A DNA stretch of 40,095 bases from a virus: positions 1 to 40,095 of the IMG/VR virus record IMGVR_UViG_3300031825_000039; one strand, given 5' to 3'. Below are positions 1-40,095 of the stretch, piece after piece (position 1 is the stretch's first letter; each line of letters begins with the position of its first letter). A program made the position numbers and the translations under genes. Below the pieces are notes generated by a model. It ran no database searches, was not told where the DNA came from, and worked only from the letters and a program-made list of their open reading frames with translations.

Positions 1-7
1 TGCTCAT
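1..7 (-). other. Probable start codon of the tape-measure gene, cut by the window edge
   Basis: On the minus strand positions 7-5 read ATG, followed by AGC and one base, then the window ends. If base 1 joins base 40095, the frame runs on without a stop as Met-Ser-Ile-Asp-Leu-Thr-Thr-Glu into the tape-measure frame at the other end. A ribosome binding site (GCGAGG) lies about nine bases upstream. The gene upstream on this strand ends at 192, so a tape-measure start is expected here. Whether the ends truly join, or sequence is missing between them, cannot be decided from the window. Confidence 0.6.
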
Positions 8-122
8 GGCATTACCTCGCCCATCAGTTGAATAGGAGCGCAGCCAGGCAGGCGGATGAGCGAACACCTGCCGGTCGGGTGATCGGCCCTAGGCTGCGTT
101 TTTGGTTGCCTTGCGGCAGAAA

Positions 123-150
123 CGAAAAGCCCCGCCGAATGGCAGGGCTC
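123..150 (-). terminator. Terminator-like hairpin between tail chaperone and tape measure
   Basis: Read on the minus strand, AGCCCTGCC and GGCGGGGCT pair across a four-base loop (one G-T pair) and are followed by TTTT. It sits in the 184-base gap between the DUF1799 frame and the tape-measure start. Inside a late operon it would lower downstream expression unless the polymerase is antiterminated. Confidence 0.6.
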
Positions 151-191
151 AGAAATAGGAAGCCAGGCAGAGCGCATGGCTTGTGGGTGTA

Positions 192-505
192 TCAATCACG
201 GCCGTCCGCCATCGCCTGGAGCGCCTCCCGCTCCATGACCCGCACGTCGGCAAACACCTCAGTGCGCTGCTCTGGCTCGATCCCGGCCAAGTCCATCACC
301 GCAGGCAGCACGCCATAGTCCAGCCCAGTCGGGCCGCCGAATCCCTGGCGCCACTGCGTACTCATCGCGTTGAACACCTGCAGGGACGGCCAGTTGATCG
401 CCCAGACGGAAATGTCGCTCTCGATATCGGCCCGGGTCAGCCCGATCATGGCCAGCTCGGCATCACTGGGCTGACCTTCGTAGAGGGACCGGGCGACCTC
501 CCTCA
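192..505 (-). CDS. Tail assembly chaperone extension (DUF1799), read by -1 frameshift
   Basis: This frame encodes a DUF1799-type protein with the motif AMSTQWRQGFGGPTGLDY, typical of the second reading frame of siphovirus tail assembly chaperones (the G-T arrangement of lambda). It is open from the end of the upstream chaperone frame. After a -1 slip at GGGAAAC (512-506) translation continues Leu-Arg-Glu-Val-Ala-Arg-Ser-Leu-Tyr into this frame without a stop, giving a fusion of about 231 residues. An internal ATG at 449 exists but has no obvious ribosome binding site, so expression as the extension of the upstream gene is more likely than as a separate protein. The fusion would bind the tape measure and recruit tail-tube subunits during assembly. 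Confidence 0.82.
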
Positions 506-886
506 GTTTCCCAGGCGGGCGTCCGCGTAGGCGGCCTGATAGGCCTTGAGGATGGCGTCCGGCACCGAGGAGGCGCTACACACCAGGGCGCGGATACTCT
601 GCTCGTTCAGCTCGTCCTCGAAGCCCCAGCCGACGATGATTTCCGCGAGGTGCTTAACCTGGAAATCGATGGTCTTGGCCGTCAGGTCAAGGACTGTCGC
701 GCCATCCTCCTTGACCTGCTCGGCGAACTGCTTGCTGTGCTGGATCTGCTCGTCGGCAAACGCGCTCAGCGCATTGCGATCCTTGTAGGCGAAGGTGAAC
801 GGCACCTTGGCCGGCTTTCCGCCGACACGCGGAACCTCGACGTCGATGGTGAAGGTAGGGGCTTGCTCGATACGAATCTTGGCCAT
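503..886 (-). CDS. Tail assembly chaperone, N-terminal frame
   Basis: A 127-residue protein directly downstream of the major tail-tube gene and upstream of the tape measure, the fixed position of tail assembly chaperones in long-tailed phages. It is lysine- and acid-rich with no enzyme motif. The ATG is preceded by AGGAG six bases upstream. The last codons are CTG GGA AAC TGA, placing the slippery heptamer G GGA AAC in the correct zero frame immediately before the stop. Most ribosomes should stop and make this short form; a fraction should slip and make the DUF1799 fusion. Function is assigned from position, the frameshift arrangement and the partner frame. Confidence 0.85.
   Translation of the reverse strand: MAKIRIEQAPTFTIDVEVPRVGGKPAKVPFTFAYKDRNALSAFADEQIQHSKQFAEQVKEDGATVLDLTAKTIDFQVKHLAEIIVGWGFEDELNEQSIRALVCSASSVPDAILKAYQAAYADARLGN
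506..512 (-). promoter_or_regulatory. Programmed -1 frameshift slippery heptamer GGGAAAC
   Basis: On the minus strand the bases read G GGA AAC in the zero frame, matching the X XXY YYZ rule, and are followed at once by the zero-frame TGA (505-503). The -1 frame is open into the DUF1799 protein. This is the standard device setting the ratio of short and long tail chaperones. Confidence 0.87.
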
Positions 887-945
887 GGTTGGCTCCTATT
901 TACGAAGGGGTGAGGCCGCGTCGGGCGGCCTTGGAACGGGGCGGG

Positions 946-1602
946 TTAGGCGGCCAGATAGCGGATCGGGCGACCGGACAGGCCGACGCTGATGGTGCGG
1001 GTCATCTGGTTGTTGCGCGACGTGGTCGGCGTGCTGGTGATGCTCACGTAGCCGGGATAGAGGATCTGGTCGCCGTTGCGCAGCTTCAGGCGGATGACGG
1101 CTAGCTCCTTGCTCTCGTCGTAGCCCTCGACCGCAGCGACATAGGCGGCGGTCGGCTGGTCCTCAACGGTGATGGTCAGGGTGAGCGGGTTGCGGTTGGT
1201 CGGGATCTGGCGGTCGTCGTCATCCTCCAGGTAGCCGATGGTCGCGAACTGCTGGTCACCGCCGGAGGTGGCGAAATCGTTGACCTTGGAAATCTGCGCC
1301 CAGGCGGTCACCGGGATGACCGAGCCGACGCCGGCCCCGGCGGTGTAGAGGTTGGCGTCGGTGGTATCGAGCCCGGCCAATTGAAATTTGTCGACGGTGA
1401 CGCCGGCGATCTTGACGGCGCGGTCGGTGATCTTCGACCAGCCGGAGTCGATCAGGACGATTTTGTCGTTGGTCAGGGTGTGGCCGGTCGCCGTAGCCTC
1501 CGGCGGCTTGGCATTGGTCAGGGCGGTGAAGGCGACGGCGGCGTCGAAGCCGGTAGCGATCTCGACGATGGCGCCGTTCGGCAGCGGGAAGCGAGAAGCC
1601 AT
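946..1602 (-). CDS. Major tail tube protein
   Basis: A 218-residue protein starting Met-Ala-Ser-Arg-Phe-Pro-Leu-Pro-Asn-Gly. The ATG at 1602 was chosen over an upstream TTG because GAGGAAA lies about eight bases before it. It precedes the tail chaperone pair, as the tail-tube gene does in siphoviruses. Its N-terminus (LPNG) and C-terminus (SRNNQMTRTISV, ending GRPIRYLAA) resemble those of the next gene upstream (1673-2122), so the two are paralogues. This longer copy carries about 60 extra residues in its N-terminal half. It presumably forms the stacked rings of the tail tube; which paralogue is the main subunit is inferred from length and position next to the chaperones. Confidence 0.78.
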   Translation of the reverse strand: MASRFPLPNGAIVEIATGFDAAVAFTALTNAKPPEATATGHTLTNDKIVLIDSGWSKITDRAVKIAGVTVDKFQLAGLDTTDANLYTAGAGVGSVIPVTAWAQISKVNDFATSGGDQQFATIGYLEDDDDRQIPTNRNPLTLTITVEDQPTAAYVAAVEGYDESKELAVIRLKLRNGDQILYPGYVSITSTPTTSRNNQMTRTISVGLSGRPIRYLAA

Positions 1603-1622
1603 TGGGTTTTCCTCGTGCAAAC

Positions 1623-1647
1623 GAAAAAGCCCGCGCGAGGCGGGCTG
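1623..1647 (-). terminator. Rho-independent terminator between the two tail-tube paralogues
   Basis: On the minus strand AGCCCGC-CTCGC-GCGGGCT forms a seven-pair stem with a five-base loop, followed by TTTTT. It lies after the short tail-tube paralogue and before the long one. Read-through must occur for the rest of the tail operon to be expressed. Confidence 0.72.
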
Positions 1648-1672
1648 GTGGGTGGTTCTGGGGTTGTTTGGA

Positions 1673-2122
1673 TTAGGCGGCGATGCGCTGCGGCTCGCCG
1701 ATCACGGCGATGCTCACGGTGACGGTCATCAGGTTGTTCCGGCTCATGACCGGCAATAGCGTGCCGCTGGCATAGCCGGAGAACAGGATCTGCGCACCAT
1801 TCGGGAACCTGATCCGCCAGCCGAGCGGAGCGCGTGTCGCCTTTCCGGCAGCGATGAGCTGGTGGTGGGCAGAGTCGGGCGCCTCTTGGTAGCTGATCTG
1901 CATGTCGATCGGGTCACGCCCGTTGGGCCGACGGGTGTCCAGGTACGACCCCAGCGGCGCATGCTGGGCCCAGCGTTCGGTGCCGCCCGAGGCGCTGATG
2001 CCGTCCGTGACCCGCTGGATCGGCACCCAACTGCTGGCGTCTGGCGCCGGCGGGGCGAGCGTCACGGCATCCACGGCGCTGGAGACGAACACCTGGCTGC
2101 CGTTCGGCAGGGGAATTCTCAT
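1673..2122 (-). CDS. Tail-tube paralogue (short form)
   Basis: A 149-residue protein starting Met-Arg-Ile-Pro-Leu-Pro-Asn-Gly and ending near SRNNLMTVTVSIAVIGEPQR. The same signatures occur in the 218-residue protein downstream, so this looks like a tandem duplication with divergence. It overlaps the upstream gene by four bases (ATGA), so it is translationally coupled to the tail terminator protein. It may be a second tube subunit, a tail-completion ring or a specialised first ring; the sequence does not decide. A terminator hairpin follows it, which may set a different dose from the downstream paralogue. Confidence 0.65.
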   Translation of the reverse strand: MRIPLPNGSQVFVSSAVDAVTLAPPAPDASSWVPIQRVTDGISASGGTERWAQHAPLGSYLDTRRPNGRDPIDMQISYQEAPDSAHHQLIAAGKATRAPLGWRIRFPNGAQILFSGYASGTLLPVMSRNNLMTVTVSIAVIGEPQRIAA

Positions 2123-2529
2123 AGCGTCCTGCCCTCATAGGTGAAGCTGACCGGGACCATGTAGCTCGTACCGTCCTGAATCGCCGGGCCCTGGCTGCAG
2201 GGCGAGACGATCATCACGGAGAGAGCGCCGGAGGTCAGCAGCAGGTCGGCCGGGAACTCGGCCGCCACATCCTCGACCAACTGCTCCGCAGCACCGCTGC
2301 CCTGCCCGCTCGGCGCGACGATGCTGATCTGGAACACCCCGCGATAAACAAGGTGCTCTCCTGCCAGGTCCGGTACCTCTGTAGGCGCCGGCAGCAGGTC
2401 TACCCCTAGGTATATCTCTCCTGCTGGAGGGGTGAAACCTACGTTATTCCACGCCACCTGAATCGATCGAGCGGCAGCAAATGCGGAAAGCCGCTGCTCG
2501 TATAGGCTGCGAATCAATCTCTGTGTCAT
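2119..2529 (-). CDS. Tail terminator / tail completion protein (DUF4128-like)
   Basis: A 136-residue protein between the HK97 gp10-like protein and the tail-tube genes. Sequence features (LYRGVFQISIVAPSGQGS-type core and a C-terminal VSFTYEGR strand) fit the small alpha-beta proteins that cap the tail tube and join it to the head, such as lambda gpU and the DUF4128 family. The start overlaps the stop of the upstream gene (ATGA at 2529-2526). Assignment rests on family resemblance and gene order. Confidence 0.68.
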   Translation of the reverse strand: MTQRLIRSLYEQRLSAFAAARSIQVAWNNVGFTPPAGEIYLGVDLLPAPTEVPDLAGEHLVYRGVFQISIVAPSGQGSGAAEQLVEDVAAEFPADLLLTSGALSVMIVSPCSQGPAIQDGTSYMVPVSFTYEGRTL

Positions 2530-2990
2530 ACCCTGTTCCTAGCAGCGGCCTCGGCGACGAATCTCTGAAACTGCGCCAGGGTTATGCGGACCATTCCGGC
2601 CGGCGCCTTCTTGCTGTAGCCGGCTGGCGTGACCTTGGTTGGCTCCTTCTGCGGCGGCGGGTACAGGCCGTATTCCAGAACAGGGGCATAGATCAGGTTG
2701 TTGACCAGATAGGCGACCTGGCCGGGCTCCATCGCATTTACCCGGCTGATGAGTTCGGCAATCGTGTCATCGCCCGTCTTGTCGAACCGGTCCAGGCTGC
2801 TATGGATAGGCTCTCCGATGGAGAACTGCCAGTTGGCCTTGGCTCGCCCAGTATCTACTGGTGTGAGGTTGATGACGGTCTCACCAACGATGATCAGCAC
2901 ATCCTGAATCGTCTGGCGAATGGCATCCAGCGCCGCTTCGGCGAATCCGCCAATCTGCTCGGAGAACGAGCCGCTGAACTGGTTGGCCAT
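2526..2990 (-). CDS. HK97 gp10-like head-tail joining protein
   Basis: A 154-residue protein with the pattern typical of HK97 gp10-like neck proteins: an amphipathic N-terminal helix, then TPVDTGRAKANWQ, then a region ending APVLEYGLYPPPQKEPTK. The TPVDTG..K..W motif is the hallmark of the family. It lies one base after the head-closure gene and overlaps the tail terminator gene by four bases. Its role is in the head-tail interface. Confidence 0.8.
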   Translation of the reverse strand: MANQFSGSFSEQIGGFAEAALDAIRQTIQDVLIIVGETVINLTPVDTGRAKANWQFSIGEPIHSSLDRFDKTGDDTIAELISRVNAMEPGQVAYLVNNLIYAPVLEYGLYPPPQKEPTKVTPAGYSKKAPAGMVRITLAQFQRFVAEAAARNRV

Positions 2991-2991
2991 G

Positions 2992-3387
2992 CTATTTCCT
3001 CGCCTGCACTTCGAAGCCGACCGCCAGGCCAGCGTAGTTCCACGGGCGCACAGTCACGATGCTGTACTCGTTGCCGTCGAAGATAATTCGGTCATGCTGC
3101 TCAGGCGAAGGAAGGTCAGTTCCGTCGAGCTGGATGGGCGAGAGCAGCAGCTTCGCATCATCAGCACGGATCAGCGTCCCGTCGATCTCTGCCCGGCTGT
3201 AGCTGTCGCGGAAGGCCGATCCGGAATAGTCGACGGTGGTGACGCTTACGCCGCCTGTGGCCGGGTCATAGGCGCCCGTCGTCGTGCGCCGCAGCGTCAT
3301 CTCCAGCCCCTTTCCGCCCCGGCTACGCGGAGCCAGTAGGCGGGATGCCGTGCGCTTGGCGCGGTCATAGATATCGGTCATTCCCAT
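2992..3387 (-). CDS. Head closure / head-tail stopper protein
   Basis: A 131-residue protein rich in beta strands (DRIIFDGNEYSIVTVRPWNYAGLAVGFEVQ pattern), typical of phage head-closure proteins that plug the connector. It starts inside the last codons of the minor head protein gene (10-base overlap). Two starts are possible (3387 and 3381); neither has a clearly better ribosome binding site. Function is inferred from order: connector, closure protein, gp10-like, tail terminator. Confidence 0.62.
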   Translation of the reverse strand: MGMTDIYDRAKRTASRLLAPRSRGGKGLEMTLRRTTTGAYDPATGGVSVTTVDYSGSAFRDSYSRAEIDGTLIRADDAKLLLSPIQLDGTDLPSPEQHDRIIFDGNEYSIVTVRPWNYAGLAVGFEVQARK

Positions 3388-4367
3388 TTCACTCGGTAGG
3401 ACAGCGTGCAGCGGCAGCCGGCCAGCTCGTTCAGGCCGGCGCCATGGGTGTCGTCGCCGGGGTATAGGAGCTGTGCGCCGCTGGGTGACTGGAATAGCTG
3501 ATCGAATGGAATGCGCTTTCCGTTCAGGGCGGCATGCGTGTGGCGGACCCGCAGATCGCCCTTGCTGCGCCAGGCCTTGGTGATGCTGGCCGGTGCTACA
3601 GCCTGCTGGCTCTGCTGAACGTAGAGCTGATGCCAGCCAGCGTTGTAGGCCTTGAGCGTTTCCTTTCGGCTCAGTAGATCGGCCCGCGCCTGCAGCTTGC
3701 GCTCGGCATAGGCCGTAGCGATGCGCTTGGCGTCCATCGAGCTCACCGCCCGTCCGGCTGCCAGGGCTGAATGCACGATGCCATCCAGGCGCGGATCGCG
3801 GTCCTTGCGGGTCAGGTACTGGCGCAGCAGCGCCGTCTCGCCGCTCATCAGCTGGTCCACGGCCTTGCTCACGGCGCGAGCATCCGGCTCGGCCAGTCCA
3901 ATCACCCCGCCGATACGCTGGCCGGTCTGCGGACTGACGCGGCCGATCACGTCCAGCGCCGTCTCACGGGGCGACTGGCCGCGATTGATGCCGGCGGCAA
4001 TGGTGGCGCGCACCGCCTCGGCCTGCTCCCGAGCAACGGTGGCTTTCAGCTGGCCGGCCGACTCGTTGAGCACTGCCTGCGCCTCCGGCGTACCGGCGTC
4101 GAACTCGACCGGACGTCCAGCCGGAGCAATGCGCACAATGACCGAGCGGCCACCGGCAATGAATGATCCGCGCAGCACTTCGGCCAGGGCGGCGGTCGGT
4201 AACGACCCAACTGCATCAACCACGCCATTGACATTACCCTCTGCAATCAGCGCTTCGATATCGCTGAGGGTTGCGGCATCCACCAGGGCGCGTACCGCGT
4301 CGAGGAAGGCCTGCATGGCTGCGGGCTCAAGATTCTCCAGTGCCGCGAGGATATCCGACTCGGTCAT
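3378..4367 (-). CDS. Phage head morphogenesis protein (SPP1 gp7 / Mu F-like)
   Basis: A 329-residue protein. The C-terminal third carries RVRHTHAALNGKRIPFDQLF, then LLYPGDDTHGAG and NELAGCRCTLSY. This is the signature of the SPP1 gp7/Mu gpF minor head proteins, which bind the portal and are packaged in few copies. The N-terminal two thirds are helical and alanine-rich. It lies among the connector genes rather than next to the portal, where the family is more often found. The start overlaps the stop of the upstream gene by four bases. Confidence 0.8.
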   Translation of the reverse strand: MTESDILAALENLEPAAMQAFLDAVRALVDAATLSDIEALIAEGNVNGVVDAVGSLPTAALAEVLRGSFIAGGRSVIVRIAPAGRPVEFDAGTPEAQAVLNESAGQLKATVAREQAEAVRATIAAGINRGQSPRETALDVIGRVSPQTGQRIGGVIGLAEPDARAVSKAVDQLMSGETALLRQYLTRKDRDPRLDGIVHSALAAGRAVSSMDAKRIATAYAERKLQARADLLSRKETLKAYNAGWHQLYVQQSQQAVAPASITKAWRSKGDLRVRHTHAALNGKRIPFDQLFQSPSGAQLLYPGDDTHGAGLNELAGCRCTLSYRVKWE

Positions 4368-4888
4368 ACCACTAGCACTCCCGGTGCATAGGCGCGGGTG
4401 GTCAGCACCGGCGCCAGGATCTCATCGATGGCCGGAATCACCGGGCGATTGGGCGGGCTATCGCCGGCGCTTGCCTCGGCCACGGCATAGTCGGTCTTCA
4501 CCGGACCAACCGTTTCGCTCTTGATCAGCGAGGATGGACTGTAGTCGGGGCTCAGGCTGCCCGGTACGACAAGCTCGCGCAGCGCCGCCTCGTAGGTTGC
4601 CCGCTCCACCTCGTCCGGTACGGTATCGGCTGGAATCGGCTGGTACTCGTAGTCGATGGCTCCGCTGCGCGGCCATTCCAGCTGCTGGGCGCGTCCGCCG
4701 GCCTTGACGCCGGGGAACTGCGAGACCCAGCGGCCAGATGGCCAGCGCAGGCGGTAGCGCCCGTCGATATATGCCGATGCCCGAACCAGTGCGGCCTGCT
4801 TGACGATATCACTGCCGGTCCAAGCCGTATTGCCCCGGTCGGCGTGATAGCTTTCGGCGCCAGCCAGAGTTCCGTAAAAGTCAGGCAT
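4364..4888 (-). CDS. Head-tail connector protein (DnaT-like ssDNA-binding family)
   Basis: A 174-residue protein with the pattern GNTAWTGSD...KQAALVRASAYIDGRYRLRW, then QQLEWPRSGA and IPADTVPDEVERATYEAALREL. Databases often call this the putative DnaT-like ssDNA-binding domain; in phage head operons it corresponds to the adaptor/connector ring below the portal (HK97 gp6 type). Its place after the capsid gene supports a connector role. Overlaps the next gene by four bases. Confidence 0.72.
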   Translation of the reverse strand: MPDFYGTLAGAESYHADRGNTAWTGSDIVKQAALVRASAYIDGRYRLRWPSGRWVSQFPGVKAGGRAQQLEWPRSGAIDYEYQPIPADTVPDEVERATYEAALRELVVPGSLSPDYSPSSLIKSETVGPVKTDYAVAEASAGDSPPNRPVIPAIDEILAPVLTTRAYAPGVLVV

Positions 4889-4928
4889 CGTTCACCTCGA
4901 ATGAGTGGGCGCCGTAGCGCCCTGGTTG

Positions 4929-5117
4929 TTACTTCGACTCGTCCTTAGCCTTGGAGGCCGGAACCACCTCCAGTACCTTGCTGTCCAGGTAGTGCCGGAT
5001 GACCGGAAGGGCTTTCAGCCGATCCCAGTCCGCTACCTCGACCGTCTCGCCGGGGGCGATATGGACGAAGCCGATGGCGATCGGCGTGATGGCGCCGTTG
5101 TTCTTGATCTTGGCCAT
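4929..5117 (-). CDS. Small structural-region protein of unknown function
   Basis: A 62-residue protein (start Met-Ala-Lys-Ile-Lys-Asn-Asn-Gly) with a short beta-rich segment containing APGETVEV and a lysine-rich tail. It lies ten bases after the capsid gene and before the connector gene. Small proteins at this site are common in siphovirus head operons, but I do not recognise a function. Confidence 0.6.
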   Translation of the reverse strand: MAKIKNNGAITPIAIGFVHIAPGETVEVADWDRLKALPVIRHYLDSKVLEVVPASKAKDESK

Positions 5118-5126
5118 GAGGCTTCC

Positions 5127-6053
5127 TTAGATGCCATCGACGTAGAGAACTTCCTTCGGCCGACGGATATCCAGGCCGCCCAGACGGAAGATGCCAGGGA
5201 TTTCCCAGCGCAGCGGACTCGCTTGATAGGCCGGCAGGAAGCGGTGGACCATCGGAATATGCAGCTTCAGCACGTTCGGGTCACGGCGGTAGGAAACCAG
5301 ACGTGCCGTGCCGCCGGCGCCGGCGGTGTTCAGCCCGCGCATGCCGCGAATCAGCAGCGGTTGTCCGGTCTGTGCGGTGTAGGCGTTGTTGGCCAGCAGC
5401 CAGTTTAGAATCGACACCGAGGAGGTGTCGCTGACCATGCGGGTGGCGAGGAGCAGGTATTTCTCGTAGGGCATCACGATGGTATTGGCCATCGCGGTGA
5501 ACAGGGTTCCGGTCGCCTGGCTGATCAGCGCGCCGTTGACGTCGGCGAGGATCTGCGCCGGGGTAGCGGTGGCCCAGTCGCCAGTGGTCGCGGAGCCGGC
5601 GGTGACGCTCGGGGCATTGACCAGGCCATAGAAGCCCTTGGAACTGTCGCCCAGCAGGGCAACGCGGTCAACCATCTCCTCGTAGGCGCGGCGGGCGGCC
5701 ATGGCATCGGCTGCCGGCAGGTTGATGCCCAGCATCTGCGCCTGGCTGATCTCCTCCAGGCCGTAGCCGTAGCCGATGCCTGCGGTGTATACGCCGGTTT
5801 CGTGCTTAGCCAGCTCGGTTCCCGCCATGGGGATGTCATCGGCGTTGCCGTTGATCCAGTCGGCCTTGCCGAACTGGTCGGAGGAGTAATAGGTCACGGT
5901 CTTGGCCCAGGGCGAGGCGGAGGTGTCGACCGGGATCAGCGACGGGTACTGGATATCCGGGTAGACGGTCTCGTTGACCTGGCGCTCGATGAACGAGGTC
6001 TGGGAGACGACGAAGCCGAGTGCGGCCTGAGCGTCGAGCAGTTTGAACGTCAT
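5127..6053 (-). CDS. Major capsid protein (DUF2184 family)
   Basis: A 308-residue protein matching the DUF2184 capsid family: N-terminal IERQVNETVYPDIQYPSLIP, central GYGYGLEEISQA, and a C-terminal FRLGGLDIRRPKEVLYVDGI. It follows the cement protein gene and the protease/scaffold gene, the usual order. It should adopt the HK97 fold and form the icosahedral shell around the internal scaffold; no N-terminal propeptide is obvious. Confidence 0.88.
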   Translation of the reverse strand: MTFKLLDAQAALGFVVSQTSFIERQVNETVYPDIQYPSLIPVDTSASPWAKTVTYYSSDQFGKADWINGNADDIPMAGTELAKHETGVYTAGIGYGYGLEEISQAQMLGINLPAADAMAARRAYEEMVDRVALLGDSSKGFYGLVNAPSVTAGSATTGDWATATPAQILADVNGALISQATGTLFTAMANTIVMPYEKYLLLATRMVSDTSSVSILNWLLANNAYTAQTGQPLLIRGMRGLNTAGAGGTARLVSYRRDPNVLKLHIPMVHRFLPAYQASPLRWEIPGIFRLGGLDIRRPKEVLYVDGI

Positions 6054-6062
6054 GATGCTTCC

Positions 6063-6515
6063 TTAGCCCAGGCGGACTTGTGCGAGTTGATTGATGGCGG
6101 TGGTGCTGGTGTCGAAGCGGGCATTCGGCAGTTGCACGTTGCCGGTCGCGACGTTGGTGAACAGCCCGGTGGCTGGCACGACATAGACCGGATCGCCGAC
6201 GGCGACTGCCACCGAGGCCAGCACCCAGATGGCGCCTTGGGTCAGCACGCGGGCAGAGTCGTACTGCTTGAATTGGTCGGCCTCAGCCGCCACGGAGCGC
6301 TCGCGCACGGTGATGCCGACGAAATCGGCGGCGGTGTCGCTGGTGGTGAAGGCGCGGATACCCTTGTCGGCGGCGCCCTGCGCGACCGGGATGCCGAAGG
6401 CCAGGCCGCCCGCGTCCTCAACGGTGCGCGAGAGTAGGGTTTTCGGGATCGTGTCCACCAGTTGGCCGGGGACGGCGGCGCGGATGTTCTCGGAATAGGT
6501 GCTCTGAACGGCCAT
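6063..6515 (-). CDS. Head decoration / structural cement protein
   Basis: A 150-residue protein with a beta-rich sequence (GLAFGIPVAQGAADKGIRAF, later VAVGDPVYVVPATGLF) resembling the small cement proteins that sit between scaffold and capsid genes in DUF2184-type phages. It would stabilise the shell surface. The gene overlaps the stop of the protease/scaffold gene by one base and is ten bases before the capsid gene. Confidence 0.7.
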   Translation of the reverse strand: MAVQSTYSENIRAAVPGQLVDTIPKTLLSRTVEDAGGLAFGIPVAQGAADKGIRAFTTSDTAADFVGITVRERSVAAEADQFKQYDSARVLTQGAIWVLASVAVAVGDPVYVVPATGLFTNVATGNVQLPNARFDTSTTAINQLAQVRLG

Positions 6516-7054
6516 TACTTGCTACCCCCTTTCCATGCGTCAGCGATGCGTTGCGCGTAGGCCGATTGGCCGTTGTCGTTGGTGTTCGGCTGGCTGTCGC
6601 GAGCCTGCAGATGCTGGCGCACCGGATCTTTCACGGAATCTTCCAGCAGCAGATCGAAACGGGCCTCGACGTAGGCCTCCGGCTTACCCTGGATCGCGGA
6701 ATCGCCCAACTTGGCGACTACGGCGGCCTTGCGGATCTCAGTGTCGGACTTACCGGTGTAATCGGCGTCAGCGATGGTCTTAGCTTTAGCGATCAGGTCG
6801 GCACGCGCCTGAACACGGTCGTCGATCTGGGCATCGCTCAGTTGCTTTGCCTTGAGGCCATCGAGTTCGGCGTCCTTCTTCGCCAGCTCGGCGTCCTTGG
6901 CGGCCAGGGCAACGGCATGAGCATCTTTCAGTGCTTGCTTACTCGCTTCGGCATCGCTGAGCTGCTTGGTCAGCTTCTCGATGGCCTGGGCGCCCTGTTC
7001 AGTGGTGTCGATGGTGAGGCCATCAACGATGACCTTGCGTAGTGCGTCAGCCAT
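6515..7054 (-). CDS. Nested scaffold protein from an internal start
   Basis: An in-frame ATG at 7054 inside the protease gene is preceded by a perfect AGGAGG with seven bases between. It would yield the last 179 residues: a short N-terminal segment, a long charged coiled coil, and a C-terminal tail. This is the arrangement of lambda C/Nu3 and of herpesvirus protease/scaffold genes, where the more abundant scaffold starts inside the protease gene. The ribosome binding site is seen directly; use as a start is inferred. Confidence 0.72.
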   Translation of the reverse strand: MADALRKVIVDGLTIDTTEQGAQAIEKLTKQLSDAEASKQALKDAHAVALAAKDAELAKKDAELDGLKAKQLSDAQIDDRVQARADLIAKAKTIADADYTGKSDTEIRKAAVVAKLGDSAIQGKPEAYVEARFDLLLEDSVKDPVRQHLQARDSQPNTNDNGQSAYAQRIADAWKGGSK

Positions 7055-7609
7055 GTGATGGCCTCCTATGGTGTTGGGATTCTGGTTGTCGCCTATGCGC
7101 AGTTGCGGGCCGCCGCGCGCGCGGTCGACCAGGGCGAGGTGATTCATGAGCATCGGTCCGAGCCTAGCGTCGTAGGGCTGACCGTCCGGGGTCACGCCAT
7201 CCTCGAAGATCACCTCGGCGGAGTAGCCCATGGACAGCTCGCGCTTGCCTGCCTCGTAGTCGGCGATAGCGGAGGCGTCCATCAGCACCAGCGGCACGCG
7301 GACGAACTCGCCGTCGCGCACCACTTCGCCGCCGGTCTGGCCAATGGCAACGTCCTTCCAGTTCTGGGCGGTGACCGTTTCGGGAGGATGGTCATTGGTC
7401 ATCGGCCGATAGGCGTAGGAGCGCATGGCATCCTGGGCGAACACCGACTCCGGCGGTCGGTAGACGCGGATGATCGGTATGTCCGGCTTGTCCAGTTCGG
7501 AACCCAGGTATTCCTGAATGCCAACGCTTGCCACCCGAGCATCGGCCACGAGGTAGCCGTCAGTCGTCCGGCGCGTACCGGAGACCGTTACGGAATCATG
7601 AAGAAGCAT
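6515..7609 (-). CDS. Prohead protease-scaffold fusion (DUF2213)
   Basis: A 364-residue protein with two parts. Residues 1 to about 170 match the DUF2213 family, probable prohead serine proteases of the herpesvirus-assemblin type: TNDHPPE supplies a histidine, RELSMGYSAEV the likely serine, and NHLALVDRARGG a conserved end block. Residues about 200-364 are a charged coiled coil (DAELAKKDAELDGLKAKQ) typical of internal scaffolds. The ATG follows GAGGAA with seven-base spacing. A second start inside the gene would make the scaffold part alone. Proteolysis should clear the scaffold before DNA packaging. Confidence 0.8.
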   Translation of the reverse strand: MLLHDSVTVSGTRRTTDGYLVADARVASVGIQEYLGSELDKPDIPIIRVYRPPESVFAQDAMRSYAYRPMTNDHPPETVTAQNWKDVAIGQTGGEVVRDGEFVRVPLVLMDASAIADYEAGKRELSMGYSAEVIFEDGVTPDGQPYDARLGPMLMNHLALVDRARGGPQLRIGDNQNPNTIGGHHMADALRKVIVDGLTIDTTEQGAQAIEKLTKQLSDAEASKQALKDAHAVALAAKDAELAKKDAELDGLKAKQLSDAQIDDRVQARADLIAKAKTIADADYTGKSDTEIRKAAVVAKLGDSAIQGKPEAYVEARFDLLLEDSVKDPVRQHLQARDSQPNTNDNGQSAYAQRIADAWKGGSK

Positions 7610-7633
7610 TTGTGTTCCTCGGCTGAAGGCCGG

Positions 7634-9433
7634 CTATTTGGCCGGGTCCAGGTCCTCGAATATTTCGGGACCCAGCTCGATGCGGCCGCGATACGGGTCT
7701 ACCCGGCTCAGATCAATCGACCTAGGCTCATAGGTGATGGTGATGTGTGGCTGGTATTCCTCGAAGTCCCAGGACGCTCCAGCCTCTATGATTTGCACAT
7801 GACGCCAGGACAGTTCGGAGCTGTTGAACAACAGCACTACGGCGCCTTCATCACCAAGCGGCTCTACCAGGCGAGCGCCACCGGGCGCTACCGTGAGCGT
7901 TCCATCCTGCTTACCACCCCAGTCATTTCCGACCTTCATCCAGTCCAGCGCCTGCCTGCTGTAAGCGATGGTGACGTGCAGCTCATCTGCCTGAACCGTC
8001 TTCTCAAACCCCTGCGCCTTAGCCCAGGCCAGGATTTCGTCTCCGTTGAGCACCTTTCGCTGCACATAGAGCGGCCGCGGGGCGGCATCACCAATGTTGG
8101 TCGTTGCGCCACTCGTAGATCCCTGATCGGTAGGATCTCCCTGCTCCACCTCAGATAGCGCGGAGCCGTACTTCTCGATGGCCGCGTCCAGGCCGGGGAC
8201 CACGCTGTTCTCGACCAGCAGCGTCACCGCTGCCTCACTCAGCGCGTCGTCAGGGAACAACTTGGAATCCTTGAGCGTCTTGATCGTGTCGGCGGTGGTC
8301 TTTCCGATGGTTGCCCGCTCAGTCGCCGTTGACTGCCAGAGGCTGTGCCATACGTAGTGGATCGGCTCAGGACGACCACCCAGCGCCGAGCGGATCAGGC
8401 ACTCGTCCAGCATGGCCATGGCCGGCGCGATCTCCAGCTCCTGCAGCGACTGAATACGGTCGTAGTAGTTGCGGGTGTCGCTCTCCCCGGTAGCGCTCAT
8501 CCCGGCCGGCGCCTGGCCGAGTAGGCGAGTCACAGGGATGTCGGCCGCCCCGGCAACGACCTGCAAAAATCGGTCGAGAATGTCGGGAAGGGTGCTGAAG
8601 TTGGCGGTCTTGCTCTCGTACTCTTCGTCCTTGTCGAGCAGCAGCGTGCCATTGATACCCTTGGCGATGGAGGCCAGACGGAAGCGCTCCAGCAGCAGCT
8701 TCTCGTAGGCCTTGTCCTGCAGGTTCTGCATCAGGTAGGGGACGCGGATCACGTCCACCTTGGCCTCGAATACCAGGCTGGCGACGTTGGCCACGGTTGC
8801 ATCGGCATGCTTGACGGCCTCCATGATCGCCGTCAGCACCGAGTCGCCCCAGCCGAATCCGGCGCCGCAGGCCTGCTCATGATCCGGGAAAGGCGCGCCG
8901 ACGAACTCGACCAGGCGAGACGGATGAATCTCCACGGCAGAACCATGCATGCGGTATGCCCTGGGCCTGCCATAGCGAGGCGACTGCGGATCCTGCTCCA
9001 GCTCAGTGGCGGATAGCTGCCGCCGGGTCATTACGGTCAGGTAGCGGATTCCCCCGGCGCCGATGCGCTCAACCGCCAGCGGCCTGCTTGGGTCAGTCTC
9101 GCCGGTGCCAATGAACACTGCCGCGCCGCCGAACAGGCGAGCCTTGGTCAGTGCTTCGAGTATCCTGGCCTTGACGCAGAGCCGTTTCTCCTCGGCTTCG
9201 ATCAGGCCGATCTGTTCGGCATCGGCCTGCCAGGCCCGCCATTTTCGGCAGGCGTCCATGGCCGGGATGTCGACGATCTTGCGCGGTAGCCAAGCGCCGC
9301 GATAGGCGTTGATCAGTTGCTCGTCGGTCAGGAGCACTGGGGCATAGGCCGAGCCGGAGGCCTTGTCGCGCTCGGTGCCAAGATTGGCCACGAGGTTGAC
9401 CAGCTTGTCGGCCATGTAGTGGATAACGCCCAT
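7634..9433 (-). CDS. Portal protein (DUF1073 type) with C-terminal Acb1-like 2H phosphoesterase domain
   Basis: A 599-residue protein. Residues 1 to about 430 are a DUF1073/Phage_portal_3-type portal (GAWLPRKIVDIPAMDACRKWR; LLGQAPAGMSATGESDTRNYYDR), which forms the dodecameric DNA channel. After a Gly/Thr/Asp-rich linker (about 430-452), residues 453-599 form a separate domain: PLYVQRKVLNGDEILAWA, LHVTIAY (HxT, 486-488) and QPHITITYEP (HxT, 563-565). The paired HxT motifs and the YV.RKVLN start match the anti-CBASS protein Acb1 of T4, a 2H phosphoesterase that hydrolyses cyclic di- and trinucleotide alarms. Both histidines and both threonines are present, so activity is plausible. Start uncertain: 9433 or an in-frame ATG six codons later. 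Confidence 0.85.
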   Translation of the reverse strand: MGVIHYMADKLVNLVANLGTERDKASGSAYAPVLLTDEQLINAYRGAWLPRKIVDIPAMDACRKWRAWQADAEQIGLIEAEEKRLCVKARILEALTKARLFGGAAVFIGTGETDPSRPLAVERIGAGGIRYLTVMTRRQLSATELEQDPQSPRYGRPRAYRMHGSAVEIHPSRLVEFVGAPFPDHEQACGAGFGWGDSVLTAIMEAVKHADATVANVASLVFEAKVDVIRVPYLMQNLQDKAYEKLLLERFRLASIAKGINGTLLLDKDEEYESKTANFSTLPDILDRFLQVVAGAADIPVTRLLGQAPAGMSATGESDTRNYYDRIQSLQELEIAPAMAMLDECLIRSALGGRPEPIHYVWHSLWQSTATERATIGKTTADTIKTLKDSKLFPDDALSEAAVTLLVENSVVPGLDAAIEKYGSALSEVEQGDPTDQGSTSGATTNIGDAAPRPLYVQRKVLNGDEILAWAKAQGFEKTVQADELHVTIAYSRQALDWMKVGNDWGGKQDGTLTVAPGGARLVEPLGDEGAVVLLFNSSELSWRHVQIIEAGASWDFEEYQPHITITYEPRSIDLSRVDPYRGRIELGPEIFEDLDPAK

Positions 9434-9443
9434 GCTTTCTGTC

Positions 9444-10757
9444 TCAGATGATGTTCTGGAGGGTGTAGCGTCCGGCGCATGGCCAGATCGCCTCGACGCA
9501 GTAGCCGATGGCAGTTGTGATGTGCTGGTACTTGTTCTTCTGGTCTTCCTGAAAGGTCGACCCCTCCTGCAGCTGCACTGTTGCCAGGCCCTTGTCGCAC
9601 CAGGGCGCGGTGGCCGGGTTGACGAACAGGCTGCGGTGGCCGTCAGCGGTACGGATCTTGGCGCGAACCGCGTTCTGGCGATCCTTGATCGCCGGATGTG
9701 CCGGCTTCACCTTGCGGGTGTAGCTCCAGCCATTGGCGCGCAGCACCCCCTCGATATCGGAGTAGTCCGAGGCGTGCCCATGCTTCTCACCGGCCTGCCC
9801 CGCAGGGTCGCCGTAGATGAGGACGTGCTTGTTCTGGTGGCCCTTGAATTTCTCCACGAACTCCAAGGCGGACTGCTTCGAGACGGCGCTCGTGAGCACG
9901 ATCTCGTCCAGCAGGTACAGATCATCGCCGCGACGGACCCCGACAGCTGATGACAGCGGGGTGAAGTTCTGGTCATGCATCCACAGCAGCTGTTCGTGCG
10001 GCTCGATGCTGGCGCTGGTGTGGTTGTCCTTGCTGTAGTCCTCGTATATCCGGCCGGATGCCGTCTCGAACGAGGCCTCGAACTCCTGCTTGAACTGCTT
10101 GGCCGACATGGCACGCTTCATGGCGGCCATCACGTCAGGCGGCAGGATCTCGGCGGACTTCCAGTGGAACACCTTGAAGTTCGGGTCTTTGCCACTTTCG
10201 GCCTGCATGCACAGGTCGTAGTAGTGGTTCAGGCCGTCCGGCACGCCCAGCAGCCAGCACCACGCCCGATAGTCAGGGCGCGTTGGGTTGACCGTGTTCA
10301 GCGCCGGCAGGATGTTCGCCTCCCAGGCATCCGGCTTGATGTCGGCGAACTCGTCGATGCCGCCGCCCGTCCACGGGATACCCTCGATCCGCTGCGGCTT
10401 GTCCAGGCCGATGACGTGGATCTCGCTGCCGCTGGGCAGGTAAATGATCCGGTCGGACTCGCTCGGTCTTTTCGGATGCACGCAGGACAGCGTGAATGCC
10501 TTTAGGTCATCCCAGAAGATTTTCTTCGCTTGGTCATGCGTTGGAGCGGCCGCGAAGTAGATGCCTGGAACCGCAGAGGCCTGATGTACCAGGAACCGCT
10601 TGAACCGCTCCGTCTTCCCGCTCCGGCGCCCAGCAGGTACTAGGGGGAAACGAATGCCATTCGGCACGGCCGCAATGAGCGCCAGCTGTACTGGGTGGTC
10701 CTTGAGCTTGTACCAGCGGGCGAGCTGTCTATCGAGTAGTAGGTTCCCTGTACTCAT
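9444..10757 (-). CDS. terL: Terminase large subunit
   Basis: A 437-residue packaging motor. Walker A is AGRRSGKT (residues 42-49), Walker B is GGGIDEF (Asp135-Glu136), and the C-terminal half carries RNase H-like nuclease features (LWMHDQNFTP, LLDEIVL, LIYGDPAG). It would cut and translocate DNA into the prohead through the portal. The start overlaps the stop of the small subunit by four bases, and the portal gene follows ten bases after its stop. Confidence 0.93.
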   Translation of the reverse strand: MSTGNLLLDRQLARWYKLKDHPVQLALIAAVPNGIRFPLVPAGRRSGKTERFKRFLVHQASAVPGIYFAAAPTHDQAKKIFWDDLKAFTLSCVHPKRPSESDRIIYLPSGSEIHVIGLDKPQRIEGIPWTGGGIDEFADIKPDAWEANILPALNTVNPTRPDYRAWCWLLGVPDGLNHYYDLCMQAESGKDPNFKVFHWKSAEILPPDVMAAMKRAMSAKQFKQEFEASFETASGRIYEDYSKDNHTSASIEPHEQLLWMHDQNFTPLSSAVGVRRGDDLYLLDEIVLTSAVSKQSALEFVEKFKGHQNKHVLIYGDPAGQAGEKHGHASDYSDIEGVLRANGWSYTRKVKPAHPAIKDRQNAVRAKIRTADGHRSLFVNPATAPWCDKGLATVQLQEGSTFQEDQKNKYQHITTAIGYCVEAIWPCAGRYTLQNII

Positions 10758-11359
10758 CCTGGCAGCTTCGATATCAGTTCAGAGAGGACGCTCACCAACG
10801 ACTCGCCAGCGCCTGGCCCCTGCAGCTCCTTGCGCGCTCTCTCATTCGCCAGGCGCTTGGCCTCAAGATCGAGCTCAAGGTCTGGCCGATCCCATCCCTG
10901 CATCTTCGCCAGCTGCTGGATGGCCTGCAGCGGTGAGTGGGTCTTTATCTTGATTCCGTCTTTCGATGCGGCCAGCTCGGAGATGATCGCCAGCTGCTTG
11001 GGGTCTTGCAGGACTGAATCCTTGATCTTCCAGGCTGATTGGATGATCGGATTGCCGTTCTCGTCCTCTCCAAGCTCATGCGATCCGAACTCGACCAGAT
11101 CGGACAGGCTGGTACGAGCCATCATGGAAAGCCGCTCTAGCGCCTCCTGGCGCCCCATCACAGCGGCCGTTTCCGACCTTTCCCTCAATCCTGAAAGCCT
11201 TAGCGCGACCTTAGCGTTACTCAGCATGCGACTTGCAGCCACAGCAATGCTCTCGGGCTTCATCTTCTCCGCGCTGTATGCGCGCCGGTAAGCCTCGCTG
11301 GCGTTCCCGGTTTCGAGGTACGCCAGGCAGAAGGCTTCCTGCTTTGGCGTCAAACTCAT
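10754..11359 (-). CDS. terS: Terminase small subunit (Terminase_2 family)
   Basis: A 201-residue protein starting SLTPKQEAFCLAYLETGNASEAYRRAY, the classic N-terminal helix-turn-helix of the Terminase_2 family, which recognises the packaging site. The middle (RQEALERLSMMARTSLSDLVEF) and the C-terminal oligomerisation part are typical. It is coupled to terL by an ATGA overlap. Confidence 0.9.
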   Translation of the reverse strand: MSLTPKQEAFCLAYLETGNASEAYRRAYSAEKMKPESIAVAASRMLSNAKVALRLSGLRERSETAAVMGRQEALERLSMMARTSLSDLVEFGSHELGEDENGNPIIQSAWKIKDSVLQDPKQLAIISELAASKDGIKIKTHSPLQAIQQLAKMQGWDRPDLELDLEAKRLANERARKELQGPGAGESLVSVLSELISKLPG

Positions 11360-11425
11360 ATCAGGAACTCCAGATTTTCAGGCTATCCGCCTCTTGCATG
11401 CGGAACAGGCCGTCTCCTTACTGCA

Positions 11426-11692
11426 TCACACCAGCTTCTTGGCCAGCGCCACGGCCTCATCCCACAGATGCTCAACCTCGACCTCGGCCAGGTTCAGCAG
11501 GTGGCGGAGCTTCTCGGCAAAGGTGTCGATCTTGTCGACTTGAGCAATAGCAGGCGCCTGTGCGACAGCAGTTTCCTGCGCTGCCTCGATAGGGCTCTGT
11601 TCTACGGCTTGAACGGTATCGTTCATAGGTACTTCCTCGGGTTGTGGGTCATGGCGGAACAGCCATGACGGGATAAGGGATTTTAAATTCAC
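11426..11692 (-). CDS. Small protein between holin genes and terminase
   Basis: An 88-residue protein if the GTG at 11692 is used. That GTG overlaps the stop of the upstream membrane protein (GTGA) and follows GGGGAGAG by about six bases. A second good start, ATG at 11626 behind GAGGAAG, would give 66 residues. The sequence is Ala/Gln/Glu-rich with a C-terminal amphipathic helix (RHLLNLAEVEVEHLWDEAVA) and no transmembrane segment. Its place suggests a lysis or packaging accessory; no function is recognised. Confidence 0.6.
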   Translation of the reverse strand: MNLKSLIPSWLFRHDPQPEEVPMNDTVQAVEQSPIEAAQETAVAQAPAIAQVDKIDTFAEKLRHLLNLAEVEVEHLWDEAVALAKKLV

Positions 11693-11970
11693 GGTTGCTC
11701 TCCCCAGTGCCAGGACCGGCGGAATATCTCGCGCCGATGCGACCACAGGCAGGTCACGACGCCGAGATGCAGCAGGACGGGCCAGGGAGACGGCACGTAG
11801 CCCTGCGCCATCTCCACCAGCAGACCGAAGGCGCCGATGGCCACCAGGTAGAACGAAACGCTCAGGGCCGGATGCTCGAACAGGTGGACGGAGCGCAGAA
11901 ACTCCAATGCGGCCAGGACCACGAGACTGCACAGCACGCCATCCAGGCCCATAAGGATGGATGTCACCAT
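11689..11970 (-). CDS. Small membrane protein, second holin/antiholin candidate
   Basis: A 93-residue protein starting two bases after the stop of the holin gene. It has about three hydrophobic segments (GVLCSLVVLAALEFL, SFYLVAIGAFGLLVEMA, WPVLLHLGVVTCL) and a basic, Trp-rich C-terminus (SHRREIFRRSWHWG). Adjacent pairs of small membrane proteins at the head of a late operon are usually holin and antiholin or pinholin pairs. The exact role is inferred from topology and position. Confidence 0.65.
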   Translation of the reverse strand: MVTSILMGLDGVLCSLVVLAALEFLRSVHLFEHPALSVSFYLVAIGAFGLLVEMAQGYVPSPWPVLLHLGVVTCLWSHRREIFRRSWHWGEQP

Positions 11971-11972
11971 GA

Positions 11973-12293
11973 TCAGGCGCCTCGCGTTTCCAGCAGGCGC
12001 TCCGCTGCGGCCTTGATGGCGGGGATGATGTTCATTGCCAGCAGGCCGATCAGGAACGCCACTCCATTCTTGGATTCGGTATCCCCCGGTAGGCCGAAGT
12101 ACGCGACCACGAGCTGGGTGGTAAATACCGACGACAGGAACCCGGTCAGCACAGCGGCAGAGGCCTGCTTGCGGTTCAGTCCACGCAGGAACGACAGCGA
12201 CAGGATGGAGCCGGCGAACCCAGCTATGGCGACGCCGTACTTCGCAAGCACCGCGCCGGCGGCGGTCGAGGCTGGTTCTGCCATGGTCTGCAT
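11973..12293 (-). CDS. Phage holin
   Basis: A 106-residue protein (start Met-Gln-Thr-Met-Ala-Glu-Pro) with hydrophobic stretches VAIAGFAGSILSLSFL, AVLTGFLSSVFTTQLVVAYF and GVAFLIGLLAMNIIPAI, a charged cytoplasmic loop GLNRKQ and a basic C-terminus. This is the topology of class I holins. It is the first gene of the late operon, 5' of terminase. The endolysin and spanins lie at the other end of the operon, near attP. ATG at 12293 was chosen because GAGAGGG lies upstream; a second in-frame ATG three codons later could give the dual-start pattern of lambda S. Confidence 0.72.
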   Translation of the reverse strand: MQTMAEPASTAAGAVLAKYGVAIAGFAGSILSLSFLRGLNRKQASAAVLTGFLSSVFTTQLVVAYFGLPGDTESKNGVAFLIGLLAMNIIPAIKAAAERLLETRGA

Positions 12294-12372
12294 ACTCGAT
12301 AGCCCTCTCGGGCGGATAGGTGGCCCACATCGCAGCCCGCTGGGGAGCAAAGGAGCGAGGGGCCAAGAAAAA

Positions 12373-12411
12373 CAACACAAGTGTTGCATGACAACAGAAA
12401 TGTTGTATAAT
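12373..12411 (+). promoter_or_regulatory. hicAB promoter with two palindromic operators
   Basis: A perfect -10 TATAAT (12406-12411) lies 16 bases after TTGCAT (12384-12389). Two palindromes overlap it: CAACAC-AA-GTGTTG (12373-12386) and ACAACA-GAAA-TGTTGT (12391-12406). They share the ACAACA/TGTTGT half-site and cover both promoter boxes, fitting HicB-mediated autorepression. The stretch is AT-rich against its surroundings, and hicA starts 30 bases further on. Confidence 0.8.
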
Positions 12412-12440
12412 GAACCCATCAACAGCAACGAGATGGGGTG

Positions 12441-12620
12441 ATGAAGTTCAGCGAATTCAGGCGATGGCTTAAGGCCCAAGGGGCAACCTTCGAACCTGCC
12501 AAGGGCAGCCACTTCAAGGTCACCGCCCCGAACGGCAAGACAACGGTCTTCGCGGACCACGGAGCCAAGGAAATGCCGGAACCGACCCGCAAGGCGATCA
12601 TCAAGCAACTGGGGCTCTAA
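12441..12620 (+). CDS. hicA: HicA mRNA-interferase toxin
   Basis: A 59-residue protein: KFSEFRRWLKAQGATFEPAKGSHFKVTAP, then DHGAKEMPEPTRKAIIKQLGL. This matches HicA, a double-stranded-RNA-binding-fold ribonuclease that cleaves translated mRNA. The catalytic histidine in the GSH motif is present (about residue 24). It faces opposite to the late genes around it and has its own promoter, so it is a moron. The antitoxin HicB follows. Confidence 0.9.
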   Translation: MKFSEFRRWLKAQGATFEPAKGSHFKVTAPNGKTTVFADHGAKEMPEPTRKAIIKQLGL

Positions 12621-12664
12621 GAGCCCCCTCGCCTGAGCAGAACATCACCCTCCGAGGAGTGACC

Positions 12665-13090
12665 ATGTACGACTATGCGATTCGATTTGAGTCCGATGAC
12701 TCGCCCGGGCTATCCGTGTTCTGTCGCGACCTACCAGAGCTGAACAGCTACGGTGACAACGAAGAACACGCCATGTACGAGGCCGTGGATGCCATTGAGT
12801 CGACCCTGTCCATCTACGTGGACCAGCGCCGACCGATCCCGGAAGCATCCGCCCCGCAACCCGGCGAACGCGTTGTCCACCTTCCAGCAGTAACCGTGGC
12901 CAAGATCGCCTTGTGGAACACCATGATGGAGCGCGGCATGCGCAAGGCCGATCTATGCAGACTGCTGAACGCCAAGCCCGTGGCGGTCGACCGCCTGGTG
13001 GATTTCCTGCACACCTCAAAGATGGAGCAGATTGAGCAAGCCCTAACCGCGCTCGGCAAGCGCCTGGCGGTCACCATCGAAGCAGCCTGA
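12665..13090 (+). CDS. hicB: HicB antitoxin
   Basis: A 141-residue protein. The N-terminal half (YAIRFESDDSPGLSVFCRDLPELNSYGD, EEHAMYEAVDAIE) is the partly degraded RNase H-like fold of HicB that covers HicA. The C-terminal half (IALWNTMMERGMRKADLCRLLNAKPVAVDRLV) is a helix-turn-helix for binding the operators upstream of hicA. The ATG at 12665 follows GAGGAG with about six bases. The pair could stabilise the prophage or act against other phages; lysogenic expression is inferred. Confidence 0.9.
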   Translation: MYDYAIRFESDDSPGLSVFCRDLPELNSYGDNEEHAMYEAVDAIESTLSIYVDQRRPIPEASAPQPGERVVHLPAVTVAKIALWNTMMERGMRKADLCRLLNAKPVAVDRLVDFLHTSKMEQIEQALTALGKRLAVTIEAA

Positions 13091-13193
13091 TCCGCCCCCC
13101 TGCCGACAGGCGGACAGCTCGGAGCTGCCGGATGTCTGAAGCAGCAGTTAGCGTGCTGCCACGATTCCTGCATAGGAAAAAACGTGGCGCATG

Positions 13194-13225
13194 AAAAAGC
13201 CCCGACCAGATGACCGAATCGGGGC
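13194..13225 (-). terminator. Rho-independent terminator after tRNA-Met
   Basis: On the minus strand GCCCCGA pairs with TCGGGGC across a 13-base loop and is followed by TTTTT. It lies nine bases beyond the tRNA 3' end and between the candidate late promoter and the late genes, the place of lambda tR'. It would block the late operon unless polymerase is antiterminated. Confidence 0.75.
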
Positions 13226-13233
13226 TTCTGAAT

Positions 13234-13309
13234 TGGATGCGAGGGGAGGATTCGAACCTACGACCTTCAGGTTATGAGCCTGATGAGCTGGCCTCTGCTC
13301 TACCACGCA
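13234..13309 (-). tRNA. tRNA-Met(CAT), phage-encoded
   Basis: A full 76-base cloverleaf can be drawn on the minus strand: acceptor TGCGTGG/CCTCGCA, D-stem GAGC/GCTC with GG in the loop, anticodon stem TCAGG/CCTGA with loop CTCATAA (anticodon CAT), T-stem GTAGG/CCTCC with loop TTCGAAT, and an encoded CCA end. Two flaws are visible: a T-T pair in the acceptor (5:68) and a T-C mismatch in the T-stem. The discriminator is T rather than A. Elongator Met or, if the C is modified, Ile(CAT) is possible. It sits between the candidate late regulator and the late operon. Confidence 0.85.
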
Positions 13310-13352
13310 ACAGTCTGAATTTGCTCGGGGCGAGCAATGACAGGATGGAGAA

Positions 13353-13381
13353 ACTCTACTCCTAGCCGCACAATAAAGCAA
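13353..13381 (-). promoter_or_regulatory. Candidate late promoter (PR'-like)
   Basis: On the minus strand TTGCTT (13381-13376) and TAGAGT (13358-13353) are spaced by 17 bases, close to sigma-70 consensus. It lies just after the candidate late regulator gene and before tRNA-Met and its terminator, the order regulator-PR'-tR'-late genes seen in lambda. A perfect hairpin, TTGCTCG-CCC-CGAGCAA (about 13336-13320), lies 17 bases downstream of the -10 box and might be a pause element. Confidence 0.5.
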
Positions 13382-13396
13382 CGTTATCACGTCACA

Positions 13397-13987
13397 TTAT
13401 GCTGCCTCCTTCATTTCACTCAGCAGTATCGATACTGGCTGCAATGCCTTCCTGTCCAGGTCATTGCACGCATCAAGGCAGCGCTCAATGAACTCCTCCC
13501 ACTCACGAGCCCAGTTGCGTGAATCGATGCGGACTCCATAGGTCATTTCCAGCCACCCGCGGAATGCCTCCGGCGTCGGCAGCGGATCGGGCGCCGCGCC
13601 TTGTCCGCCCTGGTGTTGCCGGCGATAGCGGTACAGCACACCCATGGCGACATACCGGGCCCGCTCGCTCTTAGCCGCGGTCATCCGCTCTACCTTACTG
13701 CGAGCGATGGCGTAGACCAGCTCTTCGGCGATCTCCCGATGATCGTCATCGGCCAGCGGCGAGTACATCCAGTGCCCGAAGCATTGCAGCGTTGCTGGAA
13801 GGGTGCTGATAGCGCTCTGCACCATCCCTGCCAGCGCCTGATCGATCGCCACCTCCGTGCGCCGGTCCCGGTTGGTCTTCTGAATGCTTGCCTGCAGCAT
13901 CCCGACTTCCAGGGCGTATGCCGTGGTCGACTCGTGGCGCTGGTAGTAGGCGTCGTGCCAAAGCTGGCGTGCACTGCTAAATTTCAT
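13397..13987 (-). CDS. Candidate late-gene antiterminator (Q-position protein)
   Basis: A 196-residue protein I do not recognise by family. It has an N-terminal helical region (WHDAYYQRHESTTAYALEVG), a basic centre (SERARYVAMGVLYRYRRQH) and a Trp-rich C-terminal third. It overlaps rusA by four bases and is the last gene of the minus-strand early operon, followed by a promoter and terminator. In lambdoid phages the gene directly after rusA/ninG is the late regulator Q, which lets polymerase pass terminators. The function is inferred from position only. Confidence 0.5.
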   Translation of the reverse strand: MKFSSARQLWHDAYYQRHESTTAYALEVGMLQASIQKTNRDRRTEVAIDQALAGMVQSAISTLPATLQCFGHWMYSPLADDDHREIAEELVYAIARSKVERMTAAKSERARYVAMGVLYRYRRQHQGGQGAAPDPLPTPEAFRGWLEMTYGVRIDSRNWAREWEEFIERCLDACNDLDRKALQPVSILLSEMKEAA

Positions 13988-14346
13988 GCCGCTATCTCCC
14001 CAACCTTCACAGTAACCTTTCCGCCCTTCACGACCGGCCCGCGCACGATCCGTAAGTCATCGATCTGGCTGTCGTCTCCCCACAGCCCGGCATGGGTCAG
14101 CGCATCGCATAGCGCCTTCTCGATATTCCCCAGGTCGCGCCGGCGCCGATCCGGCATGTGGCACAGCAGCGTGACCGCCAGCCTGCCGGCGAAGCTGATG
14201 CCCAGCGGGCGCACCCGCCAGATGATCTCCTGCCGATAGGCCCGGCCCTCGGCGCTGATCAAATGCCTGCCGGCCAGCGCTCCTTTATTCGGGTGCCGGT
14301 AGTAAGCGTTCGCACTCGGCGGGAATGGCAATTCAAGCTCGATCAC
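13984..14346 (-). CDS. rusA: RusA-type Holliday junction resolvase
   Basis: A 120-residue protein starting with GTG: Met-Ile-Glu-Leu-Glu-Leu-Pro-Phe-Pro-Pro-Ser. The motifs FPPSANAYYR, RRRRDLGNIEKALCDAL and GLWGDDSQIDDL carry the acidic residues of the RusA active site (about Asp71, Asp81 and Asp91). It cuts four-way junctions made during phage recombination and before packaging. GGAGG lies eight bases before the GTG. Length equals the family norm. It overlaps its upstream neighbour by 14 bases. Confidence 0.93.
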   Translation of the reverse strand: MIELELPFPPSANAYYRHPNKGALAGRHLISAEGRAYRQEIIWRVRPLGISFAGRLAVTLLCHMPDRRRRDLGNIEKALCDALTHAGLWGDDSQIDDLRIVRGPVVKGGKVTVKVGEIAA

Positions 14347-14554
14347 TCCCCGCCCTCCTCGCCAGCGCCTCGCGCACCATCTGCGCCACTTCCGGCGATA
14401 GCTTCGCAAGCCATTCCTGCGCCTTTATCTGCCTCTCCCGCCCCTGCAGCGCCCGGCACTCCCAGCGGATCAGGCAGGCGATCCGATCCGCATTCACCGC
14501 AGCAGCTTCCTTGGCAGTCGAGGGCCCAAGGGTCGCCACGTTCGAGCCATGCAT
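14333..14554 (-). CDS. Small phage protein upstream of rusA
   Basis: A 73-residue protein containing RIACLIRWECRALQGRERQIKAQEWLAK and a C-terminal helix EVAQMVREALARR. Similar short helical proteins with a W/C-rich first helix occur next to rusA in many Pseudomonas and enterobacterial phages, without a known role. The 14-base overlap with rusA indicates translation in one operon. Confidence 0.6.
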   Translation of the reverse strand: MHGSNVATLGPSTAKEAAAVNADRIACLIRWECRALQGRERQIKAQEWLAKLSPEVAQMVREALARRAGSDRA

Positions 14555-14572
14555 TGCCGCACATACCCCCAG

Positions 14573-15307
14573 TCATGCGTCCTCCCAGTCCCAGTGCATC
14601 TTCGGATTGATCGGCGGGATGCACTCCAGCGTCGCCAGGTTGAGCAGGGTGAAATGCCCGTCTTTCAGCCAGCCGCCAGTGTCGATATGCCAGACGTTGC
14701 CCAGCACGGCCGGCTGACGGACCGGCGTATGGCCGACAACCATGGCGCGAACGCCCTGCACGCCGTCCGTATCGCCCTGCTCGATGCGGCCGCGCGACCA
14801 CATGCAGGTGTTCTTGACGAGCTTCAGATCCTTGTTGCTGATCTCGGCCGTACCGTCCAGGGCAAGCTGCAAATGGCGCCACGATGGAAACGGGCAATCG
14901 GCATGCACCAGGCCAACCAGGCCGGCAGCCGTCTCGACCTCGATGGCCACCGGCAACTCGGCCAGCGTGTCGGCGATGGCGGTACGCTCCCAGGACGGCA
15001 GCCCGTAGAACCAGACGCCGCCGTTGATGAGGTGCAGGTCCGTCTCCGCCGCCCGCTGGGCGTCGATCGTCATCTGCTCATGATTGCCGCGCACGGCATG
15101 GAACCAGGGCATCGCCAGCCACTCGACGGCCTGCTCGCTCTCAGGTCCACGGTCCACCAGGTCGCCGACCGAGAACAGGCGGTCGTGATGCAGATCGAAG
15201 CCGGCAGCGTCTAGAGCCTTCTGGAGCCTGGAGAAACAACCGTGAATATCGCCGACAGCGAAGTCCCGGCCGGCGGTGTTGCGCTCGAAGTGCTTGATCA
15301 GGCTCAT
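14573..15307 (-). CDS. Serine/threonine-type metallophosphatase (lambda PP-like)
   Basis: A 244-residue protein with all metal-binding motifs of the PPP family: FAVGDIHGCFSRL (Asp20, His22), SVGDLVDRGPES (Asp49), RGNHEQM (Asn75, His76), then LVHADCPFP and VVGHTPVRQP. Lambda ORF221 (lambda phosphatase) is the prototype and also lies in the nin region. The target in infection is unknown. It overlaps the ybcO-like gene by four bases. Confidence 0.92.
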   Translation of the reverse strand: MSLIKHFERNTAGRDFAVGDIHGCFSRLQKALDAAGFDLHHDRLFSVGDLVDRGPESEQAVEWLAMPWFHAVRGNHEQMTIDAQRAAETDLHLINGGVWFYGLPSWERTAIADTLAELPVAIEVETAAGLVGLVHADCPFPSWRHLQLALDGTAEISNKDLKLVKNTCMWSRGRIEQGDTDGVQGVRAMVVGHTPVRQPAVLGNVWHIDTGGWLKDGHFTLLNLATLECIPPINPKMHWDWEDA

Positions 15308-15606
15308 GCGGCCCCCTTGATGGTCATAATTCCGGACCCGATCAGGGACCGATGAGTCTCAGCGATGGACCGGAGCATGTCGCGCCAGTCGATTTCCGCC
15401 GATGAGCGTCCGTCGATGGCGTCGTGACAGGCGCTGCAGGCATATACCGCCACGGTATCCAGGCCCTTCATGCCGATCCCCTTCTGGCCGCATGGCAAGT
15501 GGGCGAGAACGGTTGTCTCCGGGTTCCAGTTGCAAATGCCGGGCAGGCGAACTGTGCATTCCTGGCCTCGGGCGCTGTCGCGGAGCTTCTTGGAGACAAC
15601 CCTCGT
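15304..15606 (-). CDS. YbcO-type nuclease (DUF1364) with ACG in place of ATG
   Basis: A 100-residue frame: RVVSKKLRDSARGQECTVRL, then GICNWNPETTVLAHLPCGQK and ACSACHDAIDGR. This is the DUF1364/YbcO family, zinc-binding HNH-like nucleases of lambdoid nin regions; the Cys pairs and the AHL and CHD histidines are intact. No ATG or GTG occurs in frame before the conserved block. The codon at 15606-15604, where relatives begin, is ACG within the string ACGA. A T at 15605 (minus strand) would restore ATGA: the start of this gene and the stop of the preceding one. The gene may start weakly at ACG or be impaired. Confidence 0.75.
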   Translation of the reverse strand, partial: TRVVSKKLRDSARGQECTVRLPGICNWNPETTVLAHLPCGQKGIGMKGLDTVAVYACSACHDAIDGRSSAEIDWRDMLRSIAETHRSLIGSGIMTIKGAA

Positions 15607-16193
15607 GCGAATGTCCCCAGTTGATCAGCCGCAGCCATCGCATCGGCTTCCGTCTCGAAGTGCGCCGAAAGCACCAGGCGCCAGCAGGCGTTGAACACAT
15701 CCCGATACAGCGGCTCGAAAGCAGTGTCGTCCATGCTTGCCCAGCTGATCGACTTGGCGCGCTTCTTGACCCCCTCCGGGGTGTACACCAGCTCGAAGTG
15801 CCCGGCCTCGATCGTCACCCACTCGCGGAATGCCTCGCGGCTCTTGTCCACCGCCGGGAATCGCTCGGCACGATCGCGCTCCAGCTTGGCGACGTATGCA
15901 TCCACGCCGGCCTGCAGCATTCCGGGCTCGCGGCCAGTGGCTTGCTCGAGGAAGCGGGCCAGGCCGTGAATGCCACGCATCTCCTGCCGCGGCACCAGGC
16001 CACCCTTCGGCTCCCAGTACTCCCAGGCCAGGTCGAGCATGGCGAAAAACTTCCCGTGGAACTTGGCGTTGCGCATCTTGGTGAACTTTCCGTGGATCAC
16101 CTGGCCGGCGCGCCACTTCTGCACGGCCTCACGGTCAGCTTCGGTGGCCGGCACTAGGCCATTGGCGGTTCGGATCAGGGCGAGCTCAGCCAT
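15468..16193 (-). CDS. DUF1367 protein with a C-terminal read-on caused by loss of its stop
   Basis: A 241-residue frame. Residues 1 to about 205 match DUF1367, a nin-region family of unknown function (KMRNAKFHGKFFAMLDLAWEYW; DKSREAFREWVTIEAGHFEL; ISWASMDDTAFEPLYR). The family normally ends just after the ADQLGTFA-type motif. Here the next codon is CGA instead of TGA, and the frame runs about 36 more residues of Ser/Arg/Pro-rich sequence on top of the ybcO-like gene. The ATG at 16193 is preceded by GGAGGG at about eight bases. Confidence 0.8.
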   Translation of the reverse strand: MAELALIRTANGLVPATEADREAVQKWRAGQVIHGKFTKMRNAKFHGKFFAMLDLAWEYWEPKGGLVPRQEMRGIHGLARFLEQATGREPGMLQAGVDAYVAKLERDRAERFPAVDKSREAFREWVTIEAGHFELVYTPEGVKKRAKSISWASMDDTAFEPLYRDVFNACWRLVLSAHFETEADAMAAADQLGTFARGLSPRSSATAPEARNAQFACPAFATGTRRQPFSPTCHAARRGSA

Positions 16194-16620
16194 CTGTACG
16201 CCCTCCATCGCCAATGGCGGCATCGATGGCTGCGTCCATGTACTCGTCCGACAGATCCTCCCAAGCATGGGCGCCGAAGGTTATCGCTACGTCGTTTTCT
16301 ACAGAGCGCAGCCACCGATACCGCTCCGCATCCCTCCGCAGCGCCTCGACCTCGGCACGGAGCTGGTCGCGCTCGACGGTAATTGCCACAGTGTCCTGCC
16401 CGTATCGTTGGGATTTGGCGATGGCATCGCGCTCGGACTGCAGCCGCTCGTTCTCGGAAATCAGGATCAGGATGGCGGTCTGGCTATCCCAGCCGACCCT
16501 TTCGAGGAAATCCTCATACTCCTCCAGCGCAGCCTCCCAGGTGTCGCCTTCAGCAGAGTCGCCGACCTCAAGGCTTTTCAGCCGATCGATCAGCCGCTTC
16601 AGCTCGCTCCAATCAGCCAT
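16186..16620 (-). CDS. Coiled-coil phage protein of unknown function
   Basis: A 144-residue protein with a central coiled coil (SENERLQSERDAIAKSQ; ERDQLRAEVEALRRDAERYRWLR) and an acidic C-terminus ending DEYMDAAIDAAIGDGG. The RDAERYRWLR...DAAIDAA pattern recurs in many short phage proteins of unknown role. The ATG at 16620 follows GGAGGTGGAGC, a strong ribosome binding site. It overlaps both neighbours, as expected in this tightly packed operon. Confidence 0.7.
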   Translation of the reverse strand: MADWSELKRLIDRLKSLEVGDSAEGDTWEAALEEYEDFLERVGWDSQTAILILISENERLQSERDAIAKSQRYGQDTVAITVERDQLRAEVEALRRDAERYRWLRSVENDVAITFGAHAWEDLSDEYMDAAIDAAIGDGGRTDG

Positions 16621-16900
16621 GCTCCACCTCCCTGCTCTTCTGCTGCTCGGGCTGGAAGTCACCGCGGAGGGGTATGAGATGCCTTTCAAGGCAGATTGCC
16701 CCCTTGGGAACATCGTTTGTTCCAGTTACAACCCAGGCCGGCTCACCATTGGGATCTTCGTATGCATAAGGAGCAGCGCGGTTTTCACGGTTTAACTTCA
16801 CAAGTACGAATCTCACCAACTCGACACAGCGGCCTACTGCCGGAGGAAAGCGGTGCTTAATGATCAGCGCCAGATTGCCCGGCTTGAATTGGTTACTCAT
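16613..16900 (-). CDS. Small beta-rich phage protein
   Basis: A 95-residue protein beginning SNQFKPGNLALIIKHRFPPAVGRCVELV and ending LIPLRGDFQPEQQ. The opening pattern (FKPGNLALI followed by Gly-rich turns) resembles small SH3/KOW-like phage proteins that recur in Pseudomonas phages, but I do not recognise a function. Its start overlaps the stop of the 58-residue gene upstream. Confidence 0.65.
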   Translation of the reverse strand: MSNQFKPGNLALIIKHRFPPAVGRCVELVRFVLVKLNRENRAAPYAYEDPNGEPAWVVTGTNDVPKGAICLERHLIPLRGDFQPEQQKSREVEHG

Positions 16901-17069
16901 GGGTTATCTCCTGATGACCATCTTCCTCTTCACGCTTGGGGCGAATCGTCTCGATCAGCTCATCGAAGCGAGCTCGGTTTTGGAATGCTTCTGGCTTGCT
17001 GCGCAAATGCTTGAGCACCTGGGTAAGCGGCTCACGAATATGGCGCGCGGTGATTTGGCGAAAGATCAT
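16893..17069 (-). CDS. Short helical protein after the helicase gene
   Basis: A 58-residue frame (Met-Ile-Phe-Arg-Gln-Ile-Thr-Ala-Arg), helical and basic, with RFDELIETIRPKREEEDG near the end. The ATG at 17069 overlaps the stop of the helicase gene (ATGA) and follows GGGAGGGCGGGG. It overlaps the next gene by eight bases. It fills the only gap in a chain of coupled genes, which supports its reality; function unknown. Confidence 0.68.
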   Translation of the reverse strand: MIFRQITARHIREPLTQVLKHLRSKPEAFQNRARFDELIETIRPKREEEDGHQEITHE

Positions 17070-18451
17070 CCCCGCCCTCCCTTCGCATAGCGGCTAGCCA
17101 GGCTGGCCACCTTGGCCGGCTGTTCTTCCGGCTCGCGCCAGCCGGCGGCCAGGTTCTCGAATCGGTTGAACTGGCCCAGGAAGGCGGCGCGGGCGGTTCC
17201 GGTCTCCACATCCCGGCCCTTGCCGATGATGATTTCGGCGATGCCCTTGAACTCGCTGTGCTCGTGGTACACCTCGTCGCGGTACACGAACAGAATCACA
17301 TCGGCGTCCTGCTCGATGGAGCCTGATTCGCGCAGGTCGGCCGGAATGGGGCGCTTGTTTGGGCGCTGCTCGCACTGACGGGATAGCTGGCTCAGCATCA
17401 CGACGGGAACCTGCAGCTCACGAGCTAGCAGCTTCGCCTTGCGGGTCATGTCGCTGACCTCTCCCGTACGGTTGTCCGCCTTGGTATCCCCTTCCAGCAG
17501 CTGCAGGTAGTCGATGACGATCAGATCCAGGCCATGCCGATGCTTATGGCGCCGAGCAATGGAGCGGATCCGGTTCATGCTCATGCCGGAGCGTTCGGAT
17601 AGGGCAAGCCGGGAGTTCTTCACAGCCGATGCAGCATGGGCGAGCTGGGCGCCGTAGCCCTCGGCCGCCGCGCGTCCGTTCTTCACCAAGGAGAGCGGGA
17701 TACGCCCCTCGGCGGCAGTCAGACGGTCGATCAGCTGGCCCTTGTTCATTTCCAGGCTGAACACGAGCACCGACTTGTCCTGGCGGATTGCCGCATCCGC
17801 CGCAAAGCCCATAGCCAGGGTGGTCTTACCCATGGCCGGGCGGCCGGCGACGATGATCAGCTGATCAGGCTGCAGGCCGCCCAGCTTCGCGTCGAGGTCA
17901 GTCAAGCCGGTGGACAGGCCCAGCAGCGTCTCTCCGCGGTCGAACCGGTCGGAACGCTCCTCCCAGACGTCGACCTGGGTAGTGATCACGTCGCCAGCCA
18001 TCACCACGTCATCGGCCGTGCCGCCGTTGTCCAGGGACATGGCCTCAGCCTGCACAGCAGCGATCTTGTCGGCGGTCTCCTGCTCACCGGTGGCAATCTC
18101 GTGGATCCGCTCGGCGGCCTGCATCAGGGCGCGTCCAGTGGAGCGATCCTTGACGATCTGCGCGTAGGTCGCGGCGTTGGCAGCGCTCGGGGTATTCCGG
18201 ACGATGTCCCCGGCATAGCCGAGACCGCGGGTGCCGTCGCTCAGGATGCCGATGTGCTCGCCGACGGTCATGAAGTCGACGCCCTTCCCGGCCTGATGCA
18301 GGTCGAGGATCGCCCGGTACACGGCGGCGTTGTCCTCGAAGTAGAAATCCGCCGGGGTCAGCCCGTCGCTCAGGACGTCGATCAGGTCGGGGCGCAGCAT
18401 CATGGCGCCCAGAACGCCATGCTCGGCTTCGATGCTGTAGGGCTCACGCAT
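17066..18451 (-). CDS. dnaB: Replicative DNA helicase, DnaB type
   Basis: A 461-residue protein. Residues 1-150 match the DnaB N-terminal domain (EAEHGVLGAMMLRPDLID; DFYFEDNAAVYRAI). The RecA-like C-terminal domain has Walker A AGRPAMGKTTLA (Lys209), FSLEMNKGQLIDRL, Walker B LIVIDYLQLL (Asp314) and the QLSRQCEQRPNKRPIPADLR arginine region. It unwinds the phage DNA at the fork after loading by the initiator. It lies directly after the O-like gene with an eight-base overlap, corresponding to the P22 gene 18/12 layout, in which the phage brings its own helicase. Confidence 0.94.
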   Translation of the reverse strand: MREPYSIEAEHGVLGAMMLRPDLIDVLSDGLTPADFYFEDNAAVYRAILDLHQAGKGVDFMTVGEHIGILSDGTRGLGYAGDIVRNTPSAANAATYAQIVKDRSTGRALMQAAERIHEIATGEQETADKIAAVQAEAMSLDNGGTADDVVMAGDVITTQVDVWEERSDRFDRGETLLGLSTGLTDLDAKLGGLQPDQLIIVAGRPAMGKTTLAMGFAADAAIRQDKSVLVFSLEMNKGQLIDRLTAAEGRIPLSLVKNGRAAAEGYGAQLAHAASAVKNSRLALSERSGMSMNRIRSIARRHKHRHGLDLIVIDYLQLLEGDTKADNRTGEVSDMTRKAKLLARELQVPVVMLSQLSRQCEQRPNKRPIPADLRESGSIEQDADVILFVYRDEVYHEHSEFKGIAEIIIGKGRDVETGTARAAFLGQFNRFENLAAGWREPEEQPAKVASLASRYAKGGRG

Positions 18452-19154
18452 GGTAATTACCCTCCACCACCTTGACGAAGTTGGAGGCAGCGATCAGCCA
18501 ATCGAACGAAGCACGGAAAGGCTTGCCGCCATTGCGGCCTTGGGTTCTGCCCATCAGGAAATCGCTGTTGTGCACCGACTCGAAGAACTCGCGCCAGAAG
18601 CCGAGATCCTGGTGAACCTCACTCTCATCCCACCTGGCCTTCACGCTGGCCTTGCGGCCCTTGTTGATCAGGACAACGGCCGGCAGCTCGGGAAGCATCT
18701 CGTTGAACAGGTCGACAATCGCCTGCACCGGGCAGGGACGTTTCCGCCGAGACGGGTCTGCAGATACGCAAGCATCCTTTGACGGTTCAATTGACGGTTC
18801 CTTTACGGTTCTGGGGGCATCTGGTGCCGGGGTGGGGGGCACGTCGTGCCGGGGTGGTGGGGCATCTGGTGCCGGGGGGCATTTGCTGCCGGGGGCATAA
18901 GATGCCGGGGTCACGGTGTACCAGGTCGAGCGACCATTGCGCTGATGGCTGGTCAGCAGCTTGACCTCTTCCAACCAGCGCAGAGCATTTCGAACGGCGC
19001 GTTCGGATAGGCAAGTGCGCTCGCAAATGCGGGAAACAGACGGCCAGCACACTCCCTCGTCGTTGGCGTTATCGGCCAGGGAGATCAGGACGGCCTTCTG
19101 CGCAGGCGACATGCTCTGCAGCGGCCAGCAGGCAGTCATGATGATGGTGCTCAT
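18444..19154 (-). CDS. O-like replication initiator with N-terminal winged helix
   Basis: A 236-residue protein. Residues 1-80 form a winged-helix domain (MSPAQKAVLISLADNANDEGVCWPSVSRICERTCLSERAVRNALRW). A proline-rich, low-complexity linker follows (about 83-125), and the C-terminal part contains WDESEVHQDLGFWREFF and FRASFDWLIAA, as in helicase-loader-like domains of phage initiators. The DNA coding for the linker holds five palindromic iterons, so the protein likely binds its own gene, as lambda O binds ori-lambda. The ATG follows AGGTG. It is upstream of the DnaB-type helicase. Confidence 0.82.
   Translation of the reverse strand: MSTIIMTACWPLQSMSPAQKAVLISLADNANDEGVCWPSVSRICERTCLSERAVRNALRWLEEVKLLTSHQRNGRSTWYTVTPASYAPGSKCPPAPDAPPPRHDVPPTPAPDAPRTVKEPSIEPSKDACVSADPSRRKRPCPVQAIVDLFNEMLPELPAVVLINKGRKASVKARWDESEVHQDLGFWREFFESVHNSDFLMGRTQGRNGGKPFRASFDWLIAASNFVKVVEGNYHA
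18779..18906. other. Candidate replication origin: five iterons plus AT-richer repeats
   Basis: Five copies of GGCA-N5-TGCC followed by GGGG start at 18816, 18838, 18861, 18878 and 18894 (steps 22, 23, 17 and 16). Each core is palindromic. Next to them, at 18779-18811, are three tandem copies of TTGACGGTTC or TTTACGGTTC at 11-12-base steps. Palindromic iterons beside a second repeat array, inside the initiator gene at a protein linker, parallels ori-lambda within gene O. The role as origin is inferred. Confidence 0.7.
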
Positions 19155-19243
19155 GCGGATTCACCTGCTGATGTGTTGCCAATTGGGACTACGTTGGTCA
19201 TACTCTTTCCCGTTATCTGTGGCGCTTTGCGCTGCTATGAAGA

Positions 19244-19268
19244 AGCCACCCTGCACGGTGGCTTTTTT
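19244..19268 (+). terminator. Hairpin with T-run between the small regulators and the O-like gene
   Basis: AGCCACC-CTGCAC-GGTGGCT followed by a run of T on the plus strand. Genes around it are on the minus strand, where the same stem is followed only by TTCTTC and then a GCGC-AAA-GCGC mini-hairpin. It may be a weak bidirectional terminator in the position of lambda tR1, or stop antisense transcription. Confidence 0.5.
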
Positions 19269-19283
19269 GTTTCTGCTTTAGGC

Positions 19284-19496
19284 CTAATCAGGGCCCCGGA
19301 TGCGCTTTAGGTCCTTTGTAGGGCCTCTCCTGAATGGAGTGACCTTCCCCGGACTAACCGGGGGCATGGTCCTTTCCCTTAGCTTCTCCCTGACCAATTT
19401 CCCGCCGAGTTCCTCGGGGTCCATCCCCTTTTTCCTTGCCACTTCCTGCAGCAACTCATGAAGCTGGCTATCCAGCCCAATTTCGATTTCAGCCAC
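19284..19496 (-). CDS. Small basic protein of the cro operon
   Basis: A 70-residue protein with GTG start (Met-Ala-Glu-Ile-Glu-Ile-Gly-Leu-Asp), preceded by GGGGAGGG. The first half is helical (SQLHELLQEVARKKGMDPEELGGKLVREKL), the C-terminal half basic and proline-rich. The fold may resemble small DNA-binding dimers, but no family is recognised. It lies between a ribbon-helix-helix gene and the O-like gene. Confidence 0.6.
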   Translation of the reverse strand: MAEIEIGLDSQLHELLQEVARKKGMDPEELGGKLVREKLRERTMPPVSPGKVTPFRRGPTKDLKRIRGPD

Positions 19497-19514
19497 AGGC
19501 CCTCCCCAGGGCCT

Positions 19515-19718
19515 TCAGGCCGCATTCACATCGGCAGTACCATCTGTCCCGAGGTTGGCCAGCATTTCGCGAAGGCTCGATTCCAGAAGCTCGCGAGCCA
19601 GAACCGCTTTCTGCGTGCGATGGAACCGGGCCAGGCACTGCAGGAGTTCGTCGGTCTCTTCGTCGAGCCGAACCTTGGTCACGTGGTCTTTCAGGTGGTT
19701 TCTGATCTCGTAGCTCAT
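19515..19718 (-). CDS. Ribbon-helix-helix (Arc/CopG-like) small protein
   Basis: A 67-residue protein with the pattern HVTKVRLDEETDELLQCLARFHRTQKAVLARELLESSL: a beta strand followed by two helices, typical of ribbon-helix-helix DNA-binding dimers. It is the second gene after cro and may regulate early or late transcription. Start ATG at 19718; AGGA lies upstream at a longish spacing. Confidence 0.68.
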   Translation of the reverse strand: MSYEIRNHLKDHVTKVRLDEETDELLQCLARFHRTQKAVLARELLESSLREMLANLGTDGTADVNAA

Positions 19719-19749
19719 GGTTAATCGGGTCCTTGCAAAGCAAATGTGG

Positions 19750-19926
19750 TTAAGCGGCTTCTTTGCGATCGGCTTTCAACTTGCCTTTCGAAAAAACCTG
19801 AATCTGGTACTGGCGAACCTCTGGGATCGTCTCGCCCCACATGGTTACGGCTGATGGGTTTATGCCCAGGGCCTTGGCCAGCTTGGTCTTGCTGCCGAAA
19901 TGGGCGACAGCCTCATCGATGGTCAT
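19750..19926 (-). CDS. cro: Cro-like repressor (P22 Cro family)
   Basis: A 58-residue protein: TIDEAVAHFGSKTKLAKALGINPSAVTMWGETIPEVRQYQIQ. It matches P22-type Cro (HFG..., AKALGI..AAV..W...IPE...). The ATG at 19926 is taken because GAGG lies about nine bases upstream. It is the first gene of the leftward early operon, divergent from cI, and should bind the same operators to shut down repressor synthesis and early transcription. Confidence 0.86.
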   Translation of the reverse strand: MTIDEAVAHFGSKTKLAKALGINPSAVTMWGETIPEVRQYQIQVFSKGKLKADRKEAA

Positions 19927-19953
19927 TTCGCAACCTCGCATCACGATATGCCA

Positions 19954-20028
19954 ATTTAAGCATGCTGAAATAAAGAGCGTCAACGAAACGGCAGCGGCAA
20001 TACATACTTAAATGCAGTTTACTTAAAG
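19954..20028 (-). promoter_or_regulatory. PR and OR region between cro and cI
   Basis: On the minus strand TTGACG (19983-19978), 18 bases, then TTAAAT (19959-19954) form the promoter for cro. An operator TTTAAGCATGCTGAAA (19955-19970, plus strand) covers the -10 box. A weaker site (about 20012-20027; 11 of 16 bases match) and two copies of ACTTAAA (20006 to 20026) lie toward cI, where PRM must be. The cI ATG at 20036 has no ribosome binding site at normal distance, so its lysogenic mRNA may be leaderless, as in lambda. Confidence 0.75.
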
Positions 20029-20035
20029 TGCAGGC

Positions 20036-20707
20036 ATGCAAACTCATGAGCGAATTGCCAAGGCCATCCAGGCCAGCGGCAAAAAGAAAATCGAAATCGC
20101 CGCTTACTGCGGTGTTGCGCCTTCTGCCATTACGCAATGGATCAAGGGCGAGTCGAAGAGCCTGAAACCTGAGAACCTGTTCGCGCTTGCAAGCGTCACT
20201 GGGTTTAGTGCCAAATGGCTGGCGCTAGGAGTGGGTCCGGAAAAAGATAGGGATATCAACGTCGCAGAGGCGATCCAGCCGACTCGCTCATTTCCATATC
20301 CCGAGATCTCATGGGTGCAGGCCGGGATGCCAGTCGAGGCGTTACAGCAGGTGCTATGTAGTGATGAAATCCGCATTCATGCGTCGGATGCATGGGCGGG
20401 TGAAAATGGTTTCTGGCTGAGCGTGACCGGTCCGTCGATGACATCGGCATCTGGCCTGCCGACCTTCCCAGAGGGGACGCTGATCCTGGTGGCGCCCGGC
20501 GTGATGCCAGAGAACGGCCAGTTCTGCGTAGCCAAGCTGATTGACGGACCAACTCACGAGTCTACATTCAAGCAATTCTTTCGCGACGCTGGTCGCGCCT
20601 ACCTTCAGCCGCTCAACAAGTCCTTCCCAATCATCGAGCTGAACGGAGAATGGGAGATCACTGGAACGGTCGTAGACGCCAAGATGCCCAGGTCGGTCTT
20701 CCGCTAA
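20036..20707 (+). CDS. cI: CI-type repressor with LexA-like S24 domain
   Basis: A 223-residue protein. Residues 1-65 are a helix-turn-helix (KKIEIAAYCGVAPSAITQWIKGES). The C-terminal half is a LexA/CI autoprotease: Ala96-Gly97 in WVQAGMP is the likely cleavage site, Ser134 in TGPSM the nucleophile and Lys167 in CVAKLIDG the general base. It keeps the prophage silent and is cleaved after RecA activation. It is transcribed opposite to cro, ends in a strong terminator and is flanked by operators on both sides. Confidence 0.93.
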   Translation: MQTHERIAKAIQASGKKKIEIAAYCGVAPSAITQWIKGESKSLKPENLFALASVTGFSAKWLALGVGPEKDRDINVAEAIQPTRSFPYPEISWVQAGMPVEALQQVLCSDEIRIHASDAWAGENGFWLSVTGPSMTSASGLPTFPEGTLILVAPGVMPENGQFCVAKLIDGPTHESTFKQFFRDAGRAYLQPLNKSFPIIELNGEWEITGTVVDAKMPRSVFR

Positions 20708-20730
20708 CCCAGGACCCGCTCATCCCAAGA

Positions 20731-20756
20731 GAGCCCCGCTAGCCGGGGCTTTTTTA
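20731..20756 (+). terminator. Terminator of the repressor gene
   Basis: AGCCCCG-CTAGC-CGGGGCT followed by TTTTTT, 24 bases after the cI stop. It separates cI transcription from the PL early operon that reads in the same direction. Confidence 0.88.
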
Positions 20757-20766
20757 CGCCAACCAA

Positions 20767-20828
20767 TTTCAGCATGCTGAAAATATTATTGCAGCATGCT
20801 TGACCTGGGAATTTCAGTTTGCTTAAAT
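20767..20828 (+). promoter_or_regulatory. PL promoter and OL operators of the rightward early operon
   Basis: Three operator sites: a perfect palindrome TTTCAGCATGCTGAAA (20767-20782), TTGCAGCATGCTTGAC (20789-20804) and TTTCAGTTTGCTTAAA (20812-20827). The promoter is TTGACC (20800-20805), 17 bases, TTAAAT (20823-20828). The second operator covers the -35 box and the third the -10 box, so repressor binding would block PL. The same site occurs upstream of cro, which defines the phage immunity. Confidence 0.85.
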
Positions 20829-21382
20829 TCGCCCATCGACGACCAACACCGTCAGGCCCTCAAAAGGCCCCGCTCTTTAACAATCAGCGCAAGAAACCAA
20901 CAGACCGCATTGCCTCTGCCGGCGACCGGCGATCAGACAGGCCTGAAAGCCTGCCAACGCGAGGAGCACCCTCGACGGCTAATCGAAGTGAAACGCTGAA
21001 CCGTGCGAATGACCCGGCAAGCAATGCGCCCCGCCTTGATCCCTGGGCGGATATCAGGGGATGCCAGATAAACCAAAACCACAGGAGGAACCAGCCCATG
21101 AAGTAGCAAGGCCAGCCGGCAGACGGGCCGGCAACTCGCGCAGACCTGCCCCACTCAACCGGGCCAGACAGGAGCTGTAGGGAAGCGCGTTTCAACTCGT
21201 ACCGACGACCACCCGGCAACGCTGATCAAGCCAGGTGAACAGGAAGCTCCGAGGCCATCCAAGATCATCCGGAATGCCTGCAATCAGCAGCGGGATAACC
21301 GGGGCAAGACAACGGCCGAGCGTTTCCTGATGCCGCTTCGATGAGGCGGCATTGGGAAAACAACCACCCATCAGGAGTACCA
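20829..21382 (+). other. PL leader without a long gene; boxA at 20871-20882
   Basis: About 550 bases separate PL from the first convincing gene. CGCTCTTTAACA (20871-20882) differs in one base from the ribosomal-RNA-type boxA TGCTCTTTAACA. Small hairpins follow: GCCGG-CGA-CCGGC (20918-20930), AGGC-CTGAAA-GCCT (20939-20952) and CGAGG-AGCAC-CCTCG (20960-20974), the last with boxB-like dimensions. A further stem ATGCCGC...GCGGCAT lies near 21329-21351. This fits a nut/put-like antitermination leader. Long plus-strand frames here lack ribosome binding sites and coding character. Confidence 0.6.
21083..21106 (+). other. Two-codon minigene ATG-AAG-TAG behind a perfect Shine-Dalgarno
   Basis: AGGAGG (21083-21088), nine bases, ATG AAG TAG (21098-21106). 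A palindromic stem GCCGGC-AGACGG-GCCGGC follows at 21115-21132. Lambda bar minigenes (ATG ATA TAA) have this form and tie up peptidyl-tRNA when expressed. Alternatively this is a small gene broken by an amber codon: the frame stays open for 43 further codons. Confidence 0.5.
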
Positions 21383-21562
21383 ATGAGCGAGTTCAAGAAA
21401 GGCCAGCCGGTGAAGTTCGCCAACCCACGCGGCCAGGTGAAATCCGGCAAGTACGTTGGCGAGGTAAATCTCGGTCCGGGCCGCGGCCAGGGCCTGTACG
21501 CGCAAGTCGATGTTGACGGCGTGATCCTGAAAGTCCGCCCGAGCAAGCTACAGGCGGCCTGA
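21383..21562 (+). CDS. Small KOW/SH3-like protein, first gene of the PL operon
   Basis: A 59-residue protein: KKGQPVKFANPRGQVKSGKYVGEVNLGPGRGQGLYAQVDVDG then VRPSKLQAA. The strand-turn pattern suggests a small beta barrel, as in KOW/SH3-like phage proteins that can bind nucleic acid or ribosomes. The ATG follows CAGGAG. As the first product of the operon it may act early on the host; this is inference. Confidence 0.68.
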   Translation: MSEFKKGQPVKFANPRGQVKSGKYVGEVNLGPGRGQGLYAQVDVDGVILKVRPSKLQAA

Positions 21563-21639
21563 TCCAGGCCGAAACAGCCGATTTCCCGGTGCGCCTCACG
21601 AGGGGCGCATCAGGGGAAATCTGACTGGAGACTCGATAG

Positions 21640-21867
21640 ATGAGCGACAAAGACAACGGTGGGCCGGCGTTTCCGTTCGGCCAAACTAGCGAGCATGACG
21701 GCCGGCTTGTAAACGGCTGGGGCAGCGAAGGCATGACCCTGCGCGATTACTTCGCGGCGAAGGCAATGCAGGGAATGTGCGCAGATCCAAGCACTAGCGG
21801 AAGGAAAGGATCTGATATTGCGGAAGAAGCATACCAGATGGCAGACGCTATGCTCGCCGCACGATAA
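21640..21867 (+). CDS. Conserved small phage protein of unknown function
   Basis: A 75-residue protein: NGGPAFPFG, then EGMTLRDYFAAKAMQGMC, and a C-terminal EEAYQMADAMLAAR. This GGPAFP...GMTLRDYFAA...A..AY..ADAML layout is a very common short phage protein in Proteobacteria, function unknown. It is preceded by a GC hairpin (GTGCGCCTC/GGGGCGCA, about 21590-21610) and TGGAGA. Confidence 0.7.
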   Translation: MSDKDNGGPAFPFGQTSEHDGRLVNGWGSEGMTLRDYFAAKAMQGMCADPSTSGRKGSDIAEEAYQMADAMLAAR

Positions 21868-22020
21868 GGAGAGAACAAGTGACATATCCCGGGCAAGCGG
21901 GCCGCCTAGGCGGATATCTGGACGGGGATTAGCCGGAAGTGCCCTGGAGTCAAAAACACCGGCAGCAGGCGGTAAGACTGCCATCAGCTTTGCCCTCCCA
22001 GCTTGCTGAGCCTGCCGACT
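21868..22020. other. First part of a 548-base stretch without a convincing gene
   Basis: Together with 22021-22415 this gap has no frame with credible coding character. A 17-codon GTG frame (21879-21932) follows GGAGAGAACAA but is too short to judge. No promoter or terminator is clear. Confidence 0.4.
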
Positions 22021-22163
22021 GGCCCGCGTAACGGGCCATTTCCTCGAAGAGGATGCATCGGAAGTAGTGCGGGGCCTAAGTGGAAAAATATGGCCGCGAA
22101 GCAAAGTCGGGGCAACGTGCGGCAAACACGCCGACCTCAGTAGGCCGCACTACTTCCGATGCA
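22021..22163 (+). ncRNA. Candidate structured RNA: three adjacent hairpins
   Basis: Hairpin A: GGCCCG-CGTAA-CGGGCC (22021-22037). Hairpin B: TCCTC-GAA-GAGGA (22041-22053). Hairpin C starts at the next base: a 19-base perfect inverted repeat (22054-22072 with 22145-22163), extended by GGCCTA/TAGGCC across a two-base bulge. Inside C a smaller stem forms (GTCGG 22106-22110 with CCGAC 22131-22135, and CGTG with CACG around a 7-base loop). It lies in a gene-free part of the PL operon. It could be a regulatory RNA or processing element, or a 110-base element with terminal inverted repeats; no flanking target duplication is seen. Confidence 0.5.
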
Positions 22164-22415
22164 GATGAATGCGCAGGCTGATGCGCGGCGAATGGAAACA
22201 ACCGGGTGGGTAGACCTCCTAGGCCGTGATTGGGTTCATGGCTGCTATGAAAAACGGCGCGCCACCTTGAGCCAGAGACAGTGGCGCTGGCCATCTGCAT
22301 CACCCCTTCCCCTCCGCACCCATCCAGACAGCCGTTTCCTCCCCACTCATGCGCTTGGTCCCGCAATGAGCGGAGACGGCTGCCTGATGTGTGCGCAAAC
22401 AGCGAGGTAATCGAC

Positions 22416-22841
22416 ATGAGCACCGAATTGCATGCGCCCTACACGGCGCGAAACAGCGAGCGCTGGCAGCCGAAGCCTTCATCGCCTGCCGGTATTTCCC
22501 GGGCCGCCCGGATCACCCGGGAGCGCGAGCAGAAGGCCGCCGCAGCCAAGCGGGAGCGAATCGAAGTGCTGGCCGCTCGTCAGCAAGAAGCAGAGCGAGT
22601 CGCGTTCGAGGGAACGCCCATGGAGCGCGGCCTGCACGGTATCGAAACGGAGCTGCTCGGCATTGCCGAAGCGCACAACCTAACATCCATGCATGCCCAT
22701 TACTGGCGCCTGTACGGGATGCTCAATGCCGCCCTGGCATTTGGCTCGCTGTCGTTCGAACAGGTCAGCGAATTCCGGAAGCGGCAGTCCGAAGCGTATT
22801 CCACTCGGGTCAAGCCGTTGGAAGGGAGGCTAGAGAAATGA
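22416..22841 (+). CDS. Coiled-coil early protein
   Basis: A 141-residue protein with a basic, Ala/Arg/Glu-rich helical segment (ARITREREQKAAAAKRERIEVLAARQQEAERVAF) followed by MERGLHGIETELLGIAEAHNLTSMHAHYWRLYGMLNAALAFG. No family recognised. The ATG follows AGCGAGG. It is coupled to the following small gene by an overlap. Confidence 0.7.
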   Translation: MSTELHAPYTARNSERWQPKPSSPAGISRAARITREREQKAAAAKRERIEVLAARQQEAERVAFEGTPMERGLHGIETELLGIAEAHNLTSMHAHYWRLYGMLNAALAFGSLSFEQVSEFRKRQSEAYSTRVKPLEGRLEK

Positions 22842-22966
22842 TCCAGCACCGCAGTTTCGCCCTGTTGATCGCCAAGGCAAAGCGCCGTGGCCTGCGCACC
22901 CTAGCCGACTTCGCCCGCCAGCCTGTGCGCGTCGGCGGCATCTGGTATGCCGAAGTGCGGCCATGA
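22838..22966 (+). CDS. Short basic early protein
   Basis: A 42-residue protein (Met-Ile-Gln-His-Arg-Ser-Phe-Ala), helical and basic, ending GGIWYAEVRP. GGGAGG lies about nine bases upstream, and the ATGA overlap with the upstream stop shows coupling. Function unknown. Confidence 0.65.
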   Translation: MIQHRSFALLIAKAKRRGLRTLADFARQPVRVGGIWYAEVRP

Positions 22967-23067
22967 CCAAGCACCAAGCGACCATCCGCCGCGCCATCTG
23001 GCGCAGCGTTTCCACCGTCCTTGTCCTCTGGACTGCGCTCTGCGCGGCCTGCTGGATCGCTCAGTAA
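22963..23067 (+). CDS. Single-span membrane peptide
   Basis: A 34-residue peptide: a basic N-terminus (TKHQATIRRAIWR) followed by one hydrophobic segment (VSTVLVLWTALCAACWIA). It overlaps the upstream gene by four bases. Such early membrane peptides are often superinfection-exclusion or host-interference factors, but nothing in the sequence proves that here. Confidence 0.58.
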   Translation: MTKHQATIRRAIWRSVSTVLVLWTALCAACWIAQ

Positions 23068-23124
23068 CCCCTCCCATTTCACCGCATGCGCGCTGCCGTA
23101 GGAGTTGGCGCGCCTGGAGATCCT

Positions 23125-24225
23125 ATGACCGCAGCAACCGAAATTGCGCTTGTACCACCCAAAGAGACCGCCCTGCAGGTGTTCCAGGCTGAAAACGGCC
23201 TTGATCCGTACCTGCAGCGGATTCGTGCCGAGATTGATTCGTTCGTGCCGGACGTCTCCACCCGCAAGGGGCGCGAGGCCATTGCATCCATCGCGCACAA
23301 GGTCGCCCGCTCTAAAACTGCCCTGGACAACGTCGGCAAGGAGTTGGTCGCCGAGCTGAAGGAGATCCCGAAGAAGATCGATGCTGAGCGCAAGCGGGTA
23401 CGTGACACGCTGGATGCATGGAAGGATGAGGTGCGAAAGCCACTGACCGATTGGGAAGAAGCCGAAGCGTCTAGGGTTGCCGGTCACAAGGAAACGCTCG
23501 AATGGCTGGACAGCTTTGTTGACCAGCGCACGGACCTGACCGCCGAGCAGCTGCAGTTTCAGCTGAACGAGGTTGAGGCGTTCGAAATCAACAAGGCGCT
23601 TGACGAGTTCGAGGCCGATGCTGCGCGCGGAAAAGATAAGGCCGTGACCGCACTGCGTGAGCAGCTTGCGCGCCGCATCGCTCACGAGGAGCAGCTTGCC
23701 GAGATCGCCCGCTTCAATGCCGAGAAATCCGAGCGCGAGCAAAAAGAGCGCGAGGAACGCATTGCCCGGGAAGCTGCTGAGCGCGCCCAGCGTGAAGCAG
23801 AGCAGCGCGCTCAAGCAGAACGCGAGGCAGCCATTCGCCGCGAGCAGGAAGCCAAGGCCGCCGCCGAGCGCCGGGAACTGGAACTGAAGCTGCAGGCCGA
23901 GCAGGCAGAGCGTGCGGCGGCCCAGGCTGAAGCGAACCGCGTCGCCGCCGAGCAGCGCGCCGAGCAAGAGCGAATCGCCGCAGAACAGCGTGCCGCTGAT
24001 GCGGCCGAAGCTGCGCGCCAGGCTGAGATTCAGCGCCAGGCCGACGAGCGAGCCCATGTAGAGAGGGAGGCAGCTACCCGCGAGGCTGACAAGGCACACA
24101 AAGCCGCTATCAACCGAGCAGCGCTGGAATCATTCATCGCTAACGGAATGACCGAAGAGTGCGCCAAGAAGGCCGTAACCCTGATTGCCCAGCGCAAGAT
24201 TCCCAACATCCAGATCAATTACTAA
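23125..24225 (+). CDS. Long coiled-coil protein of the recombination cluster (DUF1351-like)
   Basis: A 366-residue protein. Residues 1-180 are helical with RIRAEIDSFVPDVSTRKGREAI and DTLDAWKDEVRKPLTDWEEAE, like phage proteins coded beside recombinases (DUF1351-like). Residues about 200-330 form an uninterrupted charged coiled coil (TolA-like, AERAQREAEQRAQAERE). The C-terminal LESFIANGMTEECAKKAVTLIAQRKIPNIQI is a compact end domain common to this group. It precedes Sak4 and SSB, so it probably assists recombination. ATG at 23125 follows GGAGA. Confidence 0.75.
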   Translation: MTAATEIALVPPKETALQVFQAENGLDPYLQRIRAEIDSFVPDVSTRKGREAIASIAHKVARSKTALDNVGKELVAELKEIPKKIDAERKRVRDTLDAWKDEVRKPLTDWEEAEASRVAGHKETLEWLDSFVDQRTDLTAEQLQFQLNEVEAFEINKALDEFEADAARGKDKAVTALREQLARRIAHEEQLAEIARFNAEKSEREQKEREERIAREAAERAQREAEQRAQAEREAAIRREQEAKAAAERRELELKLQAEQAERAAAQAEANRVAAEQRAEQERIAAEQRAADAAEAARQAEIQRQADERAHVEREAATREADKAHKAAINRAALESFIANGMTEECAKKAVTLIAQRKIPNIQINY

Positions 24226-24238
24226 CGGAAATCCCCTC

Positions 24239-24400
24239 ATGCATACGCAACCAGCACAGGTATCTCCTGCTGTTGCGGCTCAGCTCGACTGGATGACGCT
24301 CGGAGAGTTCTGGCCGGAGAGATTCCAGGGCGATGCCAGGCGGCAGTACGAAGAAGCAGCGGCCCGCATCGAGCGGGAATTCGATAACCACCCGAGGTAA
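24239..24400 (+). CDS. Small protein before the recombinase gene
   Basis: A 53-residue protein (Met-His-Thr-Gln-Pro-Ala-Gln) with WMTLGEFWPERFQGDARRQYEEAAARIEREF, a short helical segment. It sits 13 bases after the coiled-coil gene and five bases before sak4. Weak ribosome binding site (GGAA). Function unknown. Confidence 0.62.
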   Translation: MHTQPAQVSPAVAAQLDWMTLGEFWPERFQGDARRQYEEAAARIEREFDNHPR

Positions 24401-24405
24401 CACTC

Positions 24406-25272
24406 ATGTTCAAGAAGGCTGAACGCAAGCAGGCAAGGCTACGGCTCGCACTTGCTGGACCTTCCGGATCCGGAAAGACCTACTCCGCCCTACAGATGGC
24501 CAAAGGGCTCGGCGGCAATATAGCCGTCATCGACACAGAGCATGGCAGCGCCTCGCTATATGCCCATATTGCCGACTTCGACGTAATGGAGCTTCACGCG
24601 CCATACACTCCGGAGCGCTATATCGAGGCGATCAAGGCCGCCGAACAGGCCGGATACCAAGTCCTGATTATCGACAGCTACTCGCATGAGTGGACAGGGC
24701 CAGGAGGCTGCCTGGAGATAAACGACGAGACGGCAAAGGCGCGCTTCAAGGGGAACACATGGTCAGCCTGGAGCGAGACAACCCCGCGCCACCGCAAACT
24801 GACCGACAAGATCCTGACCAGCCCGCTGCACATCATCTGCACCATGCGCAGCAAGACGGAAACCGTCCAGGGAGAGGGCAAGAAGATCGTCAAGCTCGGC
24901 CTCAAAAGCGAACAGCGGGACGGCACAGACTATGAATTTACAGTCGTGCTCGACATTACCCACGACGGCCACTATGCGGTGGCCAGCAAGGACCGAACCC
25001 GGCTATTCGAGAACCCCGAGCTGATCACCGAGGAAACCGGACGAAAGCTGCTCGACTGGCTCAACTGCGGCACCAATCAGCGTGAGCGCGCCAAAAGCAT
25101 GATGGTCGACTTCATCGCTACGCTTGAGCAGGCAGACAACCTGGAAGACCTCAAGTCGGCTTTCGGCGCCGCCTGGCGCGAACTGGCCAGCGAGCCCGAC
25201 CTGCAGGCGCAGGTAAAGACCGACTACGAGAAACGCAAAGCAGCATTCACGACACAGGAGCAGCCCGCATGA
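24406..25272 (+). CDS. Sak4-type ATPase / single-strand annealing recombinase
   Basis: A 288-residue RecA-core ATPase. Walker A is GPSGSGKT (Lys24), Walker [12 protein letters not shown] (Asp90), with [14 protein letters not shown] between them. The C-terminal part ([26 protein letters not shown]) is helical. This matches the AAA_24/Sak4 group, single-strand annealing partners that work with a phage SSB. The SSB gene overlaps its stop (ATGA), as in other Sak4 phages. It should mediate phage recombination and repair. Confidence 0.87.
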
Positions 25273-25763
25273 GCCGCGGCGTCAACAAAGTCATTCTGGT
25301 GGGCAACGTCGGCGGTGATCCCGAAGTTCGCTATGCGCCAAACGGCACTGCTTTCGCCAACATCACCCTGGCCACCTCGGAAAGCTGGAAGGACAAGCAG
25401 ACCGGTCAGCTGCAGGAGCGCACCGAATGGCACCGCGTAGTGTTCAGCGGGAAGCTGGCGGAGATCGTCGGGCAGTACGTCACCAAGGGCCAACAGCTTT
25501 ACATCGAGGGCAAGCTTCGCACGCGCAAGTGGCAGGGGCAGGACGGGCAGGATCGCTACACCACGGAGATTCTGGTCGGTGTTGATGGCCAGATGCAGAT
25601 GCTCGGTGGAAAGAGTGACGGCCAGAGCGAGCAGCGCCAACAGCCCGCCCGCCAGCCAGCGCAGCGCACACAGCAGAGCCAGCAGGGCGCGTCGGGGCCG
25701 GATGCCGATTCGTTCGATGACGATATTCCGTTTATTCCCCTGCCCTACCTCGCCGGGATCTAA
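25269..25763 (+). CDS. ssb: Single-stranded DNA-binding protein
   Basis: A 164-residue SSB. The OB-fold is complete ([54 protein letters not shown]), followed by a Gln-rich linker. The acidic tip DSFDDDIPF, which in bacterial SSBs ends the protein and binds partner enzymes, is followed here by nine more residues (IPLPYLAGI). Works with the Sak4 ATPase upstream. Confidence 0.93.
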
Positions 25764-25805
25764 ATTTATCCAGGGCGCGCTCCCTGCGCCCCTCGGAGTA
25801 TCCCC

Positions 25806-26066
25806 ATGCTCATCGACAACGCAGGTATTGCCCGCGGCGAACCGCTGCGGGCGCGAATCGACCAGATGACCGCCGAATTCATCGCCGCCGGCGGGCAGGT
25901 TCAGCAGTGCGGCGCGAGCCCAAGCCGATACGAACCCATCCCGTTCAGCGTGGCTCCCGCCGCCGCCCAGCAGGATCGGCGGAAACCACCGCGGCGCCCC
26001 AGGTCGCCGAGCAGCCAGGAGGATCTGGCGGCATTTGCCTGGAGGATGCTGGAGGCGGGGATATGA
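25806..26066 (+). CDS. Small early protein
   Basis: An 86-residue protein with a proline/arginine-rich centre (QQDRRKPPRRPRSPSSQEDL) and a C-terminal helix DLAAFAWRMLEAGI. A hairpin GGGCGC-GCTCCCT-GCGCCC (25773-25791) stands immediately before its ribosome binding site CGGAG. The stop overlaps the next start. Not assigned to a family. Confidence 0.65.
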   Translation: MLIDNAGIARGEPLRARIDQMTAEFIAAGGQVQQCGASPSRYEPIPFSVAPAAAQQDRRKPPRRPRSPSSQEDLAAFAWRMLEAGI

Positions 26067-26230
26067 GGCCCGCAGCAGCCGACTCATCGGAGCTGGTCTA
26101 CGCCGCTGAGTACAAGCTGGGCGCGCTCGCCGCAGACGGAGAGCCGTGCCCCTTTCCAATCTGGCAGCTCGGGAGGCGCTGCGCCTGGTTCGCTGGTTAC
26201 TGGGATGCGCGCACGGATGGATTCGCATGA
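26063..26230 (+). CDS. Rmf/CrpP-like small protein
   Basis: A 55-residue protein: AAEYKLGALAADGEPCPFPIWQLGRRCAWFAGYWDAR. It resembles ribosome modulation factor (A..GY..G.......CPY......R..WL.GW..A) and the related CrpP group. E. coli Rmf silences 70S ribosomes as 100S dimers. A phage copy in the early operon might act on host translation. ATG overlaps the upstream stop and follows GGAGGCGGGG. Confidence 0.62.
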   Translation: MRPAAADSSELVYAAEYKLGALAADGEPCPFPIWQLGRRCAWFAGYWDARTDGFA

Positions 26231-26691
26231 CAGCCATGACCCAGCCCGAGCGGTCAGCTAAGACCGCCGCCAAGCGCAAGGCAGTCGGTGAGGTAGAGCT
26301 TCGCCACCGCGTGCGCCCAGGAATCCGCGCCATGCTGGCTGACCTGATGGCCTGGAACAGCATCGAGGAGCAGGCTGAAGCGATTCAGCTGCTCGCTCTG
26401 AACGCCGACAGCGTGCAGTTGCTGCCACCTGCTGCTAGCGTGGAGATGCTCAGGCACCGCGCTCGGCCCGGCCTGATCGCCAAGCTCGAAGCGCTGGCGG
26501 GTGGAGATCCGCAGAGCATCAGCCTAGTGGTCGAGTCGCTGATTGCTACGGCTCACGCCGCTGGACCGGAAGGCTCGGCGCCCATGCTCTCCATTCCGCG
26601 CCACGAAATACGCATTTCCGAAAACGTGGCGCACGCGCTCTATCTGGCCGGAGCTGCCGAGGCCTCAAGGCTCGACCGGGCCGAATCCTGA
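26227..26691 (+). CDS. Early protein with an internal repeat
   Basis: A 154-residue helical protein. The segments VELRHRVRPGIRAMLADLMAW and VEMLRHRARPGLIAKLEALAGG look like two copies of one motif (RHR.RPG..A.L..L). It ends with RHEIRISENVAHALYLAGAAEA. Function unknown. The ATG overlaps the upstream stop (ATGA); an ATG three codons later is an alternative. Confidence 0.68.
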   Translation: MTAMTQPERSAKTAAKRKAVGEVELRHRVRPGIRAMLADLMAWNSIEEQAEAIQLLALNADSVQLLPPAASVEMLRHRARPGLIAKLEALAGGDPQSISLVVESLIATAHAAGPEGSAPMLSIPRHEIRISENVAHALYLAGAAEASRLDRAES

Positions 26692-26751
26692 ATCCACATA
26701 TTCCGCTACTGCGGCACGCGCTGCATGGCGGCGCTTTGCTTGGAGAAAACC

Positions 26752-27084
26752 ATGAGCACCTTCGCAGTATTTGGAATGACGGAGCACTTCGCCCGCGAAG
26801 AAGCTCGCAAGAAGACGCCGACGAACGTCGGAAAGACCCAGCTGACCGAAGCTCAATGGCTAGAGGCTGTCGAGCGCCGCGTCGAGCAGGTAATGGCGGG
26901 CGCCCGGGTGGCTCAGCTCAGCGCCCTGTTCGACGCCCCCCAGTTCGCCGAGCAGTTCATCGCACTGCTGCGCAAGTCGGGAAAGGCGCGGGATCTCAAG
27001 ATCCGAGCACGGGTGAAGATCGAGCAGCCGGAGGCCAAGGGGAAGCGAAAGGCGCCGAGTACGGAATGGAAGGACGTTGCATGA
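26752..27084 (+). CDS. Early protein of unknown function
   Basis: A 110-residue protein: STFAVFGMTEHFAREEARKKTP, then TEAQWLEAVERRVEQVMAG, and a basic lysine-rich C-terminus. The mix of acidic and basic helices suggests a nucleic-acid or protein-binding role, but no family is recognised. The ATG follows GGAGAAAAC. Confidence 0.66.
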   Translation: MSTFAVFGMTEHFAREEARKKTPTNVGKTQLTEAQWLEAVERRVEQVMAGARVAQLSALFDAPQFAEQFIALLRKSGKARDLKIRARVKIEQPEAKGKRKAPSTEWKDVA

Positions 27085-27299
27085 CCGAGCTCTCCGAAGC
27101 TGCGCAGGCCATCTGCGCGCAGCACTACAACTTCAAATCGCGCTCCAGCTGCAACGCCTGCCCTCTTCAGCCTGAATGCCATAGGTCCTTCGTACTGACC
27201 GAAGCATCGCTCAGTGAATGGCAAGAGCGCTTGAACAGGCTGGCCCTGCCGCATGGCGATGCTGAGTGCAGGGCTGCCCAGAAGGACCTATTCGCATGA
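27081..27299 (+). CDS. Small cysteine-containing early protein
   Basis: A 72-residue protein with SSCNACPLQPECHRSF, a CxxC...C cluster that may bind zinc, followed by SEWQERLNRLALPHG. Start coupled to the upstream gene (ATGA). It converges on the minus-strand gene that ends 21 bases further on. Confidence 0.66.
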   Translation: MTELSEAAQAICAQHYNFKSRSSCNACPLQPECHRSFVLTEASLSEWQERLNRLALPHGDAECRAAQKDLFA

Positions 27300-27320
27300 A
27301 CGCGGCCAGGACTCATGCCA

Positions 27321-27566
27321 TCAGCGAGCAGATAGTGCGATCTTTGCCGCCTTCATGATTGCATCTTCAGCCTCTGCGCGAGAGGACCACTTTCCGCGAA
27401 GATCAGCAATGCTTGATTCCGACACCCCGCCACCTTGGCCAGCTTCTTGTTTCCATGCCACTGCTCTGACGGTGACATTTACATCGCCTACGTAGTACTC
27501 GAATCGGACCGATTCGCCCATTAAATCGAACACTTCAGGGCATCCCGGAAGTTTTTCTACCTTCAT
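27321..27566 (-). CDS. Lone minus-strand gene inside the plus-strand early operon
   Basis: An 81-residue protein: KVEKLPGCPEVFDLMGESVRFEYYVGDVNVTVRAVAWKQ, then SIADLRGKWSSRAEAEDAIMKAAK. The ATG at 27566 is preceded by GGAGG at seven bases. All surrounding genes face the other way, so it is probably a moron expressed on its own, perhaps in the lysogen; no clear promoter was found. The plus strand has no competing frame here. Function unknown. Confidence 0.72.
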   Translation of the reverse strand: MKVEKLPGCPEVFDLMGESVRFEYYVGDVNVTVRAVAWKQEAGQGGGVSESSIADLRGKWSSRAEAEDAIMKAAKIALSAR

Positions 27567-27642
27567 CTGATCCTCCCTAATCCGGCCCCACGCCGGCCTC
27601 CCCATTAATACCCCGAATCCACGCCAATGGCGAGGAGCCACT

Positions 27643-27705
27643 ATGCCTACAGAAAACCATACCTCCCTTATCCAACCGGTGCCAGTTGAGCGCGACAGCG
27701 AATGA
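27643..27705 (+). CDS. Possible 20-residue leader peptide
   Basis: ATG at 27643 follows GAGGAG by six bases; the peptide is Met-Pro-Thr-Glu-Asn-His-Thr-Ser. Its TGA overlaps the next ATG (ATGA), so it may be a coupling peptide. It is too short for certainty. Confidence 0.4.
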   Translation: MPTENHTSLIQPVPVERDSE

Positions 27706-27806
27706 ACCGCCCCACCTATTGCCGCCGGACCATGCTCCGGATCGGCCAATGCAAATGCCTGATCTGCCGGCCGATCAAGCCGGCGAAGGAGAAAGAACGT
27801 GAGTGA
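27702..27806 (+). CDS. Short cysteine-rich peptide
   Basis: A 34-residue frame (Met-Asn-Arg-Pro-Thr-Tyr-Cys-Arg-Arg) with GQCKCLICR and a basic tail. Its four cysteines could bind a metal. It overlaps the peptide before it and, by eight bases, the GTG-started gene after it. Confidence 0.48.
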   Translation: MNRPTYCRRTMLRIGQCKCLICRPIKPAKEKERE

Positions 27807-28671
27807 CAAGATACGCGATGAACAGCTGAAGGCCATTGCAGAAAAGTGGATAGAGGCTGCACGCATGGGATGCGTCGATGCATTCGAGTGCGCTCTTAAG
27901 GATGCATGGCAAGCCGCCCTCTCCCAGCATCCAGGACCGGTTGCCGTGCCGGAAGGCCTGCGCGAGCGGTGCAAAGAACTCATCGAATGGCAGAAGACCG
28001 GCGTTCTTGTGGGGGATGCGCTGCGCTCATACTCCAAGGCCAAATGGTACGCCGAGGAGCACAACAGACTACAGATAGCAGAGGCTGACACGGACCGGGA
28101 GGCGTATGCGCTGATCGCTGCTGCTCCCTCCGCACCGGCACCGGCAGCGCAGGAGCCGATGGCATGGCAGTTCTTCCAGGATGGTCGCTGGTGGAATGGG
28201 TACGACAATATCCCCGATCACCGCGCCAATACCGAGGCAGCAGGGATTCCGACGCGAGACCTGTACGCCTCCCCGCCCACCGCTGAGCAGCCGAAAGCGT
28301 CGTGCCAGTGGATTCCGGTGAGCGAGCGGATGCCAGAGATCGAGCAGCTTGTTCTCGTATGCTCCGAGTTTGGCGGAAGGTCTGGGGACTGGCGTTACTC
28401 GGTAGGCGCCCTTGATAGGTCGCTGCTTAACGATCCGATCCGCGGCCCTTGGTTCGTTAAGGGGGCCAGCTGGAGGCCGTCGCACTGGATGCCCCTGCCT
28501 GCTACGCCCGGAGCTATACCGCCCGCCGCCGAGCATCCGGATATCGCTCCAGTCCCCCGCGAGCTTCAAGCTGATGACCGCGTTCCGGATGACTTCCGCA
28601 ATCAAGCCAGCGGATATCGTGCTGGATGGAACGACTGCCTAGCGGCACTGCTGGGCAAGGAGAGCGTATGA
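27799..28671 (+). CDS. DUF551-containing mosaic protein
   Basis: A 290-residue protein starting with GTG. Parts in order: an N-terminal helical piece (EKWIEAARMGCVDAFECALKDAW); a linker; AAQEPMAWQFFQDGRWW; the DUF551 domain (QWIPVSERMPEIEQLVLVCS ending HWMPLP); and a C-terminal module APVPREL...GWNDCLAALLGKESV. The last module recurs in the next two proteins. DUF551 proteins are frequent in early operons of lambdoid phages and have no established function. Confidence 0.78.
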   Translation: MSDKIRDEQLKAIAEKWIEAARMGCVDAFECALKDAWQAALSQHPGPVAVPEGLRERCKELIEWQKTGVLVGDALRSYSKAKWYAEEHNRLQIAEADTDREAYALIAAAPSAPAPAAQEPMAWQFFQDGRWWNGYDNIPDHRANTEAAGIPTRDLYASPPTAEQPKASCQWIPVSERMPEIEQLVLVCSEFGGRSGDWRYSVGALDRSLLNDPIRGPWFVKGASWRPSHWMPLPATPGAIPPAAEHPDIAPVPRELQADDRVPDDFRNQASGYRAGWNDCLAALLGKESV

Positions 28672-28973
28672 GCATCAAGCTAAAAGGCTGCCCGTTCCAC
28701 GAGTCGGACGGGAGCCGTGTGTTTTTCAACTCCAATGGGGTAGCGTCTGTTTTCGTTGAGTGCAGCGAGTGCGGCGCCAGCGGCCCGACCAGCGACACGG
28801 AAGAAGGGGCGTCCGATGCGTGGAACTTCCACGGGCTCGACTCGGAGACCGTGCCAATGCCGAGGGAGCTGGCCGAGCGAATCTACGGGTTTATCTGGAA
28901 GTCCAAAGACCCTGAGGCCCGCATAAAGGCCCGCGTAGAGCTGCGCGCCCTGCTTGGCAAGGAGGCTGTATGA
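28668..28973 (+). CDS. Lar-like restriction-alleviation protein
   Basis: A 101-residue protein. Residues 1-55 match the Lar family (LKGCPF...VFVECSECGASGP...ASDAWN), zinc-ribbon proteins that modulate type I restriction. The usual CPFCG is CPFHE here, so the second metal ligand may be His. The C-terminal 40 residues (VPMPRELAERIY...RVELRALLGKEAV) are the module shared with its neighbours. Coupled by ATGA overlaps on both sides. Confidence 0.7.
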   Translation: MSIKLKGCPFHESDGSRVFFNSNGVASVFVECSECGASGPTSDTEEGASDAWNFHGLDSETVPMPRELAERIYGFIWKSKDPEARIKARVELRALLGKEAV

Positions 28974-29587
28974 AGCGGCTGATAGGATGGAGAACGGCCG
29001 ACTTCCTGCTGGAGACGACCGACCGCGACCAGGCGCTCAACTGGCAGGCCCATCACGAGATCCTGCCGATCTTCGAGGGCGATCCGAATACGACGCTCAA
29101 GGCTACCGAGCAGCCTAAGTGCAGAACCTGCCAAGACTCCGGCATCGTCGGGCACAGTGAAATCTGCCCGGCGTGCGCTGGCACCTGGCAGCCGAAGCAA
29201 TCGCCGGCCGTGCCCGCCGCCGCCCAGCCCGCCGACGAGCAGCCGGCAGCGCAGGAGCCGGTGGCGTGGCTCCCGTACCTTGCTGACCGAGCAGACGGGG
29301 TGAAGGGACACTACGCAATCGCCCGGAATCACCCCTCCGGATATCGGGAGGTCTGGAACCTTCGCAGGCACAAATGGACGGCCTTCAGCGATGACGTGCT
29401 CACGCTAGAACAGGCCATGGCTCTGCTGGAGAAACTGCAAATTCCGACAGCGCCGCCCGCCGTCGAGCAGCCGGACGCCGTGCCAGTGCCGCGAGAGCTG
29501 CTTTCCAGGCACCTAGAAGAGATCGGCGAGTACGCCTGGGACACCTTCGACGAACTGCGCGCCCTGCTGGACAAGGAGGTTGTATGA
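28970..29587 (+). CDS. Mosaic early protein with zinc-knuckle and shared C-terminal module
   Basis: A 205-residue protein: N-terminal part with RTADFLLETTDRDQALNW; a CRTCQDSGIVGHSEICPAC cluster like a DnaJ-type zinc knuckle; a Pro/Ala linker PAAQEPVAWLPYL; SGYREVWNLRRHKW; and the C-terminal module VPVPRELLSRHL...DELRALLDKEVV. The linker and last module also occur in the two genes before. Function unknown. Confidence 0.7.
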   Translation: MKRLIGWRTADFLLETTDRDQALNWQAHHEILPIFEGDPNTTLKATEQPKCRTCQDSGIVGHSEICPACAGTWQPKQSPAVPAAAQPADEQPAAQEPVAWLPYLADRADGVKGHYAIARNHPSGYREVWNLRRHKWTAFSDDVLTLEQAMALLEKLQIPTAPPAVEQPDAVPVPRELLSRHLEEIGEYAWDTFDELRALLDKEVV

Positions 29588-30012
29588 GCCAGTACGCCAA
29601 GAAGCTGTTACGCGCCGGGACCGTGAACCAGGCAATCCGCATCATCGCCGACCATGGGCGCCGGTTCTTCTACTCCGATAGCCAGGACCGCTATGCGAGT
29701 ATCGAGGTGGACTACCGCGGGCGCATCTGGTGGATAGACGACTACTCGGGGAAGCGGATCTACACCCACAAGGCCGGGCTCGGGAACGAGTGGTACGGCT
29801 TCACCCACGGAGGGACGCTGCGCCATCTGGTCGAGAGATTCCGCGACTATGTGAGCACGGGAATCCCGATATCGACCTGGCTGCTGGGACCGCAACGCGA
29901 GTGGGACGTCAGCAACATATGGGGCTACCCGGAAGAGGACATGCAGAAGGTACGCGAGCTGGCCGGCGCGCTTCCATGCTTCGACAGGCAGTTGGCCGGA
30001 GGTGGGAAATGA
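29584..30012 (+). CDS. Conserved early phage protein
   Basis: A 142-residue, Trp/Tyr-rich protein: GRIWWIDDYSGKRIYTHKAG then EWYGFTHGGTLRHLVERFRDYVSTG and WDVSNIWGYPEEDMQKVRELA. It looks globular and well conserved in style, but no family is recognised. Start overlaps the upstream stop (ATGA). Confidence 0.7.
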   Translation: MSQYAKKLLRAGTVNQAIRIIADHGRRFFYSDSQDRYASIEVDYRGRIWWIDDYSGKRIYTHKAGLGNEWYGFTHGGTLRHLVERFRDYVSTGIPISTWLLGPQREWDVSNIWGYPEEDMQKVRELAGALPCFDRQLAGGGK

Positions 30013-30467
30013 GCGATGCCCCCATCATCCCGCAGGACTACACCTACGGTCTCAAGGTTGTCCAGATAGAAGACCTGCGCGTCGCGCGCGGTATGACGCG
30101 GCGCCCATCATCATCCTGCAGGCACAAGAAGCTGGTCTACGACGACAAAGAGCGGCGTATCTGGTGCAGCGACTGCGAATCTGAGGTCGAGCCGTTCGAC
30201 GCCTTCGTTGGGTTGTGTGAGGTGTTCAACGCGGGAGCGAATAAGCTGAACCGCCTCCTGCGGGAGGCGAGGGAGGCCGAGAAATTCCAGGCGAGAAGCC
30301 GAGCAGTGAAAATTCTAGACGAGGCATGGCGCAGTAAGACGATGGCGCCGCTTTGCCCTCACTGCCATGAGGCAATCCTCCCCGAAGACGTTGCTGGCGG
30401 TGTAGCACAAGCCAGCAAGCAGCTCGTTGTCGCAAGCCGTAAGCGAGGTAAGAGGGATAAGTCATGA
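30009..30467 (+). CDS. Zinc-ribbon early protein
   Basis: A 152-residue protein with SCRHKKLVYDDKERRIWCSDCESEVEPF (C-H...CxxC) and a second pair LCPHCHEAIL. The helical centre is EVFNAGANKLNRLLREAREAEKF. The two clusters suggest zinc-ribbon folds. Start and stop overlap neighbouring genes (ATGA). Confidence 0.7.
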   Translation: MSDAPIIPQDYTYGLKVVQIEDLRVARGMTRRPSSSCRHKKLVYDDKERRIWCSDCESEVEPFDAFVGLCEVFNAGANKLNRLLREAREAEKFQARSRAVKILDEAWRSKTMAPLCPHCHEAILPEDVAGGVAQASKQLVVASRKRGKRDKS

Positions 30468-30889
30468 ACCAACTGATCGAGGTGAAGACGGCAGAGCTGG
30501 AAGGAGCTGCGCTGGATTGGGCGGTGGCGAAGGCACTCGAGTGGACAATGGCTCGCGTTCCCAACGACATTGACGGCCAGAATGGCGGTGAAGTTCTGGC
30601 CCCGCCGGATATCAGCCACGACTTCAAGTTCCCTCAGCGTGGCGCAGTTCCCGCCGGATTCTTCTTACACCGCTGGTCAAGCGATTGGAGCCGTGGCGGC
30701 CCGCTGATAGCTGAGCGCGGCAAGAGCATAGGAATGGAACTGAGAATTTCAGAGAGATCTGCCAGCTTCCTGCAATCCGGGATGCGCGTCGGATACACAG
30801 CAAGCAGCGTGCTCATCGCTGCCTGCCGCGCCATCGTCGCAGCCAAGCTCGGCGAAACCGTAGCCGTCCCCGCCGAACTACTCCCCTAA
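30464..30889 (+). CDS. DUF2591 phage protein
   Basis: A 141-residue protein that matches DUF2591: IEVKTAELEGAALDWAVAKALEW at the start and SSVLIAACRAIVAAKLGETVAVP at the end. The family is common in early left operons of lambdoid phages; its function is not established. Confidence 0.85.
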   Translation: MNQLIEVKTAELEGAALDWAVAKALEWTMARVPNDIDGQNGGEVLAPPDISHDFKFPQRGAVPAGFFLHRWSSDWSRGGPLIAERGKSIGMELRISERSASFLQSGMRVGYTASSVLIAACRAIVAAKLGETVAVPAELLP

Positions 30890-30958
30890 CCCACCTACCG
30901 CATTCATTCCGATGCCCGGCCTGTTGCTGGCCATCTGCGACTTTTCAAGGAACTCCCT

Positions 30959-31525
30959 ATGACTTCCTCACTGCGCCGCATCCTGGTGATCGGTGCCGCC
31001 TTCGGCGCTGGCCTGGGCAGCTTCGGCCGCCGCTACAACCACCTGTTCTATCAGGTCTGCACCGTTCCTGCCATACGGGCACAAGGCCTGACCCCGCTTG
31101 CTGAACGAGCTCTGGCGAAAGCCCGGGCCAAGCGCGAGCGCCGGCAGGCCAAACTGCGCGCCCTTGAAGTCCGAAACCAGGAAAAGAACACTTCCGGCTG
31201 GCCAGCCGATAACGCCGAACGCTGGGCGCGGGAATACCGTAATCAGCGCTGGCTAGAGCAGACTATCCTCGCCCGTGTGCGCGGCCTGGTCCGTCCCAAG
31301 GTCTACCGGGACATCCTGGAGTTCGTGGGCGAATCCGGGCGCTATCACAGCTTTGCCGTTACCCGTACCCATGGCGGCGAACGGGTTGACGACTACGACT
31401 ACCACTTCGGCCCGCATTATCTCCTCGAGTACGTCAGCGGCGGCTATAGCGGCGACGACTATGCTGGCGAGATCTGGATTCCACTCAATGCGGGCTACTT
31501 CTTCAACTTCCACTACAGCTCGTAG
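30959..31525 (+). CDS. Membrane-anchored early protein
   Basis: A 188-residue protein. A basic start and hydrophobic stretch (ILVIGAAFGAGLGSF) suggest an N-terminal anchor. A basic helix follows (ALAKARAKRERRQAKLRALEV), then a soluble domain rich in Tyr, Gly and Asp (DYDYHFGPHYLLEYVSGGYSGDDYAGEIWI). No family recognised. Preceded by a short GGCC...GGCC hairpin. Confidence 0.64.
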   Translation: MTSSLRRILVIGAAFGAGLGSFGRRYNHLFYQVCTVPAIRAQGLTPLAERALAKARAKRERRQAKLRALEVRNQEKNTSGWPADNAERWAREYRNQRWLEQTILARVRGLVRPKVYRDILEFVGESGRYHSFAVTRTHGGERVDDYDYHFGPHYLLEYVSGGYSGDDYAGEIWIPLNAGYFFNFHYSS

Positions 31526-31586
31526 CGATCCCCCTCAAAACCACCCCATTCACACCGCTTCCCGGCATGGGTGGCGAGGAGTTTCT

Positions 31587-32237
31587 ATGCCTGAAATAAA
31601 GGAGCGCCCGATCCTATTCAGCGGGCCGATGGTCCGCGCCATTCTCGGCGGTCGGAAGACCGTGACCCGGCGTGCCTTGAAGGTTCAGCCAGTACTCAAA
31701 GGAAAGTTCTGGGAGCTTGGAGGCGCTGCATGGTCGGTTGGATGCCAGAGCATCAGACCAGTTACTGGCCACAGTCTGGCGACGTGCTGTCCGTATGGCA
31801 TGCCTGGCGATCGGCTGTGGGTGCGGGAGACATTCATGGATCTGCGCGGAACCGGCGTGGAGCATCGCCAAGATCCGGCGAGCCCGCTGCAGCGCTACGT
31901 CTATGGCGCAGATATCAAGCCAGGCTCAAGCTCAGATGAGGCTCGCAAGGACTTCGGATTGAAGTGGAAGCCGAGCATTCATATGCCCCGCCCCGCGTGC
32001 CGCCTACTGCTGGAAGTGACAGACGTTTGGGTTGAGCGGCTGCAGGACATTACCTATGAGCAGGCCGTGGCGGAGGGTATTCACCGCGACCATCGCATGT
32101 GGTTCGCCACAGACGAAGGCGGAGTCGCTCACAAGTACCCGCAACCAGCGTTCCGCGACCTATGGATCTCAACCGGCGGCGACTGGGACACAAACCCCTG
32201 GGTCTGGCGCATAGAGTTCAAGCGGATTCAACCCTAA
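31587..32237 (+). CDS. ASCH/PUA-like phage 'morphogenetic' protein
   Basis: A 216-residue protein: KERPILFSGPMVRAILGGRKTVTRR, then CCPYGMPGDRLWVRET, RLLLEVTDVWVERLQDITYEQAVAEGI and FRDLWIS. These blocks define a widespread phage family with an ASCH-like, PUA-related fold predicted to bind RNA or modified nucleotides; databases often label it morphogenetic protein without proof. ATG follows GAGGAG at seven bases. Confidence 0.82.
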   Translation: MPEIKERPILFSGPMVRAILGGRKTVTRRALKVQPVLKGKFWELGGAAWSVGCQSIRPVTGHSLATCCPYGMPGDRLWVRETFMDLRGTGVEHRQDPASPLQRYVYGADIKPGSSSDEARKDFGLKWKPSIHMPRPACRLLLEVTDVWVERLQDITYEQAVAEGIHRDHRMWFATDEGGVAHKYPQPAFRDLWISTGGDWDTNPWVWRIEFKRIQP

Positions 32238-32284
32238 CCCCTGCCCCATCACGCTCCCCGGCTATCCCGGGGAATGGAGTTTCT

Positions 32285-32656
32285 ATGCTCAAAAAACTGT
32301 TCTCCTCCCTGTTCGGACGCAAGAAGCAAGCAGCCGAATGCGACAAGCCGAAGCCTCCCGAGGTAACCGCCATCAGGCGAGAAGCACGCCGGCGCAATGC
32401 GATGCCTGCAGCCTCTCGCAGTACCTCACCCAGTTCTACAGTGCGCCAGGATGACATCCTGACAAACCCGCTGCATCCGCTAAGCCCGCTCAATCCGATC
32501 AACACGCCCAGCAGCTCCTGCCGGACGCACGATCTGGAAACCAGCCATTGCGACGACAGCCACCGCAGCAGCTGGGGATCCAGCAGCAGCTGCAGTTCGA
32601 GCGACAGCAGCTACTCAAGCAACGATAGCTCCAGCAGTTGCTCGAGCAGCGACTAG
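32285..32656 (+). CDS. Protein with a serine-rich low-complexity tail
   Basis: A 123-residue protein: basic N-terminus (LKKLFSSLFGRKKQ), a Pro-rich centre (PLHPLSPLNPINTP) and a C-terminal tail of nearly pure Ser with Cys, Asp and Tyr (about residues 93-123), ending in SCSSSD. Similar short Ser-rich proteins appear before excisionase genes in other phages, role unknown. Preceded by a CCCCGG...CCGGGG hairpin and GGAG. Confidence 0.6.
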   Translation: MLKKLFSSLFGRKKQAAECDKPKPPEVTAIRREARRRNAMPAASRSTSPSSTVRQDDILTNPLHPLSPLNPINTPSSSCRTHDLETSHCDDSHRSSWGSSSSCSSSDSSYSSNDSSSSCSSSD

Positions 32657-32713
32657 CCACAACCCCACCAGTACCACTCCCCGGCCGGCGCCGGGGCAGG
32701 AGAAGTTTTGCCT

Positions 32714-32923
32714 ATGGAACCCATCATATTCCTCACCCATGGGGAGATCGTTCAGCTAACCGGGGCCAGGACAAAGGCGGGCCAAATACAGAACCTCCGC
32801 AGCAATGGCATTCGCCACACCATCAAAGCCAGCGGCTGGCCAGCGGTAATTGCCTCTGCTGTAATCGGCGGAATCCCGGAACCGGTCGAGAAGCCGGTAT
32901 GGTCCCCAAGAAAGGCCAGCTAA
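32714..32923 (+). CDS. DUF4224 protein, excisionase candidate
   Basis: A 69-residue protein: EIVQLTGARTKAGQIQNLRSNGIRHTIKASGWP, the DUF4224 pattern, a small MerR-like winged-helix group coded next to phage integrases. It ends one base before the integrase start codon and likely acts as the directionality factor for excision. ATG chosen at 32714; an upstream TTG (32708) is closer to AGGAG. Confidence 0.75.
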   Translation: MEPIIFLTHGEIVQLTGARTKAGQIQNLRSNGIRHTIKASGWPAVIASAVIGGIPEPVEKPVWSPRKAS

Positions 32924-32924
32924 C

Positions 32925-33956
32925 ATGGGACGAAAACCAAGCAAGCCGGGATCTATTGCCCGGTTCAGAGAGCGCAAGAAGTCGAGCGGGAAGACGTTTT
33001 ACTACTATGACGCTGGCGGAAAACCGCGCAAGGAGATACCGCTCGGCTCCGATTATGGCCTGGCCATCATGAAGTACGCCGAGCTCGAGCGCGACAGAAC
33101 GGCCGATGCCATCAAGCGCGAGGTCATCACTTTCGGCTATGTCGCCGAGCGCTATCTGGTCGAGGTGGTCCCAAGCAAATCGCCGACGACGCAGAAGGAC
33201 AACGCCCGAGAGCTGAAACAGCTGCTGGCATTCTTCAATGATCCGCCGGCACCGCTTGAGGCCATCCAGCCGCAGCACGTCCACCAGTATCTGCGCTGGA
33301 GAAAATCTGCCCCAGTACGCGCCAACCGGGAAAAGGCCCTCCTCTCAGCCATCTGGAACTTTGCCAGGCAGTGCGGCTACACAGCGCTGGCCAATCCATG
33401 CGCAGGGATCAAAGGAAACAAGGAGACCGGGCGCGACGCGTACATCGAGGATGCGGTGTACCAAGCCGTGCACGATAAGGCTGATGTTGGGCTGCGGGAT
33501 GCGATGGACCTCGCCTATCTCACTGGCCAGCGGGTAGGTGACACTCTCAGGATGGATGAACGAGATATCAGAGATGGGCATATCTGGATCACCCAGCAGA
33601 AGACCAAAGCCAAGAGAAGGATCGAGATAGCGGGAGAGTTGAAGGGCCTGATCGAAAGGATCATGGCAAGGAAGGCGGGGCACAAGATCCGATCGACACG
33701 ACTGATCGTCTGCGAGGATGGCTCGCCGATGACCTATGCCAAGCTGAGATCAAGGTTCGATGCCGCTCGAGCGGAAGCAGGGATCGATAAGTCTGCATTC
33801 CAGATGCGGGACCTGCGGGCCAAGGCCGGAACCGACAAGGCAGAATCGAGCGGAGACATTCTCCAGGCGCGCGACCAGCTAGGCCACACGACCGTGGTGA
33901 TGACCCAGCAATACATCAGGGATCGGAAGGGTAAAAAGGTCACGCCGACCCGGTGA
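32925..33956 (+). CDS. int: Tyrosine-family integrase
   Basis: A 343-residue recombinase. The N-terminal arm-binding domain (residues 1-60) is basic, and the core-binding domain (70-165) is helical. Catalytic residues: Arg203 in LTGQRVGD, Lys228 or Lys230 in QKTKAKRR, Arg298 in MRDLRAKAGTD, His321 in LGHTT and Tyr330. The usual HxxR is RDLR here, so Arg295 stands where His is common; several phage integrases share this. It lies next to attP and would integrate into a tRNA-Leu gene. Confidence 0.93.
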   Translation: MGRKPSKPGSIARFRERKKSSGKTFYYYDAGGKPRKEIPLGSDYGLAIMKYAELERDRTADAIKREVITFGYVAERYLVEVVPSKSPTTQKDNARELKQLLAFFNDPPAPLEAIQPQHVHQYLRWRKSAPVRANREKALLSAIWNFARQCGYTALANPCAGIKGNKETGRDAYIEDAVYQAVHDKADVGLRDAMDLAYLTGQRVGDTLRMDERDIRDGHIWITQQKTKAKRRIEIAGELKGLIERIMARKAGHKIRSTRLIVCEDGSPMTYAKLRSRFDAARAEAGIDKSAFQMRDLRAKAGTDKAESSGDILQARDQLGHTTVVMTQQYIRDRKGKKVTPTR

Positions 33957-33982
33957 TCCCCGTCAAGAACCAGCCAAATTCC

Positions 33983-34225
33983 TGGTCCGCAATTAATTTC
34001 GACCCCTTGAAAACACTGGGCTAGAAAGCACCTTTTTTGAGCGGATTGCGGACCGAAAAATGCACTGCAACACGCATAAATGCTGGATTTATCACCGGAC
34101 TTAAAATCCCTCGCTGGCAACAGCGTGCCGGTTCGATCCCGGCTCCGGGCACCAGTAATTACGCGGGTTACAGCGAATCAGGCAAAATATAGTCTGGTCC
34201 GCAATTCTGAACTTGGTCCGCAATT
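33983..34225. other. Phage attachment site attP with tRNA-Leu(TAA) 3' core and four arm sites
   Basis: The core (about 34097-34154) equals the 3' half of a class II tRNA-Leu: CTTAAAA anticodon loop (TAA), variable arm CGCTG-GCAA-CAGCG, T-arm GCCGG-TTCGATC-CCGGC, then TCCGGGC-A-CCA. Around it is a 10-12-base repeat of the form TGGTCCGCAATT: 33983-33994, 34045-34054 (inverted, 10 bases), 34195-34206 and 34214-34225. They are placed like arm-type integrase sites, two on each side of the core. Integration here restores the host tRNA. Confidence 0.85.
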
Positions 34226-34264
34226 CGTATTTCTAGCACTCCATCTTCGCCCGTCCGGGCAATC

Positions 34265-34807
34265 TCAATCCCCCTTCGTAATCTCCCGTGCCCATCCCTG
34301 GAGCGCGGTCAGTTTCACTGCGCAGGCGTCTGCGTCTCCGGCGAGACGGGCAAGATCTGCTGCAGTCGCTGGCTGAATGTCGGCGGTGACGGCTCCATCA
34401 TCCACGCGGTCGGCGCCGGCGGCTTTTCCTGCTCCGGACAGTTGCTGGCAGCTGCTGGCGGTAATGGTGACGCGCATCCGCTGGCGAGCATCAGCGAGAT
34501 CAGCAGACAGGCGATCAGTATTGGCTTGGGCATTCTGCAGTTCTCCATAGCGCTGCTGGTCGAGCAGTGAGAGTTTGTTTTCGAGCTGCTGGCGGGCCTG
34601 CTGCTGCTCGCGGAAGGCGGCATTGGCCACCTGGGTATCCGCGGCGAGCTGCTCGGCATGACGCTGCTGGATGGCGGCGATCTGCTCGCCGAGGCGCCAG
34701 CCGTTGACGGCCCAGCCTGCCGCAGCGCCTGCCAGCAGCAGGACCAGGGCGATGCCGCCGGCGGCCAGCAGCCGGTATTGCACAGGGATCAGATCGGTCA
34801 GGCTCAT
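34265..34807 (-). CDS. Rz: Inner-membrane spanin (Rz-like)
   Basis: A 180-residue protein with an N-terminal membrane anchor (LLAAGGIALVLLLAGAAAGWAV) and a long periplasmic coiled coil (QQQARQQLENKLSLLDQQRYGELQNAQ...LADARQRM), the layout of i-spanins (DUF2514-like). Together with the lipoprotein coded inside it, it fuses the inner and outer membranes in the last step of lysis. The start overlaps the endolysin stop (ATGA). Confidence 0.84.
   Translation of the reverse strand: MSLTDLIPVQYRLLAAGGIALVLLLAGAAAGWAVNGWRLGEQIAAIQQRHAEQLAADTQVANAAFREQQQARQQLENKLSLLDQQRYGELQNAQANTDRLSADLADARQRMRVTITASSCQQLSGAGKAAGADRVDDGAVTADIQPATAADLARLAGDADACAVKLTALQGWAREITKGD
34315..34533 (-). CDS. Rz1: Outer-membrane lipoprotein spanin (Rz1-like), nested in Rz
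   Basis: A 72-residue protein in another frame, wholly inside Rz. The signal peptide KPILIACLLISLMLASGC ends in a lipobox (LASG before Cys20), and the mature part is proline-rich (PLPPAAASNCPEQEKPPAPTA), as in lambda Rz1. GGAG lies nine bases before the ATG. Embedded Rz/Rz1 pairs are a well-known lysis arrangement. Confidence 0.86.
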   Translation of the reverse strand: MPKPILIACLLISLMLASGCASPLPPAAASNCPEQEKPPAPTAWMMEPSPPTFSQRLQQILPVSPETQTPAQ

Positions 34808-35277
34808 GGCGAGACCTCGCCAACCGCCCGGGCATAGAAGGCATCCCAGCTATCGCGCCGTGGCCGGCCCGGCCGCCAGGTGCGCAGGTACAGATCCCAG
34901 GCCCGGCCTGCGTCCCCTACTGCCGGCAGCGGGGACGGATCAATCCAGAACAGCAGCCGGGCGAATGCCGCGGCGAGGATGTCGTCATGCTCGAGCGCGG
35001 CATGGACGGATGCTGCGTCCGCCTCGACGCCTCGAGCTACGCAGACGGCCATGGCCTGGGCCCGGCTCTGCGGATGCTGTAGCACCCCGCGCACGCCGCC
35101 CTGCTCGAACTGCCAGAAGCCGTGGGCGGGCCCGCCGAGCTGATGACGGGCGGCGAAACCCGACTCCTGCAGGCCGATGGCGAGCAACTGGATTTCCGCT
35201 TGGGGGCTGGTCATGCGCGCAGGCAGCAGCGCGAGCGCTGGCTTGATGGCGGTAGCGCGGATCTCGGAAAGGGTCAT
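34804..35277 (-). CDS. Endolysin (lysozyme/transglycosylase-like)
   Basis: A 157-residue protein: AEIQLLAIGLQESGFAARHQ, then GPAHGFWQFEQGG and AFARLLFWIDPSPLP. The Glu in LQESGF (about residue 38) followed by the GFWQFE block resembles the active site of lytic transglycosylase-like phage lysins. It is directly upstream of the spanins, which supports an endolysin role. No signal peptide is seen, so release depends on the holin encoded at the start of the late operon. Confidence 0.72.
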   Translation of the reverse strand: MTLSEIRATAIKPALALLPARMTSPQAEIQLLAIGLQESGFAARHQLGGPAHGFWQFEQGGVRGVLQHPQSRAQAMAVCVARGVEADAASVHAALEHDDILAAAFARLLFWIDPSPLPAVGDAGRAWDLYLRTWRPGRPRRDSWDAFYARAVGEVSP

Positions 35278-35296
35278 GGGATCTCCAGAAACGAAT

Positions 35297-35347
35297 AACC
35301 CGGCACAGGGCCGGGTTTCGGACAAAAAAAGACCCGCCGAGGCGGGT
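35297..35347 (-). terminator. Two hairpins, one with a seven-T run, before the endolysin gene
   Basis: On the minus strand ACCCGCC-TC-GGCGGGT (35347-35332) is followed by TTTTTTT. A second stem AACCCGGC...GCCGGGTT (about 35318-35297) follows. They lie between DUF1353 and the endolysin gene, so lysis genes would need antitermination or read-through. Confidence 0.75.
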
Positions 35348-35357
35348 TGCGGATGGC

Positions 35358-35810
35358 TCACGACTTCGCGCAGTAGCGCCCTCGCCCGCCGAGCCGGACG
35401 CCGGCCCACATGATCCAGGCCCGCCAGGGGGCGACGCCGGAATCGATCAGCGCCAGGCGGAACAGCCGGTCGGCCGCCCGGCGCGGCAGTTGCCCGGTGG
35501 TGTAGAGCCAGTCGTGGAGGGTGGCGGCGGCATCGCCGTAGCCGTTGACCATGGCGTAGAGAAACAGGCAGGCGAACCCGACCGCGTAGGCGGCATAGGC
35601 CAGCCAGTCCCACGGCAACAGGCTCAGGGCCAGCGAGAGGCCCAAGCCGACGACGGCCACGCGCCGGACCGCCTTGGTGCTGGCGAAATCGGTCTCGAAG
35701 CCGAGCGGCGCCTCGATGCCCCGATACGAAAAGGGCGCCAGAAGGCGCCAGGTTTTGCCGTGCCGCAGTTCGACCTGCAGCGGATGGGGGAATCGTTCCA
35801 TCAGGGCCAC
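35358..35810 (-). CDS. DUF1353 protein
   Basis: A 150-residue protein. The ends match DUF1353 (GIEAPLGFETDFASTKAV at the N-terminal side; AATLHDWLYTTGQLPRRAADRLF... at the C-terminal side). Between them is a hydrophobic segment (VVGLGLSLALSLLPWDWLAYAAYAVGFACLFLYAM), which many DUF1353 proteins also have. Its His/Asp residues suggest a peptidase-like site, but the role is unproven. Common between tail-fibre and lysis genes. Confidence 0.82.
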   Translation of the reverse strand: MALMERFPHPLQVELRHGKTWRLLAPFSYRGIEAPLGFETDFASTKAVRRVAVVGLGLSLALSLLPWDWLAYAAYAVGFACLFLYAMVNGYGDAAATLHDWLYTTGQLPRRAADRLFRLALIDSGVAPWRAWIMWAGVRLGGRGRYCAKS

Positions 35811-36247
35811 CCCTGCTCAAGCTGATCGGCGGTGAAGGTGCCGGCCGCCACCTCGCCCAGCAGGACGGCCTCGCGGTCGAAACAGGCCTGCACATGGGCG
35901 CGCACGGCAGTAGCCAGGGCGAGGATCTGCGTCGCGCTCAGGTCGACGAATCCGGCCTGGGTCTTCCAGCGGCAGGTATAGGCCGCGTCGAGGGTCGCCT
36001 GCAGGGCCGCCCCGGTGATCAGCGACTGACTGTCGCGGGAGGTGTCCACCTGATAGCCATCCATGGCGATGCCTGCGGTTTCCGCCCGGTAGCGCCGCTC
36101 GGCGATGAGGGCCGGCCAGTCCACGGTCGGAGTGGGCTCCGCCAGCTCACGGTATCGCCCGGGGTACCGCTGGTCGACGAACTCGACGCTGGCCACGACC
36201 ACGTTCGCCACCTGGCCGGCGTCGTCGAGAATTTCGAACTGGGCCAT
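35801..36247 (-). CDS. DUF4376 tail-fibre-associated protein
   Basis: A 148-residue protein with IAERRYRAETAGI, VDTSRDSQSLITGAAL, CRWKTQAGFVDLSATQILALATAVRAHVQACFDRE: the DUF4376 pattern, found in tail-fibre assembly or fibre-linked proteins. It overlaps the fibre gene by one base, so the two probably work together. Confidence 0.82.
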   Translation of the reverse strand: MAQFEILDDAGQVANVVVASVEFVDQRYPGRYRELAEPTPTVDWPALIAERRYRAETAGIAMDGYQVDTSRDSQSLITGAALQATLDAAYTCRWKTQAGFVDLSATQILALATAVRAHVQACFDREAVLLGEVAAGTFTADQLEQGWP

Positions 36248-37224
36248 TAGGCGATCTCCTGTAGGAACTCGATGACGACGCAGCCCTGGCCAGCCGGGCC
36301 GCTGGACACGCTATTACCGCCGGAGACCGCCCCTGAACCAGCCCCGTAGCCACCGCGACCGGAGGTGTTGCTAGTAGCCCCGCTGCCCGCAAAGATACCT
36401 GCATCGGAGCCGTTGCCTCCGTCGGTTCCTCCGCCCGGGAAAGAGCCGGAAGCACCCGCTGGAGCCAGGAGACGAGCTTGCAGACCGGCGGAGCCGGTGA
36501 CTCCCAAGTTGCTGGGAGCGGCTGCCGTGCTGGTCGAATTGACTGCGCTGGGGGACGCCGCCACAGCAGAGCCGCCCCGAGATGAAGCACTGTTGTTCGT
36601 ACCGGTGGCGTCTCCCGATTTCCCCCCGACGCCCGCCCCACCGGAGAAGGAGGTTTGCCCTGACCCGGCAACCGTATTGGACGCATTCCCCGAGGGATGA
36701 CCGAGTCCGTAAATGCCCACCGCCCCACCGCCCGTAGCCGCCGAGCAGCCCGGCACCGCAACCACGGTTGCAGAACCGGAATTACCGCCCGGGACGTTGA
36801 GATCGCCGCCGCTGGCCGTTCCGCCGTTAGCACCTGCCACGGTACCGGCACCGGCCGCCTGGGTTTTCCCGCCCTCCCCGCCGTTGGCCGTCAGGACAAT
36901 GCCGGGGCCGGTGACCGTGGTGGTGCCGCCGGCATTGCCGTTCTGCCCGACCGTGGCCTGGGCGGGGCCTCCGGCCCCGATCACCAGCGTCAGGACGTCG
37001 CCCTTCTTGAGCCGCACGAGCTTCTGCGCCAGGCCGCCCGCCGCGCCGCCCGTGGCGGCCATTCCGTTACCTATGGGGGCCCGCGCCCCGGAGCCACCGG
37101 CGCCGATAGCGGTCACCAGATACGCCGCATCGAACGGCGCGACGAACTGGCCGGATTCGAGAATCAGGCGCTCCTGACGCAGGAAGCCGCCAAGACCGGC
37201 GGCGCTTTTCAAACTGATCGGCAT
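36247..37224 (-). CDS. Glycine-rich tail-tip adhesin / fibre
   Basis: A 325-residue protein. Residues 1-75 form a short N-terminal part (SLKSAAGLGGFLRQERLIL...YLVTAIGAGGSGA). The rest is dominated by Gly, Ala, Ser, Thr and Asn runs (GGAGVGGKSGDATG; GRGGYGAGSGAVSGG) and ends GQGCVVIEF. Such glycine-rich domains, as in the gp38 adhesins of T-even relatives, form stacked polyglycine helices whose loops bind the receptor. Host recognition is inferred from composition and position. Confidence 0.7.
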   Translation of the reverse strand: MPISLKSAAGLGGFLRQERLILESGQFVAPFDAAYLVTAIGAGGSGARAPIGNGMAATGGAAGGLAQKLVRLKKGDVLTLVIGAGGPAQATVGQNGNAGGTTTVTGPGIVLTANGGEGGKTQAAGAGTVAGANGGTASGGDLNVPGGNSGSATVVAVPGCSAATGGGAVGIYGLGHPSGNASNTVAGSGQTSFSGGAGVGGKSGDATGTNNSASSRGGSAVAASPSAVNSTSTAAAPSNLGVTGSAGLQARLLAPAGASGSFPGGGTDGGNGSDAGIFAGSGATSNTSGRGGYGAGSGAVSGGNSVSSGPAGQGCVVIEFLQEIA

Positions 37225-37227
37225 GGG

Positions 37228-37911
37228 TCAAACCTCCCAATCGGTGCCGTTGAAGACGAAAACGATTTCCGCGTCGAGGTCGAACAGGACCGACGCGCTA
37301 CTGCCCTTGGCGGTCTGGATCACCGCGCTGCCGGTGCCGGCCTGGATCGTCGGCTCGGCGCCCAGCGCCTTGGTCAGCCGGACGGCCGTGCCCTTCGGCG
37401 GCGGCGTGGTCGTATCGGGTAGCGTCACGGTCAGCGACGCGCCGAGCCAGTAGCTGGCGTTGCGCGCGGCGGTGAAGTCGGCGGTGTGGCTGGCGTCGAT
37501 GCCGCCCATTACCAGCCAGTCGCCGCTCACGCCGGGCTCGCTGGTAGCAACGTTGGCCAGGCCGGTCAGCAGCGTCCAGATCTGCTGGCGGTGCAGGACC
37601 GTCGCCGGCAGGGCGAGCGGGCCGCTCAGGCTGGACCATTGCCCCTTGAAGTTGGCGACCGACTGCGCGGCATCGCGGGCCAGCCGGGCATCGGTGAGCG
37701 CCTGTTGCGCCGCCGCGGCGCTGGCGGCGGAATCGCTGGCGCGGCTGTCGGCATCGAGGGCGCGCTGATGGGTGAAGGCGGCGACTGTATTCGTCTCGTC
37801 GACGAAGCGCGGCTGGGCAGCCATCAGGGCATCGGCCATTGGGGTGAAATTGGCAGGACCGTCATTGCGCGACGGCGCCGGCGGCAGTGGGGTAATCGTC
37901 GGTACGGTCAT
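37228..37911 (-). CDS. Tail-fibre attachment protein
   Basis: A 227-residue protein: N-terminal FTPMADALMAAQPRFVDETN, then an Ala-rich coiled coil with SDSAASAAAAQQAL and ARLARDAAQSVANFKGQW, then a beta-rich C-terminal domain (TVTLPDTTTPPPKGTAVRLTKALG; AEIVFVFNGTDWEV). The N-terminal helix plus FKGQWSSL is typical of the base part of tail fibres. It ends four bases before the adhesin gene and overlaps the gene upstream (ATGA). Confidence 0.7.
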   Translation of the reverse strand: MTVPTITPLPPAPSRNDGPANFTPMADALMAAQPRFVDETNTVAAFTHQRALDADSRASDSAASAAAAQQALTDARLARDAAQSVANFKGQWSSLSGPLALPATVLHRQQIWTLLTGLANVATSEPGVSGDWLVMGGIDASHTADFTAARNASYWLGASLTVTLPDTTTPPPKGTAVRLTKALGAEPTIQAGTGSAVIQTAKGSSASVLFDLDAEIVFVFNGTDWEV

Positions 37912-38798
37912 ACCAGGCCTTCCACAGTGAGGGTCCCATCGGAGATCGACGGGCCGGAGATTGAAATCGAGAAATCCTTGAAGAAGCCGAACACCAGGGT
38001 GGCCTCGTAGGAGGCCTCGCCGATCCAGACCACCGGGCGGGTGCGGAGCGAGGCCAGCAGGCGCTGCACGGTGGCCACCCGGGCGGTGTCGAGGCGCAGG
38101 TCGAACTCGGCACGCTTGCTGTAGGCGCGCTCGACAATGAAGAAATTGCCGAAGTCGTCGGTATCCTTGCGCGAATAGTCGGTGATGCCGACGCTGGTGC
38201 CGTACAGCGCCACCCCCAGCTCCACCTGGGTGCCGACGACCAGATGGCCGCAGGCCGCCGGGTCGCCGGCGTTGTCGACGCTCACGCCCAGCTGGGCGGT
38301 GCCGTAGGCCGGCAGGTCCAGCAGTACGAGGTCGGTATGCCGGCCGATCGGCGCGAAGAACCAGTCGTACCAGCTGTTCACGCCGGCATCGACCAGCGAC
38401 AGCGTGCGCCGGTAGACCTCGCCCTCGATGGGGTCGGTCATCGTCACCGTCACCGTACTGCCCTGCAGGTTGAACAGCGCCAGGGCGTTGATCACCGCAT
38501 TGGGCTGCAGGGCGACGGCGATGCCGCCGGCCTGGCGGGTCTGCGTGCCGACCTTGTCGTCGAACATCCGCCAGCGGTTGTCCATACCCAGATCCAGCCA
38601 GGTGGCCGGGTTGGTGGCGGGGCCGGTCGGGTCGATGCCGCTGTTCGCGACCAGTGCCTCGTAGATCCGGCGGTTGCGCAGGCAGCGGTCGCCGACCAGG
38701 TAGGCCGTCGACGAGCTCCAGGGCGGGTAGTCGTCCTCCGGCACGTTGCTGGCGACCAGCACCGCCTCGGTGATGTCGATGGGTTTGATGATCTGCAT
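37908..38798 (-). CDS. Tail-tip protein with a carbohydrate-binding-like N-terminus
   Basis: A 296-residue protein. Residues 20-75 read DDYPPWSSSTAYLVGDRCLR...IYEALVANSGIDPTGP...TWLDLGMDNRW, resembling the chitin-binding-like modules found after tape-measure genes in Pseudomonas phages. The rest is beta-rich (GSTVTVTMTDPIEGEVYRRT; FGFFKDFSISISGP). It starts in TAATG with the tape-measure stop, so the two are coupled. Probably a distal tail or hub-associated protein. Confidence 0.7.
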   Translation of the reverse strand: MQIIKPIDITEAVLVASNVPEDDYPPWSSSTAYLVGDRCLRNRRIYEALVANSGIDPTGPATNPATWLDLGMDNRWRMFDDKVGTQTRQAGGIAVALQPNAVINALALFNLQGSTVTVTMTDPIEGEVYRRTLSLVDAGVNSWYDWFFAPIGRHTDLVLLDLPAYGTAQLGVSVDNAGDPAACGHLVVGTQVELGVALYGTSVGITDYSRKDTDDFGNFFIVERAYSKRAEFDLRLDTARVATVQRLLASLRTRPVVWIGEASYEATLVFGFFKDFSISISGPSISDGTLTVEGLV

Positions 38799-40095
38799 TA
38801 GGCCCTCACTGCCGGCATGCCGTCCGCTTCGAATTGCTCCAGGAACCGGGTGTATTTCGAGGTTTGCATGGTGTGTTTGGCGATGGCGCGCAGGGCATCG
38901 AACACCTGCCCCATATCGGCGCGCAGGTTGCGGATTTCCTGGGCGGTTGCCGCGCCACCGCCTAACAGGTCGGCCGTCTGCCGGGCGTTGAAGATCCGGC
39001 TTGGGCCGGTCACCTCCAGCTCCGGGCCGTGCTCGCCGACCATCCGCAGGCCGCCACCGAAATCGCCCCCCGCGGCGAACCCCGGGATGCCCTGCGACTT
39101 CGCCCACTCCTGGATATTGGCCTGCTGCCCCGCCGCCCAGCTCATCTGGCCGTCCTGGCCGATATTGAACAGCCAGTCCTGGTTCCAGCTCTGGGTACCG
39201 ACCACCTGGTTGCCGACCACCTTCAGCCCCATGGAGGCGCCGTGCTCGTCGAGGATCGTGCCGTCGTTGGCCACCTGGCGTTTCACCCCGCCCAGGCCGG
39301 TGACGCTGGTGATGCTGGCATTGGCGGCCTGCAGCGCCTGGGCCTGCTGCATCGACCCGGCGAACAGGCTCAGCGCGTCCGCCACGCTCTTCACGCCGCT
39401 GTCGATGCCGAGCAGCGCATCGAGCTGCGCCTGGGCCGCGGTCAGCTGCGCGTCGAGGCCGGAGGTCTGCAGGTCGTAGTTGGCCTTGGCCTGGTCGAGC
39501 TGGCCCTGCAGGCTGTCGAGGAGGCGCTGCTCGGTGGTCAGCTGGGCGCCGTTAACGCCCTGCAGCTGGGCGATCAGGTTGGCGGTGCGGCCCTGCTCGC
39601 GCTGCATATCCTCCAACGTCGAGTAGTTGCCCGAGCCGATGGTGGTGGCCGAGTCAAGGGCGTTCTGCAGGCCGGCGAAACCGGCCAGGGAGCCGCCGGC
39701 CTTGGCGAAGGCCAGAGCGCTTCGCAAGGTGGCCACCGCCTGCTCGTGCAGGAGGGCCGTGGCCTGCTCGGACGAGCCGGCCAGCTGTTTCAACGCGGCA
39801 TCCAGGCTGCTGCCGACCGCCGTCAGGCTGCTTACGGCGCCGTTGGCCGTACCGAGCATGTCGTTGATCGAGGCGACCCGGGCGTTATAGGTGTCGCTCA
39901 GGCGCTGCTGCTCGGCGCCGATGGCGCTGGACAGCGTGGACAACGCCCCCTTGGCCGCCGAGACCGCCGCACCGGACGTCGCGGCCTGCACGGCCTGCGC
40001 CCGCTGCTCGACGATGTCGTAGTAGCTGTCGGCCTGCCCCGCCAGGTTCATCAGCGTGGCGAACATGGAGCGACCGGCCTCGGTGGTCAGGTCGA
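38798..40095 (-). CDS. Tape measure protein, C-terminal part (runs off the window)
   Basis: At least 432 residues open to the window edge. The sequence has TEAGRSMFATLMNLAGQADSYY, a long Ala/Gln helical region, then the typical C-terminal block GIPGFAAGGDFGGGLRMVGE, HGPELEVTGPSRIFNARQTADLL and NLRADMGQVFDALRAIA. Tape measures set tail length and enter the host first. The N-terminal several hundred residues usual for this protein are absent. If base 1 joins base 40095 the frame starts at 7 and gives only 434 residues, which would imply an unusually short tail or missing sequence. Confidence 0.86.
   Translation of the reverse strand, partial: DLTTEAGRSMFATLMNLAGQADSYYDIVEQRAQAVQAATSGAAVSAAKGALSTLSSAIGAEQQRLSDTYNARVASINDMLGTANGAVSSLTAVGSSLDAALKQLAGSSEQATALLHEQAVATLRSALAFAKAGGSLAGFAGLQNALDSATTIGSGNYSTLEDMQREQGRTANLIAQLQGVNGAQLTTEQRLLDSLQGQLDQAKANYDLQTSGLDAQLTAAQAQLDALLGIDSGVKSVADALSLFAGSMQQAQALQAANASITSVTGLGGVKRQVANDGTILDEHGASMGLKVVGNQVVGTQSWNQDWLFNIGQDGQMSWAAGQQANIQEWAKSQGIPGFAAGGDFGGGLRMVGEHGPELEVTGPSRIFNARQTADLLGGGAATAQEIRNLRADMGQVFDALRAIAKHTMQTSKYTRFLEQFEADGMPAVRA

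Follow-up and report, generated by a model that had tools for sequence, protein, structure and literature searches.

What does an Acb1-like domain do at the end of a phage portal protein? This question is raised by a gene in the head module of a 40,095-base IMG/VR virus record, the whole of which is called the window here. Fusions of 2H domains with MuF or portal domains were noted by Iyer et al. (2017), who proposed that these 2H domains could degrade the nucleotides of counter-invader systems (PMC5512222), and a passage published in 2022 restated the proposal (PMC9503650). The fusion type and the proposed purpose of that class are the same as for the window's gene, and the class predates the characterization of Acb1. 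The passages of Iyer et al. on these fusions make no mention of this gene, DUF1073 or protease fusions. The idea raised by an earlier note on this DNA, of an anti-immunity enzyme on the portal, is therefore not new: 2H-portal and 2H-MuF fusions were already proposed as anti-immunity in 2017 (PMC5512222), and the window's fusion belongs to a type predicted before. The Acb1-portal fusion was not described in the open-access papers examined, most subscription literature being outside the scope of the search; the cassette behavior, the loss of the lid and the range of portal and protease families that carry Acb1, all reported below, are added detail not found stated in that open-access literature.

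Organization of the portal-Acb1 gene

All features described here are on the minus strand. The portal-Acb1 gene (7634..9433) is open for 599 codons and encodes a protein of 599 amino acids, in which both PF06381 and PF23474 scored above their cut-offs. The portal domain, PF06381 (Phage_portal_3, DUF1073), occupies residues 39-385 (8279..9319) with an E-value of 1.9e-107, and NCBIfam (TIGR01555, over its cut-off) and PHROGs (PHROG 146, portal) concur with Pfam on this region. The best match of the full-length model by fold was the Pam3 portal, 8HDS (E 5.9e-32). The portal is followed by a linker at about residues 425-452 (8078..8161), which differs among relatives in both sequence and length and is predicted to be disordered, with pLDDT below 50 at residues 425-447. 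A conserved DAAPR motif (residues 449-453, 8075..8089) follows the variable linker and precedes the first strand of the next domain. This motif or close variants of it occurred in most portal_3 fusions and were absent from the N-terminal fusions to proteases; DAAPR may be a cleavage site or merely the domain start, and its reading as a protease site is an idea only.

The Acb1 (2H phosphoesterase) domain covers residues 454-596 (7646..8074) and begins with PLYVQRKVLN at residue 454. Alignment to T4 and FBB1 Acb1 placed the first catalytic motif, HVT, at residues 486-488 (7970..7978; T4 H44/T46) and the second, HIT, at residues 563-565 (7739..7747; T4 H113/T115). The C-terminus, PAK-stop (7634..7645), ends ahead of the lid tryptophan of T4 and FBB1 Acb1, as judged from the comparison of the tails and the alignment column of T4 W147. 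The reading frame and the two Pfam matches bear out the layout described in the earlier note, namely a complete portal, then a linker, then a domain with PLYVQRKVLN and the HVT and HIT motifs, and the coordinates given there were right (residues 453-599 correspond to 8077-7637, plus the stop).

The genes around the fusion are in the ordinary order of a head module: terminase subunits, portal, DUF2213, cement and major capsid. The terminase large subunit (9444..10757, PF03237) is directly upstream, and a DUF2213 head scaffold/protease-type protein (6515..7609, PF09979, E 4.5e-51) directly downstream, followed by a capsid cement protein (6063..6515, PF22758, named for E217 gp24/Pam3 gp6) and the major capsid protein (5127..6053, PF09950). 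The DUF2213 family itself bears an N-terminal Acb1 in other phages.

Identity of the C-terminal domain

The earlier note had called the domain an Acb1-like 2H phosphoesterase, and the profile, the fold and the active site all confirmed this. PF23474 matched residues 454-596 at 143.7 bits (E 4.2e-42), far above its cut-off of 27. The general 2H profiles LigT_PEase and 2_5_RNA_ligase2 both remained under their cut-offs on the window's protein, and an identity as an RNA 2',3'-cyclic phosphodiesterase (LigT/ThpR) was rejected for this reason. The best solved matches by sequence were the Acb1 structures 7T26/7T27 (E 6.6e-9). The domain was modeled with a mean pLDDT of 91, and the comparison with Acb1 that the earlier note had suggested gave a match: FBB1 Acb1, 7T26, was at the top of the fold search (E 2.4e-9, TM 0.77/0.82), with 7T27 at TM 0.74/0.77 and, below these, a Burkholderia phage phosphodiesterase and then LigT, which was also weaker. 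The same Y/HxT/HxT spacing came up only 46 times when the domain was shuffled 100,000 times, which speaks against chance; the profile and fold matches carry far more weight than this statistic.

The residue numbering of T4 Acb1 and the active-site roles are those of Hobbs et al. (PMC9117128). The catalytic tetrad H44/T46/H113/T115 is present in full as H486/T488/H563/T565, and the equivalents of Y12, F107 and E141 are also present (Y456, F557 and E593). The stacking position W74 is E524 in the window; it is F in FBB1, so this position is no constant of the family. The lid tryptophan W147, a ligand contact in the T4 and FBB1 enzymes that the PF23474 profile does not require, is missing because the protein ends with LDPAK soon after E593. 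The lid bearing W147 closes over the ligand in Acb1 (PMC9117128), and its absence suggests that substrate handling in the window's protein may differ from that of T4 and FBB1 Acb1. The profile, the 2H fold, the tetrad and the Y12/F107/E141 positions are common to the window's domain and to T4 (57B) and FBB1 Acb1 (PF23474; 7T26, 7T27; Hobbs et al. 2022), but the latter are encoded by separate genes of about 152 amino acids with the C-terminal W147 lid, whereas the former is part of a portal protein and lacks the lid tryptophan, with an activity that is predicted from its sequence.

Conservation of the active site and loss of the lid

For the analysis of conservation, the loci fetched first were biased and were set aside, as AWAKAQGF was among the search patterns and H44/T46 lay within a later one. 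The unbiased checks were the portal-only search, which was blind to Acb1, and the H113/T115 motif, which no pattern covered. HT/HT was found in all 24 distinct domains reached through the portal-only search, and the equivalent of H563 (T4 H113) was invariant in 186 of 186 distinct Acb1 domains. The whole tetrad was intact in 184 of these 186. The first catalytic histidine was lost in L057:6001-6426 (H to Y) and L251:5001-5450 (H to N), which are probable natural inactive copies. The median pairwise dN/dS was 0.23 in the domain, against 0.30 in the portal; the pairs are not independent, and these values say only that both parts are under purifying selection.

The lid was less constant. The tryptophan was kept in 96 of 143 distinct portal_3 fusions and missing in about a third, and the E141 position varied in about a fifth. 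Phages near the window, such as L022 and L083, kept the tryptophan, and many close relatives were also without it; lid loss was frequent within the portal clade of the window. In one case, L144:5935-7821 and L083:5935-7806, the portals and flanks were near-identical and the tail of L144 continued in another frame after FEEID without the lid tryptophan, so that L144 is, by its sequence, a natural lid variant. The lid has thus been lost repeatedly, and its loss in the window is a real caveat on the substrate.

Gain and loss of the domain on PF06381 portals

The portal-only search returned 71 complete portals, down to about 56% identity. This survey of DUF1073 portals, a check that the earlier note had proposed, found the Acb1 domain in 35 of the 71 and no such domain in the other 36. 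Portals about 97% alike differed in having or lacking it. On the portal tree, which was a quick one with some long branches, the presence/absence label changed at least 16 times, at least 9 of them on well-supported branches. Two pairs in which one member alone carried Acb1 were compared at the DNA level: L114 and L121 were 92% alike up to the portal end and 89% after it, and L118 and L119 were 94% alike before and 96% after, with the flanks around the gain or loss in the two pairs 88-96% alike. Portals without the domain, such as L114, L118 and L131, are 56-70% identical to the window's portal and end after an acidic linker. From these comparisons, Acb1 on the portal is a swappable accessory cassette that has been gained or lost repeatedly. 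Since the portal can do without it, the domain cannot be needed for assembly in general.

Acb1 on other head proteins and alone

Attachment of Acb1 was not limited to PF06381 portals. The domain was found C-terminal to Portal_Mu (L059, L227, L228, L244, L274 and L336) and to PF04860 portals (L260, L321, L343 and L304), between a portal and MuF (L314), and N-terminal to MuF (L346). It was also N-terminal to DUF2213, of the scaffold/protease type (L012:2181-4055, L240:3610-4878, L264:4866-6623, L267:4824-6704 and L288:4908-7154), to Peptidase_S78 (L292:4932-6095, and weakly L065), and to XkdF-type proteases (L062:5602-6834, L296:48-1259 and L353:4371-5606, with ChaB too in L296 and L353). In L012, L264 and L267, a separate portal_3 gene lay upstream of the Acb1-DUF2213 gene. 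Architecture changed at least 15 times on the tree of the Acb1 domain, but the tree is poorly resolved and gives no number of independent fusions. To judge from the families named, the common factor of the carriers would be that they are proteins of the procapsid interior.

Several other arrangements were seen. L064:4273-7554 encodes one protein of 1094 residues in which Acb1 lies between a portal and an ADP-ribosyltransferase exoenzyme-like domain (PF03496). Acb1 was also found inside very large proteins of 1164-2864 amino acids (L060:3340-11538, L291:1278-9869, L273:624-6386 and L295:2421-5912), and the L273 protein bears a pyridine nucleotide-disulphide oxidoreductase domain as well. In L013:5905-7464 (Limnoglobus roseus) and L290:4935-6497, which are separate records with Acb1 parts 78% identical, Acb1 was followed by about 350 residues without a convincing Pfam match. 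In L073:158-2144 (Synechococcus phage Yong-M3-232), Acb1 and the portal are encoded in different reading frames that overlap where the portal gene ends (3'); the two are either unfused or the outcome of a frameshift or sequencing error. Standalone Acb1 occurs in T4, FBB1 and Ruegeria phage V10. In the annotation of L001:3992-4444 (Ruegeria phage V10) and L002:2116-2715 (Edwardsiella phage ZHS), the Acb1-domain gene is called a prohead protease, a name perhaps carried over from the protease fusions.

Probable position of the domain in the head

The C-terminal barrel of the portal of a solved relative, E217, projects into the head (PMC10329688). Because the E217 C-terminus faces inside and the linker of the window's protein is predicted to be disordered, the Acb1 copies would be flexibly tethered within the head lumen, and a dodecameric portal would carry up to twelve of them per procapsid. 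The earlier note had sited the domain at the portal vertex; it is indeed on the portal, but the position of the E217 barrel would place the copies inside the head lumen.

The cyanophage Pam3 portal (PDB 8HDS, 621 amino acids) has the same portal plus Acb1 architecture and is 46% identical to the window's protein over the full length; its Acb1 domain differs in keeping the lid tryptophan and in having HIS as the second motif. The 8HDS chain in the PDB fold library has 442 of the 621 residues and covers the portal part, and 8HDS was not among the 50 best matches listed for the domain-only fold search. From this we infer that the Acb1 part of 8HDS was left unmodeled, be it flexible, cleaved or absent there.

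Possible function of the portal-tethered domain

The explanation that we favor, with confidence a little above even, is that the domain is a working Acb1-family 2H phosphodiesterase, carried as a cassette on the portal, which is made with the head module and hydrolyzes CBASS cyclic di- and trinucleotides during assembly. The Acb1 domain would be produced together with the proteins of the head module, and late synthesis fits what would be expected of a head gene. In the infected cell, it would hydrolyze the cyclic di- and trinucleotide alarm signals of the host while the heads assemble, and tethering to the portal would put up to the full dodecameric set of copies in each procapsid. Of nine further Acb1 homologues tested by Hobbs et al., all nine cleaved 3'3'-cGAMP and cAAA (PMC9117128). 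According to one report, a prohead protease is an interaction partner of a CBASS sensor (PMC12409349), and the alarm could thus plausibly be raised at head assembly. The same report makes the fusions of Acb1 to prohead proteases (L292, L062, L296 and L353) notable. As mature heads are closed, an enzyme in the lumen would need to do its work no later than assembly, or through pores of the shell. The missing lid tryptophan, in the window and in about a third of portal_3 fusions, and the variable E141 position count against a working enzyme. With regard to hosts, a SMODS cyclase match, barely above the cut-off, was found in one of six bacterial genomes carrying the domain, a small sample searched for one cyclase family, and the genome surveys had 1 of 369 and 2 of 385 genomes above the Acb1 cut-off, seeds included, which is too few for host statistics.

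The main rival, which we regard as unlikely but which the data do not separate from the favored explanation as far as release and injection are concerned, has the domain cleaved off the portal at head maturation, kept in the head and ejected with the DNA to shield the next infection from its start, following the polyvalent-protein model of Iyer et al. The window's gene has an effector-type domain on a head protein, as in the polyvalent or injected proteins, and the other carriers of Acb1 include MuF, very large multidomain proteins and a protein with an adjacent ADP-ribosyltransferase, which are kinds that passages of the two papers propose to be injected (PMC5512222, PMC9503650). The DAAPR motif just ahead of the domain, conserved where the rest of the linker varies, and the partial model of the Pam3 portal point the same way; however, DAAPR may simply start the domain, and a flexible tether explains the missing Pam3 density equally well. 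Moreover, the portal remains in the capsid; release would need a cleavage step that is so far hypothetical. It is also rather doubtful, though conceivable, that the domain is active as a 2H phosphodiesterase but acts on something else, for instance RNA ends bearing a 2',3'-cyclic phosphate or a different nucleotide signal, in which case the name Acb1 would be too strong. The loss of the lid tryptophan, frequent in the window's portal clade, and the E524 at the position of T4 W74 would agree with such a substrate, LigT enzymes match the fold, if more weakly, and an RNase role was also proposed by Iyer et al. (PMC5512222). On the other hand, the Acb1 profile clearly outscores the LigT and 2'-5' ligase profiles, position 74 is also not W in the active FBB1 Acb1, and the Y12, F107 and E141 equivalents are kept.

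The earlier note had also considered recruitment of the domain for a structural purpose. In favor of this, its fusion partner is an essential structural protein, and L057 and L251 have lost the first catalytic histidine. However, very close portals often lack the domain, the tetrad is intact almost throughout, and unrelated head proteins carry the domain with its active site kept; a scaffolding-only role was rejected as the main reading on these grounds, and recruitment for head assembly in a structural or inactive form seems very improbable. The repeated gain and loss with the tetrad kept, together with the attachment to other head proteins, argue for a catalytic rather than a structural role.

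If the favored explanation of an active Acb1 is correct, the same polypeptide would serve as a building block of the head and as an alarm-silencing enzyme, tying counter-defense to head assembly. What is of most interest in the finding is that Acb1 has been joined to head proteins repeatedly. We tentatively suggest, as one possibility, that Acb1 was attached several times to procapsid-interior proteins (those of three portal families, MuF, and those of three protease/scaffold families) because the place matters, either since the alarm would be removed at the site where head assembly is detected by CBASS sensors, or since the enzyme would be loaded into the head through assembly proteins. The natural presence/absence pairs L114/L121, L118/L119 and L127/L131, with the lid-plus and lid-minus variants, make the question testable, and the pairs address how the domain affects growth on CBASS hosts and whether its location on a head protein matters.
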